Source: Reyranella soli | GTDB lineage: Bacteria; Pseudomonadota; Alphaproteobacteria; Reyranellales; Reyranellaceae | Direction: 5' to 3' | NCBI RefSeq assembly: GCF_007992495.1 | Contig: NZ_BKAJ01000045.1 | Location: 1-64,000, forward strand | Length of the DNA stretch: 64,000 bases | In this document: positions 1 to 64,000 of the stretch, piece by piece | Layout of the letters: each line of letters starts with the position of its first letter | Numbering within the stretch: the stretch's first letter is position 1 | Position numbers and translations under genes: made by a program | Notes under the pieces: model-generated | Database searches by the model: none | Seen by the model: the letters and a program-made list of their open reading frames with translations, nothing else | What the model was told of the DNA's origin: nothing

Positions 1-57
1 AAGGGGGAGAGGAGCATGAAAGGATGTAGTCGATAGCTGTATTCGTTATTTGGCGAA

Positions 58-84
58 TGTCGATTCCAGCCAGCCTCGAACGTC
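58..84 (+). promoter_or_regulatory. Putative ECF42 sigma-factor promoter
   Basis: TGTCGA (58-63) is followed after 17 bases by CGTC (81-84), 43 bases before the DGPF-protein start codon. ECF42 sigma factors are reported to use a -35 TGTCGA and a CG(A/T)C-like -10, from memory of work in Streptomyces. The two genes downstream are a DGPF protein and an ECF42 sigma factor, so positive autoregulation is likely. Only the motif and its spacing are seen. Confidence 0.55.
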
Positions 85-126
85 GATGAGGTGACGGACC
101 TCCGTCACCACCAGAGGAGATCGACA

Positions 127-507
127 ATGACTCAATACATGTTGTTGCTGCACCAGGCCCCGAACTACAACACGGACCTGCCGCGCGAGAAGATGCTGGA
201 GATGACCAAGCGCTACATGGCCTGGGCCGACAGCCTTCGGCAGAAGGGCCGCATGGTCGGCGGCGAGAAGCTCGCCGTGGGCGGCGTGCGCCACATCCGC
301 AGCAAGGACGGCAAGCCCGTCATCACCGACGGCCCTTATGCCGAGGCCAAGGAAGTCCTCGGCGGCTACTTCGTGATCGAGGCCAAGGATGCCAGGGAGG
401 CCGAGGCCATCGCCTTGGAGTGCCCGCATCTTGCGATTTCTCCCAGCAACTGGGTCGAGATCCGGCCGATCGACGACATGAGCCAGGCCCGCGCCGCAGC
501 AAGCTGA
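127..507 (+). CDS. YCII/DGPF-domain protein (ECF42-associated)
   Basis: A 126-residue single-domain YCII-related (DGPF) protein. The family hallmark appears as DGPYAEAKE near residue 70, followed by the GGYFVIEAKDAREAEAIA segment that forms the second half of the ferredoxin-like fold. The ATG at 127 was chosen over an upstream in-frame start because a purine-rich AGAGGAGA (113-120) sits just before it. The sigma-factor gene starts 2 bases after the stop, which is the usual arrangement for ECF42 systems, where DGPF proteins are the conserved targets. The biochemical role of DGPF proteins is not established. Confidence 0.9.
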   Translation: MTQYMLLLHQAPNYNTDLPREKMLEMTKRYMAWADSLRQKGRMVGGEKLAVGGVRHIRSKDGKPVITDGPYAEAKEVLGGYFVIEAKDAREAEAIALECPHLAISPSNWVEIRPIDDMSQARAAAS

Positions 508-509
508 GC

Positions 510-1742
510 ATGCCAAACGAGCGGGGCGTCCAGCGGCTCGTCGATTCGCTGGCCCGCGATTCGACGAGCCGCCTGGTCGCCGCGCTGGCGCGGCGGCTAG
601 GCGCAGGGCGCATCGCCATCGCCGAGGATGCCGTCCAGCACGCGCTCCTGCAGGCGCTGTCGTCCTGGCCCTTCAAGGGCGTGCCTGACAGGCCCGCGGC
701 ATGGCTCGCCACCGTGGCCAGGAACCGGGCCATCGACCTCTTGCGCCACGAGGCGCGCAACGTGTCGCTAAGCGACGATCCGTTGCCCGTCGAACCGCAC
801 GAGGCGCCGGGCGACGGCCACTTCGACCGCGAGCTGAACGACGATGAGCTGGCGCTGCTATTCGCGGTCTGCCATCCGGCCCTGTCGCCCGAGATGCGCG
901 TCACCTTCGCGCTCAAGACCGTGTGCGGTCTCACCGTGCCGCAGATCGCCTCCGGCCTTTTGGCCGAGCCCGCCGCCATCGCCCAGCGCCTGGTGCGGGC
1001 ACCCAAGCAACTGGAAGCCGCCGGCGTGGCCATCGAGCCTCTGCCGCCCGATGCGCTACCGGCGCGCGCCGAGTCGGTGCGCATCGCGCTCTTCCTGATG
1101 TTCAACGAGGGCTACTCGGCCTCCTCCGGTGAGACCCTCGTGCAACCCGAATTCTGCGTCGAGGCGATGCGGCTCGCCCGCGCGCTGGCGCGCCATCCGA
1201 TGACGGCGGGTCCGGCGAGCGATGCACTGGCCGCCCTGCTGACGCTCACGGCCGCCCGCCTGCCGACGCGGGTCGGGCACGACGGCGTGGCCCAGCTCCT
1301 GGAGGACCAGTCGCGCGATCGCTGGAATCCTGGGCTGATCGCGCTCGGCCTCGCCCATCTCGAGCGCTCGGCCGCGGGTGAGGAGATGACGGTGTGGCAC
1401 CTGCGCGCAGAGATCGCGGCCCTGCATGTCATGGCGCCCAGCGCCGCCGAGACGGCATGGGCCCGCATCGTCGCCGTCTACGACCAGTTGCGCGCCATCG
1501 ATCCGTCGCCGGTCGTCGAGCTGGCCCGCGCCGTCGCTGTCGGACGCACCGACGGACCGGCCGCAGGGCTGGCCGCCTTGCCCGAGGCCGACGGCAATCC
1601 GTACGTCCACGCCGCGCGCGGTCAGTTCCTGGCCGAGCTCGGTCGACGCGACGAAGCGCGGATCCATCTTGCTCGCGCGCTCGACCTCGCTCGAACCACG
1701 CCCGAGCGCAGCCTGATGGCGCGACGGCTGGCTGATCTTTGA
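510..1742 (+). CDS. ECF42-type RNA polymerase sigma factor
   Basis: A 410-residue sigma-70 family protein with an N-terminal region 2 (AWLATVARNRAIDLLR, about residues 68-83) and a region 4 helix-turn-helix (GLTVPQIASGLL). A long C-terminal extension carries the family signature segment ALFLMFNEGYSAS and TPR-like helices near the end (ELGRRDEARIHLARALDLA). ECF42 proteins have this extension in place of an anti-sigma factor and it is needed for their activity. The ATG at 510 lies 2 bases after the DGPF stop, so translation is probably coupled. An in-frame start at 420 lies inside the preceding gene and is unlikely. Confidence 0.9.
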   Translation: MPNERGVQRLVDSLARDSTSRLVAALARRLGAGRIAIAEDAVQHALLQALSSWPFKGVPDRPAAWLATVARNRAIDLLRHEARNVSLSDDPLPVEPHEAPGDGHFDRELNDDELALLFAVCHPALSPEMRVTFALKTVCGLTVPQIASGLLAEPAAIAQRLVRAPKQLEAAGVAIEPLPPDALPARAESVRIALFLMFNEGYSASSGETLVQPEFCVEAMRLARALARHPMTAGPASDALAALLTLTAARLPTRVGHDGVAQLLEDQSRDRWNPGLIALGLAHLERSAAGEEMTVWHLRAEIAALHVMAPSAAETAWARIVAVYDQLRAIDPSPVVELARAVAVGRTDGPAAGLAALPEADGNPYVHAARGQFLAELGRRDEARIHLARALDLARTTPERSLMARRLADL

Positions 1743-1821
1743 AGGGAACAAATCGCCCATCGCTGCGTTTGTGCCGCGCGGCCCCTCGTCCGCGGGCCGT
1801 CGTCAGCGCAGGGGTTTTGGG

Positions 1822-1902
1822 ATGTTCGCTTATGCCGTCATTGGGGGCAGCATGGTCGCCCTGTCGCTGATCTCATTCATCGCGGCCGCGATGATGGGCT
1901 GA
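1822..1902 (+). CDS. Possible 26-residue hydrophobic small protein
   Basis: An ATG preceded by AGGGG at about 7 bases opens a short frame encoding MFAYAVIGGS, then a hydrophobic stretch and a stop: one potential membrane helix with almost no soluble part. It lies between the sigma factor and the convergent transporter and overlaps the last 30 bases of the latter on the opposite strand. I do not recognise it. The evidence is only the ribosome-binding site and the hydrophobic composition. Confidence 0.3.
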   Translation: MFAYAVIGGSMVALSLISFIAAAMMG

Positions 1903-2826
1903 CGATGCTGTCTTCCGCACCACGATGAGCCAGGTCGCGGCCACCAGGATCACGGCGGCAGCACTCCATTCGGCGGTAGACAGGTCGGGCGCCGTGACCC
2001 AGCCGAGATACGCTGCCATCGCTTCGAGCGCGATGGCGAAGAACGGCATTGCAGCCAGCGCGATCAGATAGGTCTGAACGCCGGTGCGGTTGATGGTCCA
2101 GAAGCCGAGCCAGGTGCCAGGCGCGCGGAACAGCAGCCCGGCCAGGACGGCGTAAAGCCAGAGTTCGAGGCGGCCGAAAGCGTCACCAGCGCCCGCCCAC
2201 GGCGAGGTGAGTACGCCGGCGAGGCCCAACACCGACCACACGAGGATAAGCGCCAGCGACGCAGCCACCAGGATCTCGCCGGTGAAGCGGCTGCGGGCGC
2301 CAAGATCGTTCAGGCGATTGCGCGGATGGTACGCGATCATCCAGGAGGCGGTGACGGCCATGGCTTCCGACGCGACCAGCCAGCCCAGGCCGCGCCGCGC
2401 CTCGGGTGCCAGGGTCAGCGCAAACGCCACGATGCCGATCGCCAGCAGCGCAAGGCCCGGCCAGTCGCGCCGCGGCGGCGCATTGCGCGTCAACCACCAG
2501 CCGGAGGCCGCGCCGATCAGCACGCTCACCGTCGCCAGAAGCGTGCTCTCGGTGATGGCGAGCCAGACGATCGCGGCCGCTGTCGCGCCGTTGATGGCCA
2601 CGCGCAGGAAGGCGTAGCCGAGGGTCCAGGGCGCCAGAAGCCCGCGCCAGCTCCCGGCAGCGCGCCGGCCGAGCCACAGAATCACCAGGCCGGCGGCCAG
2701 AAGCTGGACCAGGGTGTAGGCCCAGGCATCGAGCCTGGCGCCGCTCACGACGTGGCGCGTCAGCAGGAGATAAAGCGACCAGAGGAGCGAGTTGCCGAGG
2801 CCGAGCGCCAGATTGTGACCGCTCAT
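1873..2826 (-). CDS. DMT-superfamily (EamA-like) membrane transporter
   Basis: A 317-residue very hydrophobic protein with about ten predicted helices in two similar halves, as in the drug/metabolite transporter superfamily. The first half starts at once with a membrane segment (LGNSLLWSLYLLLTR). The second half ends with ILVAATWLIVVRK and a short basic cytoplasmic tail. Substrate unknown. It lies 16 bases downstream of the co-directional methyltransferase gene, so the two probably form a short operon. Confidence 0.75.
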   Translation of the reverse strand: MSGHNLALGLGNSLLWSLYLLLTRHVVSGARLDAWAYTLVQLLAAGLVILWLGRRAAGSWRGLLAPWTLGYAFLRVAINGATAAAIVWLAITESTLLATVSVLIGAASGWWLTRNAPPRRDWPGLALLAIGIVAFALTLAPEARRGLGWLVASEAMAVTASWMIAYHPRNRLNDLGARSRFTGEILVAASLALILVWSVLGLAGVLTSPWAGAGDAFGRLELWLYAVLAGLLFRAPGTWLGFWTINRTGVQTYLIALAAMPFFAIALEAMAAYLGWVTAPDLSTAEWSAAAVILVAATWLIVVRKTASSAHHRGRDE

Positions 2827-2842
2827 AACGTCGTCGGCGGGA

Positions 2843-4093
2843 TCAGGTCCTGAAGCGCAGCAGCAGGTGATTGACGCCGTTCAGCTTGACGTAGAGGTCC
2901 TCGAACTGCGTGTAGAAGTCTTCCCATTGCGGCAGGCCGCCTTGGGCGCCGAGCGCGGTGTAGATCTCGGCCACCGTCTTGCGGCCGTCGATCTGCGAGA
3001 CGATGCGCGGGGCAAGCGACGGCAGCTGGGCGCGCCACGGGAAGCCGTCGAGGTTGGCGATCAGCGGCGTGCCGGGCTGCAGGCCGGCCGCGAGCTTCTG
3101 GGCATCCATCTCGCGCAGGACCGGGATCGCCGAGGTGTCCTCGGGCCGCGCCACCGTGTCGAAGCCCGCGCGCGTGGCATAGAAGACGTGGGTGCGCAGG
3201 TTGCCCGCCAGCCGCTCGGCGAAGGCCGCGCGCTCGACCAAGGGCAATGAGCTCGCCTGGCGCGCGATGATGGGGTCGCTCATGTAGGTCGCGGGCTCGT
3301 AGCGCACCGGCTCGAGGAAGGCGACGACGCGCAGGCCCGACTGCTGTGCCATGGCGCCGATGTCGGGCACGGTGAAGGCGCGGTCGCAGCTGTGCAGCAG
3401 CAGGTCGTAGAGGCCCGCATCGCCGCCGGTGACGTGATCGTTGAGGTAGGGGTTGCGGCGGAACAGGTTGGTGGTTGGCAGGAAGCGGATCAGCCGCTTG
3501 GACATGGCGATCCGATCCTCCAGCGCCATCGACGGCGGCGCCAGGGTGCGCAAGAGCTCCTGCAACGGGTAGACGCCGCTGCGGCCATACTCGCCATAGA
3601 GCATCACGCCCATGCCGCCATCGGGATTGAGCACGCTCGCCAGCGCACGCATGCCGGCGGCGGGGTCGGGCAGGTGGTGCAGCACGCCGGTGCAGTCGAT
3701 GTAGTCGAACTGGCCGATCGCCATCGATGGCAGGTCGAGCAGCGATCCGGTGATGAAGTTGATGTTGCGCAGGCCGCGCGCCTTGGCGCGGGCCTCGCAG
3801 ATCTGGCGCGAGGCGGTCGAGATGTCGAGATAGACGACCTCGCCGGGGCAGCGTCGGTCGACGAGCTGCTGGGCCAGCATGATGCAGGCATCGCCCGTGC
3901 CGCCGCCGGCGACCAGCGCCCGGAAGGGCCGCATGAAATTCAGCCGGCCGGAGTACAGGTAGTGGTTGATCTCGAGGATGTGGCTCGGGGTGCCGGTGAT
4001 CAGGCGGATCGCCTCATCGCGCGGATCGCGCGGCGGATAGGGCAGCGCCTCGTACTGGGCGCGGACTTCATCCATCGGCGAGGGAAGGGTCAT
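2843..4093 (-). CDS. Class I SAM-dependent methyltransferase with C-terminal PqqD-like domain
   Basis: 416 residues. The N-terminal half holds a Rossmann methyltransferase: motif I ALVAGGGTGDAC (about residues 59-70), an acidic strand end VYLDIS, and FDYIDCTGVLHHLPDP as motif IV. The C-terminal about 90 residues contain RIVSQIDGRKTVAEIYTALG, which resembles the small winged-helix PqqD/HTH module found on peptide- and lipid-modifying enzymes. Substrate unknown. MDEVRAQYEALPYPPR near the N-terminus is conserved in this family as far as I recall. A start 18 bases downstream is also possible. It is divergent from the trmH-like gene across 80 bases. Confidence 0.8.
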   Translation of the reverse strand: MTLPSPMDEVRAQYEALPYPPRDPRDEAIRLITGTPSHILEINHYLYSGRLNFMRPFRALVAGGGTGDACIMLAQQLVDRRCPGEVVYLDISTASRQICEARAKARGLRNINFITGSLLDLPSMAIGQFDYIDCTGVLHHLPDPAAGMRALASVLNPDGGMGVMLYGEYGRSGVYPLQELLRTLAPPSMALEDRIAMSKRLIRFLPTTNLFRRNPYLNDHVTGGDAGLYDLLLHSCDRAFTVPDIGAMAQQSGLRVVAFLEPVRYEPATYMSDPIIARQASSLPLVERAAFAERLAGNLRTHVFYATRAGFDTVARPEDTSAIPVLREMDAQKLAAGLQPGTPLIANLDGFPWRAQLPSLAPRIVSQIDGRKTVAEIYTALGAQGGLPQWEDFYTQFEDLYVKLNGVNHLLLRFRT

Positions 4094-4173
4094 TCTGGCC
4101 TTGTTTCACGGCGGGCGCGGCGCTACCCGGGGGAAGCAGCGCCTGCAAAGGATTAACAACAAAAAGACTGGGC

Positions 4174-4737
4174 ATGAAAGGCTATTTCGGCATCGGTGTG
4201 GAAGGCGTGAGCAAGGCCGTGAACGTCGGCACCTTGTTCCGCACCGCCCATGCCTTCGGCGCATCCTTCGTGTTCACGCTGCGCGCCCAGTACAACCGCC
4301 GAGAGGGCGCACACACCGATACTTCCGACACCCCGCGGTCGGTGCCGACCTATAACTTCGCTGACCTGGAGAGCTTCCGCCTGCCGCAGGGCTGCCGCTT
4401 GGTCGGGATCGAGATCACCGACCAGGCGATCGAGCTGCCGAGCTTCCGCCACCCCCGCCAGGCGGCCTACATCCTGGGCGCCGAGCGCGAGGGCCTGTCG
4501 GCCGACGTGCAGTCGATCTGCGACTATGTGGTCAAGATCCCGACCCGGTTCTCGGTCAACCTTGGCGTGGCCGGGGCGCTGATCATGTACGACCGCCAGC
4601 TCAGCCTCGGCCGCCACGCGCCGCGCCCCGTGGCCGAGGGCGGGCCGACAGAGGCCGTGGTGGTGCCGCCGTTCGGCGAGCCGATCTACAAGCGAAAGCA
4701 GCGGATTCGCGCACGCGCGGCGCAGGCCGGTCGATGA
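4174..4737 (+). CDS. TrmH/SpoU-family RNA 2'-O-methyltransferase
   Basis: A 187-residue SPOUT methyltransferase. The three SpoU motifs are visible: NVGTLFRTAHAFGA (motif 1, N and R contact RNA and SAM), YILGAEREGLS (motif 2), and IPTRFSVNLGVAGALIMYDR (motif 3 of the trefoil knot). The C-terminal tail is short and basic ([16 protein letters not shown]). The exact tRNA or rRNA target cannot be told from sequence. The stop overlaps the start of the DUF2585 gene as ATGA, so the two are translationally coupled. Confidence 0.88.
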   Translation: MKGYFGIGVEGVSKAVNVGTLFRTAHAFGASFVFTLRAQYNRREGAHTDTSDTPRSVPTYNFADLESFRLPQGCRLVGIEITDQAIELPSFRHPRQAAYILGAEREGLSADVQSICDYVVKIPTRFSVNLGVAGALIMYDRQLSLGRHAPRPVAEGGPTEAVVVPPFGEPIYKRKQRIRARAAQAGR

Positions 4738-5312
4738 CCGCCAGGATCGCGACGCTCATCGCCGCGCTCACCATCCTCGGCATCATGACGGTCCAGGCTG
4801 TAACGCTGCACCTGATGGGCCGCGTCTGGACCTGCAGCTGCGGCACCGTCCGCTTCTGGGTCGGCGACATCTGGTCGCCCGAGCTGTCCCAGCAGATGTT
4901 CGACTGGTACACGCCCTCGCACATCGTCCACGGCATCCTGTTCTACGGCGTGCTGCATCTCCTGCTGCCGCGCACGCCCGTCCTCGCGCGGCTGGCGATC
5001 GCGGCCGGGATCGAGGGCGCCTGGGAGATCGCCGAGAACTCGCCCTGGGTGATCGAGGCCTACCGCAAGCAGGCGCTGGCCGCCGGCTATACCGGCGACA
5101 GCGTCCTCAATTCGCTGCTGGACATGGTGGCCATGATGACGGGCTTTGCGGTGGCCCGGCTGCTGCCCTGGAAGGCGACGGTCGCCCTCGTCCTGGTGCT
5201 CGAGATCGGTGCCGCCCTGGTGGTCCGCGACAACCTGACCCTCAATATCCTGAATTTCATCCATCGCTTCCCGGCCATCGAGGCCTGGCAGAAGGGCGCC
5301 CAGCAGGGATAG
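4734..5312 (+). CDS. DUF2585 (UPF0314) membrane protein
   Basis: 192 residues with about five hydrophobic segments. Recognisable family blocks are [21 protein letters not shown] near residue 30 and the [11 protein letters not shown] and [17 protein letters not shown] blocks. DUF2585 proteins occur almost only in Alphaproteobacteria and have no known function. Translationally coupled to the trmH-like gene (ATGA overlap); rlmN follows after 40 bases. Confidence 0.9.
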
Positions 5313-5352
5313 CCATTGCGCCGGCCGGCCCGCCCGCCTATCTCCCGGTCCC

Positions 5353-6492
5353 ATGGCCGCCCACTTGCCCACCGAGCCGCTGCAGATCGTCGAGCCATTC
5401 CGCGGCCGCAACGACACGCGCCGCAACCTGCTCGGCCTGTCGCGCGAGGACCTGAAGGCGGCGCTCACCGAGGCCGGGCTGGAACCGTTCCGCGCCCGCC
5501 AGGTCTGGCAGTGGATCTACTGGCACGGCGTGCGCGACTTCGGCCTGATGACCAACATCGCCAAGAAGACGCGCGATCGCCTCAGCGAGCTCTTCGTCGT
5601 CGAGCGGCCCGAGATCGTCACCGAGCAGCGTTCGGTCGACGGCACGCGCAAGTGGCTGCTGCGCTTCCCCGACGGCAACGAGGCCGAGACCGTCTACATC
5701 CCCGAGGAGGATCGCGGCTCGGTGTGCGTGTCGAGCCAGGTCGGCTGCACGCTGACCTGCAGCTTCTGCCACACCGGCACGCAGCCCCTGGTGCGCAACC
5801 TCGCGCCAGCGGAGATCGTCGGCCAGTTCATGGTGGCGCGCGACAGTTATGGCGAATGGCCGACGCCGACCGAGACCACGCGCATGCTCAGCAACATCGT
5901 CATGATGGGCATGGGCGAGCCGCTCTACAATTTCGACAACGTGGCGACGGCGCTCAAGATCGTCATGGACGAACAGGGCATCGCCCTCTCGCGCCGGCGC
6001 ATCACGCTCTCGACCTCGGGTGTCGTGCCGATGATCCCCAAGGTCGGCGACGTGCTCGACGTCAATCTCGCGGTGTCGCTGCATGCGGTGAACGACGCGG
6101 TGCGCGACACGCTGGTGCCGATCAACCGCAAATGGCCGATCGAGGAGCTCCTGGCCGCGTGCGCCGCCTACCCCGGCGCCAGGAACAGCCGGCGCATCAC
6201 CTTCGAGTACGCCATGCTGAAGGGCGTCAACGACAGCGACGCCGATGCGCGCGAGCTGGTGCGCCTCCTGAAGCCGATACACGCCAAGGTGAACCTGATC
6301 CCGTTCAACCCCTGGCCGGGCGCGCCCTACGAGTGCAGCTCCAACAACCGCATGCACCGCTTCGCCGAGATCGTGAACGATGGCGGCCTGAGCGCGCCGA
6401 TCCGCACGCCGCGCGGCCGGGATATCTTCGCCGCCTGCGGCCAGCTCAAGAGTGCGAGTCAGCGCGGGCGGCGTGAGAAGGTGGCGCTGTAA
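5353..6492 (+). CDS. rlmN: 23S rRNA A2503 / tRNA A37 C2-methyltransferase RlmN
   Basis: 379 residues, the usual length for RlmN, a radical SAM enzyme that methylates C2 of A2503 in 23S rRNA. The Fe-S motif is CTLTCSFC in [16 protein letters not shown]. The second catalytic cysteine is in the C-terminal DIFAACGQL block. [12 protein letters not shown] and the [10 protein letters not shown] segment are further family marks. A hairpin-forming repeat follows the stop and probably ends transcription. Confidence 0.97.
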
Positions 6493-6501
6493 CGCGCACC
6501 G

Positions 6502-6572
6502 CTGTCACCCCGAGCGCAGCGAGGGGCCTTTAGGGCTACAGGAAAGGTCCCTCGCTACGCTCGGGATGACAG
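6502..6572. repeat. REP-like inverted repeat, copy 1, between convergent genes
   Basis: A 71-base near-perfect inverted repeat with outer ends CTGTCA/TGACAG and arms containing GAGCGCAGCGAGGG and CCCTCGCTACGCTCGGG around a short GC-poor centre. It separates rlmN from a convergent methyltransferase, so it can act as a bidirectional terminator. The same 71-base layout recurs at 9012-9082. Confidence 0.85.
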
Positions 6573-6580
6573 TATTGGTG

Positions 6581-7606
6581 TTACTTCTTGAGTGCCACGA
6601 CTGTCGACAGGAACGCGCGTTCCTTCGCGACGACTTTCAGGCCCGCCGCTTCGCTCCACGTTTGGAGCCTGCCCTCCGCATACTCGGTGTAATACGGCTC
6701 GTGGAAATAATGCGGGAAGAGGTCGAGCAGGCCGTCCCATCCTGGGTGATCGCCCTTTTGGATCGAATCGACGATCACCACCAGGCCATCGGGCTTCAAC
6801 ACGCGCCTCATCTCGACAAGCGCCTGCGTCCGCACCGTCGCGGGCAGCTCGTGCATCAGGAACGACGACACCACGAGGTCGAGGCTTGCATCGTCGAACG
6901 GCAGCTTCTCGGCTGCGCCCTCGAGTAGTTTCACGCGCGCCGTCCTGCCGATCAGGCGGCGCGCCTCGGCGAGATAAGGCGCGCTGAGGTCGAGGCCTGT
7001 GAACTTCATGCCGGGCCAGGCGTCGTGCAGGAAGGCGAGCAGGCGGCCGGTGCCGCAGCCGACATCGAGTCCTGCCAGCGTGCGCTGGTTGCGGCCGGCC
7101 ATCCATTCGGCGATCGGTTTCAGCGCGCGGCGGCGCATGACGTCGGCGGCGCCGGTGAACAGCACCTCGACCTGGGTGTCGTAGATCGCGGCCGAATGGT
7201 CGCTTAGCCAGCCATCGCTCTGGAAGTGGAAGTTCTGGCGATAGTAGTCGGGCAGCCCGTCGCCCTGCTCGCCGGGCGGCAGCTCGTCGCTATGGCCATG
7301 GCGGCGCGCATCGACGTGCGGCAGGTCGCGGAAGTAGAGGACGCTGCGGCGCAGGAACTCGCCGGGGTCGAAGGAAAGTGGGCGTGGCGTCGGAAACAGC
7401 CCGGCCTTGATGTCCTGCCATTCGCGCTCGAAGACGGCGCGCATGTCCTTGGTCAGCTCGTCGCGCGAGGGCGTGGGGCCGACCGGGAAATCAGGCTTGG
7501 GCATCGGCTTCAGGAGCCGGCGGCCCGCGGCATAGTGGCCGGCATACCAGGCCACGCGCGCGGTCTGGCGCGCGGCATAGGTGAGACGATCTAGGGCAGA
7601 GGCCAT
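6581..7606 (-). CDS. Class I SAM-dependent methyltransferase
   Basis: 341 residues. The methyltransferase domain is in the C-terminal half: [17 protein letters not shown] (motif I), [15 protein letters not shown], and [14 protein letters not shown] (motif IV). The N-terminal about 150 residues are helical, without a motif I know. ATG 7606 was chosen over the in-frame start at 7669 because the extra residues look non-native (arginine-rich) and [17 protein letters not shown] reads as a normal amphipathic start. It is divergent from argG. Substrate unknown. Confidence 0.8.
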
Positions 7607-7716
7607 GGTCCGAGTATCTTCCAGGCCATTATAGCGCCTTTGCGGCAAACTTGCCCGCGCGGGCTTCATGGCTATATTCGCGCGCCTTCACCGTTCCGAC
7701 ACGAAAGCCGGCCGCC

Positions 7717-8973
<1,257 letters not shown>

Positions 8974-9011
8974 GGCCGAGATCCTTACAGGATCCGTGGA
9001 TGACGAACCCA

Positions 9012-9082
9012 CTGTCATCCCGAGCGAAGCGAGGGACCTTTAGGGCACCCGGAAAGGTCCCTCGCTTCGCTCGGGATGACAG
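9012..9082. repeat. REP-like inverted repeat, copy 2
   Basis: A 71-base inverted repeat with arms CTGTCATCCCGAGCGAAGCG and its complement. It has the same length and centre (ACCTTTAGGG) as copy 1. It follows argG and precedes the Lgt-like gene, so it probably ends argG transcription. Confidence 0.88.
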
Positions 9083-9109
9083 CGAGGTTGTGGCGCCGTT
9101 CGTGCGTCC

Positions 9110-9835
9110 ATGAGTTATTTCGGTCTGCCGTACATCCACGCCGTCTTCGACGTGCTGGCGTGGGTCGCATCGATGACGGTCTTCGTCCTGACCACGCGTC
9201 ATCTCATTCCCGCTGAGGCGCTGCCTGCCAATCGCGTCACCCATCCCGGCCTCTACGCCGTCACGGCCGGCGCGGGCGCCCTCTGTGGCGCGATGTTCTT
9301 CGGCACGGCCAACGCGCTGCTCTCCGGCCAGCATGCGCTGGGCTTCTCCATGGTCGGCGGCATTGCCGGCGCCATCGCCGCCGTCGAGGCTTTCAAGCGC
9401 TTCACCGGTGTCCAGGGCTCGACCGGCATCGTCTTCGCCGCCCCTTTCGCCGCCACCGTCGCCGTCGGCCGCTGGGGCTGCTTCTTCTCCGGCCTGGCCG
9501 ATTTCACCTACGGCACGCCGACCGGCGTCCCCTGGGCCGTCGATTTCGGCGACGGCATCGGCCGCCACCCCGTGCAGCTCTACGAATCGTTTGCCATGGC
9601 GGCGATGTTCGTCGTGTTGATCCAGCGCTTCGTCGCCCGCGACCGGTTCTGGCTGAAAAACGGCTTCTATCTCACGGTGGGCTGGTACGGCCTGCAGCGC
9701 TTCGTCTGGGAGTTCTTCAAACCCTACGCAACGCTTCTGGGGCCCTTCAACCTCTTCCATTTTGTCTGTCTGGGCCTGGTCCTGTACGCTGCGATGATGA
9801 TCCGCAGCGGGGGCCGAGCATGTACGACGGCGTAG
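9110..9835 (+). CDS. Non-canonical prolipoprotein diacylglyceryl transferase (Lgt)-family membrane protein
   Basis: A 241-residue polytopic membrane protein. It shares with Lgt the block GRWGCFFSGL (residues 120-129) and HPVQLYES (153-160). In bona fide Lgt the signature is G-R-x-G-N-F with a Glu a few residues later; here the Asn is Cys124 and the Glu position is Leu129. The HGG block that carries the essential His reads VGG (82-84). Arg121 is kept. It is therefore a diverged member that may handle a phospholipid or diacylglyceryl group without doing standard lipoprotein lipidation. Its end overlaps the radical SAM gene by 16 bases, so the two are expressed together. Confidence 0.75.
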   Translation: MSYFGLPYIHAVFDVLAWVASMTVFVLTTRHLIPAEALPANRVTHPGLYAVTAGAGALCGAMFFGTANALLSGQHALGFSMVGGIAGAIAAVEAFKRFTGVQGSTGIVFAAPFAATVAVGRWGCFFSGLADFTYGTPTGVPWAVDFGDGIGRHPVQLYESFAMAAMFVVLIQRFVARDRFWLKNGFYLTVGWYGLQRFVWEFFKPYATLLGPFNLFHFVCLGLVLYAAMMIRSGGRACTTA

Positions 9836-11247
9836 CGCGCAAGTCGGCGCCTTATCTCTTCCTCGGCCAGACGACGTCCCTCTGCGAGACCTGCCTCGGC
9901 CTGGTGCCGGCCAAGATCGTCGAGGAGGACGGCGCGGTCTACTACTCCAAGCGCTGCCCCGAGCACGGTGTCATGAAGACCCTGGTGTCGGACGACCCGG
10001 TCTACTGGCGCCGCACCCTCGAGTACCTGAAGCCCGGCGACCGCCCGCTGGCGCCGTTCACCAAGACCGAGCGCGGCTGCCCGTGGGATTGCGGGCTCTG
10101 TCCCGACCACGAGCAGCATTCCTGTCTCGCCATCGTCGAGATCAACGAGGCCTGCAACCTCGCCTGCCCGGTGTGCTTCGCCGATTCCTCGCCGAAGAAG
10201 GACAGTCATCGCCCGCTCGCCGAAGTCGAGTTCATGCTCGACGCCCTGGTGAAGAGCGAAGGCGAGCCCGACCTGGTGCAGATCTCGGGCGGCGAGCCCA
10301 CCATCCATCCGCAGATCCTGGAGATCCTCGCCGCCGCGCGCCGCCGCCCCATCAAGCACGTGATGCTGAACACCAACGGCATCCGCATCGCCGAGGACCC
10401 GGCCTTCTGCGATGCGCTCGCCGAGCTGCGCCCGGGCTTCGAGGTCTACCTGCAGTTCGATTCCCTGAACGATGAGGCGCTCAAGAACATCCGCGGCGCT
10501 GCGCTCTCGCGCATCCGCCGCCAGGCGCTGGCCAATCTCGAGGCGCGCAACATCTCCACGACCCTGGTCTGCACGGTGAAGCGCGGCGTCAACGACGACG
10601 AGATCGGCCCGATCGTGCGCCATGCCCTGACGTACAAGTGCGTGCGCGGCATCAACTTCCAGCCGGTGCAGGATGCCGGCCGCAACGAGGGCTTCGATCC
10701 CAGGAAGAACCGCATCGTGCTGTCGGAGATCCGTCGCCGCATCGTCGAGGACTCGGGCGTGTTCGCCGACGGCGACATGATCCCGCTGCCCTGCAATCCC
10801 GCCTCGATCTCGATCGGCTACGGCGTGCGCGACGGCGAGAAGGTGATCCCGCTGACCTCGCTGGTGCCGCGCGAGGCGCTGCTGCCCGCGGTGCCCAACG
10901 CCATCTCCTTCGAGAAGTATCCCGAATTGCGCCAGCGCTTCGTCGACCTGCTGTCGCTGTCGACCGCCGACACCAATACGGCCGATCGCCTGGGCTCGCT
11001 GCTCTGCTGCCTGCCCGACGTGCCGATGCCCGAGGGCTCGGGCTACGAGAACGTCTTCCGCATCACCATCGTGGAGTTCCTGGACCGCTTCAATTTCTGT
11101 CTGGGCAACGTCAAGCGCTCCTGCGTCCATTTCGTGACCCCGGACGGCGCCATCATCCCGTTCGATACCTACAACACCTTCTATCGTCCCGGCGCGGCCG
11201 GTAACGCACGGTTGGCGGAGGCCCGCTTGACTGAGGCACGTCGATGA
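9820..11247 (+). CDS. Radical SAM protein resembling tetraether synthase (Tes, COG1964)
   Basis: 475 residues. The radical SAM Cx3Cx2C motif is C112-x3-C116-x2-C119 (EINEACNLACPVCFA). Before it lie C22/C25 (CETC) with C46 (KRCPEHG), as in the rubredoxin-like N-terminal site of Tes, and C87/C91/C94 with C102 (GCPWDCGLCPDHEQHSC), the extra Fe-S motif typical of this family. The SAM-binding QISGGEPTIHP follows. The C-terminal third has more cysteines (LLCCLPD, NFCLGNVKRSC). Archaeal Tes joins lipid tails at carbon-carbon bonds, so a lipid substrate is a fair guess but unproven. The stop overlaps the next start (ATGA). Confidence 0.8.
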   Translation: MYDGVARKSAPYLFLGQTTSLCETCLGLVPAKIVEEDGAVYYSKRCPEHGVMKTLVSDDPVYWRRTLEYLKPGDRPLAPFTKTERGCPWDCGLCPDHEQHSCLAIVEINEACNLACPVCFADSSPKKDSHRPLAEVEFMLDALVKSEGEPDLVQISGGEPTIHPQILEILAAARRRPIKHVMLNTNGIRIAEDPAFCDALAELRPGFEVYLQFDSLNDEALKNIRGAALSRIRRQALANLEARNISTTLVCTVKRGVNDDEIGPIVRHALTYKCVRGINFQPVQDAGRNEGFDPRKNRIVLSEIRRRIVEDSGVFADGDMIPLPCNPASISIGYGVRDGEKVIPLTSLVPREALLPAVPNAISFEKYPELRQRFVDLLSLSTADTNTADRLGSLLCCLPDVPMPEGSGYENVFRITIVEFLDRFNFCLGNVKRSCVHFVTPDGAIIPFDTYNTFYRPGAAGNARLAEARLTEARR

Positions 11248-11501
11248 GCGACCCGACGCCCGTCCCACCGCCGCCGCCACCGCCGGTCACTCCAGCCCCG
11301 CCAGCCAAAGGCCGCGGGCTCGGCTGGTTCTTCGCCATCTCAGGCTCGATCGTCCTGATCCTGACCTTGGGCTGCATCCTTGCTGTCACCGAGGGCAATC
11401 CCGCCGGCGAAATGGGCGGTGTCGCCATCCTCTGCGGCTCGCCGACGCTGATCCTGGGCGGCGTCTTTCTTTGGCTGGGCTCCCGCCGCCTAAAGCGCTA
11501 A
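11244..11501 (+). CDS. Small proline-rich membrane protein
   Basis: 85 residues. A proline-only stretch (about residues 4-20, PVPPPPPPPVTPAPPAK) precedes two hydrophobic segments (WFFAISGSIVLILTLGCILAV and GGVAILCGSPTLILGGVFLWLG) and a basic end. It overlaps the radical SAM stop by 4 bases (ATGA), so it is probably made with it. No family recognised. A docking or scaffold role is conceivable but has no direct support. Confidence 0.6.
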   Translation: MSDPTPVPPPPPPPVTPAPPAKGRGLGWFFAISGSIVLILTLGCILAVTEGNPAGEMGGVAILCGSPTLILGGVFLWLGSRRLKR

Positions 11502-11543
11502 GCAAGAGTGACGACAGCGCCAGGGTTGGAACGGAGCAGCCGG

Positions 11544-12197
11544 ATGCCTTTCGACAACAGCGACCGCCCGGGGCGGGGACGCGGCACGGGCGAGAGGGCC
11601 ATCAACTTGCCGCCGGCGGTGATGTGGCTGATCGGCATCAACGTCGCGATCCAGCTGCTGCGCAGCCTGCTGGACGAGCCGACCGACAACACCATCATCC
11701 TGATGTTCGGCCTGATTCCCGCCGCCTACACCGGCGGCAACGGCGACCTGCTGACCCAGGTCGTTTCGCCCATCACCTATCAGTTCATCCATGGCGGGTG
11801 GATGCACCTCGTCATCAACATGGTGACGCTGGCGGCGTTCGGCGCGCCGGTCGAGCGCATGCTGGGCGTGCGCCGCTTCGTCCTCTTCTATCTCTCGGCC
11901 GGCATCATCGCGGGCGCCGTGCAGGTCGTGCTCTATCCCGATTCTGTCGATCCGGTGATCGGCGCCTCGGGCGCCATCTCGGGCGTGTTCGGCGCCGTGC
12001 TGATGCTGATGCGCTACACCGGCAACCTGCCCTCGCTCTATCCCATCGCCGGCATCTGGATCGCCCTCAACGTCTTCTTCGGCCTGTTCGGCGGCATGCC
12101 GGGCGCGGGTGGTGAGCAGGTCGCCTGGGCCGCCCATGTCGGCGGCTTCCTCTACGGCCTTTTAGCCATCCGCTTCTTCGCGCCGCGGCGGGGGTAG
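11544..12197 (+). CDS. Rhomboid-family intramembrane serine protease
   Basis: 217 residues and about six membrane helices. The catalytic serine is in GASGAISGVFG, the catalytic histidine in AAHVGGFLYG near the C-terminus, and the HxxxN motif in FIHGGWMHLVINM. These are the standard rhomboid residues, so it should be active against membrane-anchored substrates. The ATG at 11544 with GGAGC upstream was preferred over a GTG at 11508. Its stop overlaps the phoR-like GTG start by one base. Confidence 0.88.
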   Translation: MPFDNSDRPGRGRGTGERAINLPPAVMWLIGINVAIQLLRSLLDEPTDNTIILMFGLIPAAYTGGNGDLLTQVVSPITYQFIHGGWMHLVINMVTLAAFGAPVERMLGVRRFVLFYLSAGIIAGAVQVVLYPDSVDPVIGASGAISGVFGAVLMLMRYTGNLPSLYPIAGIWIALNVFFGLFGGMPGAGGEQVAWAAHVGGFLYGLLAIRFFAPRRG

Positions 12198-13573
12198 TGG
12201 AACCGGTTCCGCTGCGCCGGTATCTCGCCGCCAACGCGGTGGCCCTGGCGCCATCCTTTGCCGGGCTGCTGATCCTTTACTGGTCGGGCTACCTCGCCGG
12301 CCGGCCGACGCTGTTTGCCATGGCGGGTATTGCCGTGGTCACGGTGTTGCTGGTGCAGCGCTATCTCGGCTCGCTGGCCCGTTTCGCCCGCTTCGTCGGC
12401 GAGCTTTCCGACGAGCGCGAGCCCGTGATGCCGCGGCTCTCCTTTGCGCCCGCCACCGAGGAGTTGGCGACGGCGGCAGCCCAGCTCTCGGCCGGCTGGC
12501 GCCGCCAGCGCGCCTCGATCGACAATCTCGCCGCCTCCGCCCAGGCGATCGTCGACGGCCTGCCCGATCCCCTGATCGCCGTCGATCGCAGCCGCCGCAT
12601 CGTGCGCACCAACCTTGCCGCCCGCGACCTCCTGGGCAGAGCCGGCGCCGAGCGCGACCTGTCGACCATGTTCCGCCAGCCGCAGCTCCTCGCCGCGATC
12701 GACGGCCTGCTCGAGACGGCCGACGGCAACTTCACCAGCGCCGACCAGGCGGTCGTCGACTTCATGCTGCCGGGGCCGCCCGAGCTCGACGTCGTGGCCC
12801 ATGTGCGTCGCCTGCCGCGCGCGGCGGCCGATGGTTCGCTGGCGCTGATCGTGCTGCACGACACGACCGCCCTGCGACGTGCCGAGCGTATGCGCGCCGA
12901 CTTCGTCGCCAATGCCAGCCACGAGCTCAAGACGCCAATCGCCGGCCTGGCAGGCTTCATCGAGACCCTGCGCGGGCCGGCGCGCGACGACACTGCCGCG
13001 CGCGAGCGCTTCCTCGGCATCATGGCCGAGCAGGCCGACCGCATGCGCCGCCTGGTCGACGATCTTCTGATGCTGTCGCGCATCGAGCAGCACGAGCACG
13101 CGCGGCCCGATACGGCGATCGAGATCGACCGCGTGCTGAAGGGCGTACTCGACCTGCTGCAGCTCAAGGCGGGAAGCCGCAAGGTGGCGCTGGAGCTCAG
13201 CGTCGAGCCCGACCTGCCGGCTGCCGTCGGCGACTACGACGAGCTCACCATCGTGTTCCAGAACCTGGTCGACAATGCGCTGAAGTACGCCAAGCCCAAC
13301 ACGACGGTGCGCGTGTCTGCGCGACCGATGGGCCGCGACCGCATCGCCGTCGCTGTTGCGGACGAAGGCGACGGCATTCCCGCTAACCACTTGCCGCGAC
13401 TGACCGAGCGCTTCTACCGCGTCGATGCCGCGCGCTCGCGCCAGCTCGGCGGCACCGGCCTTGGCCTCGCCATCGTCAAGCACATCGTCAACCGCCATCG
13501 CGGCCGGCTCGACATCCAGAGCACGCCCGGCAAGGGCTCGACCTTCACCGTGATGTTGCCGGCGGCCGACTAA
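12197..13573 (+). CDS. phoR: PhoR-like sensor histidine kinase
   Basis: 458 residues. Two N-terminal membrane segments, then a PAS-like region (IVDGLPDPLIAVDRSRRIVRTN), the HisKA box with His242 in ASHELKTPI, and an ATPase domain with N-box NLVDNALKYA and G-boxes DEGDGIP and GGTGLGLAIVKH. This short two-helix plus PAS layout is that of PhoR, and FIETLRGPA after the H-box is typical. It starts with GTG overlapping the rhomboid stop. It is far from pst-phoU-phoB (47.6-53 kb), which has no phoR of its own. The identity rests on architecture and motif similarity. Confidence 0.75.
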   Translation: MEPVPLRRYLAANAVALAPSFAGLLILYWSGYLAGRPTLFAMAGIAVVTVLLVQRYLGSLARFARFVGELSDEREPVMPRLSFAPATEELATAAAQLSAGWRRQRASIDNLAASAQAIVDGLPDPLIAVDRSRRIVRTNLAARDLLGRAGAERDLSTMFRQPQLLAAIDGLLETADGNFTSADQAVVDFMLPGPPELDVVAHVRRLPRAAADGSLALIVLHDTTALRRAERMRADFVANASHELKTPIAGLAGFIETLRGPARDDTAARERFLGIMAEQADRMRRLVDDLLMLSRIEQHEHARPDTAIEIDRVLKGVLDLLQLKAGSRKVALELSVEPDLPAAVGDYDELTIVFQNLVDNALKYAKPNTTVRVSARPMGRDRIAVAVADEGDGIPANHLPRLTERFYRVDAARSRQLGGTGLGLAIVKHIVNRHRGRLDIQSTPGKGSTFTVMLPAAD

Positions 13574-13576
13574 CTT

Positions 13577-13619
13577 CCTCCCCATCGTCCTTCGATGGGG
13601 AGGTGTCCGCGAAGCGGAC
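13577..13619. repeat. Double-hairpin REP-like element or terminator after phoR
   Basis: CCTCCCCATCG (13577-13587) pairs perfectly with CGATGGGGAGG (13593-13603) across a TCCTT loop. GTCCGC (13605-13610) pairs with GCGGAC (13614-13619) across GAA. It sits between convergent genes, so it may stop transcription from both sides, although no T-run follows. Confidence 0.7.
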
Positions 13620-13703
13620 GGAGGGGTCATGAGCATCGCGGCTGGGCGCCTATGACGCCTCCGCCTGCCTGCGCGAAGCCGAAGCGGCTTCGCTTTCGGC
13701 TTG

Positions 13704-15458
13704 TCATTCCCCGATGGCTCGACGGATCGCTGCCCGCAGGAGGTCGGGAGCCAGCGGCTTGTGCAGCACGCCGTGTCCGGTCGCTGACAGTTCACGCAGC
13801 CGGTCCGGCGACGTGTCGCCGGTGATGATGAGAGCCGGAACGCAATAGCCCAAGTGAGCGTTCAACCACTCGATGGCATTCACACCCGTCACACCGCCGG
13901 CCAATCGATAGTCGGCAACGATCAAATGCACCGAAGGCGCACCGGCTTGGTCGTAGCAACGGGAGAGTTCTTCCGCGCTCTGCGCGACGTATGTCCGGTA
14001 GCCCCAGACCGACAGCAGGGCGGCAATGCTTTCGAGCACCAGCGGGTCGTCATCCACCACCATGATGCCGAGGCCGGTGGCCTCCTCCGGCTCTGCCGCG
14101 GCAGGGAAGGCGGCCGCCGGCGGCGCGAGCGGCACCCGCACGGCGAAAGTCGAGCCCTTGCCGGGAGCGGAGCGCAAGGTCACCGCGTGACCCAGCAAGT
14201 CGGCCAGTCGTCGGACGATGGCGAGCCCGAGCCCCATGCCCTGCTGGCGGTCGCGCTGCGGGTTGTGCAGCTGGGTGAATTCCTCGAACACCGCTTCGTG
14301 CTGATCGGCCGGGATGCCCGGCCCGGTATCGACGACCTGGATCTCGATCGAATCGCCGCGGCGGCGGCAACCGATGAGCACGCGGCCACCGGGCGCGTAA
14401 CGCAGGGCATTGGACAGGAAATTGTCGAGGATGCGCTTCAGCAGCGCGGGATCGCTGTCGACCCAGGCATGGGACGTCACGACGCGAAGCGAGACGCCGA
14501 GATCGCGCGCCTGGACTCCGAACTCCTCGTCGAGGCCGGAGAGCAATCGGCGAAGCGCGATCGGCCGCCTTTCCACCGGCACGAGCCCGGCATCGAGCCG
14601 CGACACGTCGATCAGGCCGTGCAGCAGCCCGCCGAGCGAGCCGATGACCGCCTGCAGCCGGCCGGCAAGGCTTCGCGCTTCGGCGCCGCCGACGTCCCCC
14701 TTGTTTGCCAAGGCGGCAAGTGTCGCCGTGAAGAGGCCGAGCGCATGGATCGGCTGACGCAGGTCGTGGCTGGCGGCGGCAAGGAAGCGGGTTTTCGCCT
14801 GGTTGGCGGCGGTGGCGCGGTCGCGTTCCTGCTCCAGCCTCTCGACCAGGGTCATATTCTCGAACCGCAGCGCGACGGTCTCCTTGAGCGATCGATAGTT
14901 GATCCGGCAGTAAAAGAGGCTGACCACGATGAGGCAGGCCTGGAGGACCAGATAGAGAGAGAAGATCGGATCGGCCTGCATCACGCAGCGGATTGCGAAG
15001 GGCGCATGCATGGCGAGCAGCACGCGCGCATGAGCCGGAGGATGGGCTGCCACCGACGACACGCCGCCGCCCGCCATGCCCGTGAGCACGATGCAGACGA
15101 AGGCGATGAGATGGGGCTCAGCGGGAACGAAGCCGATCCAGCCGAGCGCGCCCCACGACAGGCTCCACAGGATCGACAGCAGGGTGAAGCGCCGTGCCCA
15201 GATCGCGATGCCGGGATCGCCGGCGCTGCGGAGAAAATAGCGGCGCACCAGCAGCCAGCGCGCGCCCGTCATCGCCTGGATCGTGGCCGCCCAGATCAGC
15301 AGATTCGGAACGGGTACGGCGTCGCGCAGCACATAGACCACAGGCCACGGCACGACGAGGCTGGCGATCATCGAACCGTAGGATTGGCGATAGAGAAAGT
15401 CGATCAGGGCGGCCTGCAAGCGCGCTTCTTTGCCGGCGTCAGTCTGCGATAGGGTCAT
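13704..15458 (-). CDS. Hybrid sensor histidine kinase with C-terminal receiver
   Basis: 584 residues. About six N-terminal membrane segments (to residue 185) lead into a short coiled coil, a HisKA box with His231 in ASHDLRQPIHALGLF, an ATPase domain (N-box NFLSNALRYAP; G-boxes DTGPGIPADQ and GMGLGLAIV), and a receiver domain from about residue 455 (VVDDDPLV, phosphoacceptor Asp in LIVADYRL, lysine in LHKPL). The HDLRQP class commonly works with separate receivers. The LuxR-type regulator is divergent, only 26 bases away, and is the likely partner. Signal unknown. Confidence 0.88.
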   Translation of the reverse strand: MTLSQTDAGKEARLQAALIDFLYRQSYGSMIASLVVPWPVVYVLRDAVPVPNLLIWAATIQAMTGARWLLVRRYFLRSAGDPGIAIWARRFTLLSILWSLSWGALGWIGFVPAEPHLIAFVCIVLTGMAGGGVSSVAAHPPAHARVLLAMHAPFAIRCVMQADPIFSLYLVLQACLIVVSLFYCRINYRSLKETVALRFENMTLVERLEQERDRATAANQAKTRFLAAASHDLRQPIHALGLFTATLAALANKGDVGGAEARSLAGRLQAVIGSLGGLLHGLIDVSRLDAGLVPVERRPIALRRLLSGLDEEFGVQARDLGVSLRVVTSHAWVDSDPALLKRILDNFLSNALRYAPGGRVLIGCRRRGDSIEIQVVDTGPGIPADQHEAVFEEFTQLHNPQRDRQQGMGLGLAIVRRLADLLGHAVTLRSAPGKGSTFAVRVPLAPPAAAFPAAAEPEEATGLGIMVVDDDPLVLESIAALLSVWGYRTYVAQSAEELSRCYDQAGAPSVHLIVADYRLAGGVTGVNAIEWLNAHLGYCVPALIITGDTSPDRLRELSATGHGVLHKPLAPDLLRAAIRRAIGE

Positions 15459-15484
15459 GGGTCAGAATCGTGGTTGCACCGTCG

Positions 15485-16150
15485 ATGAATATATCCAAGC
15501 TTCGCTTGATCTTCGCCGATGACCACGCCCTCGTGCGCGAGGGGCTGAAGCTTCTCCTCGCCACCATCGACGGGTTCGAGCTCGTCGGTGAAGCGGGCGA
15601 CGGCCCCGGCCTCGTCGATCTTCTGGCGCAATGCCCGGCTGACATCCTGGTGCTCGATCTCGGCATGCCCGGGCTTCGCGGCCTGCAAGATGTGCGGGCG
15701 CTGCGCGTGCGCAATCCGCGGCTGAAGATTCTGATCCTGACGGCCAATGCCGAGCCGCGCACGGTCGATGCGGCCCTCAAGGCCGGCGCCGACGGCTATC
15801 TGATCAAGAGCGGCGACCTCGGCGAGCTGCCGGAAGCGCTCGACGCGATGCGGCGCGGCGAAAGCTATGTCAGCGCCGCTCTTCGGCCCCTGCTGGCGCT
15901 GCACGCCGAAAGCCGGCCACCTCCAGAGTCCGACTTCGCGATTGCCTCGCCCGTTCCGTTGACTCGCCGCGAGCGCGAACTGCTGACGCTCATCGCACGC
16001 GGCGCAACCGCCCGCGATGTCGCGGCGCGGCTCGGCATCAGCCCGCTGACCGCCCGCAAGCATCGCGAGAACCTGATGCGCAAGCTCGATCTGCACAGCG
16101 CGGCGGAACTCGCGGCCTTCGCGGTACGACTCGGTCTGCCCACGGGTTAA
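15485..16150 (+). CDS. LuxR/NarL-family response regulator
   Basis: 221 residues. The receiver domain has acidic residues ADDH (11-14), phosphoacceptor Asp58 in LVLDLGMPG, and KSGDLGELPEAL at the lysine position. The C-terminal helix-turn-helix begins at PLTRRERELLTLIARGATARDVAARLGISPLTARKH. The start at 15485 is the first that gives a normal receiver N-terminus. It shares a 26-base divergent promoter region with the hybrid kinase, which suggests a two-component pair. Targets are unknown; the envelope genes next to it are candidates. Confidence 0.88.
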   Translation: MNISKLRLIFADDHALVREGLKLLLATIDGFELVGEAGDGPGLVDLLAQCPADILVLDLGMPGLRGLQDVRALRVRNPRLKILILTANAEPRTVDAALKAGADGYLIKSGDLGELPEALDAMRRGESYVSAALRPLLALHAESRPPPESDFAIASPVPLTRRERELLTLIARGATARDVAARLGISPLTARKHRENLMRKLDLHSAAELAAFAVRLGLPTG

Positions 16151-16289
16151 AGCGGTACCCCTGGCGCGCGAGTCGAGCTGACGCACCATGGGTGCAACCT
16201 TACCTTCCTGCGCGGCCTGCTGAACGGCGCAGCAAGCCGCTTCTGGTTTATTCGGCGACGATCTTTTTACGGCCACGCGTACCGCTGTC

Positions 16290-16313
16290 GAAATACGGCA
16301 GATGCCGTATTTC
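16290..16313. promoter_or_regulatory. Perfect 11-bp palindrome upstream of the GPWGHCR-repeat gene
   Basis: GAAATACGGCA (16290-16300) and TGCCGTATTTC (16303-16313) are exact complements separated by GA. The element is 81 bases before the start of the small secreted protein and lies in a locally AT-richer stretch. It could be an operator for a dimeric regulator or a strong 5'-UTR hairpin. Confidence 0.5.
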
Positions 16314-16394
16314 TCCCATCCACCTGCCTCGATAGAACTCCCGCCGCCAAGGAAACACGCGCGGCCATACATTCTCAACTAATGGGACAGTGCT

Positions 16395-16724
16395 ATGTTC
16401 AAGAAAGTATCCGTGATCATCGGGACGATGGCGACAGTGGCTATTCTGTCGGTTGCCTCTTTTGCGCCGGCTAATGCCTTTCCTCTTGCCGTAGCCCTCG
16501 ATAGCGGAGCGCCGCCGCAGGTCACCCTGGTCGCCGAAGGCTGCGGATATGGATGGTGGCGAGGACCTTGGGGTCATTGTCGTCACACGGCGTACTTCGG
16601 CAATCTGCCCGGAGGCGGTTATTCCGCCCAGCCGGATTGCCCTGCCGGCTATTGGATCGGTCCCTGGGGCCACTGCCGCGACACGCCGTACCACGGCCGA
16701 CTGCCGGGCGGCGATTATCGATAA
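16395..16724 (+). CDS. Small secreted protein with two GPWGHCR repeats
   Basis: 109 residues. A signal peptide ends near APANA. The mature part begins with EGCGYGWWRGPWGHCRHT and contains two copies of a pattern W-x-GPWGHCR-x-T-x-Y-x-G-x-LPGG-x-Y (about residues 50-75 and 85-109). The GCG start followed by CR repeats recalls a small group of secreted proteins (GCG_CRPN type) seen in Bradyrhizobium and relatives. That assignment is from memory and tentative. Function unknown. Confidence 0.7.
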   Translation: MFKKVSVIIGTMATVAILSVASFAPANAFPLAVALDSGAPPQVTLVAEGCGYGWWRGPWGHCRHTAYFGNLPGGGYSAQPDCPAGYWIGPWGHCRDTPYHGRLPGGDYR

Positions 16725-16808
16725 GTCCGCGGGGTTCAAGTGAAACGGCCCATGGCGATGCTGCGGATCTCCGCGAACTCCCCCATGCGGCGAAACAGGA
16801 GACGGTAA

Positions 16809-17318
16809 ATGAAGCGTAGTCTGTCAGTTCTGATGATGGTCGGCGTCGTCGGTTCGAGCTTTGCCCTGGCAGGCGCTGCGTCCGCGCAGCAACCCGCCAA
16901 CCCCGCACCGGCGCGGCCCGCGACTCCCATGCCGCAATACACCGCTGCCGATGCCGAGGCGGTGCTGAACGCGCGCATCGTCGCGCTGAAGACGGTGATG
17001 GGTTTGACGCCGGATCAGGAGAAGCTGTGGCCGCCCGTCGAGGCTGCCATTCGCGCCATCGCCAAGAACTCCTTCGAGCGTCTCAAGCAGCGCCTGGCGG
17101 CGCCGCCCGCCACCGACTTCGTAAGAAGCCTCGTGATGCTTGCCGACGGGGAGGAGGCGCGCGCCAAGGACCTCAAGATGTTCATTGCCGCCGCCCAGCC
17201 GCTGCTCGCGACGCTCAGCCCGGAGCAGAAGCGCCGAATGCCGGCTTTTCTGGGTCTGACGGACAATCCAGGCCAGTCGAGCGGCCAGCTCTGGTTGTTC
17301 GAGGAGGAAGAAGGCTGA
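16809..17318 (+). CDS. Spy/CpxP-like periplasmic LTxxQ protein
   Basis: 169 residues with a signal peptide cleaved near GAASAQQ. The mature helical part contains LTPDQEKLWPPVEAAIRAI, an LTxxQ motif of the Spy/CpxP family, and a second copy-like segment LATLSPEQKRRMPAFLG. Members act as periplasmic chaperones or envelope stress sensors. AGGAG lies just upstream of the start. It is probably co-transcribed with the DUF3300 and DUF2950 genes that follow. Confidence 0.75.
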   Translation: MKRSLSVLMMVGVVGSSFALAGAASAQQPANPAPARPATPMPQYTAADAEAVLNARIVALKTVMGLTPDQEKLWPPVEAAIRAIAKNSFERLKQRLAAPPATDFVRSLVMLADGEEARAKDLKMFIAAAQPLLATLSPEQKRRMPAFLGLTDNPGQSSGQLWLFEEEEG

Positions 17319-17384
17319 GGAGGGAGTGCGCAACCGCGGACCGCGCGCCGGCTGAGCAACCGTCGCCGTTCCCTTGAGGGGGTC

Positions 17385-18911
17385 ATGTTGGGAGCACTTA
17401 TGCGACGAAGGGAAGTGATGACCTTGGCGGCGACCGTCGCCGGCACAGGCTTGGCCGTCACCGCGAGCGGTTGGGCGGTCGCTCAAACGGCGCCGACGCC
17501 ACCGCCGCCATCGAACACCGGCGCGGGTGGCGGCCCGACTGGTAGCCCGACTGGCAGCTCGAGTGGCGGCTCGACGGTCGGGACGGCGTCGCCCGCGACG
17601 AGCGCGGCCGGCACGGCCTCGGGCTCCCAGCCTTTCACGGCGGCGCAGCTCGACCAGCTGCTGGCGCCGATCGCGCTCTATCCCGACGCGCTGCTGGCGC
17701 AGACGCTGATGGCGGCGACCTATCCCCTGGAGGTGGTCGAGGCGGCGCGCTGGTCGAAGGACAATCCCAACCTCAAGGGCGATGCGGCGCTGGCCGCGGT
17801 AAAGGACGAGGGTTGGGACGTCAGCGTGACCTCGCTCGTGGCCTTCCCGCAGGTCCTGGCGATGATGAACAGCCAGCTCGACTGGACCCAGAAGATCGGC
17901 GACGCGATGATCGCCCAGCAGCCCGACGTCGCCGCGTCCATCCAGCGACTGCGTGCCCAGGCCCAGTCGGCCGGCACTCTGAAGAGCACGGCGCAGCAGA
18001 CGGTCGCGCAGCAGCCGGCCAGCGCCGGCGCGCCGGCCGGAACGCCGGCCGCGATTGTGATCCAGCCGACCAACCCGGACACGGTCTACGTGCCGGCCTA
18101 CGACCCGAGCTGGGCCTACGGCTCGTGGCCGTACGCCGACAATCCGCCGTCCTACTTCCCGCCGACCGGCTATGGCTGGGGCGGGTTCTATGGCGGTGGC
18201 TGGAGTGGCGGCTTCAGCTTCGGGCTGGGCTTCTCGGTGGGCGGCGGCTTCTTTGGCGGCTGGAGCTGGGGCGGCGGCTGGGGAGGCGGTTGGGGCTGGG
18301 GCGGCTGGGGCGGCTGGGGTCGGGGCAACAGCTACACCACGATCAACATCAACCGGGCGACCTACATCACCAACAATTTCAACCGCAACATCTATCACGA
18401 CGGCCGCTGGAACCATGATCCGGCGCACCGCCACGGCGTGCCCTACCGCGACCGCGACAGCCGCGAGCGCTACGATCAGCACCATCCCGATGCCGCCCAG
18501 CGTCAGGCTTTCCGCGGCAGGCTCGACCATCCGACGGATGCCGGCCAGCGCGGCAACGAAAACCGGGGCGCCGCTGGTCGCGCGACCGAGGGCCGCGGCG
18601 GAGAGAACCGCGGTGGCGAGAATCGAGACGGAGAGAATCGAGGCGGCGAGAACCGGGCCGGCGAGAACCGTGGCGGCGAATATCGGGGTGGCGAAAACCG
18701 GGCTGGAGAGAATCGAGGCGGCGACTATCGCGGCGCCGAGAATCGCGGTCGCGAGAACAGCCACGCCCTGAGCAGCGCCAATCACGGCCGGCAGGTGCAT
18801 CGCGAGGCCTCGCGCGGCCAGGCCTACCGGGGACATCCCAACTTCAGCCACGCGAGCCACGTCGGCCACGGCGGCGGCGGACATCGCGGCGGACATGGAG
18901 GCCGGCGATGA
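17385..18911 (+). CDS. DUF3300 envelope protein with C-terminal ENR repeats
   Basis: 508 residues. A twin-arginine-like signal (MRRREVMTLAATVAGTGLA) is followed by a low-complexity Gly/Ser/Thr linker and the DUF3300 domain (FTAAQLDQLLAPIALYPDAL through IQPTNPDTVYVPAYDP, about residues 85-245). Then come a Gly/Trp-rich stretch (WGGGWGGGWGWGGWGGWG), a charged segment and eleven five-residue repeats of the type G-G-E-N-R. The end is His/Gly-rich. DUF3300 has no known function but commonly neighbours DUF2950, as here (ATGA overlap). Confidence 0.88.
   Translation: MLGALMRRREVMTLAATVAGTGLAVTASGWAVAQTAPTPPPPSNTGAGGGPTGSPTGSSSGGSTVGTASPATSAAGTASGSQPFTAAQLDQLLAPIALYPDALLAQTLMAATYPLEVVEAARWSKDNPNLKGDAALAAVKDEGWDVSVTSLVAFPQVLAMMNSQLDWTQKIGDAMIAQQPDVAASIQRLRAQAQSAGTLKSTAQQTVAQQPASAGAPAGTPAAIVIQPTNPDTVYVPAYDPSWAYGSWPYADNPPSYFPPTGYGWGGFYGGGWSGGFSFGLGFSVGGGFFGGWSWGGGWGGGWGWGGWGGWGRGNSYTTININRATYITNNFNRNIYHDGRWNHDPAHRHGVPYRDRDSRERYDQHHPDAAQRQAFRGRLDHPTDAGQRGNENRGAAGRATEGRGGENRGGENRDGENRGGENRAGENRGGEYRGGENRAGENRGGDYRGAENRGRENSHALSSANHGRQVHREASRGQAYRGHPNFSHASHVGHGGGGHRGGHGGRR
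18597..18761 (+). repeat. 15-base tandem repeat encoding GGENR units
   Basis: Eleven in-frame 15-base units encode GGENR, DGENR, AGENR, GGEYR, GGDYR, GAENR and GRENS variants. The array lies inside the DUF3300 gene. Units differ mainly at the first and second codons, so it is an older array. It is coding and not a CRISPR. Confidence 0.9.
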
Positions 18912-19822
18912 GCGCCCTCTTTCCCCGCCGCTCCCTCCTGGGCGGCATGGTGGCGAGCGTGGCCGCCGGCGCCGCGGCGCAGCAGCTGCCCAGGCTCCAA
19001 GGCTTCCCGACTGCCGACGCAGCGGCCGGCGCGCTCACCGAAGCGGTGCGGCGCGCCGACGGCAAGGCGTTGGCGGCGATGCTGGGAGACAAGTGGCGCG
19101 ACTTCGTGCCGACCGACGACTGGGATTTCGGCGTCGAACGCAGCCGCTATCTCGAGGCGTGGCAGGATGCTCGCAAGGTGACGGTCGACCGCGACCGGGC
19201 GACCGTGGAGGTCGGCAGGACCGGCTGGACGTTGCCGATCCCGCTCGTCAAGGACGGCGCGGACTGGCGCTTCGACGTCGCTGCCGGCATCGACGAGATC
19301 GCGGCCCGCCAGATCGGCCGCAACGAGCTTGGCGCCATCCAGACCCTCCTGGCCATCGGCGATGCCGAGCGCGACTATGCCGAGCTCGATCCGATGAAGA
19401 CCGGCTCGCCGGTCTATGCGAGGCGACTGACGAGCCTGCCTGGCAGGAAGGACGGACTCTATTGGCCGACCGCCGCGGGCGAGCCGCAAAGCCCGCTGGG
19501 CGAGCTGGTCGCCAGTTCGCAGGCCGACGGCAGCGCGCCGGGCGAGCAGTACGGCTACAATTTCCGCCTGCTTTACGGCCAGGGGCCGGCGGCATCGGGC
19601 GGGGCGCACGATTACATCGTGAACGGTCGCATGATCGGCGGCTTCGCCGCCATCGCCTGGCCGGTGGCGTACGGCAAGACCGGCATCAAGACCTTCGTCA
19701 TGGGCTACAAGGGCGACGTCTACGAGCAGGATCTCGGTCCGCAGACCGCGCAGCGCGCGGCCTCGATCACGAGCTTCAACCCGGACAAGGGTTGGGATAA
19801 GGCCGACACGGCGCCGCCGTAA
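18908..19822 (+). CDS. DUF2950 secreted protein
   Basis: 304 residues with an N-terminal signal containing RRSLLGGMVASVAAGAAA. The mature part has the DUF2950 features: a tryptophan-rich early region (DKWRDFVPTDDWDFG), ELGAIQTLLAIGDAERDYA, a LYWPT...SPLG segment and YGYNFRLLYGQG. It overlaps the DUF3300 stop by 4 bases (ATGA). DUF2950 and DUF3300 genes are linked in many proteobacteria; the pair's role in the envelope is unknown. Confidence 0.88.
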   Translation: MSALFPRRSLLGGMVASVAAGAAAQQLPRLQGFPTADAAAGALTEAVRRADGKALAAMLGDKWRDFVPTDDWDFGVERSRYLEAWQDARKVTVDRDRATVEVGRTGWTLPIPLVKDGADWRFDVAAGIDEIAARQIGRNELGAIQTLLAIGDAERDYAELDPMKTGSPVYARRLTSLPGRKDGLYWPTAAGEPQSPLGELVASSQADGSAPGEQYGYNFRLLYGQGPAASGGAHDYIVNGRMIGGFAAIAWPVAYGKTGIKTFVMGYKGDVYEQDLGPQTAQRAASITSFNPDKGWDKADTAPP

Positions 19823-19971
19823 CCAGCAATCGCTGTTCTTCTTCCGTGTGAACGAAAGATCAAGGCACTCTCGCGACCTTAGGAAGGCGTTCCCGCATTC
19901 CCGTCGTCCGATCACTGGAGGCCATGATGGATTTCGCGGCCGGCTCGACATCCAAGCACGCGGCTGAGGTT

Positions 19972-20712
19972 CTAAGGCGTATCGAGTCCCTTGGCGCGGA
20001 ACACCGCCATCGAGGCCGGTGATCGCAGGAAGTCGATCAGTGCCTTGCCTGTCGCCGGCTCGGCGCTCGATGCTTCGACACAGGCGACGAACACCGTGAC
20101 CATGTGCAGGTCGCCGGGCAGCAGGCCCAGGATCTCGATGCCGCGGACCTGCAGCAGCTCGGGCTTCTGCTGCACGGCGAGCTCGACCTCGCCGCTCACC
20201 AGCAGGTCGGCGCACAGGCCGGCCGGCGGCGGATACTTCGTCTTGGCGTTGATCTCGGCGGCGATGCCGAGGCGCTCTACCAGCTTGGCGAAATAGATGC
20301 CGCTCGCGCCGCCGGCCGCCGGGTCGCTGTAGGAGATCGCGCGCGCCTCGAGCAGCGTGCGCGTCAGCGCTTGCGGCGTCGAGATGTCGGGCCGCGGCGC
20401 GCCCGCCTTGACGGCAAGCGCGGTGGCCGAGCTCGCCAGCGTGACCTCGGATCCAGCCAGCACGCGGCCGTCGCGCATCATGGCGTCCATGCCGGCGCGG
20501 TTGAGGATCAGCACGTCGGCGGTCTCGCCGCCCTGCAGGCGCTTCACCAGGGCGGGCGCGGTGTTCCAGGTGATCTCGAGGCGGCAGCCGTTCGCCGTCT
20601 CGAACTGCGGCACCAGCGCCTCCAGGGCGCTCTGCACTGCGATGGTGCTGAAGACTTTCACGTCGCGTGTCACCGGCCGCTCGCTTTCCTTCGTCTGCCT
20701 GTCCTTTATCAT
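19972..20712 (-). CDS. ModA-like substrate-binding-domain protein without signal peptide
   Basis: 246 residues resembling type 2 periplasmic binding proteins of the molybdate/AcfC kind: VKVFSTIAVQSALEALVPQFETANGCRLEITW at the N-terminus, ADVLILNRAGMDAM, and SDPAAGGASGIYFAKLVERLGI. No signal peptide is visible from either possible start (ATG 20712 or GTG 20673), so it is predicted cytoplasmic or mis-started. No ABC permease or ATPase is nearby. It is divergent from the FAD hydroxylase across 33 bases, which hints at a shared promoter region. Confidence 0.7.
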   Translation of the reverse strand: MIKDRQTKESERPVTRDVKVFSTIAVQSALEALVPQFETANGCRLEITWNTAPALVKRLQGGETADVLILNRAGMDAMMRDGRVLAGSEVTLASSATALAVKAGAPRPDISTPQALTRTLLEARAISYSDPAAGGASGIYFAKLVERLGIAAEINAKTKYPPPAGLCADLLVSGEVELAVQQKPELLQVRGIEILGLLPGDLHMVTVFVACVEASSAEPATGKALIDFLRSPASMAVFRAKGLDTP

Positions 20713-20745
20713 GTTCTGCTCGTCGGGCAGTCGAGGAGCAACGAA

Positions 20746-22365
20746 ATGCCGGAAGTTCCTGTCCTGATCGTCGGTGGCGGCCCGGTGGGGCTGATGGCCT
20801 CGCTGTTGCTGTCGCGGCTCGGCATCCGGTCGCTGCTGGTCGAGCGCCATCCCGGCACCGCGATCCACCCGAAGGCGCGCGGCATCAATGCGCGCACCAT
20901 GGAAGTCTTCCGCCAGCAGGGCATCGAGACGGCCGTGCGCCAGGCCGGCCTGCCGCCCGAACGCACCGGCTTCATCGTCTGGGCCAAGTCCCTGGCCGGC
21001 GAGGAGATCGAGCGCCGCGTGCCGTGGGGCCGCAGCGAGAAGAGCGTAGAAGTCTCGCCGGTGCGGGCCTGCCTGTGCGCCCAGGACTATCTCGAGCCGG
21101 TGCTACGGCGTTGCGCGGAGGAACAGGCGCCGGGCGAGCTCAGCTTCAACACGGAGCTGAAGGGCTTCACCCAGGACGGTGCCGGCGTTACCGCGACACT
21201 GCGCGACGTCGTCACCGGTGCTGAGCGGAAGATTTCAGCGCAATACATGATTGCGGCCGACGGCGCACAGAGCCAGGTGCGCAACGCGCTTGGCGTGCGC
21301 ATGGACGGCAAGAAGGACGTCTACGACAGCGTCAACATCCTGCTCGAGGCCGACCTGCGCCCATGGACCGAGGATCGGCCCGCCGCGCTCTACTTCATCG
21401 AGAGCGACAAGCTGCGCGGCACCTTCCTCACCATCAACGCCCATGATCGCTGGGGCTTCCTGGTGAACTCGTTGAGGGCGCAAGGTTACGCGCCGCAGGA
21501 TTTTACCCCTGCACGCTCGGCCGAGCTGGTGCGGCTGGCCGCTGGTGTGCCCGACCTCCCGGTGAAGGTTTTAGGCGTCGCCCCGTGGGTCGCCTCGGCG
21601 CACGTCGCCGAGCAGTACCGCCACGGCCGCATCTTTCTCGCCGGCGATGCCGCGCACGAGATGCCGCCGACCGGCGGCTTCGGCATGAACACCGGCGTGC
21701 AGGACGTCCACAATCTCTGCTGGAAGCTCGCCCTGGTGCTGCAGGACAAGGCGGCCGACTCGCTCTTGCAGACCTATCACGACGAGCGTCAGCCGCTCGC
21801 CCGCACCATCACCGAGCAGGCCCTCGCGAACGCGGTCTCCATGGGTCGCCTGCAGAAGACCAGCGAGACCAAAAGCGCCCGTCCCGAATTTCTCAACGAG
21901 CAGGGCATGATCTTCGGCGCGAGCTACAATTCGGCCGCCGTCGTGCCGGACGGTACGCCGCCGCCCGCCATCGCCAATCCCATCACCGACTACATGGCGT
22001 CCGCGCGTCCGGGTGGCCGCGCGCCGCATGCCTGGCTGCAACGCCCGGACGGCGAGCGCGTCTCGGCCATCGATCTCGTCGGTAAGGGGTTTGCGCTGCT
22101 GGCCGGGGCAAGAGGCGCGGCATGGGCCGACGCGGCGAAGGCGATGCAGACGAGCAACGGCATCGACGTCACGCCTATCATCGTGGGCAACGGCGATCTG
22201 AGGCCGGCCGACGAGCGCTGGCGCGAGACCTACGGCATCGACGAGGGCGGCGCGGTGCTGGTGCGCCCCGACGGCTACGTCGGCTGGCGCAGCGCCTCGG
22301 CCGTTTCCGATCCCGTGCGCACGCTGGCCAACGCCTTGGACAGTATCCAGGGCCGCGCGTCATGA
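20746..22365 (+). CDS. FAD-dependent aromatic hydroxylase (PheA/TfdB family)
   Basis: 539 residues of the FAD_binding_3 type. Dinucleotide fold LIVGGGPVGLMASLLLSRLG (about 6-25), the DG motif in MIAADGAQSQVR, and GDAAHEMPPTGGFGMNTGVQD for flavin ribityl contact. The C-terminal about 150 residues match the thioredoxin-like tail of phenol-hydroxylase-type enzymes. It probably hydroxylates an aromatic or polyketide-like substrate with NAD(P)H. GAGGAGC precedes the ATG. The Bug-type binding protein overlaps its stop (ATGA), suggesting uptake of the same or a related acid. Confidence 0.85.
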   Translation: MPEVPVLIVGGGPVGLMASLLLSRLGIRSLLVERHPGTAIHPKARGINARTMEVFRQQGIETAVRQAGLPPERTGFIVWAKSLAGEEIERRVPWGRSEKSVEVSPVRACLCAQDYLEPVLRRCAEEQAPGELSFNTELKGFTQDGAGVTATLRDVVTGAERKISAQYMIAADGAQSQVRNALGVRMDGKKDVYDSVNILLEADLRPWTEDRPAALYFIESDKLRGTFLTINAHDRWGFLVNSLRAQGYAPQDFTPARSAELVRLAAGVPDLPVKVLGVAPWVASAHVAEQYRHGRIFLAGDAAHEMPPTGGFGMNTGVQDVHNLCWKLALVLQDKAADSLLQTYHDERQPLARTITEQALANAVSMGRLQKTSETKSARPEFLNEQGMIFGASYNSAAVVPDGTPPPAIANPITDYMASARPGGRAPHAWLQRPDGERVSAIDLVGKGFALLAGARGAAWADAAKAMQTSNGIDVTPIIVGNGDLRPADERWRETYGIDEGGAVLVRPDGYVGWRSASAVSDPVRTLANALDSIQGRAS

Positions 22366-23318
22366 GCGCGACGCGGCGCCTGGTGCTGCAAGGCGGGCTC
22401 GCGGGTCTCGCCATGCCGGGCGCGGCACTTGCCCAGGACGGCCAGCTGCGCATCGTCGTGCCTTTCGCCGCCGGTTCGGGGACCGACAACGCGGCGCGCG
22501 TGTTCGGCGAGGCGGTGCGGCTGGCGACCGGCCGCAGCGTCATGGTCGACAACAAGCCGGGCGGCGGCACCAGTATCGGCTCGCTGGAAGTTTCGCGCGC
22601 CCGGCCCGACGGCGCCACGGTGCTGCTCACGACCGGCGGCCATACCACCAATGCCGTGTTGAGCCGCAAGCTGCCCTATGATTCGATCGAGGGCTTCACG
22701 CCGATCATGCTGCTGACGCGCAGCCAGGGTTTCGGCCTGATTGTGGGCGGCGGCTCGCGCTTCAAGACCATCCAGGAGTTCCTGGCGGCGGCGAAGGCCG
22801 AGCCCGGCAAGCTCACCTATGGCTCGTCGGGCATCGGCAACACGACCCATGTCGTGGGCGAACTGTTCTGCCGCAGCGCCCAGGTCCAGCTCACGCACGT
22901 GCCCTACAAGAGCACGCCGATCAACGACGCCATGACCGGCACGATCGACTGCTTCTTCGTCTCGCCCTCGCTCATCATGCAGTACCTGAAGGCCGACAAG
23001 CTGCGGGCTCTCGGCGTGTCGAGCGCGCAGCGCATCGCGCTGCTGCCCGACGTGCCGACCTTCGCCGAGTTCGGCATCGAAGCCGACATCCCCGGATGGT
23101 CGGGATTCTGGGGACCGGCCAATCTGCCGCCGGCACTGGTCGAGAGCCTGTTCCAGACGCTGTCCAGGGGTGCACAGGAAAAGTCGTTCCAGACCTACGC
23201 GCGCGACAACGGCAGCGAAGTCGTCTGCCTGCCGCCCGCTGAGTTCAAGGCCTATGTCGTGAGCGAGATCGAGCGCTATCGCCGTGTGCTGCCGCCGCTC
23301 GGCATCCAGGTCGATTGA
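22362..23318 (+). CDS. Bug-family (TctC-like) periplasmic solute-binding protein
   Basis: 318 residues. The signal contains MSATRRLVLQGGLAGLA and ends near ALAQD. Family marks are IVVPFAAGSGTDNAARV, VDNKPGGGTSIGS, YDSIEGFTPI and LTYGSSGIGNTTH. Bug proteins capture carboxylates or aromatic acids for TctAB-type transporters. No TctAB genes are in this window, as is common for orphan Bug genes. Translationally coupled to the hydroxylase gene. Confidence 0.88.
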   Translation: MSATRRLVLQGGLAGLAMPGAALAQDGQLRIVVPFAAGSGTDNAARVFGEAVRLATGRSVMVDNKPGGGTSIGSLEVSRARPDGATVLLTTGGHTTNAVLSRKLPYDSIEGFTPIMLLTRSQGFGLIVGGGSRFKTIQEFLAAAKAEPGKLTYGSSGIGNTTHVVGELFCRSAQVQLTHVPYKSTPINDAMTGTIDCFFVSPSLIMQYLKADKLRALGVSSAQRIALLPDVPTFAEFGIEADIPGWSGFWGPANLPPALVESLFQTLSRGAQEKSFQTYARDNGSEVVCLPPAEFKAYVVSEIERYRRVLPPLGIQVD

Positions 23319-23482
23319 GCCCGATATGACAATATCGCGGCAGGGTGTGTTTTCGCACATTCCAGCCTGCCCCCTGCGTGATCTCTTCCGCGCGCCGAAG
23401 ACCGCGGGGACGCGCAGCCATGACTGTCGACCTTTTTCGAGGCCATCTCCGTGCTGCTGTTCTCCAGCGCCGGGCTCGTCAC

Positions 23483-23866
23483 ATGAAGAGCCAGCACCTC
23501 GTCGCCACCATCGCGCTCGCCCTATTGCTTGTCCTGCAGGCGTCGGCGGGCCGCGCCCAAGCGCTCGACAAGCCCGACCCGTCGGTCAGGTCGTGGCTGC
23601 CCGGCTGCCGCGTCTTCCTCGAGCATCCTGAATCGGTCGGCTCCGAAGCGGCAGGCCAGTGTGCGGGCGCGGTCGATGCGCTGCTCTATATCGGCGAGGT
23701 CCTGGAGCCCGACTATCGCTTCTGCGTGCCGCTGCGCGTCCCGCGGCAGGAGATCATCTCGACCATCGTCGCCAATATCGAAGCGATGCAGCCGGAAGCC
23801 AATCGCCAGGACTTCAAGGGCATGGTGCTGGGCATCCTGCGCTTCAACTGGCCGTGCCGCGAATAG
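23483..23866 (+). CDS. Rap1a/Tai-like secreted protein
   Basis: 127 residues with a signal peptide ending near GRAQA. Four cysteines (GCRVF, GQCAGAV, RFCVPL, WPCRE) are spaced as in the Rap1a/Tai small helical domain, whose members include type VI immunity proteins but also many unlinked secreted proteins. No toxin gene is next to it, so an immunity role is not supported. The ATG at 23483 gives the signal peptide directly; an upstream frame from 23345 adds arginine-rich residues. Confidence 0.65.
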   Translation: MKSQHLVATIALALLLVLQASAGRAQALDKPDPSVRSWLPGCRVFLEHPESVGSEAAGQCAGAVDALLYIGEVLEPDYRFCVPLRVPRQEIISTIVANIEAMQPEANRQDFKGMVLGILRFNWPCRE

Positions 23867-24039
23867 AAAGCCCGCATCGCGAACGGCGCCAATGGGGTTG
23901 ATCGGTCGCATTGGCCTAGCCTAACGTGTGCCCGACAGCGGGTAATGATGGTGGTCCGGTAAGAGAGATCCCACGCCGCTCTGGGAAGGGAGCCAAGATG
24001 GGATCGCGCGCTGGCCGCGCCGGTCGTGGCGGGCGCTGA

Positions 24040-24669
24040 ATGGCCGCTGACGACCGCGCACAATCGTCTGTTTTCCTGCGTCGCGCCGATGCGCTGCTGT
24101 CGCCGGTCGAAGACAGCCTCAACATCATCGCCGCCCTCGCCATCTTCTTCCTGATGTTCGTGGGCGTGGCGCAGATCGTCGGTCGCACCGTCTTCGACTT
24201 CGCGATCTACGGCTACATCGACTGGATCGAGCAGGCCTCCTCGCTGTTCGCCTTTCTCGGCATCGCCTACGCCCAGCGGCTGGGCAGCCATATCGGCATG
24301 GACCTGACGATGAACTGGCAGCCCTCGAATCGCTGGAAGATCGAGCTGTTCGGCGTCGTCATGATCTTCGCGATCGTCACCGTGCTGATCTACGCCAGCT
24401 TCACCAACTTCCTGCGGGCGTACCAGATCGGCGATTCGACCATGGACATCAAGCTGCCGACCTGGCCGGCCAAGCTGATGGTGCCGCTGGCGCTCTCGGT
24501 GCTGTGGTTGCGCCTGTCGCTGCAGGCCTGGGGTTATATGCGCCTGATCGCCCATCCCGGTGCCGATCCGATCGCGGTGCCCAAGCTCATAACCCTCGAA
24601 ACCCAGGTGAAGGACGAGATCGCTGACGCGCTCGGCCGCGAGGAAGCGGAACGGAAGGAAGCGCGGTGA
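24040..24669 (+). CDS. TRAP transporter small permease (DctQ type)
   Basis: 209 residues and four membrane segments. It has the DctQ features (INIIAALAIFFLMFVGVAQIVGR, then FAFLGIAYAQRLGSHIGMDL). It pairs with the large permease, which starts 4 bases before its stop. The order Q-M-P and the overlaps mark one operon for secondary uptake of an organic acid driven by an ion gradient. Confidence 0.9.
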   Translation: MAADDRAQSSVFLRRADALLSPVEDSLNIIAALAIFFLMFVGVAQIVGRTVFDFAIYGYIDWIEQASSLFAFLGIAYAQRLGSHIGMDLTMNWQPSNRWKIELFGVVMIFAIVTVLIYASFTNFLRAYQIGDSTMDIKLPTWPAKLMVPLALSVLWLRLSLQAWGYMRLIAHPGADPIAVPKLITLETQVKDEIADALGREEAERKEAR

Positions 24670-25973
24670 TCGAATTCAGTCCCCTCACCATCGGCTGCAT
24701 CGGCGTGGTCGTCCTGCTGGCGCTGTGCTTCGCCGGTGTGCGATTCGCCTTTGCCGGCGCCATCACCGGCACGGCCGGCCTGGTCTGGCTGATCGGCTGG
24801 GATGCCGGCATCCGCACCGCCGGCATCGCGCCCTACACCTCGGGCGCCAACTACACGCTGTCGGTCCTGCCGATGTTCATCCTGATCGGCTACCTGGCCT
24901 ACTACGCCGGCATCACCCAGAGCGCCTTCGAGGCGGCGCGCCGATGGTTCGGCTGGCTGCCCGGCGGGCTCGCCACCGGCACGGTGTTCGCGGTCGCAGG
25001 CTTCTCGGCGGTGTCCGGCGCCAGCAGCGCCGCCGCCGCGGTATTCGCCAAGGTGGCGATCCCCGAGATGCTGCGCGCCAAGTACGACAAGAAACTGGCA
25101 GCCGGCGTCTGCGCCGCCGGCGCCACGCTCGATTCGCTGATCCCGCCCAGCACCTTGCTGGTCGTCTACGGCATCGTCACCGAGCAGTCGATCGGCAAGC
25201 TGCTGGTCGCGGGCTTCGTGCCCGGCATCTTCTCGGCGTTCGTCTATGCGATGATCATCACGTACCGCTGCTGGCGCAAACCCGAGCTCGGCCCGCGCAT
25301 CACCGGCTACACCTGGATGCAGCGCGCCGAATCGCTGCCGGCCACGACGCCGATCTTCCTGGTCATCCTGATCATCTTCCTCAGCATGTATTTCGGCTGG
25401 GCGACGCCGACCGAGGCGGGCGCGCTCGGCGCCTTCTCGGTATTCGGCTTTGCGCTAAAGAACGGCATCAAGCGCGGCGAGCTGCGCCAGTGCCTGCTCG
25501 ACTCGGCGAAGCTCACGGTGATGATCTTCACGGTGATCTGGGGCGTCCTGATCTTCGTGCGCTTCCTCGGCTTCTCGGGCATGCCGGAGGAGATTTCCAA
25601 CTGGGTCACCCATCTCGCCCTGCCGCCGATCGCCATCCTGCTGGCGATCTATGTCCTTTATTTCATTCTCGGTACGGTGCTCGAGGGTATCGGCATGTTC
25701 CTGCTGACCCTGCCCGTGGTCTTCCCGGTGATCAACGCACTGGGCTACGACCCGATCTGGTTCGGCATCGTGCTGGTGAAGCTCTCGGGCATCGCCTCGC
25801 TGTCGCCGCCGGTCGGGCTGGTGGTGTTCGTGGTCAACGGCGTGCGGCCGGACATTCCCGTGCGCGACATCTTCAAGGGCATCTGGCCGTTCATCTTCGC
25901 CGACATCATCACGCTCGGCGTGCTGACGGCGTTTCCCGAGATCGTCACCTTCATCGTCGAAACCACAGACTGA
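24666..25973 (+). CDS. TRAP transporter large permease (DctM type)
   Basis: 435 residues with about twelve membrane segments. Family landmarks are SVLPMFILIGYLAYYAGIT, GASSAAAAVFAKVAIPEMLRAKYDKKLAAG, LDSLIPPSTLLVVYGI, and the second-half GWATPTEAGALGAF and LVKLSGIASLSPPVGLVVFVVNG. The gene starts GTG (ATGA-like overlap with the small permease). It forms the ion-coupled channel of the TRAP system. Confidence 0.93.
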   Translation: MIEFSPLTIGCIGVVVLLALCFAGVRFAFAGAITGTAGLVWLIGWDAGIRTAGIAPYTSGANYTLSVLPMFILIGYLAYYAGITQSAFEAARRWFGWLPGGLATGTVFAVAGFSAVSGASSAAAAVFAKVAIPEMLRAKYDKKLAAGVCAAGATLDSLIPPSTLLVVYGIVTEQSIGKLLVAGFVPGIFSAFVYAMIITYRCWRKPELGPRITGYTWMQRAESLPATTPIFLVILIIFLSMYFGWATPTEAGALGAFSVFGFALKNGIKRGELRQCLLDSAKLTVMIFTVIWGVLIFVRFLGFSGMPEEISNWVTHLALPPIAILLAIYVLYFILGTVLEGIGMFLLTLPVVFPVINALGYDPIWFGIVLVKLSGIASLSPPVGLVVFVVNGVRPDIPVRDIFKGIWPFIFADIITLGVLTAFPEIVTFIVETTD

Positions 25974-25991
25974 AATCAGGGAGGAGTCACC

Positions 25992-27020
25992 ATGTATCGA
26001 AGGTTTTCTCTGTCGATAGCGTTGGGAGCGGGCCTGTTGGCGGCGCTGCCGGCGGAGGCCAACGACAAGGTCACCTGGACCTTCTCGCTCTACGGGCCGC
26101 CGCGGGCGGCGACGGTGACCTTCGAGCACCTGGCGAAGGTCGCCAAGGAGAAGAGCGGCGGCAATTTCATCATCAACCTCAAGTACAATGAGCAGCTCGG
26201 CGAGGCGAAGGACTTCCTCGATGGCATCAAGGTCGACGCCTACCAGGGCGCGTTCGTCGCCTACTCCTACGCGCCGGCGAAGACGCCGCTGCAGGGCGTG
26301 CTCGACATGCCGTTCCTGCCGATCGACGACCTGGTGGCGTCGGCCAAGGTGCAGGACGGCTACCAGGCCTGGAAGCCGGTGGCCGACGAGCTCGGCAAGT
26401 GGAATGCCATGCACTTCATGACCCTGCTGCTGCCGAACTACGAGTTCATGGGAGCGGGCAAGCCGCCGCGTAACCTCGAGGACTGGAAGGGCATGCGGGT
26501 GCGCGCGCTGGGCGGGCTGGGCGACGCCATGAAGCTCCTGGGGGCCGTGCCGACCTCGGTGTCGGCGCCGGAAGTCTACACCGCGCTCGAGCGCGGCACC
26601 TTCCAGGCCGCGTCGTTCCCCTTCACCTACAGCTTCACGGCCTACAAGCTGCACGAAGTGTCGAAGTGGTACACCTTGGGCATGCAGCTCGGCATCGTGC
26701 ACAATTCGGTGGTGCTGAGCCAGACGGCGTGGAAGGCATTGCCCGACGAGTACAAGAAGATCCTCGAGGAGGCCAAGCCCGAAGCCTACCGCCTGCAGCG
26801 CGTGGCCTACGAGGAGGCCGACAAGAAGTCCTTCCCGCTGTTCGAGAAGCGCAAGCTCGAGGTCATCAAGGTCTCGCCCGAAATGCGCGACAAGCTGATC
26901 GCGACGGCGGGTAAGCCGGTATGGGACCAGTGGGTCGCCGAGACCGAGAAGAAGGGCCTGCCCGGCAAGGAGGCGCTGGAGCTGGTGCTGTCGCTGGCGA
27001 AGAAGGCGGCGACGAACTGA
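25992..27020 (+). CDS. TRAP transporter substrate-binding protein (DctP family)
   Basis: 342 residues. Signal peptide ending at LPAEAND. The DctP-family arginine that binds the substrate carboxylate is in the block DWKGMRVRALGGLGDAM. KYNEQLGEAKDFLDGIKVDAYQGAF is the N-domain family block. GGAGGAG precedes the ATG. The substrate cannot be named from sequence. It is the last gene of the TRAP operon and is followed by paired GC-rich hairpins. Confidence 0.9.
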   Translation: MYRRFSLSIALGAGLLAALPAEANDKVTWTFSLYGPPRAATVTFEHLAKVAKEKSGGNFIINLKYNEQLGEAKDFLDGIKVDAYQGAFVAYSYAPAKTPLQGVLDMPFLPIDDLVASAKVQDGYQAWKPVADELGKWNAMHFMTLLLPNYEFMGAGKPPRNLEDWKGMRVRALGGLGDAMKLLGAVPTSVSAPEVYTALERGTFQAASFPFTYSFTAYKLHEVSKWYTLGMQLGIVHNSVVLSQTAWKALPDEYKKILEEAKPEAYRLQRVAYEEADKKSFPLFEKRKLEVIKVSPEMRDKLIATAGKPVWDQWVAETEKKGLPGKEALELVLSLAKKAATN

Positions 27021-27030
27021 CTCATATCTC

Positions 27031-27174
27031 CTCCCCCGTCATACGGGGGAGGGTAGGGAGGGGGAAAGCCTCAGAGTCGATCTGGCCAAGGAAGAGATCA
27101 TTCCGATCTGAAATTGGCAGCGCCCGTACTGTTGCCCGCCCCCTCCTATATCCTCCCCCGTATGACGGGGGAGG
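27031..27174. repeat. Pair of inverted REP-like hairpins (REPIN candidate)
   Basis: CCTCCCCCGT-CAT-ACGGGGGAGG (27031-27053) and CCTCCCCCGT-ATG-ACGGGGGAGG (27152-27174) are copies in opposite orientation. The loop CAT becomes ATG, and the purine flank GTAGGGAGGGGG of the first matches the complement of the flank CCCCCTCCTATAT of the second. Two inverted REPs about 100 bases apart define a REPIN. No RAYT transposase gene is in the window. Confidence 0.75.
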
Positions 27175-27266
27175 CCTAGGAAGTGTCGAGACCTGGCGAC
27201 ACGGACGATACGAACTATCCCAAGGGATGACATCGCAACAAAACATGGCGTCCCTATATCGATGCC

Positions 27267-27356
27267 ATGTTCGTTCCTACCGCCCTTGTCACCGTCATGG
27301 CTCTGAGCTTCGGCGTGATCGTGGTGCTTGTCGCCCGCGAGGTTGCGAAGCGGTAA
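27267..27356 (+). CDS. Weak candidate small hydrophobic protein (29 residues)
   Basis: ATG then FVPTALVTVMALSFGVIVVL and a basic end AREVAKR: a single potential membrane helix with positive C-terminal residues. No convincing ribosome-binding site precedes it. It ends 13 bases before the convergent MFS stop. Only composition supports it. Confidence 0.18.
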   Translation: MFVPTALVTVMALSFGVIVVLVAREVAKR

Positions 27357-27369
27357 CCAGGTATCGCGT

Positions 27370-28605
27370 TCAGCCGCCGCGATCGCCTTCGAGCTCGCGT
27401 GGCCGGATGGCGACGAACACCATCATCGCCAGCGCCATCAGAATGGCGACCACCCCGAAGGCGAGGCCCCACGCCAATGGCGACATCCCGCCCGCAGCGT
27501 CGAGTGTCCAGCCGATCGCCAGCGGCCCGACGAAGCCGCCCGCGTAACCCAGCATCGAATGCACGGCGAGCGTGGCGCCGCGTCGCGCCGGATCGGCCGA
27601 GCCTGCGGCGCCGGCGGTGAGCGACGAAGAATCGAGCCAGATGATCATGCCGTAGACCACGATCAGCACGACGGCGAGCCAGTAGCCTTTCGAGCCGACG
27701 AAGCCCAGCAGCAGCCCGACCGCGATCGACAGCACCATGGCGCCGACGATCAGCCGCCGTCGTCCGAAGCGGATCGAGGCTTCGTTGCCCAAGACGCTGG
27801 TGAGCGTGCCCAGAAGGCCGAGCACGGTGATGACGACGGTGGGCGACAGCAGCTCGCCCGTCATGCCGCTATGGACCGCGACCCAGGCCAGGAAGGCCAC
27901 GCCCCAGCCGCGCAGGGCGTTCATCTCCAGCGTGTGCACGCAATAGGCCAGGGAGTAGGCGAAGGCCGAGCGGTTGCGCAGCACGGGGCGGAAGTCGAAC
28001 AGCGCCGGCTGGGCGCCGGGCCTGGGCGCCGGCGGCGGCCGGCCGGGCACGGCGAGCGCCACGGTGATCCAGGCGATCGCCGCCGTGAGGCCGGCGCTGG
28101 CAAAGGCCCATCGCCAGCCGAACTCGGAAGCCAGGAAATCGCCCAGCACGTAGGAAACCGCGCCCGAGATGCCGATGCTGGCGGCGTGGCCGGTGACGGC
28201 GCGCGACATCATCTTGGCGTCGACCTGGTCGGCCAAGAGCTTCAAGCCCGTCATGTAGGTGCCGGCCCAGCCGATGCCCGCCAGCCCGCGCAGCGCCATC
28301 GCCGACCAGAAGCCGTCTGCCAGCAGGCCGAAGGCCAAGTGCGCGATCAGCGTGCAGCCGACGCCGAACAGGTAGACGCGCTTGGCGTCGATGCGGTCGG
28401 TCAAGGTCACCAAGACCGGCACCGAGAGCATGTAGGCGGCATAGAACGAGGAGGTGATCCAGCCGGCCTCGCTGTTGGTGAGCGACCAGTGCCGCATCAT
28501 CTGCGGCATCAGCGCCGGCCAGTAGAAGGCGCCGATCTGCACGAAGACCTGGGCGGTGCAGACGATGGCGACCAGGCGCGCGCCCGTTGTGCGGTCAATC
28601 GGCAT
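27370..28605 (-). CDS. MFS transporter (third of the ars-linked operon)
   Basis: 411 residues and about twelve membrane segments. MFS features include SLTNSEAGWITSSFYAAYMLSVPVLVTLTDRIDAKR (motif-A-like loop 2-3) and GNEASIRFGRRRLIVG at loop 8-9. The start at 28605 overlaps the upstream MFS stop by 11 bases; an ATG at 28617 is equally possible. Substrate unknown. Its place at the end of an operon headed by an ArsR regulator suggests export of an arsenical or a related oxidised product, as inference only. Confidence 0.75.
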   Translation of the reverse strand: MPIDRTTGARLVAIVCTAQVFVQIGAFYWPALMPQMMRHWSLTNSEAGWITSSFYAAYMLSVPVLVTLTDRIDAKRVYLFGVGCTLIAHLAFGLLADGFWSAMALRGLAGIGWAGTYMTGLKLLADQVDAKMMSRAVTGHAASIGISGAVSYVLGDFLASEFGWRWAFASAGLTAAIAWITVALAVPGRPPPAPRPGAQPALFDFRPVLRNRSAFAYSLAYCVHTLEMNALRGWGVAFLAWVAVHSGMTGELLSPTVVITVLGLLGTLTSVLGNEASIRFGRRRLIVGAMVLSIAVGLLLGFVGSKGYWLAVVLIVVYGMIIWLDSSSLTAGAAGSADPARRGATLAVHSMLGYAGGFVGPLAIGWTLDAAGGMSPLAWGLAFGVVAILMALAMMVFVAIRPRELEGDRGG

Positions 28606-29764
28606 GGGCTCGGGCATCCTTGGGCGCCTGCAGGACACAAAACGCGGCGCAGGCGGCCAGGCTGAGGCCGGCGGTCACGAATAGGATCGACGCGCCGATA
28701 TTGTCGAGCAGGACGGCGAAGGCGAAGGGAGCAAGGGCCGACAGGAAGCGCGATGGCAAGCCGATCAGGCCCAGGCGATAGCCGTAGTTCTCCGGTCCGA
28801 AGATGGCGAGCGGCACGGTGCCCCGCGCGATCGTGAGGATGCCGTTACCGGAACCGTGCAGCACGGCAAAGGCGCTCGATGCGACGCTGCCTCCCGCGAT
28901 CAATAGAACGGCCACCCCGATCGGATGCGTGAGCGAGGCGAGGCGTGCCGTGATCAGGGGATGCAAACGCGACAGGGGTCCGGCCTCGAGCAGCCGCGCC
29001 GCGACCTGGGCCGGTCCGATCAGCGCGCCGGCCGCGATCGCCTGCATCGTCGAAGCGCCGGCTGCCTCCATGATGCGCGGGAAATGCGCAGCCATGCCGG
29101 CCGTCACCACCCAAGCCGCGGCGAAGGCAAAGCCGAGCAGGATCATCGGCCGGTCGAGCGGTACCGGCTTGTCGGTGGCGTGCTTCTCGCTTACGGCCAT
29201 GGTCGGCCGCGGCAGGCACCAGTAGTTCAGTGGCAGGGCGACGAAGAAGTGTAGCGCCGCCCAGGCGAGGCACGTGTCGCGCCAGCCGATCGTCGATGCC
29301 CCCCACGCCGTGAGAGGCCAGCCGATGGTGCTGGCGAAGCCGGCGAACAGGGTGATCCCGGTGATGGCGCCACGCGCACTGGTGCCGTAGATGCGCCCCA
29401 GCACGGCGAAGGCCGCGTCATAGAGGCCAATGCCCATGCCGATGCCCAGGACGAGCCAGGCGAGCTGGAGGACGAGCAGGGACTGCGCGAGACTCAGCAT
29501 CACGAGCCCGCCGGCGAACAAGAGGTTGGACACGGCCAGCACGGCATTGCCGCTGCCGCGATCGATCAGCCGGCCGGCGCGCGGGCCCAGCAGCGCCGAG
29601 ATGATCAGCGATACGGAAAAGCTCGCATACAGCCAGGTGGTCGACGTGCCGGTGTCGCGCGCGATGTCGTCGGCGAGAATTGCCGGCAGGTAGTAGCTCG
29701 ATGCCCAGGCGAGCGTCTGTGTCGAGCCCAGGACAGTGATCGTCGACAACCGGCGCCTGTCCAT
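28595..29764 (-). CDS. MFS transporter (second of the ars-linked operon)
   Basis: 389 residues, twelve-helix MFS protein: LGSTQTLAWASSYYLPAILADDIARDTG at helix 1, LLGPRAGRLIDRGSGNAVLAV as motif A, GIGMGIGLYDAAFAVLGRIYG. The ATG at 29764 overlaps the TGA of a short isomerase-like frame (TGATG), which was preferred over a TTG one codon earlier. It overlaps the next MFS gene by about 11 bases. Substrate unknown. Confidence 0.78.
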   Translation of the reverse strand: MDRRRLSTITVLGSTQTLAWASSYYLPAILADDIARDTGTSTTWLYASFSVSLIISALLGPRAGRLIDRGSGNAVLAVSNLLFAGGLVMLSLAQSLLVLQLAWLVLGIGMGIGLYDAAFAVLGRIYGTSARGAITGITLFAGFASTIGWPLTAWGASTIGWRDTCLAWAALHFFVALPLNYWCLPRPTMAVSEKHATDKPVPLDRPMILLGFAFAAAWVVTAGMAAHFPRIMEAAGASTMQAIAAGALIGPAQVAARLLEAGPLSRLHPLITARLASLTHPIGVAVLLIAGGSVASSAFAVLHGSGNGILTIARGTVPLAIFGPENYGYRLGLIGLPSRFLSALAPFAFAVLLDNIGASILFVTAGLSLAACAAFCVLQAPKDARAHAD

Positions 29765-29838
29765 CAAGCGGCCAACATCGCTGCCAGGAAGCCGTAGGGC
29801 GAGGCGAAATCGAAGTGGAAGTCGACACAGCAGGTCAT
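29764..29838 (-). pseudogene. N-terminal remnant of a 2-hydroxychromene-2-carboxylate isomerase/DsbA-like gene
   Basis: A 24-residue frame reads MTCCVDFHFDFASPYGFLAA and stops after four more residues. The DFxFDFxSPYGxLA pattern is the N-terminal strand and active-site start of HCCA isomerases (kappa-class GST fold, normally about 200 residues). It begins 2 bases after the stop of the upstream MFS gene and its TGA overlaps the ATG of the next, so the gene body seems to have been deleted while operon spacing was kept. It could instead now serve as a short coupling peptide. Confidence 0.5.
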
Positions 29839-29840
29839 GG

Positions 29841-31124
29841 TCACACTCTCGACAAGCGCCTACGCAGGCTGAGAACGCCCAGCGCGGCGCCGCACAGGGT
29901 CAGCCCGAGGAAGATCCAGTAGGCGGCGGTCGGCGACCACAGCAGCGGCAGCGGCCCGGCGGCGGCGCCGGAGACGCCGACCACGAAGGTCGTGCCCTTG
30001 ATGGTTCCGAGATGCGCGGTGCCGAAGGATTCGGCCAGGCCCGACGAATGCACGACCTGCAGCATGCCGATCATGGCGCCGAGCGTGACGGCGTAGACGA
30101 GACCGCCGCCAAGTCCGGGAGCCGCCATCACCGAGAGGACCGACGCCGCCAGCATGGCAAGGCCGAGCAGTCCGACCGGCCGCGCACCGAAGCGATCGAC
30201 CAGCATGCCTGTCGCCAGGGTGGCCACGGCCTGCATGGTCGTCACGGCGCCCAGCAGGGCGATGGCTTGCGAGCGATCGAGGCCCGCAGCGGACATCGCC
30301 CGTACATGATCGAGCAGCAGAGCGGTGTTGACGGCGTTCACCAGCAAAGTGATCGCCGTCAGGTACCAGAAGACGGTGGTGCCGGCGGCTTCGCCGAGCG
30401 TCAACCCGTCGCCGACGTTGGCCGAGACGCTTGGTCCCGGACGGCCGAAGTCGCGGTCGGCTCGGTCTGCGGGCCGATTGCGATAAAGGGCCAGACCTAC
30501 CGGCATCATGATCGCGAACACGCCGGCGCCGAGCGTGAGGTAGGCGGTGCGCCAGCCGTCGGACTGGATGATGCCTTCGGCGAAGGGCGGCACGACTAGT
30601 CCGCCGATCGCCATACCCATCAAGGTCAGGGCGATGATGCGGCCGCGGAAGCGGTCGAACCACAGATTGACCATCTGGTTGCTGACCAGGCTGAGACCGG
30701 CGATGGCGGTGGCCCGCAGGAGTACGAAGCCTGCCGCCAGCGACCAGGCGTTCCAGGCGACACTCATGACGCCGCAGGCGATGGCGAGCGCCACGACGAT
30801 CGGCGCGATCAGGCGACGCGGCCCGAAGCGGTCGACCAGCCGGCCGATCATGGGAGCGGTCAGGATGCCGAGGAAGGTGCCGATGCTGTAGAGCAGCAGC
30901 ACATGCTCGCGCGCCAGGCCGAGGTCGACGGCGATCGGATCGATGAAGGAGGAGACGCCGACGGTCTGCCCGGGTGTCGTCGCGAATATGCCGACGAAGG
31001 CAGAAAACGCCACCAGGGCGCCGGTCAGGCCCGGTGAGCGAACACGCGGATTGGCAATGACAGCTTCCACTTGATCATCCGTAGTCGGCCGTGCCGCCGG
31101 GCGGACCCGGCGGCATCGGCGCAT
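29841..31124 (-). CDS. MFS transporter (first of the ars-linked operon)
   Basis: 427 residues from the ATG at 31124; a GTG at 31070 would remove an arginine-rich lead and is also plausible. Twelve-helix MFS with TAPMIGRLVDRFGPRRLIAP (motif A) and its repeat GMLVDRFGARPVGLLG in the second half. The start is 9 bases after the flavoprotein stop. An ArsK-like arsenite or organoarsenical exporter is possible from context, but the sequence alone does not show it. Confidence 0.75.
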   Translation of the reverse strand: MRRCRRVRPAARPTTDDQVEAVIANPRVRSPGLTGALVAFSAFVGIFATTPGQTVGVSSFIDPIAVDLGLAREHVLLLYSIGTFLGILTAPMIGRLVDRFGPRRLIAPIVVALAIACGVMSVAWNAWSLAAGFVLLRATAIAGLSLVSNQMVNLWFDRFRGRIIALTLMGMAIGGLVVPPFAEGIIQSDGWRTAYLTLGAGVFAIMMPVGLALYRNRPADRADRDFGRPGPSVSANVGDGLTLGEAAGTTVFWYLTAITLLVNAVNTALLLDHVRAMSAAGLDRSQAIALLGAVTTMQAVATLATGMLVDRFGARPVGLLGLAMLAASVLSVMAAPGLGGGLVYAVTLGAMIGMLQVVHSSGLAESFGTAHLGTIKGTTFVVGVSGAAAGPLPLLWSPTAAYWIFLGLTLCGAALGVLSLRRRLSRV

Positions 31125-31133
31125 GCGGCGTCA

Positions 31134-32558
31134 TCAGCAGCCGCAGCCTTTCTTGCCTTCCTGCTTGGCCTTCACGTCGGCCACGCAACAGCCGCTCGGT
31201 GTCTGGGCGGCCTTCGGTTCCGGTGCCGGACCGCCGCAGCATCCAGCCGCGCTCGCCTCCGCCTTGGCGAGGTTGGCCTCCGGGCCCGGGCCCGAGCAGA
31301 CGCCGGTTTCGGGCAGCACCAGCTCGACGCGGGCGGCTGCTTCATGGTCGCCGGCGATCTCGGCCACGATCGATCGGACCTGCTCGTAGCCCGTCAGCAT
31401 CAGGAAGGTCGGCGCGCGGCCGTAGCTCTTCATGCCGGCGAAGTAGAAGCCGGGTTCGGGCTGGGCGAGCTCGCGCGCGCCGTGCGGGCGCACCGTGCCG
31501 CAGCTGTGGACGTTGGGATCGATCAGCGGCGCCAGGATGGGCGGGCACTCGACGGCCGGATCGAGCGACAGCCGGACCTCGCGCAGGAAGTCGAAGTCTG
31601 GCCGGAAGCCCGTCGCCACCACCAGCTCGTCGACGGCAACGAAGCGGCCGCAGCACGAAGACCCGGCGCCGATGCGCAGCTTCTCGCTGTCGCGGCTGAT
31701 GTGCGAGACGCGGAAGCCGGTCTCGACGCAGATCTTGCCGTCCATCACCAGCTTGGCGAAGGCCGTGCCCAGGGCGCCACGGGCAGCGAGCTTGTCATTG
31801 GCGCCGCCGCCGAACGCCTTCTCGGGTTTGTCTCCGCGCAGCAGCCAGATGACCTCGGTCCCCGGCGCTTCCGCCTTGAGGCGCACGAGGTCGATCAGTG
31901 TGCCGATCGCCGAATGGCCAGCACCCAGCACGGCCACGGTGCGACCGGCGTAGCGGGCGTGCTCGCGGCCCATCACGTCGGGCATGCCGTAGGCGATGCG
32001 GTCCTGCGCCTCGCGCTCGCCGATTGCCGGCAAGCCGTCGGCGCCGGCCGGGTTGGGCGAGAACCAGGTGCCGGTGGCGTCGATCACGGCATCGGCCTTG
32101 AGCTGCTCGGGGCCTCCATTCCTCGAAGCTTGGCCATTCTGATAGCGGATGGTGAAGGGCTCGAAGGCGCGGCCGTTGCTCTTCATCTTGTCGAAGCCGG
32201 CGCGGCCGACGCTGGTCACCATGCTGCTGGTGCGGATGTGGTCCTTGAGCGGCGTGCGCGTGGCCAGCGGCTCGAGATATTGCGCGAGAAGCTCACCACC
32301 GGTCGGATACTGGTCGGGCGCCGGAGAATTCCAGCCGGCCGCCGTCAGAAGCCGCTCCGACGCCGCGTCGATGGCGTATTCCCACGGCGAGAACAGCGGC
32401 ACGTGGCTCCACTGGCGCACCGCGTGGCCGACCTGCGGGCCGGCTTCGAGCACGACGGGCTCCATGCCACGTTCGAGCACGTGCGCGGCGGCGGCGAGGC
32501 CGACGGGGCCTGCGCCCAGGATGGCGACGGTCTTCGGCTTGTTCAGTGAGTCGGGCAT
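31134..32558 (-). CDS. FAD/NAD(P)-binding oxidoreductase with Cys-rich tail, ars-associated (ArsO-like)
   Basis: 474 residues. FAD fold AILGAGPVGLAAAAHVLERG near the start, an NADPH fold VAVLGAGHSAIGTLIDLVRL in the middle, and VVATGFRPDFDF in the second half: the layout of flavin monooxygenases and thioredoxin-reductase-like proteins. The last about 60 residues contain seven cysteines (GCCGGPAP, GCCVAD and the terminal GCGC), suited to binding a thiophilic ion. AGGAG precedes the ATG at 32558; the longer frame from 32603 would run through the operator. Enzymes of this kind recur in ars operons; the reaction is not established. Confidence 0.75.
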   Translation of the reverse strand: MPDSLNKPKTVAILGAGPVGLAAAAHVLERGMEPVVLEAGPQVGHAVRQWSHVPLFSPWEYAIDAASERLLTAAGWNSPAPDQYPTGGELLAQYLEPLATRTPLKDHIRTSSMVTSVGRAGFDKMKSNGRAFEPFTIRYQNGQASRNGGPEQLKADAVIDATGTWFSPNPAGADGLPAIGEREAQDRIAYGMPDVMGREHARYAGRTVAVLGAGHSAIGTLIDLVRLKAEAPGTEVIWLLRGDKPEKAFGGGANDKLAARGALGTAFAKLVMDGKICVETGFRVSHISRDSEKLRIGAGSSCCGRFVAVDELVVATGFRPDFDFLREVRLSLDPAVECPPILAPLIDPNVHSCGTVRPHGARELAQPEPGFYFAGMKSYGRAPTFLMLTGYEQVRSIVAEIAGDHEAAARVELVLPETGVCSGPGPEANLAKAEASAAGCCGGPAPEPKAAQTPSGCCVADVKAKQEGKKGCGC

Positions 32559-32575
32559 GTCGGATGCTCCTGTCC

Positions 32576-32594
32576 TTCCGGAATCATCGAAATA
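32576..32594. promoter_or_regulatory. Candidate ArsR operator, site A
   Basis: TTCCGGAATCATCGAAATA, 17 bases upstream of the flavoprotein start and downstream of arsR1. It matches the three other sites at 15-18 of 19 positions. This would give the flavoprotein-MFS part its own repressible promoter. Confidence 0.55.
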
Positions 32595-32609
32595 GTTGGG
32601 CAAAAAAAC

Positions 32610-32939
32610 TCACGCGACCTTCGGCATTTTCGAAAGTGCTGCAGGTGCGCAGGTTCCTTCGGCGCAGCATTCCTCGACCATGTAGTCGATCAGGCCGCGC
32701 ATCATGTCGTAGTTGGTGTGGCAAACAAGGGTGGTGCCTTCGCGCGTCTGGGTGACCAGGCCGACGCCGACCAGCGCCTTGAGGTGATGCGAGAGAGTGG
32801 AGGCGGCGATGTCGAGCCGGGCCTGCAGGCGGCCGACCGGCATGCCTTCCTGACCGGCCCGCACCAGGGTACGGTAGATTTTTAGCCGGGTCGGATTGCC
32901 CAAGGCTTCCAGGCGGGCTGCGGCATCGTCGAGCTTCAT
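32610..32939 (-). CDS. arsR: ArsR-family arsenic-responsive repressor 1
   Basis: 109 residues. Winged helix with LGNPTRLKIYRTLV and recognition helix IAASTLSHHLKAL (about residues 45-56). Cys91, Cys92 and Cys97 lie near the C-terminus (EECCAEGTC), resembling the C-terminal CC-x5-C arsenite site of the Acidithiobacillus ferrooxidans ArsR. The ATG at 32939 gives the standard length; the upstream frame extends through the operator at 32982-33000. It heads the operon with the flavoprotein and three MFS genes. Confidence 0.88.
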   Translation of the reverse strand: MKLDDAAARLEALGNPTRLKIYRTLVRAGQEGMPVGRLQARLDIAASTLSHHLKALVGVGLVTQTREGTTLVCHTNYDMMRGLIDYMVEECCAEGTCAPAALSKMPKVA

Positions 32940-32981
32940 GACGGCAATCTGGGATGCGTCCTGGGGAATGTCAAACGGTCT

Positions 32982-33000
32982 TTCCGGAATATTCGAAATA
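32982..33000. promoter_or_regulatory. Candidate ArsR operator, site B
   Basis: TTCCGGAATATTCGAAATA, 42 bases upstream of the arsR1 start, containing the perfect palindrome GAATATTC. The position fits a repressor site overlapping a promoter. Confidence 0.6.
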
Positions 33001-33012
33001 AAGACCGGCGCG

Positions 33013-33825
33013 TCATTCGTGACGCCAGACCTTGTAGGCACTGATCAGCAGGATCGCCGCCAGTGCCGGCAACAGCACGAAGCCCGGGACGATGCCCAGC
33101 AGCAGCGCCCCGACCAGGCTTCCGGCGATCGAGCCGGCGGCCATCACGATCACGAACCAGCGATTGCGTCCCAGGACGACGAAGGTGCTGTCGCGGCTGT
33201 AGCGGGCGAAGCCGACCAACATGGTCGGCAAGCTGACGGCGAGCGACAGGCTGCCCGCGAGCTTCACGTCGGTGCCGAACAGCAGGATCAGGGTGGGAAT
33301 CAAGAGCTCACCGCCGGCCACACCCAGCAGCGAGGCCACGACGCCGATGACAATGCCCGCCGCCACGCCGGCCACCATCTGGGCCGTGCCGGTGAGCAAC
33401 GGCCGGCCCGATCCTTCTGCCCCGTGACCGACCAGCAACACGCCGGCGATCACGACCAGCAGCACAGCGATGACGCGATACAGCGTCTCCGAGCGCAGTC
33501 GGGTCGCCCACGCCGCGCCGACCCAGGCACCCAAGAGACTGCCGGCCAGCAGGTTCGCTATGACCATCCAGTGCCCGGCAATGGCTGCGAGGGAGATCGT
33601 CCCGGTGCGCAGCGGCAAGGCCGACGCCACGACGATCAAGCTCATCGCCTTGTTGACGATGACGGCTTCCAACGGGCCGAAGCGGAACAGGCCGATCAGC
33701 AGCGGCAGGCGGAACTCGGCGCCGCCCAGGCCAATGAGCCCGCCCAGCGTGCCGATCCCCGTGCCGGCGAGGAAAGCGCCTACGCCGCCCTTGCGTCCAC
33801 TGCCTTCCTGAGCCGTCGCCGTCAT
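33013..33825 (-). CDS. TauE/SafE-family membrane exporter
   Basis: 270 residues and about eight membrane segments. The family block GTGIGTLGGLIGLGGAEFRLPLLIG is followed by a second half with the repeat IGVVASLLGVAGGELLIPTLILLFG. Members export sulfite, sulfoacetate or other anions. It is upstream of arsR1 on the same strand but ends before the arsR1 operator, so it is probably a separate unit. An imperfect inverted repeat (ATATCC-AATA-GGACAT, 33838-33853) lies 12 bases before its start. Confidence 0.82.
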   Translation of the reverse strand: MTATAQEGSGRKGGVGAFLAGTGIGTLGGLIGLGGAEFRLPLLIGLFRFGPLEAVIVNKAMSLIVVASALPLRTGTISLAAIAGHWMVIANLLAGSLLGAWVGAAWATRLRSETLYRVIAVLLVVIAGVLLVGHGAEGSGRPLLTGTAQMVAGVAAGIVIGVVASLLGVAGGELLIPTLILLFGTDVKLAGSLSLAVSLPTMLVGFARYSRDSTFVVLGRNRWFVIVMAAGSIAGSLVGALLLGIVPGFVLLPALAAILLISAYKVWRHE

Positions 33826-33970
33826 GCCGCACTCGTTATATCCAATAGGACATTACGGCAAGAAGCCGCGCCAGGGCCAGATGTCCATGGCTGTCCCAGG
33901 AATGGCGCGCCACGCCGGCGTGACCGAAACGTGACTTGCGCGACTGTCGCCGGCGCACGAAATTGGCGAT

Positions 33971-34291
33971 GTGAAGCGCCTGCGCCTCTTTGCCGGTCTG
34001 CTGGGATGTCTCGCCATTTTGGCGGCGAGCCTGTCGGTGGTCGCCTACGTGCCGGCTCAGGCCCAGGCAGCGGCCTCCGAACCTTGCGACCATTGTCCGG
34101 ACTGCAAGGGCGCGCCTTGTCCGCCCGCCCTCACGACTTGTGCATCCGCCTGTGTAGCCGCTTCGCCGGCGCTGGCGGCCGCACCCGTCGCCCTGCCTCT
34201 GCAGACGGCTTCTACCCAGTTGCCATCCGCCACAGCGGTCGCCCTTCGCGGCCTGGACCGGCCGCCCGACCCTTACCCACCGCGCGCCTGA
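33971..34291 (+). CDS. Secreted Cys-rich small protein preceding a CusBA system
   Basis: 106 residues from a GTG start. A signal peptide ends near AQAQAA; then CDHCPDCKGAPCPP and TTCASACVA put six cysteines within about 30 residues, and the rest is Ala/Pro-rich. The pattern suggests metal or redox chemistry in the periplasm. It is 56 bases upstream of the RND adaptor gene and likely co-transcribed. I know of no named family. Confidence 0.6.
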   Translation: MKRLRLFAGLLGCLAILAASLSVVAYVPAQAQAAASEPCDHCPDCKGAPCPPALTTCASACVAASPALAAAPVALPLQTASTQLPSATAVALRGLDRPPDPYPPRA

Positions 34292-34347
34292 CCGCTCTCT
34301 GGTCAGTTTGAGCCGGCGCATCCGCGTCCGGCATCGCGGAGGGATTC

Positions 34348-35538
34348 ATGACAGTCGTTGCAAGATTGCGGTCCGGCATCGCCGGCGCCGCCGCGTTCGC
34401 CATTCTCGGCATCGCCTTGGCCGGTGCGCCTCGCGTCGAGGCGGCCGATCCCCCCTGCCCCGGCGGCAAGGTGAAGTACTACCGCAATCCGATGGGCACG
34501 CCCGACACCTCGCCGGTGCCCAAAAAGGATTCCATGAACATGGACTACATCCCGGTCTGCGAGGACGCGGCCGGGGAGGCGCCAGGCACCGTCAAGCTGA
34601 GCCTCGACAAGGTGCAGCGGCTGGGTGTCCGCACCGAGGAGGTGCAGCAGCGCACCCTCTCGCGCACCGTGCGCGCCTTTGCCAGCCTGCAGTTCGACGA
34701 GCGGCGTCTGTTCGTGGTGGCGCCCAAGTTCAGCGGCTGGATCGAGAAGCTCGTCGTCAATGCCACCGGCGATACGGTGAAGGTTGGTCAGGATCTGTTC
34801 GACGTCTACAGCCCCGAGCTGAACATCCTGCAGCAGCAATGGCGGGTCGCCGGCCGCAGCGCCGACGCCACCGACAAGTTGCGGTATCTCGCCTTCCCCG
34901 AAGCCGCCCTCGAAAAGCTGCACCGCGGGGACCCGCCCTCGCGCACCGTCGTCTTTTCGTCGCCGGTCGCCGGAACGGTGATCGACAAGATCGCCGTCGA
35001 AGGCATGCACTTCCAGCCGGGCGAGGCGCTGTTTCGCATCGCCGACACCTCCAACATGTGGGTGATGGCCGAGGTCTACGAGCAGGATCTCGCCTTCGTG
35101 AAAGTCGGCGATGCGGCGCGAATCACGGTCAACGCCTGGCCCGATCGTAGCTTCGAGGGGCGAGTCACCTTCATCTATCCCAGCATCGGCAAGGACAGCC
35201 GCACGGCGCGCCTTCGCATCGAAGTGCCGAATCCGGATGGCCAACTGCGCGCGGAAATGGCGGCCACCGTAGAGATCGCGGCCCCTCTCACGGGCAACCA
35301 CCTGGCCGTGCCGGACTCCGCCGTGATCGACAGCGGCCGTCGCCAAGTCGTGCTGGTCGAACGCGGCGAAGGCCACTACGAACCGCGGCCCGTCCGGCTC
35401 GGTGCACGGGTGCCGGGTTACGTCGAAGTGCTGGAAGGCCTGCGATCCGGTGAGAAGGTGGTGACCCGGGCCACCTTCCTGATCGACGCCGAGAGCAACA
35501 TCCGCGCGGCCCTCGCGGCCTTCGGAGACGCCAAGTGA
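34348..35538 (+). CDS. cusB: RND efflux periplasmic adaptor with heavy-metal-binding domain (CusB-like)
   Basis: 396 residues. After a signal peptide a short heavy-metal-binding domain (YYRNPMGTPDTSPVPKKDSM, MDYIPVC; about residues 42-70) is followed by the CusB beta-barrel/barrel-sandwich fold (FSGWIEKLVVNATGDTVKVGQDLFDVYSPEL and SPVAGTVIDKIAVEGMHFQPGEALFRIADTS). It links the inner-membrane pump to an outer-membrane channel; no channel gene is next to it. Overlaps the pump gene by 4 bases. Confidence 0.88.
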   Translation: MTVVARLRSGIAGAAAFAILGIALAGAPRVEAADPPCPGGKVKYYRNPMGTPDTSPVPKKDSMNMDYIPVCEDAAGEAPGTVKLSLDKVQRLGVRTEEVQQRTLSRTVRAFASLQFDERRLFVVAPKFSGWIEKLVVNATGDTVKVGQDLFDVYSPELNILQQQWRVAGRSADATDKLRYLAFPEAALEKLHRGDPPSRTVVFSSPVAGTVIDKIAVEGMHFQPGEALFRIADTSNMWVMAEVYEQDLAFVKVGDAARITVNAWPDRSFEGRVTFIYPSIGKDSRTARLRIEVPNPDGQLRAEMAATVEIAAPLTGNHLAVPDSAVIDSGRRQVVLVERGEGHYEPRPVRLGARVPGYVEVLEGLRSGEKVVTRATFLIDAESNIRAALAAFGDAK

Positions 35539-38500
35539 TCGCCGGCGTCATCCGGTGGTCGGCGCGCAACCTGCTGCTGGTCCTGATCGCCACGGCCGGC
35601 CTCGTGGGCGGGGGGCTGTTCGCCGTCGGTCGACTGTCGCTCGACGCGATTCCCGACCTCTCCGACACGCAGGTGATCGTCTACACCGAGGTGCCGGGAC
35701 AGGCGCCCCAGGTGGTCGAGGACCAGGTGACCTATCCGCTGACCACGGCGCTGCTGGCCGTGCCCAAGAGCCGCGTCGTCCGCGGCTTCTCCTTCTTCGG
35801 CGTGTCGTTCGTCTATGTCGTGTTCGAGGACGGCACCGATATCTACTGGGCGCGCAGCCGCGTGCTCGAATATCTGAACTCGGGCACAGCGAAGCTGCCG
35901 GCCAACGTCAAGCCGACGCTCGGTCCCGACGCGACCGGTGTCGGCTGGGTCTATCAATACGCCGTCGTCGGCGCCAACCGCACCCTGGCCGAGCTGCGCT
36001 CGCAGCAGGACTGGTACGTGCGCTTCGGGCTCGCCAAGGCGCAGGGCGTGGCCGAGGTGGCAAGCGTCGGCGGCTTCGTGCGCCAGTACAACGTCGTCGT
36101 CGATCCGGTGAAGCTCAGGAGCTACGGCGTGCCTCTGTCGCGCGTCGTCGATGCCGTGCGCGCCTCCAACCGCGAGACCGGCGGCCGAGTCGTCGAGCTG
36201 GCCGAGGCCGAGTTCATGGTGCGCGGCCGCGGCTACGTCACGTCGGCGGCCGACCTCGACCAGATCGTGCTGAAGGCCGACGGGCCGACGCCGGTGCTGC
36301 TGCGCGACGTGGCGCGCATCGAGCTGGGTCCCGACGAAAGGCGCGGCCTCAGCGAGCTCGACGGGCAGGGCGAGGCGGTGGGCGGCATCGCCATCCAGCG
36401 CTTCGGCCAGAACGCCCTCGACGTCATCGGCAACGTCAAGGCCAGGCTCAAGGACATCGCCTCCGGCCTGCCCGAGGGTGTGCGGATCGAGACGGTCTAT
36501 GATCGCTCCGAGCTGATTCAGCGCGCCATCGCGACGCTCAAGTCGACCTTGATCGAGGAAAGCCTGGTCGTCGCCGCGGTGTGTGTCGTGTTCCTGCTGC
36601 ATGTCCGCTCGGCCCTGGTGGCGATCATAACCCTGCCGGCCGGCGTGCTGATGGCCTTCATCGCCATGCAGGTGCTGGGCATCGGCTCCAACATCATGAG
36701 CCTGGGCGGCATCGCCATCGCCATCGGCGCCATGGTCGATGCCGCCATCGTCATGATCGAGAGCGCCCACAAGCATCTCGAGCGGCTGAAGCCCGGCCAG
36801 TCGCGCGCCGAGGCCATCATCGAGGCGGCCGTCGAGGTCGGGCCGGCGCTGTTCTTCAGCCTGCTGATCATCACCGTGTCGTTCCTGCCGATCTTCGCGT
36901 TGGAGGAACAGGAAGGCCGGCTGTTCAAGCCCTTGGCCTGGACCAAGAGCCTCGCCATGGCCGCTTCCGCGCTCTTGTCTGTGACGCTGGTGCCGGCGCT
37001 GATGATGCTGTTCGTGCGCGGCCGCATCCTGCCGGAGCGTCGCAATCCGGTGAATCGCGCCCTCATCTGGCTGTATCGGCCATTGATCCACCTGGTGCTG
37101 CGCGCCCGCCTGCTCACCATTGCCGTGGCGGTCGCCGCCCTGGCCGCGTCGGCCTGGCCGGCGATGCGTCTGGGCGCGGAGTTCATGCCAAGCCTCGACG
37201 AGGGCACGCTGTTCTACATGCCAGTAACGCTGCCCGGCCTGTCGGTGACCAAGTCGGCAGAGCTGCTGCAGACGCAGGACAAGATCATCAAGTCGTTCCC
37301 CGAGGTCGCCTCGGTGTTCGGCAAGGCTGGCCGCGCCGCGACGGCGACCGACCCCGCGCCGCTCGAGATGTTCGAGACCATCATCAACCTCAAGCCGAAA
37401 GCCGATTGGCGGCCGGGCATGACCGTGGACAAGCTGATCGCCGAGATGGACCGCGCCCTGCAGTTCCCCGGTGTGAGCAATGCCTGGACCATGCCGATCA
37501 AGGCCCGCATCGACATGCTGGCCACCGGCATCCGCACGCCGGTCGGCGTAAAGCTGCTCGGCCGCGACTACGCCGAGCTCGAGACGATCGCCCGCCAGGT
37601 CGAAGCAGCCATCCATTCAGTGCCAGGCACGACCTCGGCTCATGCCGAACGCGTGACGGGTGGCTATTTCCTGGACATCGTGCCCGATCGCACCCGCTTG
37701 GCGCAGTACGGCGTCATGATCGAGGACGTCCAGCTGGCCGTCGCCAACGCATTGGGCGGCGAAGCCGTGACGACCACGGTCGAAGGCCGCGAGCGCTATT
37801 CGGTGAATGTCCGCTATGCCCGCGACTTCCGCAGCGATCCGCGCGCCATCGCTTCGGACGTGCTGGTGTCGACCATGCGAGGCGGCATGCTGCCGTTGGG
37901 GCAACTCGCCGAGGTGAAGCTGACCCAGGGACCGACGACGATCCGCACCGAGAACGCCCAGCTTGCCGTCTACGTGTATGTCGATTTCCGCGACCGCGAC
38001 CTTGCCGGCTTCGTCGCCGATGCTCGCCGCGCCGTGCAGGAGAGGGTCGTCTTTCCGCCCGGCACCTACGCGGTGTGGAGCGGCCAGTTCGAATACCTCG
38101 AACGTGCCGAGGCCAAGCTGCGGCTGGTCGTGCCGGCGACCCTGCTGCTGATCTTCGTCCTGCTCTATCTCAACTTCGGACGGCTGACTGAGACTCTCAT
38201 CGTGATGCTGTCGCTGCCCTTCGCTCTGGTGGGCGGCCTGTGGCTCGTCTGGTGGATGGGCTTCAACATGAGCGTCGCGGTGGCGGTCGGCTTCATTGCC
38301 CTGGCGGGCGTCGCCGCTGAGACCGGCGTCGTCATGCTGATCTATCTCGACCAGGCGCTGGGAGCGCGGCGTGCGCTGTGCGCAGCGGCAGGCCGGGCAT
38401 TCACGCGAGCCGACCTCCACGCCGCGATCATGGAAGGCGCGGTCGAGCGCGTACGGCCGAAGATGATGACCGTGACGGCCGTCGTCGCCGGGCTGCTGCC

Positions 38501-38687
38501 GATCCTGTGGAACGAGGGCACCGGGTCGGAGGTGATGCAGCGCATCGCCATGCCCATGGTCGGCGGCATGGCTAGTTCGACGCTGCTGACTTTGCTGGTG
38601 ATCCCAGCGATTTATGCGCTGGCGAAGGGCTGGAGCCTGCGGTCCGAACGCCTTCCAGCTAGCGGACCGAACCTGCGCAGCGCCTGA
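35535..38687 (+). CDS. cusA: CusA/CzcA-type heavy-metal RND efflux pump
   Basis: 1050 residues, the size of HME-family RND pumps, with two sets of membrane helices and two large periplasmic loops. The block AWTMPIKARIDMLATGIRTPVGVK is close to the CusA segment that carries a metal-binding methionine (RIDMLSTGIKSP). The helix-4 stretch MSLGGIAIAIGAMVDAAIVMIESAHKHLER holds the proton-relay acidic residues. This points to monovalent Cu/Ag, although Cd/Zn/Co pumps are close relatives. GTG/ATG start overlaps cusB (GTGATC region). Confidence 0.9.
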   Translation: MIAGVIRWSARNLLLVLIATAGLVGGGLFAVGRLSLDAIPDLSDTQVIVYTEVPGQAPQVVEDQVTYPLTTALLAVPKSRVVRGFSFFGVSFVYVVFEDGTDIYWARSRVLEYLNSGTAKLPANVKPTLGPDATGVGWVYQYAVVGANRTLAELRSQQDWYVRFGLAKAQGVAEVASVGGFVRQYNVVVDPVKLRSYGVPLSRVVDAVRASNRETGGRVVELAEAEFMVRGRGYVTSAADLDQIVLKADGPTPVLLRDVARIELGPDERRGLSELDGQGEAVGGIAIQRFGQNALDVIGNVKARLKDIASGLPEGVRIETVYDRSELIQRAIATLKSTLIEESLVVAAVCVVFLLHVRSALVAIITLPAGVLMAFIAMQVLGIGSNIMSLGGIAIAIGAMVDAAIVMIESAHKHLERLKPGQSRAEAIIEAAVEVGPALFFSLLIITVSFLPIFALEEQEGRLFKPLAWTKSLAMAASALLSVTLVPALMMLFVRGRILPERRNPVNRALIWLYRPLIHLVLRARLLTIAVAVAALAASAWPAMRLGAEFMPSLDEGTLFYMPVTLPGLSVTKSAELLQTQDKIIKSFPEVASVFGKAGRAATATDPAPLEMFETIINLKPKADWRPGMTVDKLIAEMDRALQFPGVSNAWTMPIKARIDMLATGIRTPVGVKLLGRDYAELETIARQVEAAIHSVPGTTSAHAERVTGGYFLDIVPDRTRLAQYGVMIEDVQLAVANALGGEAVTTTVEGRERYSVNVRYARDFRSDPRAIASDVLVSTMRGGMLPLGQLAEVKLTQGPTTIRTENAQLAVYVYVDFRDRDLAGFVADARRAVQERVVFPPGTYAVWSGQFEYLERAEAKLRLVVPATLLLIFVLLYLNFGRLTETLIVMLSLPFALVGGLWLVWWMGFNMSVAVAVGFIALAGVAAETGVVMLIYLDQALGARRALCAAAGRAFTRADLHAAIMEGAVERVRPKMMTVTAVVAGLLPILWNEGTGSEVMQRIAMPMVGGMASSTLLTLLVIPAIYALAKGWSLRSERLPASGPNLRSA

Positions 38688-38714
38688 CATGGGCAACCAT
38701 TAGCCAGGTTCCGT

Positions 38715-38745
38715 CATTTAAAGGCATGTATGCACATAAATGCCT
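38715..38745. promoter_or_regulatory. Candidate ArsR/SmtB operator upstream of the third regulator
   Basis: Two nested perfect inverted repeats, CATTTA (38715-38720)/TAAATG (38737-38742) and AGGCAT (38722-38727)/ATGCCT (38740-38745), lie in an AT-rich patch 23 bases before the regulator start. The sequence differs from the TTCCGGAAT-type ars sites, which fits a different sensor. Confidence 0.45.
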
Positions 38746-38767
38746 ACATGGACGTAATCGGAGGCAG

Positions 38768-39166
38768 ATGGCGGTGTCGCGACGGGAAGCTGCGCGCCGG
38801 TGCGTGGCGGTCTTCGACATGGGGTTCTTCAGGGCACTGTGCGAGCCGGCGCGCATCGCGGTGTTGCGCGAGCTCATCCTGTTGGGCCGCGCCGACATCG
38901 CTGCGGTCGCTGCCCGCCTGCCTCAGGATCGCTCGGTTGTTGCGCGTCATTTGCAGCAGCTTGCCGCCGCGCAAATCATCAGGGCGAGCAAGGAAGGCCG
39001 GCACGTCTTCTATCGGATCGACGCCGGCTCGGTTGCGGCACGCCTCGAAGGCATTCTTGCCATAACGCGTCTGCTCGAGTCGGCGATGGGCGACAATGAC
39101 ACGGTAACCAAGGCCAGTCGCTCTGATCCGCGCAGACCGATGGCAAAGCGACGATCGAATGCCTGA
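38768..39166 (+). CDS. ArsR/SmtB-family metalloregulator (cus-linked)
   Basis: 132 residues. Winged-helix core LCEPARIAVLRELILLGRADIAAVAARLPQDRSVVARHLQQLAAAQIIRASKEGRHVFYRI. The cysteines are early (RRCVAVF and ALCEPAR) and there is no C-terminal CC motif, so its sensing site differs from the two ars regulators here. CGGAGGC precedes the ATG; the longer frame from 38726 runs through the operator. It probably regulates itself and perhaps the upstream cus genes. Confidence 0.75.
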   Translation: MAVSRREAARRCVAVFDMGFFRALCEPARIAVLRELILLGRADIAAVAARLPQDRSVVARHLQQLAAAQIIRASKEGRHVFYRIDAGSVAARLEGILAITRLLESAMGDNDTVTKASRSDPRRPMAKRRSNA

Positions 39167-39686
39167 TGACACAACCATCGTCTTCGGCGTGCCGGTGCCC
39201 TCGACCGACCCTGGCTTCCTCGCCGTCGTGCGCTTCCACATCCTGGTGGGCGTGACCTGTGTTATTGCGGGCTTGGTTGCCATGCTCAGTCGCAAACGCC
39301 GAGGCCGTCATTCGACGTCCGGAACGCTCTACTACTGGTGCCTGGCGGTACTCGTCGCTTCAGCCACTGGCCTGTCCGTGGTGCGTTGGGCCGAGAACGA
39401 TCACCTGTTCATCCTCGGCCTTCTTTCCTTGATCGCAGCGACTGTCGGGCGGACAGCTCTGCGTCAGCGTTGGCGCCATTGGATCAGGGTGCACATCACC
39501 GGCATGGGCCTGTCGTACATTCTGATGCTGACCGCGTTCTACGTGGACAACGGCAAGAACCTGCCGCTCTGGAGTGAGCTTCCCCAAATTGCGTTCTGGC
39601 TGTTGCCTGCTGCGATCGGCATACCGCTCATTGTGCGCGCACTGGTGAGGCATCCGCTGGCGCGGCGCGAGCTCACAAAGTCCTAG
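39159..39686 (+). CDS. DUF2306-like small membrane protein
   Basis: 175 residues with about five membrane segments (FHILVGVTCVIAGLVAML, YYWCLAVLVASATGLSVV, FILGLLSLIAATVG, ITGMGLSYILMLTAFYV, IAFWLLPAAIGIPLIV) and conserved histidines near helix starts, recalling DUF2306 proteins. Overlaps the regulator stop by 8 bases, so it is likely co-expressed with it. Function unknown. Confidence 0.55.
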   Translation: MPDDTTIVFGVPVPSTDPGFLAVVRFHILVGVTCVIAGLVAMLSRKRRGRHSTSGTLYYWCLAVLVASATGLSVVRWAENDHLFILGLLSLIAATVGRTALRQRWRHWIRVHITGMGLSYILMLTAFYVDNGKNLPLWSELPQIAFWLLPAAIGIPLIVRALVRHPLARRELTKS

Positions 39687-39817
39687 TCCGCCATTCCGGT
39701 GCGGCGTCTGACGGCGTGTCCCGATTCGTACCGGAAATATGGAAATAGGGACGTCACGAACTCTTAACGTTCCGGCCGCATGCCTCAGACAACCTACGGC
39801 CTGGCACGGAGCGTGTG

Positions 39818-40231
39818 ATGACGGCTCTTTTCGATCTGGACGCGGAGCTTGCGAAGCTGACGATGTTCCGCGGGCGCACGCCGACCTCGACGAGGGAGGA
39901 CCGCAAGGGCTCGTCGGCTCGCCTGGCCACGTATCGCGATGCCACCATCTTCGTGAGCAAGTCGGCTGGCCGGGGCGCCTGGGAGAGGCATCCCGACGGG
40001 GACGAATTCGTCTACATCATCGACGGCGCGGCGACGTTGCATGTCGTCACCGATACGGGGACGCAGTCCACGCCGGTCGATACCGGAAAGCTTGCCATCG
40101 TGCCTGCCGGCGCCTGGCACCGGTTCGATTATCCCGAAGGCGTGACCTTGATGACCATCACGCCGGGCCAGAGCGAATACGTGCGGGCCGACGTCACAGA
40201 TCCGCTCTCCGCCGAGGTGACGCGCGATTAA
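39818..40231 (+). CDS. Cupin-domain protein
   Basis: 137 residues. The cupin motif 1 is ERHPDGDEFVYIIDGAATL, and motif 2 is GKLAIVPAGAWHRFDYPEG. The conserved His/Glu/His ligands (HPDGDE, WH) suggest metal binding. It is convergent with ACR3 and could be a small regulatory or isomerase-like cupin; the ligand is unknown. The ATG was preferred to the overlapping GTG one codon earlier. Confidence 0.75.
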   Translation: MTALFDLDAELAKLTMFRGRTPTSTREDRKGSSARLATYRDATIFVSKSAGRGAWERHPDGDEFVYIIDGAATLHVVTDTGTQSTPVDTGKLAIVPAGAWHRFDYPEGVTLMTITPGQSEYVRADVTDPLSAEVTRD

Positions 40232-40240
40232 GACCTGCGC

Positions 40241-41302
40241 TCAGGTCTTCGACGCCTTGGCATCGCGGCTCGCCACCGCCGCCCCTTCCTCGTACCAGCC
40301 CTTGCTGGCGTTCACGATCTTCACCACCGACAGCATGACCGGCACCTCGATCAGGACACCGACCACGGTGGCCAGGGCGGCGCCCGAGGAAAAGCCGAAC
40401 AGGCTGATGGCGGCGGCGACGGCGAGCTCGAAGAAGTTGCTGGCGCCGATCAGGGCGGAGGGAGCGGCCACGCAATGCGCCTCGCCGGTGGCCCGGTTCA
40501 GGAGATAGGCCAAGCCCGAGTTGAAATAGACCTGGATCAGGATCGGCACGGCCAGCAGGGCGATGATCAGCGGCTGGGAAATGATCTGCTCGCCCTGGAA
40601 GCCGAACAGCAGCACCAGCGTCGTCAGTAGTGCGACCAGCGAGATCGGCTGCAGCCGCGACAGCAGTACCGTCAGTCCGGCCATGCCCGAGCTGGCCAGC
40701 GCGCGACGGCGAATGACCTGTGCCAATAGCACGGGCACCACGATATAGAGCCCGACCGACAGCAGCAGCGTCTCCCACGGCACGCTGATGGCCGAGAGGC
40801 CCAGCAACAGGCCGACGATGGGCGCGAAGGCGAACACCATGATCGTGTCGTTCAGCGCCACCTGGGTCAGGGTGAAATCGGGCTCGCCGTCCGACAGGTT
40901 GCTCCACACGAACACCATGGCGGTACAGGGTGCGGCGGCCAGCAGGATGAGCCCGGCGATGTAGCTGTCGATCTGGTCGGCCGGAAGCCAGGGCCTGAAG
41001 AGATAGCCGATGAACAGCCAGCCCAGCAGCGCCATCGAGAATGGCTTGACCGCCCAGTTGATGAACAGCGTCACGCCGATGCCGCGCCAGTGCTCGCGCA
41101 CCTTGCCGATGGCGGCGAAGTCGACCTTCACCAGCATGGGAATGATCATCAGCCAGATCAGGACGGCGACCGGCAGGTTGACGTGCGCCAGCTCGGCCGC
41201 GCCGATGGCGTGGAACAGGCCGGGGAACCAATGGCCGAGCGCGATGCCAGCCACGATGCACAGCGCCACCCAGAGGGTGAGAAAGCGTTCGAACAGTGAC
41301 AT
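40241..41302 (-). CDS. acr3: ACR3-family arsenite efflux permease
   Basis: 353 residues and ten membrane segments. ACR3 hallmarks: LIWLMIIPMLVKVDF, FINWAVKPFSMALLGWLF, the arsenite-translocating cysteine in LLAAAPCTAMVFVWSNL, and IGASNFFELAVAAAISLFG. It expels arsenite made by ArsC. It has its own candidate ArsR site at 41325-41343, 22 bases before the start, so it can be expressed separately from arsJ upstream. Confidence 0.95.
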   Translation of the reverse strand: MSLFERFLTLWVALCIVAGIALGHWFPGLFHAIGAAELAHVNLPVAVLIWLMIIPMLVKVDFAAIGKVREHWRGIGVTLFINWAVKPFSMALLGWLFIGYLFRPWLPADQIDSYIAGLILLAAAPCTAMVFVWSNLSDGEPDFTLTQVALNDTIMVFAFAPIVGLLLGLSAISVPWETLLLSVGLYIVVPVLLAQVIRRRALASSGMAGLTVLLSRLQPISLVALLTTLVLLFGFQGEQIISQPLIIALLAVPILIQVYFNSGLAYLLNRATGEAHCVAAPSALIGASNFFELAVAAAISLFGFSSGAALATVVGVLIEVPVMLSVVKIVNASKGWYEEGAAVASRDAKASKT

Positions 41303-41324
41303 CAGGCGTTCATTGTTTCCATTA

Positions 41325-41343
41325 TTCGCGAATAATCGAAGGA
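41325..41343. promoter_or_regulatory. Candidate ArsR operator, site C
   Basis: TTCGCGAATAATCGAAGGA, 22 bases upstream of ACR3, overlapping a perfect 16-bp palindrome ATTATTCGCGAATAAT (41321-41336). It lies in the short gap between arsJ and acr3. Confidence 0.6.
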
Positions 41344-41353
41344 CTAGCGATGG

Positions 41354-42598
41354 TCAAGCGGCCCGGCCGCGCGGCGTTTCGCCGGCAGGCAGAAGGAAGG
41401 TGGTGGCCCAGCAGACGGCGAGCATCGCCGCCGATCCGAAGAGGCAGGCCGTCATGCCGCCGAGCTGATAGAGCGTGCCCGACAAGAGGATGCCGATCAG
41501 ACGGCCCGTGGCATTGGCGGCGTAGTAGAAGCCCACGTCCTCCGCCGCCTTCTCCGAGCCGGCATAGGCCAGGATCAGGTAGGAATGCAGCGAGGAGTTC
41601 ACCGCGAACGGCAAGGCAAAGAGCGCCAGGCCCGCGACCACGACAAGGTCGGGGTGCCACAAGCCCTGATCCCTGAGCAGCACGCCGAGCGCCAGCGGCA
41701 CCACGGTCAATAGGCCGGCCCACAGCCGCGCGTTGGGCACTTCGCGGCTGATGCCATCGGGGCTGCGCGTGACCAGGGCGGGTGCTGCCGCCTGGATCAT
41801 GCCGTAGGCGATCGTCCAGGTGGCGAGGAAGGCGCCGACCTCGACGAAGCGCCAGCCCGCCGCGTAGAGGAATACCGGCAGGCCGACGACGAACCAGACC
41901 TCGCGCGCACCGAACAGGAACACGCGCGCCGCCGCGAGCAGGTTGACGCCGCGCGACTTGGCGAAGAATTCGCGCACCGTCTTCGATGCCTTCGCTTTCC
42001 CGAGCTGGCGCGGCAGCAGGAATAGTCCGGCCAGGAAGATGACGCCGATCACGCCGGTCATCAGCCACAGCGCCGGCTTGAAGCCCATGACGTCGAGCAA
42101 CAGCCCACCGACGAAGAAGCCGATGCCCTTCATGGCGTTCTTCGAGCCGGTGAAATACGCCACCCACTTGAAGAGCTGGCCCGAGCCTTCGGCCGACGTG
42201 GCCTTGATCGCCGTCTTCGACGCGGTCTTGGTGAAGTCCTTGGCGAGGCCTGCGATGCCCTGGGCGGCCACCACCCAGGCGACCGAAGCTGCCGCGGTCC
42301 AGGCCGGATCGAGCGCCGACAGCATCGCCAGCCCCGCGATCTGCAGGCCCTGGCCCACGGCCAGCATGCGCGGGATGCCGAAGCGGGTCGCCAGCCAGCC
42401 GCCCAAAAGGTTGGCGACGATGCCGGCGAACTCGTACAGAAGGAACAGGAAGGCGAGTGTGAAGGGCGAATAGCCGAGCTTGAAGAAGTGCAGCAGCACC
42501 AGCATGCGCAGCGCGCCGTCGACCAGGGTGAAGCCCCAGTAGGAGGCCGTCACGACCAGGTAGTGGCGCGTCGCCCCTGTTCTCCTGACTTGGGCCAT
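41354..42598 (-). CDS. arsJ: Organoarsenical exporter ArsJ (MFS)
   Basis: 414 residues. ArsJ marks: SYWGFTLVDGALRMLVLLHFFKLGYSPF at the start and GLAKDFTKTASKTAIK in the middle, with FKWVAYFTGSKNAMKGIGFFVGGLL. ArsJ exports 1-arseno-3-phosphoglycerate formed when GAPDH uses arsenate in place of phosphate; the compound then breaks down outside. The ATG at 42598 overlaps the GAPDH stop (TGATG), coupling translation of the two partners. Confidence 0.92.
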   Translation of the reverse strand: MAQVRRTGATRHYLVVTASYWGFTLVDGALRMLVLLHFFKLGYSPFTLAFLFLLYEFAGIVANLLGGWLATRFGIPRMLAVGQGLQIAGLAMLSALDPAWTAAASVAWVVAAQGIAGLAKDFTKTASKTAIKATSAEGSGQLFKWVAYFTGSKNAMKGIGFFVGGLLLDVMGFKPALWLMTGVIGVIFLAGLFLLPRQLGKAKASKTVREFFAKSRGVNLLAAARVFLFGAREVWFVVGLPVFLYAAGWRFVEVGAFLATWTIAYGMIQAAAPALVTRSPDGISREVPNARLWAGLLTVVPLALGVLLRDQGLWHPDLVVVAGLALFALPFAVNSSLHSYLILAYAGSEKAAEDVGFYYAANATGRLIGILLSGTLYQLGGMTACLFGSAAMLAVCWATTFLLPAGETPRGRAA

Positions 42599-43638
42599 CA
42601 CGCCTCGGCGTCAATGACGAGGTTGGCGAGGTCGACCATGCGGCAGACATAGCTCATCTCGTTGTCGTACCAGGCGTAGACCTTGAGCAGCGTGCCGTCG
42701 GTCACCATCGTGCTGGGCGCATCGACGATCGAGCTGCGCGTATCGTTGCAATAGTCGGCCGAGACCAGCGGACGAGTCTCGTAGCCCAGGATGCCGGCCA
42801 GCGGCCCGCGCGCGGCGTCGTCAAACAGCTCGTTAACCTCGGTTTCGGTCGCGGGCCGCTTCAGCTCGAACACGCAGTCGGTCAGGCTGGCATTGAGCAC
42901 CGGCGCGCGCACGGCGTGGCCGTTCAACTTGCCTTTGAGCTCCGGATAAATGACGGCGATGGCCGTGGCGCTGCCCGTCGTGGTCGGCGCCAGCGACGTC
43001 ATGGCCGAGCGTGCACGGCGCAGGTCCTTGTGCGGCGCGTCGACCACCACATTGGTGTTGGTCGGGTCGTGGATCGTCGTGATCTGGCCGTGCCGGATGC
43101 CGATCGCCTCATGCACGACCTTCACCACGGGCGCGAGACAGTTGGTGGTGCACGAGGCCGCTGTCAGCAGGCGGTGGCGGTCGGGCTCGTAGAGCCGATC
43201 GTTGACGCCGACCACGACATTCAGGGCACGGTCGTCCTTGACCGGTGCGGCCACGATCACGCGCTTCACGCCGCGCTGGAAGTAGCTGTTGAGTTGCTCG
43301 GGCTTCAGGAACTTGCCGGTGCATTCGAGCACGAGGTCGCAGCCGAGATCGCCCCAGGCGACCTCGCCCGGCGAGGGGCCGGCGCTGAAGCCGATATACT
43401 TGCCGCCGACGGCAATGCCGCGCTCGTCGCTGTCGAAGCTCGTGTGCCAGCGGCCGTGGATGCTGTCGAACTCCAGCAGGTGTGCCGTCGCCGCGGCGCC
43501 ACCCTTGATCTCGTTGACGTGCACGACGTCGAGGCGGTTACTACGGCGCGGATCGTCGCCCGGCCGCTGCGCGCCACCGAATGCGGCGCGCAGCGCGAGC
43601 CGACCCATGCGCCCCATGCCGTTGATACCCACCCTCAT
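42598..43638 (-). CDS. gapdh: ArsJ-associated glyceraldehyde-3-phosphate dehydrogenase
   Basis: 346 residues, type I GAPDH fold: NAD fold [20 protein letters not shown], catalytic Cys in [16 protein letters not shown], and [15 protein letters not shown] near the end. Placed between the arsR-arsC fusion and arsJ, it is the dedicated enzyme that makes 1-arseno-3-phosphoglycerate, not the glycolytic copy. Twelve bases separate it from the arsRC stop. Confidence 0.92.
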
Positions 43639-43650
43639 CGTCGCTCTCCG

Positions 43651-44502
43651 TCAGACGGGCGCACGGGCGCTGTCGCCCAGCTCGTCGAGGCGCTTCTTCA
43701 GGGACATCCGGTCGAGCGAAGCGTGCGGCAGGTTGACGAAGATCTCGAGCCGGCGACGGATCATGCCGTAGAGCTCGTTGATCATGGTGGCCTGCTCGGA
43801 CGGCGTGCCCTTGAACTTCGACGGATCGGGCAGCGGCCAGGCCGCGGTGATGGGATTGGCGCCGACGTCGGGGCAATCCTGGCCGTGCAGCGTGTCGCAG
43901 AGGGTGATGACGAAGTCCATCTGCGGTGCGTTGGCGCTGGTGAACTCGTCCCATGACTTGCAATGCAGGTCGGAGACGTCGTGACCCAGGGTCTGGAGCT
44001 TGGCGAGCACGGCAGCCATCGGCGCGCGGGCCGGCTCGGAGCCTGCCGAGTAGGCGTTGAACTTGCCCTTGCCGATCTTTTCCAGGATCGCCTCTGCCAT
44101 CAGCGAGCGCGCCGAGTTGTGGGTGCACAGGAACAGGACATTGAACGCGGCGGTCATGGGCTTTGCCTCCGGCGGGTCGTCGGGGAGCAGTCGGGCGAGG
44201 TCGCCGCAGAGTTCCGGGCGGCCGCCGCAACAGGTTTCGGTGAGGTAGCTGAACAGCGAGCGCAGGCCGAAGAAGCGCACGGCATAGATCAGCTGTCGTC
44301 CGCGCCGCGTTGATTGAATGAGCCCGGCTTGCTCGAGGGTCGCGAGATGAAAGGACAATGTCGAGGGTGGCTGACGCAGTTCGCTGGCCAGCTGCCCCGC
44401 GGACAGGCCGGAGGCGCCGCGCGAGGCGAGGACACGCATCAAGTTGAGCCGCGTCTCCTGGGCCAGGGCGGCGAAGCCGGCAGCAGCATCTGTTAGTTCC
44501 AT
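43651..44502 (-). CDS. arsRC: ArsR-ArsC fusion: arsenic repressor joined to arsenate reductase
   Basis: 283 residues. Residues 1-105 are an ArsR winged helix (recognition helix PPSTLSFHLATL; Cys91, Cys92, Cys99 in TCCGGRPELC). After a short linker (DDPPEAKP), residues 116-283 are a low-molecular-weight-phosphatase-type ArsC with the C-x5-R-S loop CTHNSARS (Cys126, Arg132) and later HCKSW and LCDTLHGQDCP. One polypeptide could sense arsenite and reduce arsenate. A GGAGG (44166-44170) 8 bases before the in-frame ATG for Met116 (44157) could also allow a separate ArsC product. Confidence 0.92.
   Translation of the reverse strand: MELTDAAAGFAALAQETRLNLMRVLASRGASGLSAGQLASELRQPPSTLSFHLATLEQAGLIQSTRRGRQLIYAVRFFGLRSLFSYLTETCCGGRPELCGDLARLLPDDPPEAKPMTAAFNVLFLCTHNSARSLMAEAILEKIGKGKFNAYSAGSEPARAPMAAVLAKLQTLGHDVSDLHCKSWDEFTSANAPQMDFVITLCDTLHGQDCPDVGANPITAAWPLPDPSKFKGTPSEQATMINELYGMIRRRLEIFVNLPHASLDRMSLKKRLDELGDSARAPV
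44166..44170 (-). promoter_or_regulatory. Internal Shine-Dalgarno for a free ArsC product
   Basis: On the minus strand GGAGG is followed by CAAAGCCC and ATG (44157), exactly at the ArsR-ArsC domain junction. This is better placed than a chance match within the coding sequence. Confidence 0.5.
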
Positions 44503-44504
44503 AG

Positions 44505-44523
44505 TTCCCGAATAGTCGAAAAC
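44505..44523. promoter_or_regulatory. Candidate ArsR operator, site D
   Basis: TTCCCGAATAGTCGAAAAC just upstream of the arsRC start (44502), inside an inverted repeat ATAGTT...AACTAT (44501-44526). It would sit on the start region of the fusion transcript and so give autoregulation. Confidence 0.6.
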
Positions 44524-44576
44524 TATGACAAACGCATTACCGGACGACCGGTTTTTCGCCGCGTCTTTTCACGGTT

Positions 44577-45590
44577 TCAGCGTGTGCCGTGCTCCGCCTC
44601 CCAGGCGCGGGCCGCATCGACCAGATCTTCGAAGACTCCGCCATAGTCCAACAGCGCCGCGCGCATGTCGGGATCGATTTCGTGATAGAGCAGCGTGTCA
44701 TCGACGGGCATCTCGTTGTCGCGCACAGCCTTCATGAGCCGTTTGATTTCCGACGCCGCATGAGCCGGCGTTTGGAGCAGCACGAGGCGCTTCATCCGGC
44801 TGGGATTGTCCGGCACGTGACAGTCGTTGCAGAGCCCCCTGCGCATGGCGTTGGCAAGCTCCCGATAGGCTGGTTCCAGCCCGCCGATATAGGGATTGCT
44901 CTCCGAGAACAGCCCACGAAACAGGGCGGGCGCCGGCTGACTGGCGCCGCTCGCGTCAGTCCACATCCAATGTCCGTCGAACGGTGGCCGCGCGATGGGT
45001 GCGGTCCTGAGACCGGGCGTTTCCGTGCTGTCTTTGATGAATTGACCCACGACGATGCTGCCGGACTGCGGCGCGATCCAGAGGACCAGGGTGTTGGCGG
45101 CTTGGTAATCGTTCCATTTCCTGGCGTCGTGCCAGAACGGATAGGGATACTGGCCGGGGTCGAGGGCGTTGCGGAACAAGGCGCCGAGGCGGGCCCGGTA
45201 AAGCCGTTCGCCTTCGTCGTAGTCGAGGCGCCATGTGCCATCGAACATGAACAGGGGCGCATAAAGGCCTGTCCAGACCTCTGGGGCGAACTGGGTGAGC
45301 GTCGTGTTCTTCAGGCTTTCGCCGGGCTTCGGGCGGCCCCACAACAGGATGGTGTCCACGCTCCGTTGCAGCAGCGACCCGGAGAGCAGCGCTCGGCGGC
45401 AGGTCTCGAGGGCCGCCTGGTCGGCGGGAGCGGCGAGTGGACAGACCGTCGAGAGCTCGTGGGCGATTTGCCGGACGGTGGCCTCGATGGCCGGCCGAGC
45501 CTCATCATGGCCTTGCGCGCTCGCCCAGGGGACGAGCATGGGGGCGAGCGCGAGGCAGCAGCCAGCGATTGCGGCGAGCCGCGCTGGCAT
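44577..45590 (-). CDS. Secreted protein with a single c-type haem motif
   Basis: 337 residues. Signal peptide ending near PWASAQG. One CxxCH motif (LCNDCHVPDNPS) at about residues 253-258, with a methionine-containing helix after it (SRMKRLVLLQTP, ...NEMPVDD). The N-terminal two thirds are unfamiliar (tryptophan- and tyrosine-rich: VWTGLYAPLFMFDGTWRLDYDEGERLYRARLG). Probably a periplasmic cytochrome-like redox protein. It starts 3 bases after the haloperoxidase-like gene stops, so the two are likely one operon. Confidence 0.7.
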   Translation of the reverse strand: MPARLAAIAGCCLALAPMLVPWASAQGHDEARPAIEATVRQIAHELSTVCPLAAPADQAALETCRRALLSGSLLQRSVDTILLWGRPKPGESLKNTTLTQFAPEVWTGLYAPLFMFDGTWRLDYDEGERLYRARLGALFRNALDPGQYPYPFWHDARKWNDYQAANTLVLWIAPQSGSIVVGQFIKDSTETPGLRTAPIARPPFDGHWMWTDASGASQPAPALFRGLFSESNPYIGGLEPAYRELANAMRRGLCNDCHVPDNPSRMKRLVLLQTPAHAASEIKRLMKAVRDNEMPVDDTLLYHEIDPDMRAALLDYGGVFEDLVDAARAWEAEHGTR

Positions 45591-45593
45591 TGA

Positions 45594-46826
45594 TCAGCCC
45601 GTGGGCTTGAGTGAGTTCTCGATCAGGAAGACCGCAATCTTGCGGCCCATCTGGTAGCCGACGTCGAGCGAATTGCGGAAGTGGATGCCGCCCCAGATCC
45701 GCACGTCGCGCGTTTCGTCCGACATCGCCTGCACGTTGGCGAACTGGCGCTGCATCTTGGGATCCATTAGATCACTGGCGACAACCGGCATCGACAGGCC
45801 GGGACCGAGCAGGCCCTCGAAGATCCCCATCGACACGCCGGCGACGATGGCAGCCTGCGAGGGATATTCGGGGTGCATCGGCGTGGCATTGAGCGGCGTC
45901 CAGCCGGCATCGCGTTCGGTGGCATCGTTGCCGTCCTGGTCGCCGTTGCGGATCGCCGTGATGGGCCGCCAGAAGTTGTAGGTGAACTTGGCGTCCCAAT
46001 CGATGATGAAGGTGTTGGCCGTGCCCATGTTGAGCAGGGCAAACAGCCGGGCGTTGTCAGCAAGGGAGAGATTCCTGGCCGCCGACAACTGACGCGCCGC
46101 TTCCTGCCAGGCCGGTCCGAAGTTGAGCTGCGACCAGAACTTGACAGCCGCCGTCTGCTCGGCGGTGCGCTTGGTGCTCTTGGCGCCTCCCATTTCCTTC
46201 GTCTCGTTGTAGTCGCGAGCATAGAGATCGCTCTTCAGGTCGGGCGGCGGCGGCGGCCGCATCTGGTCGGCGCTCTTCATCACCCAGGGTGCGGCGCGGG
46301 CATACTCCGCGAATATGGGAGAGGTCGTCGGAATCCACGTGCCCGGCGTGGTGACGGGCCGATAGGTGTCGGGCACGCTGGTTCCGTCCGATGCCCGGTC
46401 GGCGATGATGGCTGCGGCACACTTTTCGCCGATCGCAATGCCATCCTTCTTGGCCGCACCATCGGGAATGTCCTTGGTCGATGCCTCATAGGCCTGCTCG
46501 ATCAGCGCCTTCTGGCCGGGTAGCTGCTTCAGAAGGACGGCGCGCGCGGCTGCCGCCGCGGCGGCTTCGGGTGACGCGCCCGGGGCGGGCGCGCCGCCGG
46601 GCACGTGGATGGCGTACTTGTTCTGGACGGAGTTCACCGCATCGGACATCGCCACATGGACTATCGCCATGTTGCGTGTCCACGGGTTGCCCGCGACATT
46701 GGCGACCTTCATGGCGGCAATGGCTGTCTGATTCCAGTCGGTGATGACGTCGGCACTGGCGGGCGTGGCCACGGCAAAGACGGCAGCAGCAATACTCCCG
46801 GTAATCGCACGCGATAGCATCCTCAT
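45594..46826 (-). CDS. Vanadium-haloperoxidase/PAP2-family secreted protein lacking the motif-2 His
   Basis: 410 residues with a signal peptide ending at TPASADV. It follows the secreted vanadium-haloperoxidase-like family: the K...RP block FTYNFWRPITAIRNGDQDGND, HPEYPS at about residue 318, and WGGIHFRNSLDVGYQMG for the last motif. In active members HPEYPS is followed by an x-His (PSxH); here it reads PSQAA, so the expected catalytic His is Ala. GGAGG lies 5 bases before the ATG. Function may be binding or a phosphatase-dead role. Confidence 0.75.
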   Translation of the reverse strand: MRMLSRAITGSIAAAVFAVATPASADVITDWNQTAIAAMKVANVAGNPWTRNMAIVHVAMSDAVNSVQNKYAIHVPGGAPAPGASPEAAAAAAARAVLLKQLPGQKALIEQAYEASTKDIPDGAAKKDGIAIGEKCAAAIIADRASDGTSVPDTYRPVTTPGTWIPTTSPIFAEYARAAPWVMKSADQMRPPPPPDLKSDLYARDYNETKEMGGAKSTKRTAEQTAAVKFWSQLNFGPAWQEAARQLSAARNLSLADNARLFALLNMGTANTFIIDWDAKFTYNFWRPITAIRNGDQDGNDATERDAGWTPLNATPMHPEYPSQAAIVAGVSMGIFEGLLGPGLSMPVVASDLMDPKMQRQFANVQAMSDETRDVRIWGGIHFRNSLDVGYQMGRKIAVFLIENSLKPTG

Positions 46827-47379
46827 GTCGACCTCCGTTGTTTATTGTTAAGGGCGTCCTGTCGTGCGCGCGCATGGCGGCGGCGCCGAAGCAATCCAAG
46901 ACGGAGTTCGGTCGGATGGCGGTCAGTCGATGGCGACGCCCCCTTCGCATGTCCGCTCCCTCGGAACTGCGCATAACGGCGGCAAACACACCAAGCTTGG
47001 TGAGACGCACTCTCGGTGCGTTTGTCAGTCTGTCGATGTTGGAAACACGAGCCTGCGGGTATCGTGTTTGGAAGTGACTATGCGCCTCCGTGGCGCCTCC
47101 GTGCTGGCGATTGCTTGCCGATCACAGAGTGAACACAAGGCGTTCCGGTCATGACGCGTCGACCGCCGCCAGCGCATGCGTCGCGTCGCTCCATCGGGAT
47201 GGCAAATATGAACGGCGCCGTGCCACGCGCCTTACGTTGGGCGGTCCGCTCGCGTCGGCGATGCCTCCTGGCATCACTTCGCGCTGATGGATCTCAAGGG
47301 CAGCCGGTATCGATGTGACGCCACCGCCGGCATCGCCTTTCAGGTCGCCGCCGGCTGGAAGTGCTGGCACTGCCTGCAT

Positions 47380-47417
47380 GTTTTTGCGTCGTAAGGGTCC
47401 GTATGGGACGCAAAAAC
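47380..47417. repeat. Perfect 11-bp inverted repeat with 16-base loop
   Basis: GTTTTTGCGTC (47380-47390) and GACGCAAAAAC (47407-47417). A transcript reading rightward would form this stem, but no T-run follows, so a terminator is not obvious. Its role is unknown. Confidence 0.6.
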
Positions 47418-47546
47418 TGCCTTGAGCCCCGCAATCGTGGACTCGCGCTTCGGTTCATGTTATGTTCCTGTCTGCGTCGATCAGACCGGCGCCGGTAACC
47501 CTCTCATAACTCTCGGTCTTCCGATTCCATCCTCAGCAGGCAGTCG

Positions 47547-47582
47547 TTGTAACGGGACTGTCATATATTCGTAATATGACAG
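47547..47582 (+). promoter_or_regulatory. PHO box upstream of pstS
   Basis: Three seven-base units at 11-base spacing: TTGTAAC (47547), CTGTCAT (47558) and TCGTAAT (47569), the middle one an exact match to the PhoB half-site. The same place forms an inverted repeat CTGTCATAT/ATATGACAG (47558-47582). PhoB, encoded at the end of the operon, should bind here under phosphate limitation. The pstS start is about 55 bases downstream. Confidence 0.75.
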
Positions 47583-47635
47583 TGATGTGCGGCTCCTAGG
47601 GGAAGGACGCTTCGAATTCTCGAAGGAGGGACCCT

Positions 47636-48682
47636 ATGAATTTCACAAGAATCGCCTTGGCGACGGCCGTGCTGGCCCTGTCGTCGGCGGCTGCCAACGC
47701 CATCGACATCTCCGGCGCCGGCGCCACGTTTCCGTATCCGATCTATGCCAAGTGGGCGGACGCCTACAAGAAAGAGACCGGCAGCGGCCTGAACTACCAG
47801 TCGATCGGCTCGGGCGGCGGCATCAAGCAGATCAAGGCCAAGACCGTGACCTTCGGCGCGACTGACGCGCCGCTGCCGGGCAAGGAGCTCGACGAGTCCG
47901 GCCTCGCGCAGTTCCCCATGGTGATGGGCGCCATCGTCCCGGTGGTGAACCTCGACGGCGTCAAGCCGGGCGAGCTCACGCTCGACGGCCCGACGGTCGC
48001 CAAGATCTACCTGGGTGAGGTCAAGAGCTGGGACGATCCGGCGATCGCCAAGCTCAACCCCAACACCAAGCTGCCCAAGCAGGCGATCGTGCCGGTACGC
48101 CGCTCCGACGGCTCGGGCACGACCTACAACTTCGCCTACTACCTCGCCGACGTGAATCCGGACTGGAAGAGCAAGGTCGGCGTCAGCACGGCCGTGCAGT
48201 GGCCGGTCGGCATCGGCGCCAAGGGCAACGAAGGCGTCGCCAACAACGTCGCCAACACCAAGGGCGCGATCGGCTACGTCGAGTATGCCTACGCCAAGCA
48301 GAACAAGCTCACCCACACCAAGATGGTGAACAAGGCGGGCAAGACGGTCGAGCCGTCGTCGGCCAGCTTCCAGGCCGCGGCCGCCAATGCCGACTGGAAC
48401 TCGCAGCCCGGCTACGGCGTGATCCTCGCCAACCAGCCCGGCGACCAGTCGTGGCCGATGACGGCGGCGACCTGGATCCTGCTCTACAAGAAGCCGGCCG
48501 ACGTGCCGGCGACGGCCGAGGCGCTGAAGTTCTTCGCCTGGTCCTATGCCAAGGGCGACAAGATGGCCGAGGACCTCGACTATGTGCCGATGCCCGACAA
48601 GGTCGTGAACGACATCCAGAAGATGTGGTCGTCGGAGATCAAGGACGCGGGCGGCAAGCCCCTGTTCTCGCCGACCAACTGA
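47636..48682 (+). CDS. pstS: Phosphate ABC transporter periplasmic binding protein
   Basis: 348 residues. Signal peptide ends at AAANA. Phosphate-binding segments [37 protein letters not shown] and [12 protein letters not shown] are those of PstS. A purine-rich GAAGGAGGG precedes the start. First gene of the pst-pho operon. Confidence 0.95.
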
Positions 48683-48772
48683 ACCGAGGACCGATGGGAG
48701 TGGAGCGGGTGCGATCGGACGCGCCCGCTCCGTCTCCCCTTCATCCTCAGCGCGGATGGAGACGAGGGAACG

Positions 48773-49786
48773 ATGGACTCCGGGGGGCGTGACGTGACCG
48801 ACATGACATTGAGAAGCACGAGCGTGACGGCGGCCGAGGCGGCCTCGCGCAGCGCCGTGCTGAAGCGGCTCCGCCTGACCGACGTGGTCTTCCATGGCCT
48901 GACGCGGGCGGCTGCCATGGCGGTACTGGTGCTGCTGAGCGGTGTGATCGTCGCCCTGGTCATTGGCGCCGCGCCGGCCCTCGGCACTTTCGGCTTTTCC
49001 TTCCTGTTCGACGAATCGTGGAACCCGGTCACCGAGCGCTTCGGTGCGCTGGCGCCGATCTACGGCACGCTGATCACCTCGGCCATCGCCATGCTGATCG
49101 CCGTGCCGGTCGGGCTGATGATCGCGTTCTTCCTGACCGAGCTCTGCCCGATGGTGTTGCGCCGGCCGATCGGCATCGCCATCGAGCTGCTGGCCGGCAT
49201 CCCCAGCATCATCTACGGCATCTGGGGCTTGTTCATCTTCGCGCCGTTCGTGCAGAAGTACATTCAGCCACCGCTGATCGACACATTCGCGAACGTTCCG
49301 GTGCTCAACTCGCTGTTCGCCGGACCGCCCTACGGCATCGGCATGGCGACGGCGGGCATGATCCTCGCCATCATGGTGCTGCCCTTCGTCACCTCGATCT
49401 CACGCGACGTATTCGACGCCGTGCCGCCGGTCCTCAAGGAAGCCGCGTACGGCGTCGGCTGCACGACCTGGGAGGTTTTCCGCAACGTCGTGCTGCCCTT
49501 CACCCGCGTCGGCGTGATCGGCGGCTTCATGTTGGGGCTGGGCCGCGCGCTGGGCGAGACCATGGCCGTCACCTTCGTGATCGGCAACGCCCACCACGTC
49601 TCCGCGTCGCTGTTCGCGCCCGGCACGACCATTTCGGCCTCGATCGCCAACGAGTTCACCGAAGCGGTCGGGGATCTCTATACCTCCTCGCTGGTGGCGT
49701 TAGGCCTCATCCTGTTCTTCATCACTTTCATCGTCCTGGCGATCGCGCGCTACATGCTGCTGCGTCTCCAGCAAAGGGCGGGGTGA
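48773..49786 (+). CDS. pstC: Phosphate ABC transporter permease
   Basis: 337 residues and six main membrane segments with the EAA-type loop [21 protein letters not shown] and [47 protein letters not shown] is the typical PstC start of the permease domain. An internal ATG (MTLRST) near residue 9 is a possible alternative start. Confidence 0.93.
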
Positions 49787-49791
49787 CGGTC

Positions 49792-50658
49792 ATGGCCAAT
49801 AGTTCGCTCGCTGGCAGCAACCCGCTCTATGCCGGGCGCCGTCGCCGCAATGCCATCGCCAAGACGCTGGCCTGGATCGCGACCGCCTTCGGCCTGGGCT
49901 GGCTGATACTGATCCTCGGCATCCTGCTGTTCGAAGGCATCGGTGGGCTGTCGCTGTCGGTGTTCACCGAGAACACGCCGCCGCCGGGCGCGGCAGGCGG
50001 CCTGATGAACGCCATCGTCGGCAGCCTGATCATCACCATCCTGGCCGTCGTGATCGGCACGCCGATCGGCATCCTGGCCGGTACCTACCTCGCCGAATAT
50101 GGCCGGCACGACAAGCTCTCGAGCGTCGTGCGCTTCATCAACGACATCCTGCTCAGCGCGCCGTCGATCGTGATCGGCCTGTTCGTCTACGAGATCATGG
50201 TGGCGCCGATGGGCCATTTCTCGGGCTGGGCGGGCGCTGTCGCCTTGGCGGTGATCGTGATCCCCGTCGTGGTGCGTACCACCGAGGACATGCTGACCCT
50301 GGTGCCCGACACGCTGCGCGAGGCCGCCGCTTCGATCGGCCTGCCGCGGGCGCTGATGATCATGCGCATCGCCTATCGCGCGGCGAGTGCCGGCATCGTC
50401 ACCGGCATCCTGCTGGCCATCGCCCGCATCAGCGGCGAGACCGCGCCGTTGCTGTTCACCGCGCTGAACAACCAGTTCTTCAGCGTCAACATGAACCAGC
50501 CGATGCCCAGCCTGCCGGTGGTCATCTTCCAGTTCGCCCTGTCGCCCTATGAGGAATGGCAGAAGCTCGCCTGGACCGGCGCGCTGCTGATCACCGTCAC
50601 CGTGCTGGCGCTCAGCGTCATCGCCCGATCCCTTACCTCTGCAAGGAAGTCGTCATGA
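49792..50658 (+). CDS. pstA: Phosphate ABC transporter permease
   Basis: 288 residues with six membrane segments; [29 protein letters not shown] and [21 protein letters not shown] carry the permease family features, and [19 protein letters not shown] is typical PstA. A GTG at 49783 overlapping the pstC stop is an equally reasonable start. Ends in an ATGA overlap with pstB. Confidence 0.92.
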
Positions 50659-51491
50659 GCATCGCTTCGACCAATGGCCATGGTCTCTCGACCGCCGTGC
50701 CGGTGGCGACCCACGCCAAGGTCGACACTGCCGGCCTCGCCGAGAAGGTGTCGATCAAGAACCTCGAGTTCTTCTACGGCGACAGCCGGGCGCTCAAGGG
50801 CATCAGCCTGTCGCTCTACGCCAACAAGACCACGGCCTTCATCGGTCCGTCGGGCTGCGGCAAGTCCACCCTGCTGCGCATCCTCAACCGCATGTACGAC
50901 CTCTATCCTGGTCAGCGCGCCACCGGTGATGTGATCTTCGACGGCGACAACCTGCTGCGCGCCGACCAGGACATCAACCTCCTGCGCGCCCGCATCGGCA
51001 TGGTGTTCCAGAAGCCGACGCCGTTCCCCATGTCGATCTACGAGAACATCGCCTTCGGGGTGCGCCTCTATGAAAGCCTGCCGAAGGCCGAGCTCGATGC
51101 CCGTGTCGAATCGGCGCTGCGCCGCGCCGCGCTGTGGGACGAAGTGAAGGACAAGCTCAATGCCAACGGCCAGAGCCTGTCGGGTGGCCAGCAGCAGCGC
51201 CTCTGCATCGCACGCACCGTGGCGGTGAAGCCGGAAGTGATCCTGTTCGACGAGCCATGCTCGGCGCTCGACCCGATCTCGACCGCCAAGATCGAGGAAC
51301 TGATCGACGAGTTGAAGCAGGACTACACGATCGTCATCGTCACCCACAACATGCAGCAGGCCGCCCGCGTCTCGGACTTCACGGCCTTCATGTATCTCGG
51401 CGAGCTGATCGAGTTCGGCGCCACCGAAACGTTGTTCACCACCCCCAAGGACAGCCGGACCCAGGCCTACATCACCGGCCGCTTCGGCTGA
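50655..51491 (+). CDS. pstB: Phosphate ABC transporter ATPase
   Basis: 278 residues. Walker [10 protein letters not shown] (64-72), Q-loop [16 protein letters not shown], signature [13 protein letters not shown], Walker [14 protein letters not shown], and switch His in [11 protein letters not shown]. The N-terminal about 30 residues before the ATPase domain are slightly longer than in E. coli. Confidence 0.96.
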
Positions 51492-51505
51492 TAACGGAGA
51501 AGAAG

Positions 51506-52216
51506 ATGGCGGAACATACCCTCAAGCGTTTCGACGAAGAGCTCGAGCGGCTGAGCTCGACCATCAGCGAGATGGGCGGGCTGGCCGAGACCGCGCTCAC
51601 CCAGTGCCTGGTCGCGCTGCGCCAGAGCGATTCGGAGGTCGCCGAGCAGGTGATCGCCGCCGATGCCCGCGTCGATGCCCTCGACATCGCCGTGCAGGAG
51701 CAGACGGTCAAGCTCCTCGCCCTGCGCCAGCCGATGGCGGTCGACCTCCGGGTGATCCTGTCGTCGATCAAGATCGCCGCGGCGCTGGAGCGCATCGCCG
51801 ATTACGCCAAGAACACCGCCAAGCGCACCATCGTGCTGAACAGCGTGACGGCGCCGCCGGCCGCGGTGACCGGCATCGATCGCCTGGGTCGCCTGGTGCG
51901 CACGGCGCTGAAGGACGTGCTCGACGCCTTCGCCCAGGGCGACGTCACCAAGGCGCACGACGTCTGGACGCGCGACGAGGAGATCGACCAGGTCTATACC
52001 GGCCTGTTCCGCGAGCTCCTGACCTACATGATGGAGGATCCGCGCACGATCACCTCGTGCACGCATCTCCTGTTCATGGCCAAGAACATCGAGCGCGCCG
52101 GCGACCACGTCACCAACATCGCCGAGCTGGTGAGCTTCCGCACCACCGGGCACGGCTTCGACGAGACGCGACCCAAGGGCAGCGCCTCGCTCTATGCCGC
52201 GGGGAACGCGTCATGA
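51506..52216 (+). CDS. phoU: Phosphate-signalling regulator PhoU
   Basis: 236 residues in two three-helix repeats. Metal-binding motifs appear as ERIADYAKNTAKRT in repeat one and NIERAGDHVTNIAEL in repeat two. PhoU relays the state of the Pst transporter to PhoR. GGAGAAGAAG precedes the ATG; the stop overlaps phoB (ATGA). Confidence 0.95.
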   Translation: MAEHTLKRFDEELERLSSTISEMGGLAETALTQCLVALRQSDSEVAEQVIAADARVDALDIAVQEQTVKLLALRQPMAVDLRVILSSIKIAAALERIADYAKNTAKRTIVLNSVTAPPAAVTGIDRLGRLVRTALKDVLDAFAQGDVTKAHDVWTRDEEIDQVYTGLFRELLTYMMEDPRTITSCTHLLFMAKNIERAGDHVTNIAELVSFRTTGHGFDETRPKGSASLYAAGNAS

Positions 52217-52956
52217 GCATGGCCGCGCATGCCCCCTCGCGGCGCGATGCCAGCACCTCGTCGATCAAGCCGCGCGTGCTGATCGTCGAGGACGAGACGG
52301 CCCTGGTCGAGCTCCTGCGCTACAACCTCGAACAGTCGGGCTTCCGCGTCTCGGTCGCCTATGACGGCGAGGAGGCGCTGTCCTCGGTGCAGGAGGACGT
52401 GCCCGACCTCATCCTGCTCGACTGGATGCTGCCCCTGATGTCGGGCATCGAAGTGTGCCGGCAATTGCGCCGCCAGACGGCGACCGCCAACCTGCCGATC
52501 ATCATGCTGACGGCGCGCGGCGAGGAAGGCGATCGCGTGCGCGGCCTCGACGCCGGCGCCGACGACTATGTCTCCAAGCCGTTCTCGCCGACCGAGCTGG
52601 TGGCGCGCATCCGCGCCGTGCTGCGCCGCATCCGGCCCGCTCTGGCCGACGAGGCGTTGAGCTACGCCGACATCGTCATGGACCTGGTGGCCCATCGCGT
52701 GACGCGCGCCGGCAAGCCGGTGCATCTCGGCCCCACCGAGTTCCGTCTGCTGCGCCATTTCATGGAGCATCCCGGCCGCGTCTTCTCGCGCGAGCAACTG
52801 CTCGATTCGGTGTGGGGCAAGGACGTCTATGTCGAGGCGCGTACCGTCGACGTCCACATCCGCCGCCTGCGCATCGCCCTCAACGGCGAGCAGCAGGCCG
52901 ACCTGATCCGCACCGTCCGCGCTGCCGGCTACGCCCTCGACGCCACCCCGGGCTGA
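52213..52956 (+). CDS. phoB: Phosphate-regulon response regulator
   Basis: 247 residues. Receiver domain with EDE at 26-28, phosphoacceptor Asp70 in LILLDWMLP and Lys in VSKPFSP; C-terminal OmpR-type winged helix (HLGPTEFRLLRHFMEHPGRVFSREQLLDSVWG, then RTVDVHIRRLR). Last gene of the pst operon. The cognate kinase is probably the phoR-like gene at 12197-13573. Confidence 0.95.
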   Translation: MSMAAHAPSRRDASTSSIKPRVLIVEDETALVELLRYNLEQSGFRVSVAYDGEEALSSVQEDVPDLILLDWMLPLMSGIEVCRQLRRQTATANLPIIMLTARGEEGDRVRGLDAGADDYVSKPFSPTELVARIRAVLRRIRPALADEALSYADIVMDLVAHRVTRAGKPVHLGPTEFRLLRHFMEHPGRVFSREQLLDSVWGKDVYVEARTVDVHIRRLRIALNGEQQADLIRTVRAAGYALDATPG

Positions 52957-53093
52957 TCGACAGCACTGCTGGCAGGCGGCGACTCGCCGCGAGCAGTAGT
53001 ATTGCCGCCGAGGCCGCCCCTAGATATGGCGTGCCCTGGAGCGCCCAAAGTCGTGAATGCGAAACTGTGGTGTCTCTTCCAGACCCCCCTGTC

Positions 53094-53161
53094 ATCCTGA
53101 GCGAAGCGAAGGATCTCATCGCCGCTTCGCAAGGCATGAGATCCTTCGCTTCGCTCAGGAT
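53094..53161. repeat. REP-like inverted repeat, variant copy 3
   Basis: Two perfect 26-bp arms beginning ATCCTGAGCGAAGCGAAGGA around a 16-base loop. The core GAGCGAAGCGA is shared with the repeats at 6502 and 9012, but the outer sequence differs (AGGATCTCAT), so it is a related subtype. Confidence 0.85.
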
Positions 53162-53187
53162 GTCCGTGGGCCTTCGGCCCACGGACA
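53161..53187. repeat. 12-bp hairpin abutting the REP element
   Basis: TGTCCGTGGGCC (53161-53172) pairs with GGCCCACGGACA (53176-53187) over a TTC loop. It directly follows the larger repeat and may be part of the same element. Confidence 0.7.
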
Positions 53188-53321
53188 GTTTTCCACATTG
53201 CGAGTCACGGTTTTGTAGCCGCGGGAGCCTAAACCGAACTTGCTCGTTCCTGGCCGGCAACCCCACGCCCCGCTCCGGAACGAGCCGGTTCCCCCGGCGC
53301 GGATGACACCCCGACGCCGAT

Positions 53322-54635
53322 TTACTGCCCCTCCTTCTTTACGGAAGGAGGGGTTTTCTTTTCCGCCACATGCCAAAGCCACAACAGCAGCAGCAGGCCG
53401 GGGATGGCGACCAGCGTGGTGGCGACCCAGAACTCGGCCCAGCCCATTTGCGCCGCGAGCCAGCCGCCGCCGGCCGACATGGTCGTGCGGCCGAACGCCA
53501 TCAGCGAGGTCAGCAGCGCGTATTGCGTGCCCGCCATGCCGGCGGTGCAGAGGCTCGAGAGGTAGCCGATGAAGGCGACGCCACCCAGTGCGCCGGTGAA
53601 GTTGTCGGCGGTGATGGCGAGCGTCAGCACGACGATGTCGTGACCGGCAAGAGCGACCCACGAGAACAGGAGGTTGGTCACCGCCTGCAGGATGCCCGCG
53701 ACCAGCAAGGCCTTGAACAGGCCGTAGCGCGCCACGACGATGCCGCCGGCCAGGCCGCCGAGGATGGTCGCGGCGACGCCGAAGCTCTTGGTGACGCCGA
53801 AGATCTCCGGTCCTGAGAAGCCCATCTGGTTGAAGAACGGCCGCGCCATGGTGCCGCCGAGCGCATCGCCGTATTTGTAGAGCAGCGCGAACAGCAGGAT
53901 GACGAACCAGCCGCGATAGGCCAGGAACTCGGCGAACGGACGGATCACCGCCTGCTTGATCCAGGCGTCGGTCGACTGGAGCGCCGGCCGCTCGACCTTG
54001 GGTTCCTCGGCATAGAACACCGTCACCATGCCGATCACGATCAGCAGGGCGATCAGGCTGATCACGATGGGCCACGGCAGCAGGCTGGGCAGCAGCAGCG
54101 ACATGGCGTCGACGATCCAGAGCGCGATGCGGTAGCCGAGCTGCGTCGTCGCCGAACCCGCGCCCTGTTCCTCGTCGCTCAGGATCTCGATGCGATAGGC
54201 GTCGACCGCGATGTCCTGCGTCGCCGAGAAGAAGGCGACGAGAACCGCGGCGGCGGCGGTGAACCAGGGCGTGTTGGCGGGATCGCTCCATCCCAGCAAC
54301 ACGACCGATGCCAAAATCCCGATCTGCGCCAGAAGCATCCAGCCGCGCCGCCGTCCCAGCCAGCGATCGAGCAGGGGCAGCGGCAACTGGTCGACCAGCG
54401 GCGCCCAGGCGAACTTGAAGGCATAGGGCGTGCCGACCAGGGCGAACAGGCCGATGGTCGTGAGATCGACGTGGCTCTTGTCCATCCAGTAGGTCAGCGT
54501 CGCGCCGGTCAGCAGGAACGGCATGCCGCTGGCGAAGCCCATCAGCAGGATGACGAGCTGCCGCCGGTCGCGATAGACCTCGGCCGCTTTGAGCCAGCGG
54601 CCCCAGGTCGACTGGGCGTTCTGGGCGAGGCTCAA
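53322..54635 (-). CDS. ampG: AmpG-family muropeptide MFS permease
   Basis: 437 residues. MFS fold with AmpG marks: LILLMGFASGMPFLLTGATLTYWM-like helix 1 region, SATQDIAVDAYRIEIL, and IALWIVDAMSLLL. Transports anhydro-muropeptides from periplasm to cytoplasm for cell-wall recycling. The 3' end codes for a charged tail that coincides with a plus-strand terminator hairpin. Its start is 3 bases before the adenosine kinase stop, so the genes overlap slightly. Confidence 0.85.
   Translation of the reverse strand: MSLAQNAQSTWGRWLKAAEVYRDRRQLVILLMGFASGMPFLLTGATLTYWMDKSHVDLTTIGLFALVGTPYAFKFAWAPLVDQLPLPLLDRWLGRRRGWMLLAQIGILASVVLLGWSDPANTPWFTAAAAVLVAFFSATQDIAVDAYRIEILSDEEQGAGSATTQLGYRIALWIVDAMSLLLPSLLPWPIVISLIALLIVIGMVTVFYAEEPKVERPALQSTDAWIKQAVIRPFAEFLAYRGWFVILLFALLYKYGDALGGTMARPFFNQMGFSGPEIFGVTKSFGVAATILGGLAGGIVVARYGLFKALLVAGILQAVTNLLFSWVALAGHDIVVLTLAITADNFTGALGGVAFIGYLSSLCTAGMAGTQYALLTSLMAFGRTTMSAGGGWLAAQMGWAEFWVATTLVAIPGLLLLLWLWHVAEKKTPPSVKKEGQ
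53328..53362 (+). terminator. Intrinsic terminator (plus strand), inside the ampG 3' end
   Basis: CCCCTCCTTC (53328-53337) pairs with GAAGGAGGGG (53344-53353) over TTTACG and is followed by TTTTCTTTT. It is placed to stop rightward transcription from the pst-pho operon before it runs antisense to ampG. Confidence 0.75.
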
Positions 54636-55609
54636 ATCAGTCCGCGCAGCGCCTGCTCAGGCCGCGCGCCGACATGAGAGATGACCTCGGCAGCGGCAAT
54701 GCCGCCCAGCCGCGCGCATTCGGCCATCGGCTTGCCGTGGGTCAGGCCGAACAGGAATCCCGAGGCGTAGAGATCGCCGGCGCCGGTCGTGTCGACGACC
54801 TTGGTGACGGGGGCGGCGGGAACGGCGTAGGTCTCGCTGCCTTTGATCACGATCGAGCCTTTCTCGCTGCGGGTCAGCGCCGCAATCTTGGCTTCCTTGC
54901 GCGTCGCCTCGAGCGCCTCCTCGAAGGTCTCGACCTCGTAGAGCGATTTGATCTCGGCTTCGTTGCCGAACAAGATGTCGACCTTGTTGCGCACGAGCTC
55001 GCGGAACTCCTCGCGATAGCGGTGCACGCAGAAGGAATCCGACAGCGTGATCGAGACTTGGCGGCCGGCGGCGTGCGCCGCATCGAACGCCTTCAGCACG
55101 GCCTTCTTGGCCTCGGGCGCGTCCCAAAGATAGCCTTCGACGTAGGTCACTTGCGCCGAGCCCACGATCTTGGTGTCGATGTCGTTGGGGCCAAGGCCGG
55201 TGCAGGCGCCGAGATAGGTGTTCATGGTGCGCTGGGCGTCGGGCGTCACCAGGATCAGGCAGCGCGCCGTCGCGGGACCCGCCGTGGCGCTTTTGGTGTC
55301 GAACGACACGCCGAGCGCGCGCAGATCATGGCCGAACACCTCGCCGAGCTGGTCGTCGCGCACCTTGCCGAAATAGGCGCCCCTGCCGCCGAACGAGGCG
55401 ACGCCGGCCATGGTGTTGCCGCACGAGCCGCCTGAGACCTCGACGCCCGGTCCCATGGCGGCATAGAGCGTCTCGGCGCGCTGCTCGTCGATCAGCATCA
55501 TGCTGCCTTTGACCAGGCCGTGCTTGCTCAAGAAGGCGTCGTCGGCGCGGGAGAGGACGTCGACGATTGCGTTGCCGATTCCCAGCACGTCGAAGGCAGC
55601 GGATGTCAT
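54632..55609 (-). CDS. PfkB-family adenosine kinase
   Basis: 325 residues. Ribokinase fold: VLGIGNAIVDVLS at the N-terminus, SGGSCGNTMAGVASFGGRGAYFGKVRDD, and the catalytic VVDTTGAGDLYASGFLFGL near residue 275. Length and the SDSFCVHRYREEF segment fit bacterial adenosine kinase or a close nucleoside kinase. AGGAG precedes the ATG at 55609; the longer frame runs into the DsrE-like gene. Confidence 0.85.
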   Translation of the reverse strand: MTSAAFDVLGIGNAIVDVLSRADDAFLSKHGLVKGSMMLIDEQRAETLYAAMGPGVEVSGGSCGNTMAGVASFGGRGAYFGKVRDDQLGEVFGHDLRALGVSFDTKSATAGPATARCLILVTPDAQRTMNTYLGACTGLGPNDIDTKIVGSAQVTYVEGYLWDAPEAKKAVLKAFDAAHAAGRQVSITLSDSFCVHRYREEFRELVRNKVDILFGNEAEIKSLYEVETFEEALEATRKEAKIAALTRSEKGSIVIKGSETYAVPAAPVTKVVDTTGAGDLYASGFLFGLTHGKPMAECARLGGIAAAEVISHVGARPEQALRGLI

Positions 55610-55629
55610 GAAGTCTCCTGATTGATCTT

Positions 55630-56025
55630 CTACAAGGTGACCAGGTGCATGCCCGGCTTGGTCTCTTCCAGCAAGGTCACGATGCCCGCGACCGTGAAGG
55701 GAACGTCGCGGCGCAGGCCGGCACGGTCGATGCCGAGCGAGCGCAGGCCCATTTCGCACACGATGAAGCGTGCGCCAAGCTCGACGCAGGCGGCCAGCAG
55801 GGTCTCGAAGTCACCGACGCCGACCTTGCGGTTGACGGCGTCGCGGTGCCAGTCGGCGAGGGCAGGCGGCGGCCCTTCGAGGGCACGGATGCCGGCCATG
55901 GTGAAGAACAGCACCGCGGGCTTGTTGACGGCGAGCGCCGCCGCAGCCAGCGCCAGCGCGTAGTGCACGCTCTCATAATCGCCCGCGCGGACGATCACCG
56001 ACACGCCGCCTTCGGGGGATTTCAT
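55630..56025 (-). CDS. DsrE/DsrF-like small protein
   Basis: 131 residues with the DsrE-like fold: VIVRAGDYESVHYALALAAAALAVNKPAVLFFTMAGIRAL and a cysteine in ARFIVCEMGLRSLGI, the position used for sulfur relay in related proteins. The start overlaps the MoeB stop (ATGA), so a sulfur-transfer role beside the E1-like enzyme is plausible. Confidence 0.78.
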   Translation of the reverse strand: MKSPEGGVSVIVRAGDYESVHYALALAAAALAVNKPAVLFFTMAGIRALEGPPPALADWHRDAVNRKVGVGDFETLLAACVELGARFIVCEMGLRSLGIDRAGLRRDVPFTVAGIVTLLEETKPGMHLVTL

Positions 56026-56810
56026 TTCACCCCGCCCAACGAATCGCTGCACGTCGGGCAATCGTCGCGCTTGGCGATCGCCATCTCGTCGAAGGAGCCG
56101 GCCAGCGCGTCGTACATCAGCAGGCGGCCGGTGAGCGATCGGCCGATGCCGAGGATCTCCTTGACCACTTCGGTCGCCTGCAACGCGCCCAATGTGCCGG
56201 CCAGCGCGCCTAGAACGCCGGCCTGCGCGCAGCTCGGCACCGCGTCTTCCGATGGCGCCTCGGGGAACAGGCAGCGCAGGCAGGGATGGCCGGCGCCGTG
56301 CCAGGCCTTGTAGGTCGAGATCTGGCCGTCGAAGCGCAGGATGGCGGCGGCCACCAGCGTCTTCTTCAGGCGATAGCAGACGTCGTTCAGCAGGTAGCGC
56401 GTGGCGAAGTTGTCGCTGCCGTCGGCCACGATGTCGTAGCCCGCGATGATGCGCTCCGCATTCGCTGCGGTAAGTCGCTCACCGTGCGGTTCGACGCGCA
56501 CTTCCGGATTGATGTCCGACAGCGCGCGGCGCGCGCTTTCGACCTTGGAGACGCCGATGTCCGCGGTGCGATGGATGACCTGCCGTTGCAGGTTCGACAG
56601 ATCGACACTGTCGTGGTCGATCACGCCCAAGGTGCCTACGCCTGCGGCGGCAAGATATTGCAGCAGGGGCGCGCCAAGCCCGCCGGCGCCGACCACCAGC
56701 ACCCGCGCGGCGATCAGCCGCGACTGGCCCACGCCGCCGATCTCCGCCAGCACGATATGGCGCGCGTAGCGGCGAATCTGCGGCTCGGTGAGCTCGGGCA
56801 GCATCGACAT
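56022..56810 (-). CDS. moeB: MoeB/ThiF-family adenylyltransferase
   Basis: 262 residues. ATP-binding VVGAGGLGAPLLQYLAAAGVG (about 39-59), DHDSVDLSNLQRQVIH, zinc cysteines CLRC and CPTC, and an active-site cysteine in PSCAQAG. It activates the C-terminus of a small sulfur carrier (MoaD or ThiS). The DsrE-like partner downstream is coupled to it. MoeB versus ThiF cannot be settled without the carrier gene. Confidence 0.85.
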   Translation of the reverse strand: MSMLPELTEPQIRRYARHIVLAEIGGVGQSRLIAARVLVVGAGGLGAPLLQYLAAAGVGTLGVIDHDSVDLSNLQRQVIHRTADIGVSKVESARRALSDINPEVRVEPHGERLTAANAERIIAGYDIVADGSDNFATRYLLNDVCYRLKKTLVAAAILRFDGQISTYKAWHGAGHPCLRCLFPEAPSEDAVPSCAQAGVLGALAGTLGALQATEVVKEILGIGRSLTGRLLMYDALAGSFDEMAIAKRDDCPTCSDSLGGVK

Positions 56811-56849
56811 GGTCCGCTTATAGCATGTCCGCTATAGAAGCCGGCCCCA

Positions 56850-58064
56850 ATGACAACCTCCGCCACCTCGACTCGCCCGACCCTGACCCCACTGCTGTTG
56901 GTGTTATTGGCGCTGCTGTCGTCCTTCACGCCGCTCAGCATCGACATGTACCTGCCGGCCCTGCCGGTGATCGCCGTCGATCTGCGCGGCACGGCGGGCG
57001 ACATCCAGCTCACCCTGTCGGCTTTCATGATCGCCTTCGGCGCCGGCCAGATCTTCTATGGCCCGGCGGGCGACCGCTTCGGCCGCCGGCCGGTCATCCT
57101 GAGCGGCCTGGTCGTCTACGTGCTGGCGAGTGCGGGCTGCGCCTTCGCGGCAGAGGCGGGTCATCTCATCCTGCTGCGTATGATGCAGGGGCTGGCGGCC
57201 TGCGGCGGCGTGGTGCTGGCGCGTACCATGGTGCGCGACCTCGCCGAGAAGGATCAGGCGGCGCGCGCCATGTCGCTGATGATGGCCTGCACCTCGATCG
57301 CGCCCATGTTGGCGCCGCTGATCGGCGGCCAAGTGCTGTGGTTCCTGGGCTGGCGGGCGATCTTCTGGGTGCTGGCGAGCGTCGGTGTCTTCGCCCTGGT
57401 CGCGGCCTGGCTGCGCCTGCCCGAGACGCTGAGGCCCGAATATCGCCAGCCGCTGGTCCTGTCCTCGATCCTGAAACGCTTCGGCCAGCTGTTCCGCCAC
57501 CGCGCCTTCATGGGCTACGCCTTCACCAGCACCTTCATGTTCTCGGCTTTGCTGTCCTTCCTGTCGGGCTCTCCCTTCGTGTTCATCGAGAAGTACGGCG
57601 TGGCACCGCGCGCCTATGGCCTGATCTTCGGTGGCATGGTCGTGTTCATGACGCTGGGCAGCCTGCTCAATGCCAAGTTCGCGCCGGTGTTCGGCGCCGG
57701 CCTCATCCTGCGCTACGCGGTGATCGTGCCCGCAGTGTCGGGGACGGCGGCGCTGATCATGGGCCTCATCGAGGCGCGCTACGGCACGATCGGCATGTGG
57801 CCGTTCCTGCTGTGCTTCGGGCCGCAGATCGCGACCATCAGCCTGATCGGTCCCAACTCGATGGCGATGGCCCTGCAGCGCTATCCGCACATGGCGGGCA
57901 CGGCATCGTCACTGATGGGCGTCATGCAGTTCGGCATCGGCGCGATCTTCGGCGCTGTCGTGGGTCAGACTTTCGACGGCACCATCGCACCCATGACCAC
58001 GGCGATGGGCGTCGCGGGTATCCTCTGCCTGCTGTCGCACCGCGCGTTGGTGCGGCGCGGCTAG
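56850..58064 (+). CDS. Bcr/CflA-family drug-resistance MFS transporter
   Basis: 404 residues and twelve membrane segments. Family features: LSIDMYLPALPVIAVDL at helix 1, QIFYGPAGDRFGRRPVILSGL (motif A), GLAACGGVVLARTMVRDL, and LIGPNSMAMALQRYPHMAGTASSLMG. Probably proton-driven export of small drugs. Divergent from moeB by 39 bases; its stop overlaps the convergent WD40 gene by 4 bases. Confidence 0.88.
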   Translation: MTTSATSTRPTLTPLLLVLLALLSSFTPLSIDMYLPALPVIAVDLRGTAGDIQLTLSAFMIAFGAGQIFYGPAGDRFGRRPVILSGLVVYVLASAGCAFAAEAGHLILLRMMQGLAACGGVVLARTMVRDLAEKDQAARAMSLMMACTSIAPMLAPLIGGQVLWFLGWRAIFWVLASVGVFALVAAWLRLPETLRPEYRQPLVLSSILKRFGQLFRHRAFMGYAFTSTFMFSALLSFLSGSPFVFIEKYGVAPRAYGLIFGGMVVFMTLGSLLNAKFAPVFGAGLILRYAVIVPAVSGTAALIMGLIEARYGTIGMWPFLLCFGPQIATISLIGPNSMAMALQRYPHMAGTASSLMGVMQFGIGAIFGAVVGQTFDGTIAPMTTAMGVAGILCLLSHRALVRRG

Positions 58065-59104
58065 CGGCGCAGGTCGAGGACCAGCAGCGTGCCGGCCTCG
58101 TTGCCGACCGCGAGCTTGTAGCCGTCGGGCGACCAGGCGAGGCCGGTGATCGCGGAGCCGTCGGCCATCTTCAGCACGACCGAGCGCCGGGTCTTGATGT
58201 CGCCGAGCTGCAGCTCGCCTGAGTCGTAGCCGCCGGCGACGAACTCTGCTGCCGGATGGGCGGCCACGACGGAGATGAGGCCGGCACCTTCCTCGCCGAA
58301 CTGCAGCGGTGGCTTGCCTTCTGGGCCCTTGCCGGAGAACGGCCAGGCGGTGAACACCGGCTGCGCCGAGGTGTAGAGGAAGCGCGCATCGGCGGTCCAC
58401 GACAGCGACTTCACCTTGGCGGGATAGCCCTGCATGCGCATGTCGGTGGCCTGCGCCATGCGCCAGACATGGATGTCGTTCTCCTGCGTGCCGGTGGCGA
58501 TGAACTTGCCGTCGGTGCTCCACTTCAGGGCGACGTGGCTGCCGCGCCAGACGAATTTCCGCGGCGGCAGGGTGACCTGGCCGATGCTCCATACCGTGAC
58601 GCCGCCATAGTGGGCGCAGGCGATGCGGCTGCCGTCCTTGCTGAAGTCGAGACCGGCCACCGTGCTCTCGTGCGGGCCGAACTCCTTGACCTCGCCACCC
58701 TTCACGACAAAGGCGGTCTTGCCGGCCGACGCAGCGACGGCGCCGGTCGCGCGATGGCCGGCGAGGTGCTCGAACCACTTGCCCTTCTGGTTGACGATCT
58801 CGCTCGCCGTGCCGTCGGTCGCGATGCGCAGCAGCCTTCCGTCATCGCCGCCGCTCACGAAGCCGTCGCCTGCCGGATCGCCGACCAGAGCCAGCACCAC
58901 GCCGCCGTGCAGCGGCTCGGCAGCCGGCGTCTCGCCAGCGTTGATGTCGCCTGGCAACAGGCGCACGCGGCCGTCGCCCAGGGCGAAGGCCGCAATCGAG
59001 CCGTCCTTGCTGAAGGCGCAGGCGGCGACGGGTGCGTCGCCGGCAACGGCGCGGCCCGGCGGCAGGGTCTGGTGCCAGGCCGGATTGGAAAGATCGAGCT
59101 TCAC
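58061..59104 (-). CDS. WD40-repeat protein linked to a COG0523 GTPase
   Basis: 347 residues made of WD40-like blades: repeated turns such as ACAFSKDGSIAAFALGDGRVRLL, GLDFSKDGSRIACAHYGGVTVWSI, ALKWSTDGKFIATGTQENDIHVWRM and GLAWSPDGYKLAVGNEAGTLLVL suggest a seven-bladed propeller. No signal peptide, so cytoplasmic. It starts 4 bases after the stop of the GTPase gene. A role as an assembly partner in metal handling is a guess from context. Confidence 0.78.
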   Translation of the reverse strand: MKLDLSNPAWHQTLPPGRAVAGDAPVAACAFSKDGSIAAFALGDGRVRLLPGDINAGETPAAEPLHGGVVLALVGDPAGDGFVSGGDDGRLLRIATDGTASEIVNQKGKWFEHLAGHRATGAVAASAGKTAFVVKGGEVKEFGPHESTVAGLDFSKDGSRIACAHYGGVTVWSIGQVTLPPRKFVWRGSHVALKWSTDGKFIATGTQENDIHVWRMAQATDMRMQGYPAKVKSLSWTADARFLYTSAQPVFTAWPFSGKGPEGKPPLQFGEEGAGLISVVAAHPAAEFVAGGYDSGELQLGDIKTRRSVVLKMADGSAITGLAWSPDGYKLAVGNEAGTLLVLDLRR

Positions 59105-59108
59105 GTCG

Positions 59109-60074
59109 TTACTTCAGGCAGTCGTTGAAGCCGCGCTGGAGGTTCTCACCGTCGAGGTTGCGGCCGATGAAGACGAGCTTGCTGAAACGCTTCTCGCCTT
59201 CCTTCCAGGGCGTGCCCCAGTCGGAATCCATCATCATGTGCACGCCCTGATAGACGTAGCGCCGCGGCGCGCCGTCGATGGCCAAGATGCCCTTGCTGCG
59301 GAAGATGTCGGGGCCGCGCAGCTGCAGCAGGGCGCCCATCCACTTCTGGAAGCGGTCGGGATCGACCGGCCGGTCGGCAGTGAGGGACAGGCTTTTGACC
59401 TCTTCCTCGTGGTCGTGATCGTGGCCGTGATGCAGGAAGTCGGGTTCGAACTCGAGGATGCGCTTCAGGTCGAACGCACCCTTGTCGAGGATGGCCGACA
59501 GCTCGATCTGGCTCTTCTGCGTGCGGAAGATATGGGCGTAGCGATTGATCGAGTTGATCTTGCCCTCGACCTTCTTGAGCTCGTCCTCGCTCACCAGGTC
59601 GGTCTTGTTGAGCAGGATCACGTCGGCGAAGGCCACCTGTTCCTCGGCTTCGTCGCCCTGCTCGAGCTGTCCCAGGAAGTGCTTGGCATCGACCACGGTG
59701 ACGATGGCGTCGAGCCGCGTCTTGGCCTTGACCTCGTCGTCGGTGAAGAAGGTCTGCGCCACCGGCCCCGGATCGGCGAGGCCCGTCGTCTCGACCAGGA
59801 TGCCGTCGAACTTGTCCTTGCGCTTCATCAGGCCTTCGATGATGCGGATCAAGTCGCCGCGCACGGTGCAGCAGATGCAGCCGTTGTTCATCTCGAATAC
59901 TTCCTCGTCGGCATTCACCACGAGGTCGTTGTCGACGCCGAGCTCGCCGAATTCGTTGACGATGACGGCGTATTTCTTGCCGTGCTGCTCACTCAGGATG
60001 CGGTTGAGCAGGGTGGTCTTGCCGGCGCCGAGATAGCCGGTCAGCACGGTCACGGGGACTTGGGGCTGGGCCAT
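59109..60074 (-). CDS. COG0523 (CobW/ZigA-type) metal-chaperone GTPase
   Basis: 321 residues. P-loop GYLGAGKTT (13-21), the CxCC metal motif NNGCICCTVRG (Cys66, Cys68, Cys69), Walker B-like ILVETTGLADP, NKTD at ILLNKTDLVSEDEL, and a His-rich loop HHGHDHDHEEE (about residue 220). The C-terminal domain ends GTPWKEGEKRFSKLVFIGRNLDGE. This is the zinc-handling type of the family. No clear Zur box is visible upstream. The ATG at 60074 is the first giving a normal N-terminus. Confidence 0.88.
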   Translation of the reverse strand: MAQPQVPVTVLTGYLGAGKTTLLNRILSEQHGKKYAVIVNEFGELGVDNDLVVNADEEVFEMNNGCICCTVRGDLIRIIEGLMKRKDKFDGILVETTGLADPGPVAQTFFTDDEVKAKTRLDAIVTVVDAKHFLGQLEQGDEAEEQVAFADVILLNKTDLVSEDELKKVEGKINSINRYAHIFRTQKSQIELSAILDKGAFDLKRILEFEPDFLHHGHDHDHEEEVKSLSLTADRPVDPDRFQKWMGALLQLRGPDIFRSKGILAIDGAPRRYVYQGVHMMMDSDWGTPWKEGEKRFSKLVFIGRNLDGENLQRGFNDCLK

Positions 60075-60201
60075 GGAAAATCCTTGGAAAATCGGCCTCT
60101 GAGATAGGGTGCCCGGGGCTCTTAGTCCAGCCGGTAGACGGGCCGATTTCGTTTCGGCCGCAACCGAACTGTTCGCCTGCCACCGCATGCTAGCACGGGC
60201 C

Positions 60202-61428
60202 ATGTCCCGGTTTTTCTATGGTTGGCGCATCGTCGCTGTCTGCCTGGTTGCCGCGGTGTTCGCCAATGCGCTTGGCCTGTTTGGTGCCGGCGTCTATTTG
60301 CATGTTCTGGTCGAGTCCAAAGGGTGGTCGACCGGCGCAGTCTCGAGTTCGATCGCGCTATTCTATATCAGCAGCGCGCTGCTGCTGGTTCCCGTGGGCG
60401 GGATCATCGGCCGGGCCGGCCCGCAACCGGTCTTTGCCGTTGGCGCCGCAGCCCTCGCCGCCGGCGTGGCCGCGGTCGGCCAAGTGACGCAACCCTGGCA
60501 AACCTACGTGGTGTTCGTGGTGATGGGCATCGGCTGGGCCTGCCTGTCGATGACGGCGGTGGCCACGACTCTCGCCCCCTGGTTCGAGCGCCACCAGGGT
60601 CGCGCCGTGTCGATCGCCTCGCTCGGCGCCAGTGTCGGCGGCATGGTGGGTGCTCCAATTCTCATCGCCGGTATCGCGTGGCTGGGCTTACCCGCGACCA
60701 CTGGGATTTCCGCTGCGACGACGTTGGCCGTGGTGCCGCCGCTTGCGTTGCTCGTGATGAAACGCCGGCCACAGGATCTCGGCCTGTTGCCCGACGGTGC
60801 TGTCGACGTGCACAGCGTGACTTCCAGCACCACCCAGTCCTGGAGTCGCCGCAGCGCGCTTCGCACCGTCGCTTTGCGCAGTGTGATGCTTGGCTTTGCC
60901 ATCGGCATGATGATGCAGATTGGTTTCGTCACCCATCAGGTAACGCTGCTTTCGCCGTCGCTCGGCGCGGGCGGCACGTCGCTTACGGTTTCGGCGACTG
61001 CAATCGCGGCGTTGCTCGGCCGCTTGGTGCTCGCACGCTTTGCCGACCAGATGAGTGCACGCCTGACGGCGTCGGTCATGATGACGCTCGCAGCCGCGGC
61101 CCTCGCGATGCAGGCTTTGTTTCCGGTGCCGGCCGTGCTGATTCTGGGCAGCGTGCTCATGGGTCTTACCATCGGCAATGTCACGACCTTGGCGCCGATC
61201 ATCGTGCGTCGTGAGTTCGGACCCGAGTCGTTCGGGGCGCTTTATGGAGTGGCCTCCTGCGTCATCCAGCTCGGCATGGGATTGGGGCCCGGCTTCTATG
61301 GGCTGCTGCACGACGCATCCGGCAGCTATCGTGTGCCGTTCCTCTTGGCGGCAGCAGCCGATCTCGTGGCAGCGTTGGTCGTGTCCGCTGGTGCGGCCAG
61401 AGCCGTTAGCCTTCAACCCAGGCGATAG
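60202..61428 (+). CDS. MFS transporter (OFA/MCT-like)
   Basis: 408 residues and twelve membrane segments. FFYGWRIVAVCLVAAVFANALGLFGAGVYLHVL is typical of monocarboxylate/oxalate-formate type MFS proteins; motif A appears as VPVGGIIGRAGPQPVFAVG. Substrate unknown. The last 16 bases overlap the convergent GNAT gene. Confidence 0.78.
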   Translation: MSRFFYGWRIVAVCLVAAVFANALGLFGAGVYLHVLVESKGWSTGAVSSSIALFYISSALLLVPVGGIIGRAGPQPVFAVGAAALAAGVAAVGQVTQPWQTYVVFVVMGIGWACLSMTAVATTLAPWFERHQGRAVSIASLGASVGGMVGAPILIAGIAWLGLPATTGISAATTLAVVPPLALLVMKRRPQDLGLLPDGAVDVHSVTSSTTQSWSRRSALRTVALRSVMLGFAIGMMMQIGFVTHQVTLLSPSLGAGGTSLTVSATAIAALLGRLVLARFADQMSARLTASVMMTLAAAALAMQALFPVPAVLILGSVLMGLTIGNVTTLAPIIVRREFGPESFGALYGVASCVIQLGMGLGPGFYGLLHDASGSYRVPFLLAAAADLVAALVVSAGAARAVSLQPRR

Positions 61429-61901
61429 ACGAGCTGGCGATAGCCGTGCAGGACGGTCTCGCCCGCCGGCAGAAGGCCGACCTTGTCGGCGACGCGCCGG
61501 GAAGCCTGGTTGTCGGCATGGATGAAGGCGACGAAGGAGTGCATCCGCAGGTTTTCGCGCGCATATTGCAGCATGGCGCCGACAGCCTCGCTGGCGACGC
61601 CGCGGCCCCAATGGGCCCGCACCAGGCGCCAGGTCAGCGCGTTGCAGGCCGGCAGATGGCAAAGCCCGAGGCCGCATTGGCCTAGAAAGCCCGGGCGGTC
61701 GCGCCATTCGATCGCCCAGCGGTGATGGGACGGCCGCCCGTCGACGATGTTGGCGCGGACCTCGGCGCGATGGGCCTCTGCGGGCGGCGGGCCGCCCATG
61801 AAGCGGCGTACCTCGGGATCAGCATCCATCGCCAGGATGGCGTCGAGATCGTCGAGAGTACGCTCCCGCAATCGCAGACGCGGAGTGGCGAGCATCTGCA
61901 T
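61413..61901 (-). CDS. GNAT-family N-acetyltransferase (RimJ/RimL-like)
   Basis: 162 residues. MLATPRLRLRERTLDDLDAILAMDADPEVRRFMGG is the usual start of RimJ/RimL-type acetyltransferases. The acetyl-CoA site is RAHWGRGVASEAVGAMLQYA, and the end SFVAFIHADNQASRRVADKVGL matches the fold. A start two codons later is possible. It lies 5 bases downstream of the ubiH stop. Confidence 0.82.
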   Translation of the reverse strand: MQMLATPRLRLRERTLDDLDAILAMDADPEVRRFMGGPPPAEAHRAEVRANIVDGRPSHHRWAIEWRDRPGFLGQCGLGLCHLPACNALTWRLVRAHWGRGVASEAVGAMLQYARENLRMHSFVAFIHADNQASRRVADKVGLLPAGETVLHGYRQLVYRLG

Positions 61902-61906
61902 GGCCG

Positions 61907-63166
61907 CTACGGTCGTTCGCCCCTGATCAGCTTCGGCAGGTCGCCGACCAGGCCCATGGCGTGGCGAACGAAGAAGCGGCGCAAGGGCGGCACCCGATGG
62001 ACGGCGGCGAGGCCGATGTCGCGCGCCAGGCGGATCGGCTTGACGTCGTTGGAGAACAGCCGGTTCAGCAGGTCCGTCGCCGCCACCATGGCGAAGTTGT
62101 CGGCGCGCCGCCATTGCGCGTAGCGCTCCAGCGTGTCGCCGCCGCCGACATCGAGGCCGAGCCGCTTGCTGTCGACAAGGACCTCGACCAGGGCGGCGAT
62201 GTCGCGCACACCGAGATTGTAGCCTTGGCCGGCGATGGGATGGATGCCGTGCGCGGCGTCACCGACCAGGACCAGGCGCGTGTCGATGTAGCGCTCGGCG
62301 TGGACCAGCCCGAGCGGATGCCACCAGCGTGGGCCCACCGGCTCGACATGGCCGAGATAGTCGCCGAAACGGCGCGCGAGCTCGGCCTGGAAGCGCGGGG
62401 CGTCGAGCTCGAGCAGGCGCTTGGCCAGGTCAGCACGCTCGCTCCATACGATCGACGAGCGATGCTCGCCGTTCTCGCTGTCGCGCATCGGCAGGATGGC
62501 GAACGGGCCGCCGGGCAGGAACTTCTCCTGGGCGACGCCGCGATGCGGCCGCTCGTGGCGCGCCACCAGCACGATGGCGACCTGATCGTACGACCAGGCG
62601 CGGGCGCCGATGCCGGCATCCTCACGCATGGTGCCGAAGCGGCCCTCGGCCGAGGCCACCAGGCGCGTGGCGATGCGGCGGCCGCTCTTGAGGACGAGCT
62701 CGGCGCGGTTGGGATCGCGCCTGGTCTCGACCACTTCGTCGGGCGCTAGAAGCTCGACATGCGGGCAGGCTGCCAATCGGCGCAGCAGTGCCGCGCGCAG
62801 AAACCGGTTCTCGACGATCCAGCCCATCGGCGCCGCCGTGTCGTCTTCGGTGCCGGCTTCGCGATGGTCGAAGTGGAGGAACATCGGGCTCGGCCGGCCG
62901 TCGTGGCCCGCGTCGGAAATGCGGATGTCGAGGATGGGTTCGGCCTGGTCGGCCAGCTCCGGCCACACGCCCAGCGCCGCGAACAAGCGTTGGCTGGTAT
63001 AGGCGATGGCGGTGGTGCGGCCGTCGAAGCCCGCCTCGGTCAGCGACTTCAACGGGACGCGGTCGATGAGGACGGTATCGAGGCCCGTTTCACCCGCGGC
63101 GAGCGCCAAAAGGCTGCCGTTCAGGCCGGCGCCCACGACAGCGAGATCGAACCGGTCGCCTTGCAT
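61907..63166 (-). CDS. UbiH/UbiF/COQ6-family FAD hydroxylase
   Basis: 419 residues. FAD fold FDLAVVGAGLNGSLLALAAGETGLDTVLID, the DG-type motif DGRTTAIAYTSQRL, and GDAAHGIHPIAGQGYNLGVRDIAAL for flavin contact. Members hydroxylate the ubiquinone ring at C5, C6 or C1; this one cannot be placed on a specific carbon. In this family the GDAAH-x7-AGQG stretch is diagnostic. Confidence 0.9.
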   Translation of the reverse strand: MQGDRFDLAVVGAGLNGSLLALAAGETGLDTVLIDRVPLKSLTEAGFDGRTTAIAYTSQRLFAALGVWPELADQAEPILDIRISDAGHDGRPSPMFLHFDHREAGTEDDTAAPMGWIVENRFLRAALLRRLAACPHVELLAPDEVVETRRDPNRAELVLKSGRRIATRLVASAEGRFGTMREDAGIGARAWSYDQVAIVLVARHERPHRGVAQEKFLPGGPFAILPMRDSENGEHRSSIVWSERADLAKRLLELDAPRFQAELARRFGDYLGHVEPVGPRWWHPLGLVHAERYIDTRLVLVGDAAHGIHPIAGQGYNLGVRDIAALVEVLVDSKRLGLDVGGGDTLERYAQWRRADNFAMVAATDLLNRLFSNDVKPIRLARDIGLAAVHRVPPLRRFFVRHAMGLVGDLPKLIRGERP

Positions 63167-63181
63167 GCCCCATAAATGGCA

Positions 63182-63211
63182 GCGGCCCGGCTCGCGAGCA
63201 AGCCGGGCCGC
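63182..63211 (-). terminator. Hairpin between the torF-like porin gene and ubiH
   Basis: GCGGCCCGGCT (63182-63192) and AGCCGGGCCGC (63201-63211) form a perfect 11-bp stem over CGCGAGCA. On the minus strand it follows the porin stop by about 30 bases; the T-run is weak, so this may be Rho-assisted. Confidence 0.6.
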
Positions 63212-63241
63212 CAGACGCCCAAGACGACGGGGAGAGAGACC

Positions 63242-64000
63242 CTAGAACGTCTTGCTGATGGTAAAGACCGCCCGGGCGTCGCAGTTCATGGTGTTGCCGC
63301 AGTACGGGACATCGAGGTTGGTGTCGATATAGGCGATGGTGAGATCGACGCCGTAGACCGTGGCGGTGAAGCCGATCTGCCAGTCCCAGTAGTTGTTGTT
63401 GCCGATGCCGTAGTTGGTGAAGCGCTCCACATACTGATTGCCGATGGCGCCATAGAGCTTGAAGGCGAAGTTCTCATTGAAGGTGTAGGGAATCGGCACG
63501 GTGACCTGGCCCCATTTGTACCAGGCGTTGCCGGAGTTGCCGAAGAAGTTGGGGCTGTAGCGCACGGCGCCCTGGATCTGGGCGACGCCGAAGTCGTAGC
63601 CCAGCACCAGGCCGAACTCGTTGAAGTCGTAGAACAGGTCGGACGGCGCGCCGAGATAGTTGTAGCGGATGTAGCCCAGATCGCCGGTCAGCTTGCCTTC
63701 GAGCGCCTTCAGCCTGAGGCCGGCGATGAGATCGATCTCGGCGATCGTCGGGTTGGTGTTGCCGAAATAGACGTTGCTGCCCCAGGCGCCGACATAGGCG
63801 CTGAGCGGCACCTTCTCGCTGACCGCCGCGGTCTCGTAGGTAAAGGAGGGCTGGACCGCGACCTGGCGCTGGGTCTGCGAGATGCCGCGATACGAATAGT
63901 CGGTGGCGGCGGCGAAGGTCGCGGTGAAGCTGCCACCGAACGGCCCCTTCCAGACTTCTTTCTCGGGAGGCGCTTCAGTCGTCTGCGCCGGGGCTTGGCC
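63242..64000 (-). CDS. TorF-family putative outer-membrane porin (partial, N-terminus cut by window edge)
   Basis: At least 252 residues; the frame stays open to the right edge, so the signal peptide is outside the window. The visible part opens with a Pro/Ala/Glu-rich linker, then GGSFTATFAAATDYSYRGISQTQ, the hallmark start of the TorF (Gcw_chp) barrel, followed by alternating aromatic beta-strands and a C-terminal Phe (FTISKTF) as in outer-membrane barrels. Function in solute passage is inferred. No start can be chosen here. Confidence 0.82.
   Translation of the reverse strand, partial: GQAPAQTTEAPPEKEVWKGPFGGSFTATFAAATDYSYRGISQTQRQVAVQPSFTYETAAVSEKVPLSAYVGAWGSNVYFGNTNPTIAEIDLIAGLRLKALEGKLTGDLGYIRYNYLGAPSDLFYDFNEFGLVLGYDFGVAQIQGAVRYSPNFFGNSGNAWYKWGQVTVPIPYTFNENFAFKLYGAIGNQYVERFTNYGIGNNNYWDWQIGFTATVYGVDLTIAYIDTNLDVPYCGNTMNCDARAVFTISKTF

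Follow-up and report, generated by a model that had tools for sequence, protein, structure and literature searches.

An Lgt paralogue, a Tes-like radical SAM protein and small membrane proteins form a conserved bacterial module

Two described enzymes are closest to the proteins reported here. Lgt, phosphatidylglycerol:prolipoprotein diacylglyceryl transferase (PF01790; E. coli structures 5AZB/5AZC), attaches lipids to proteins. It works at the outer side of the membrane, according to an excerpt of PMC4728403. Tes, the tetraether lipid synthase of archaea, also termed GDGT-MAS (MJ0619 of M. jannaschii; 7TOL/7TOM), couples lipid tails. In archaeal Tes, Met439 and Tyr459 are strictly conserved, and the M439A and Y459F mutants remain active (PMC9433317, excerpt). 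Bacterial homologues of Tes have also been described, numbering 456 in the excerpted text of PMC8941075. They are without known product, and are the proposed source of membrane-spanning lipids that serve as climate proxies. The radical SAM clade described below is probably counted among them. A literature search, covering few subscription journals, found no report in which Lgt homologues are tied to radical SAM systems. The terms 'diacylglyceryl transferase' and 'radical SAM' are both mentioned in PMC8939145, in unrelated graspetide loci as far as its excerpt goes.

Layout and spread of the module

The window, a stretch of 64,000 nucleotides from Reyranella soli (contig NZ_BKAJ01000045.1), contains the following genes:

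9110..9835, + strand: Lgt paralogue, 241 aa with 7 predicted helices; Pfam LGT
9820..11247, + strand: Tes-like radical SAM protein (rSAM), 475 aa; Pfam Radical_SAM and Zn_ribbon_HMPTM
11244..11501, + strand: small membrane protein, 85 aa, with a Pro-rich N-terminus and then two helices; candidate substrate
11508..12197, + strand: rhomboid protease gene, 229 aa from GTG; Pfam Rhomboid

According to the ORF list, the Lgt-like and rSAM genes overlap by 16 bases (9820-9835) and the rSAM and small-protein genes by ATGA; for the rhomboid, an internal ATG is as possible a start as the GTG. The Lgt paralogue passed the gathering score of Pfam LGT (PF01790; 67.9 bits, cut-off 24.9), and Radical_SAM, Zn_ribbon_HMPTM and Rhomboid scored 81.4, 69.7 and 111.9 bits, respectively. 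The Pfam scan of the window ORFs gave no family match for the 85-aa protein. The ORF coordinates and Pfam matches bear out the gene order and overlaps that a sequence-only reading of this DNA had given for the four genes, and the rSAM motifs it had named, CETC, CPEH, CPWDCGLC and CNLACPVC, are present in the translation. No family was matched in an Rfam scan of positions 8000-14000, and a tRNA search across the window found none.

To compare related loci, we used the best 80 of 218 relatives. The Lgt-like gene lies 5' of rSAM in 78 of these 80 loci, the remaining two being cut by contig ends. The distance from the Lgt-like stop to the nearest rSAM start codon is at most 30 bases in 73 of the 78, with a largest gap of 508. 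In G456, 844 bases separate the two matches, and an extra ORF occupies the gap in L047 and L118. An Lgt-like match also adjoins rSAM in all 13 loci of a further set, and in L108-L115. Among 349 sampled Pseudomonadota genomes, the Lgt-like gene and rSAM occur in the identical 11, the window's genome included. The linkage of the two genes, as claimed from the sequence alone, is therefore conserved beyond Reyranella soli. By contrast, no Lgt-like match was found in the 3.8 kb upstream of a fragmentary relative cut by a contig end (L126; 45% identity over 157 residues), or in 10 kb for a 26% relative from the same genome (L125).

Comparable trios were found in Persicobacter (Bacteroidota) and, among Actinomycetota, on two mycobacterial plasmids (M. 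branderi and M. avium) and in Nonomuraea. Seven of 10 plasmid records with an rSAM relative were examined, and 4 had an Lgt-like gene and 3 a methyltransferase instead. L121 has a comparable trio although its rSAM has just 31% identity, and an ICMT-family gene (PF04140, 50.5 bits) lies 3' of its Lgt-like gene. ICMT-family enzymes act on lipidated cysteine. Most flanking genes differ between genera while the trio persists. Overall, these data show that an Lgt paralogue, a Tes-like rSAM and at least one small membrane protein travel together as one module, which is present in bacteria of at least three phyla (Pseudomonadota, Bacteroidota and Actinomycetota). The alphaproteobacterial setting first proposed is thus part of a wider range, which includes other Pseudomonadota classes.

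The rhomboid, proposed as the fourth member of a cassette, was rejected: no match to it turned up by tblastn (E up to 1e-3) in any of the 64 loci L032-L095, all of them outside the Reyranella-like group, and only in Reyranella-like loci was it found next to the module. What stands of the cassette is the unit of Lgt-like gene, rSAM and small protein. TypA/BipA and NMT1-like genes near the Bradyrhizobium/Rhodoplanes copies were also set aside, as clustering showed them only in Rhizobiales-type loci. Within Reyranella-like loci, argG, rlmN and a histidine kinase gene likewise keep their place; argG is upstream in L067 too.

The two enzymes

The AF2 model of the Lgt paralogue had a pLDDT of 87. 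E. coli Lgt (5azb) ranked first against this model (VIA), with an rmsd of 4.4 over 217 residues and a Z of 12.2, which the tool warns may be middling for helical bundles; the next row scored 5.4. Foldseek returned no PDB match at E up to 0.001, with E. coli Lgt outside the top 50, and phmmer against solved structures (E up to 0.01) returned none. The paralogue also failed the NCBIfam equivalogs for true Lgt (TIGR00544, 24.4 of 118.9 bits; NF000775, 30.6 of 428 bits).

Residues equivalent to those of E. coli Lgt are R121 (R143; codon 9470-9472), C124 (N146; 9479-9481), Y193 (Y235), R197 (R239; 9698-9700), E201 (E243) and K204 (R246), and V82 stands where E. coli has His103. We aligned 102 paralogue rows with canonical Lgt; due to duplicate genome fetches, these are 98 distinct sequences, and the 101 rSAM rows used below are 97. 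Residues essential in E. coli were found in 97 of 98 distinct rows for R143 (one Lys), 98 for R239 and 97 for G154 (101, 102 and 101 of all 102 rows, respectively). Equivalents of Y235 and E243 (or Asp) are retained. His103 occurs in none of the 98 distinct rows, its place being taken by V/E/A/L/M. The N146 position is Cys in all 98, a replacement that also occurs in Leptospira Lgt and MSMEG_5408 (PMC13251419, excerpt). For Y26, the sequence alignment shows only a gap, and its motif is wanting. His103, N146 and Y26 are likewise essential in the E. coli enzyme. As the arginines of the phosphatidylglycerol site and the Tyr and Glu sites are kept and His103 is absent, the donor site appears to be retained and the acceptor side altered.

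For rSAM, phmmer matched the solved M. jannaschii Tes (7tol/7tom) with an E of 4.4e-67. The AF2 model, which is poor at residues 356-403, superposed on 7tol with a TM of 0.75, as compared with 0.36 for the best unrelated structure (normalised by model). The protein did not reach the NCBIfam cut-off for Tes (NF045702; 277.1 of 450 bits) or that for TrsS (NF045646; 306.8 of 490 bits), the latter still being its best-scoring named family. TrsS is a radical SAM (seleno)protein of unknown function. The TrsS model scored 188.8 (L137) to 338.5 bits on six relatives. In the NCBIfam scan, no family with a known non-lipid product claimed rSAM.

The predicted cluster ligands of rSAM are C22, C25, C46 and H49 (rubredoxin-type), C87, C91 and C94 with H97/H100 (N-terminal auxiliary cluster) and C112, C116 and C119 (SAM cluster). 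All are invariant in the 101 aligned rows (97 distinct; L121 was excluded as divergent, as were L030 and L031, which are cut), and all three sets match Tes motifs (PMC9433317, excerpt). The other invariant cysteines are C102, C325, C396, C397 and C435, the last four of which may hold a C-terminal auxiliary [4Fe-4S] cluster. Counted on the phmmer alignment, Met439 and Tyr459 of archaeal Tes align with Val418 and Phe438; Phe438 is invariant in 28 sequences. The actinobacterial rSAMs L137 and L136 are without the N-terminal auxiliary cysteines. In a tree with one partial Tes sequence and long branches, the Lgt-linked rSAMs formed a separate clade at 100/97, and MJ0619 grouped with methyltransferase-linked proteins. 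Such methyltransferase-linked relatives (M. vanbaalenii, two haloarchaea) are without an annotated Lgt nearby, and were below the TrsS cut-off where scanned. The M. vanbaalenii rSAM relative lacks an annotated Lgt within 5 kb, and CcdA and disulfide oxidoreductase genes adjoin it.

The small cysteine-bearing membrane protein

In 78 of the 80 loci (best 80 of 218 relatives), the family HMM (E up to 0.01) placed a small two-helix protein next to the two enzyme genes, which upholds the proposal that the small membrane protein is a partner. The genes are frequently in tandem. In the window, Cys44 (codon 11373-11375) is predicted to lie where helix 1 ends on the outside. The Cys is kept in 116 of 116 aligned copies, a count that leans towards itself because the 15 HMM seeds were hand-picked from rSAM-adjacent ORFs with helices and a Cys. 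Independently of the HMM, motif windows were positive in 74 of 77 targets and 3 of 2716 controls, by a rule framed after the motif had been seen. One control match is an extra copy in L085 and the other two are a single L069 ORF counted twice; the target windows without the motif (L022, L041 and L049) all have HMM matches, that of L041 being weak (E 0.0095). Searches of 17 whole genomes yielded 18 matches, all 18 of which adjoin rSAM. The HMM found no small protein in 3 of these genomes, where candidates were recognised by motif and position only.

Searched across 99 loci, the HMM had no match in 12. In L031, the contig ends there; in L109 and L111-L114, the flank on the Lgt side is too short to show the small protein; in L038, L119, L120, L122, L124 and L127, copies were recognised by eye. 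A single sequence family for all small proteins was rejected, as the mostly alphaproteobacterial HMM misses L119, L120, L122, L124 and L127, and also G401, G321 and G456 with A3. The HMM-missed and actinobacterial proteins were recognised by position, helices and cysteine motif. The Nonomuraea partner was called at 369 aa rather than as a small protein. A Pro-rich N-terminus occurs in the window, Bradyrhizobium and actinobacterial copies.

When 20 copies were aligned, invariance was limited to one Cys and a Gly in mid-helix, with columns averaging 33% identity. Conservation of these two residues alone has the look of a modified substrate and suggests that the protein is more than a partner. 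K/R content was 15% before helix 1 (208/1369), 3% in the loop (81/2373) and 30% after helix 2 (348/1176), and the Cys is therefore predicted to be outside. By hydropathy and charge bias, the 116 copies have, as lipoproteins do, a cysteine that is predicted to lie where an N-in helix ends on the outside. The classical lipobox is [LVI][ASTVI][GAS]C. The 116 copies do not match it: around the Cys, most read (P/S/T/C)-G-(L/A/I/G)-C, and the window copy reads T-L-G-C.

Possible functions and relation to known systems

While the module is well supported, its chemistry is what we infer. Our preferred reading, which we hold tentatively and at somewhat less than an even chance, is that the three genes modify a small inner-membrane protein, whose Cys would be lipidated by the Lgt paralogue before rSAM acts on the lipid. 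More specifically, phosphatidylglycerol would donate a diacylglyceryl (or similar) group, which the Lgt paralogue would attach to the invariant Cys. This residue would sit where a lipobox cysteine does, at the outer tip of a helix that runs in-to-out. The small protein would retain its helices and would not be a classical lipoprotein. We are less sure of the second step, in which rSAM might make a radical on a lipid tail and then couple that tail, with the other tail of the attached lipid or with a neighbouring lipid. This might yield a protein anchored to a lipid that is macrocyclic or spans the membrane, and tandem small-protein copies would provide several substrates for one enzyme pair. 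The outside-predicted Cys fits the side where Lgt works (PMC4728403, excerpt). Against this mechanism, the motif (P/S/T)-G-(L/A/I)-C departs from the classical lipobox, and the paralogue is missing His103, which is essential in E. coli Lgt. Moreover, with rSAM presumably cytosolic and the Cys predicted outside, the membrane would separate the first step from the second. The broader proposal, a widespread undescribed system in which a dedicated Lgt paralogue would attach a lipid to membrane microproteins at a non-lipobox Cys and a bacterial Tes relative would join its tails (into a macrocyclic or membrane-spanning form), is doubtful.

The tandem, precursor-like genes beside rSAM and their invariant Cys and Gly would also suit a RiPP-like system, in which the small protein, before it enters the membrane or as it does so, is modified by rSAM (through sulfur insertion, or through a cross-link of C-S or C-C type at the Cys), and the Lgt paralogue lipidates or escorts it. 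The Pro-rich N-terminus is possibly a leader, and Tes itself passes via a carbon-sulfur bond to a cluster (PMC9433317, excerpt). We consider this rather unlikely: along its length, the rSAM model is much closer to lipid-binding Tes than to the RiPP maturase SkfB (TM 0.75 and 0.36, respectively), and a RiPP alone leaves the dedicated Lgt paralogue unexplained. The sequence-only reading had proposed that the two enzymes build an unusual membrane lipid or lipidated protein, with the small protein as a partner. In a free-lipid pathway, they would make an unusual membrane lipid and the small protein would be a scaffold that holds them together. The families to which the two enzymes belong, or which they resemble, handle lipids, and bacterial Tes homologues have been proposed as makers of membrane-spanning lipids (PMC8941075, PMC11868695, excerpts), a function described as unproven in the excerpt of PMC11868695. 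A scaffold would be expected to conserve surfaces rather than only Gly and Cys, and tandem duplication is unusual for one; we judge this pathway unlikely.

The single invariant thiol raises another reading, that the small protein supplies redox equivalents or sulfur to rSAM, a multi-cluster enzyme that needs electrons, with the Lgt paralogue as a non-enzymatic membrane anchor. The CcdA and disulfide oxidoreductase genes of M. vanbaalenii agree with this, but that gene has no annotated Lgt within 5 kb, the Cys is predicted outside and distant from the cytosolic clusters, and retained donor-site residues are unexpected in a mere anchor, all of which make it highly improbable. Chance or mere synteny without functional coupling could draw on the fixed places of argG, rlmN and the histidine kinase gene in Reyranella-like loci, and on argG upstream in L067. 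We regard it as of negligible probability and already refuted by the locus linkage, the co-occurrence in 11 of 349 genomes and the 18 of 18 rSAM-adjacent matches; the trio persists while most flanks change between genera, and comparable trios occur in three phyla.

The tie to an Lgt paralogue and a Cys-bearing microprotein gives the Lgt-linked Tes-like clade a defined candidate substrate. If lipidation followed by radical chemistry on the lipid is true, it would be a second, non-lipobox lipoprotein pathway in bacteria, and would define a new lipoprotein class and give some orphan bacterial 'Tes homologues' a natural role.

Compared with Lgt, the paralogue shares the fold (Z 12.2), the equivalents of R143, Y235, R239, E243 and G154 and, putatively, an acceptor Cys located where an in-to-out helix ends on the outside. 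It differs in being a second copy besides canonical Lgt, in scoring below the equivalog cut-offs, in its link to rSAM, in lacking His103 and in having Cys for N146. Similarly, rSAM shares with Tes the whole-length fold (TM 0.75), the rubredoxin C-x2-C-x20-C-x2-H, the N-terminal auxiliary and SAM cluster cysteines and conserved C-terminal cysteines. By contrast, rSAM is without Met439/Tyr459, scores below the Tes cut-off, falls in a separate clade in the tree with the one partial Tes sequence and is adjoined by an Lgt and a small protein. TrsS is its best-scoring named family (306.8 bits), but rSAM is below the cut-off of 490. Radical-SAM RiPP systems, as a kind, likewise have small, often tandem genes adjoining the radical SAM gene, whereas here these encode two- or three-helix membrane proteins, rSAM is nearest Tes and an Lgt paralogue is present.

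Linkage of an Lgt paralogue and a radical SAM protein

The locus comprises four ORFs, flanked upstream by argG and downstream by a histidine kinase gene, that the sequence-only reading had described as a possible lipid-remodelling cassette. That description of the ORFs agreed with the coordinates, overlaps and Pfam assignments:

9110-9835, Lgt-like protein, a paralogue of prolipoprotein diacylglyceryl transferase (Pfam LGT)
9820-11247, Tes-like radical SAM protein (rSAM; Pfam Radical_SAM and HMPTM zinc ribbon), overlapping the Lgt-like gene by 16 bases
11244-11501, 85-aa membrane protein (no Pfam family), with an ATGA overlap with the rSAM gene
11508-12197, rhomboid (Pfam Rhomboid)

The genome (9.85 Mb in 409 contigs) encodes two LGT proteins: the Lgt-like protein of this locus, the weaker match (67.2 bits), and a canonical Lgt at another site (247.8 bits). 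A close rSAM of this kind is present in single copy, the sole other match at E 1e-5 being a 29% partial one. A REP-like inverted pair, GTCATCCCGAGCGAAGCGAGGGA, separates argG from the Lgt-like gene (9014-9080) and recurs at 6504-6570 and 53091-53164. At up to 2 mismatches, the pattern has 197 genomic copies (95 forward, 102 reverse), several forming facing pairs; the reversed pattern, used as a control, has 0.

In the best 80 loci of 218 rSAM relatives, an Lgt-like protein was encoded upstream of the rSAM in 78; in the other two, L030 and L053, the contig ends inside or just before the rSAM gene. When the start codon closest to the Lgt stop was used, overlap or a spacing of at most 30 bases was seen in 73 of the 78 pairs, the widest gap being 508. 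Another ORF separates the two genes in L047 and L118. In L118, from genome G456, this ORF (6835-7653) overlaps both neighbours and encodes an N-terminal helix ending GGTGC; its product may be an ordinary lipoprotein or one more cysteine substrate.

We also analyzed genome samples not selected by similarity. Among 349 Pseudomonadota genomes, the rSAM occurred in 11 and the Lgt-like protein in exactly those 11, the window genome included. The two matches overlapped in the window; their spacing was 14 to 223 bases in nine genomes and 844 bases in G456. Among 289 Alphaproteobacteria, four genomes had the rSAM and three the Lgt-like protein; the fourth, G214, encodes an rSAM of only 31% identity, whose gene is separated by two small genes from a divergent Lgt-like gene. 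At this locus (L121), the divergent gene overlaps at its end with an isoprenylcysteine carboxyl methyltransferase-family gene (4935-5912; PF04140, 50.5 bits). No Lgt-like match was found in the 3.8 kb upstream of the rSAM relative in L126 (45% identity over 157 residues, truncated by a contig end), or in 10 kb at L125, a 26% rSAM relative.

The genus shows a patchy distribution of the locus, with 11 of 25 genomes (window genome counted) carrying it; it thus seems prone to frequent gain or loss. The closest public loci are Reyranella-like. Flanking genes mostly change between genera: Reyranella-like loci have the rlmN, rhomboid and kinase neighbours, and L067 shares argG with them.

A small membrane protein as the third part of the module

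The Lgt-like protein, the rSAM and a small membrane protein are shown to form a three-part module. Immediately next to the pair, one locus after another encodes a short two-helix protein whose first helix ends in cysteine. Its gene frequently has an ATGA overlap with the rSAM stop, and two or three tandem copies are common. Tandem copies clearly unlike one another lie downstream of the rSAM in L064, L085, L087, L088, L091, L056 and L122. An HMM built from 15 hand-picked copies (E up to 0.01) matched 78 of the 80 loci; of the misses, L031 ends before the site and L038 carries a copy seen by eye. The cysteine was kept in 116/116 aligned copies and a glycine nine or ten residues ahead of it in 113. 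In an alignment of 20 copies (A3; mean column identity 33%), the glycine and cysteine were the sole invariant columns. Searching 17 whole genomes with A3 (E up to 0.01) yielded 18 matches in 14 genomes, all at most 330 bases from the genome's own rSAM match and none elsewhere; no match was obtained in G401, G321 or G456, where copies are recognizable by position and motif. An HMM-free, rule-based test detected such a protein in 74 of 77 target and 3 of 2716 control windows, both from the same loci. The copy instead lies upstream of the Lgt-like gene in several genomes that belong to a different class of the phylum; the flank examined in L109 and L111-L114 is too short to show such a copy, and L127 has one downstream.

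According to the positive-inside rule, K/R-rich segments stay inside. Since these residues are frequent before helix 1 (15%) and after helix 2 (30%) and rare in the loop (3%), both ends are predicted to be inside and the cysteine at the outer side. This outer helix end is the same place where Lgt acts on the lipobox.

Conserved features of the two enzymes

Using E. coli numbering, 98 distinct Lgt-like sequences keep R143 (97, one Lys), R239 and Y235 (98 each), G154 (97) and E243 (90, eight Asp). The R246 site is Lys in 97, the N146 site Cys in 98, and the His103 site E, V, A, L or M in all 98. According to excerpts of PMC4728403 and PMC13251419, E. coli Lgt uses R143 and R239 to line its phosphatidylglycerol site and cannot do without His103, perhaps in connection with the acceptor. 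Excerpts of PMC13251419 report N146C in some other divergent Lgt proteins, so this substitution alone is not a sign of lost activity. The AF2 model (pLDDT 87) matched E. coli Lgt with Z 12.2 (rmsd 4.4, 217 residues; next row 5.4); Foldseek alone did not place E. coli Lgt in its top 50 for it.

In 101/101 aligned rSAM rows (97 distinct; L121, L030 and L031 excluded), the rubredoxin motif was present, together with the cysteines that in Tes (archaeal tetraether synthase, MJ0619) belong to the N-terminal auxiliary and SAM clusters and four further cysteines in the C-terminal half. The rSAM model (pLDDT 76, pTM 0.81; residues 356-403 poor) matched the Tes structure 7tol over its full length (TM 0.75; best other 0.36). 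The rSAM scores under the NCBIfam cut-offs of both Tes and TrsS, a radical SAM family.

Phylogenetic spread and proposed mechanism

A tblastn search against plasmids yielded ten records, seven of which are covered here. Persicobacter psychrovividus (Bacteroidota) has successively overlapping genes for an Lgt-like protein, an rSAM (49%) and a 59-aa protein with TGICGSLLS at its C-terminus. An Lgt-family gene, membrane proteins and an rSAM at 33-34% identity occur in Mycobacterium branderi, an M. avium plasmid and Nonomuraea. The last helix of these membrane proteins (369 aa as called in Nonomuraea, 94-151 aa in the others; Pro-rich start in several) runs into (G/V/A)-G-(L/V/I/Y)-C-TG-(L/I)-NP. 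Read by eye, the final G-x-C of the three-helix actinobacterial proteins and of the 59-aa Persicobacter protein is likewise at an outer helix end. The N-terminal auxiliary cluster cysteines, kept by the aligned Pseudomonadota rSAMs, are missing in the actinobacterial Lgt-linked rSAMs L137 (4878-6422) and L136 (4875-6407). In M. vanbaalenii and two haloarchaea (L134, L135, L138), a related rSAM gene overlaps a methyltransferase gene, with no annotated Lgt nearby; this is a different pairing.

In a 23-protein tree, the Lgt-linked Pseudomonadota and Persicobacter rSAMs formed one clade (100/97), apart from MJ0619, which grouped with the methyltransferase-linked proteins (93/87). The actinobacterial and G214 rSAMs lay elsewhere on long branches (weak support, 80/44). 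The Lgt link is thus either old or of multiple origin.

In the proposed mechanism, the Lgt-like protein would keep its phosphatidylglycerol donor site with an altered acceptor side, the small-protein cysteine would serve as substrate in place of a lipobox, and the rSAM, by analogy with Tes, may perform radical chemistry on lipid tails. Its chief difficulty is one of location: the rSAM is expected in the cytosol, whereas the cysteine is predicted outside. Tes, however, couples tail ends (PMC9433317, in excerpt); with such ends located in the core of the membrane, an anchor in the outer leaflet may be compatible with the mechanism.

A count by Zeng et al. gave 456 Tes homologues in bacteria, Proteobacteria among them (PMC8941075, in excerpt); their function is described as still unproven in excerpts of PMC11868695, and the excerpts of both papers mention no Lgt or small protein with them. 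In the literature searched, we found no description of the Lgt-like, rSAM and small-protein combination, and the whole system matches no kind described there; taken singly, each enzyme is a divergent member, or a relative, of a known family.
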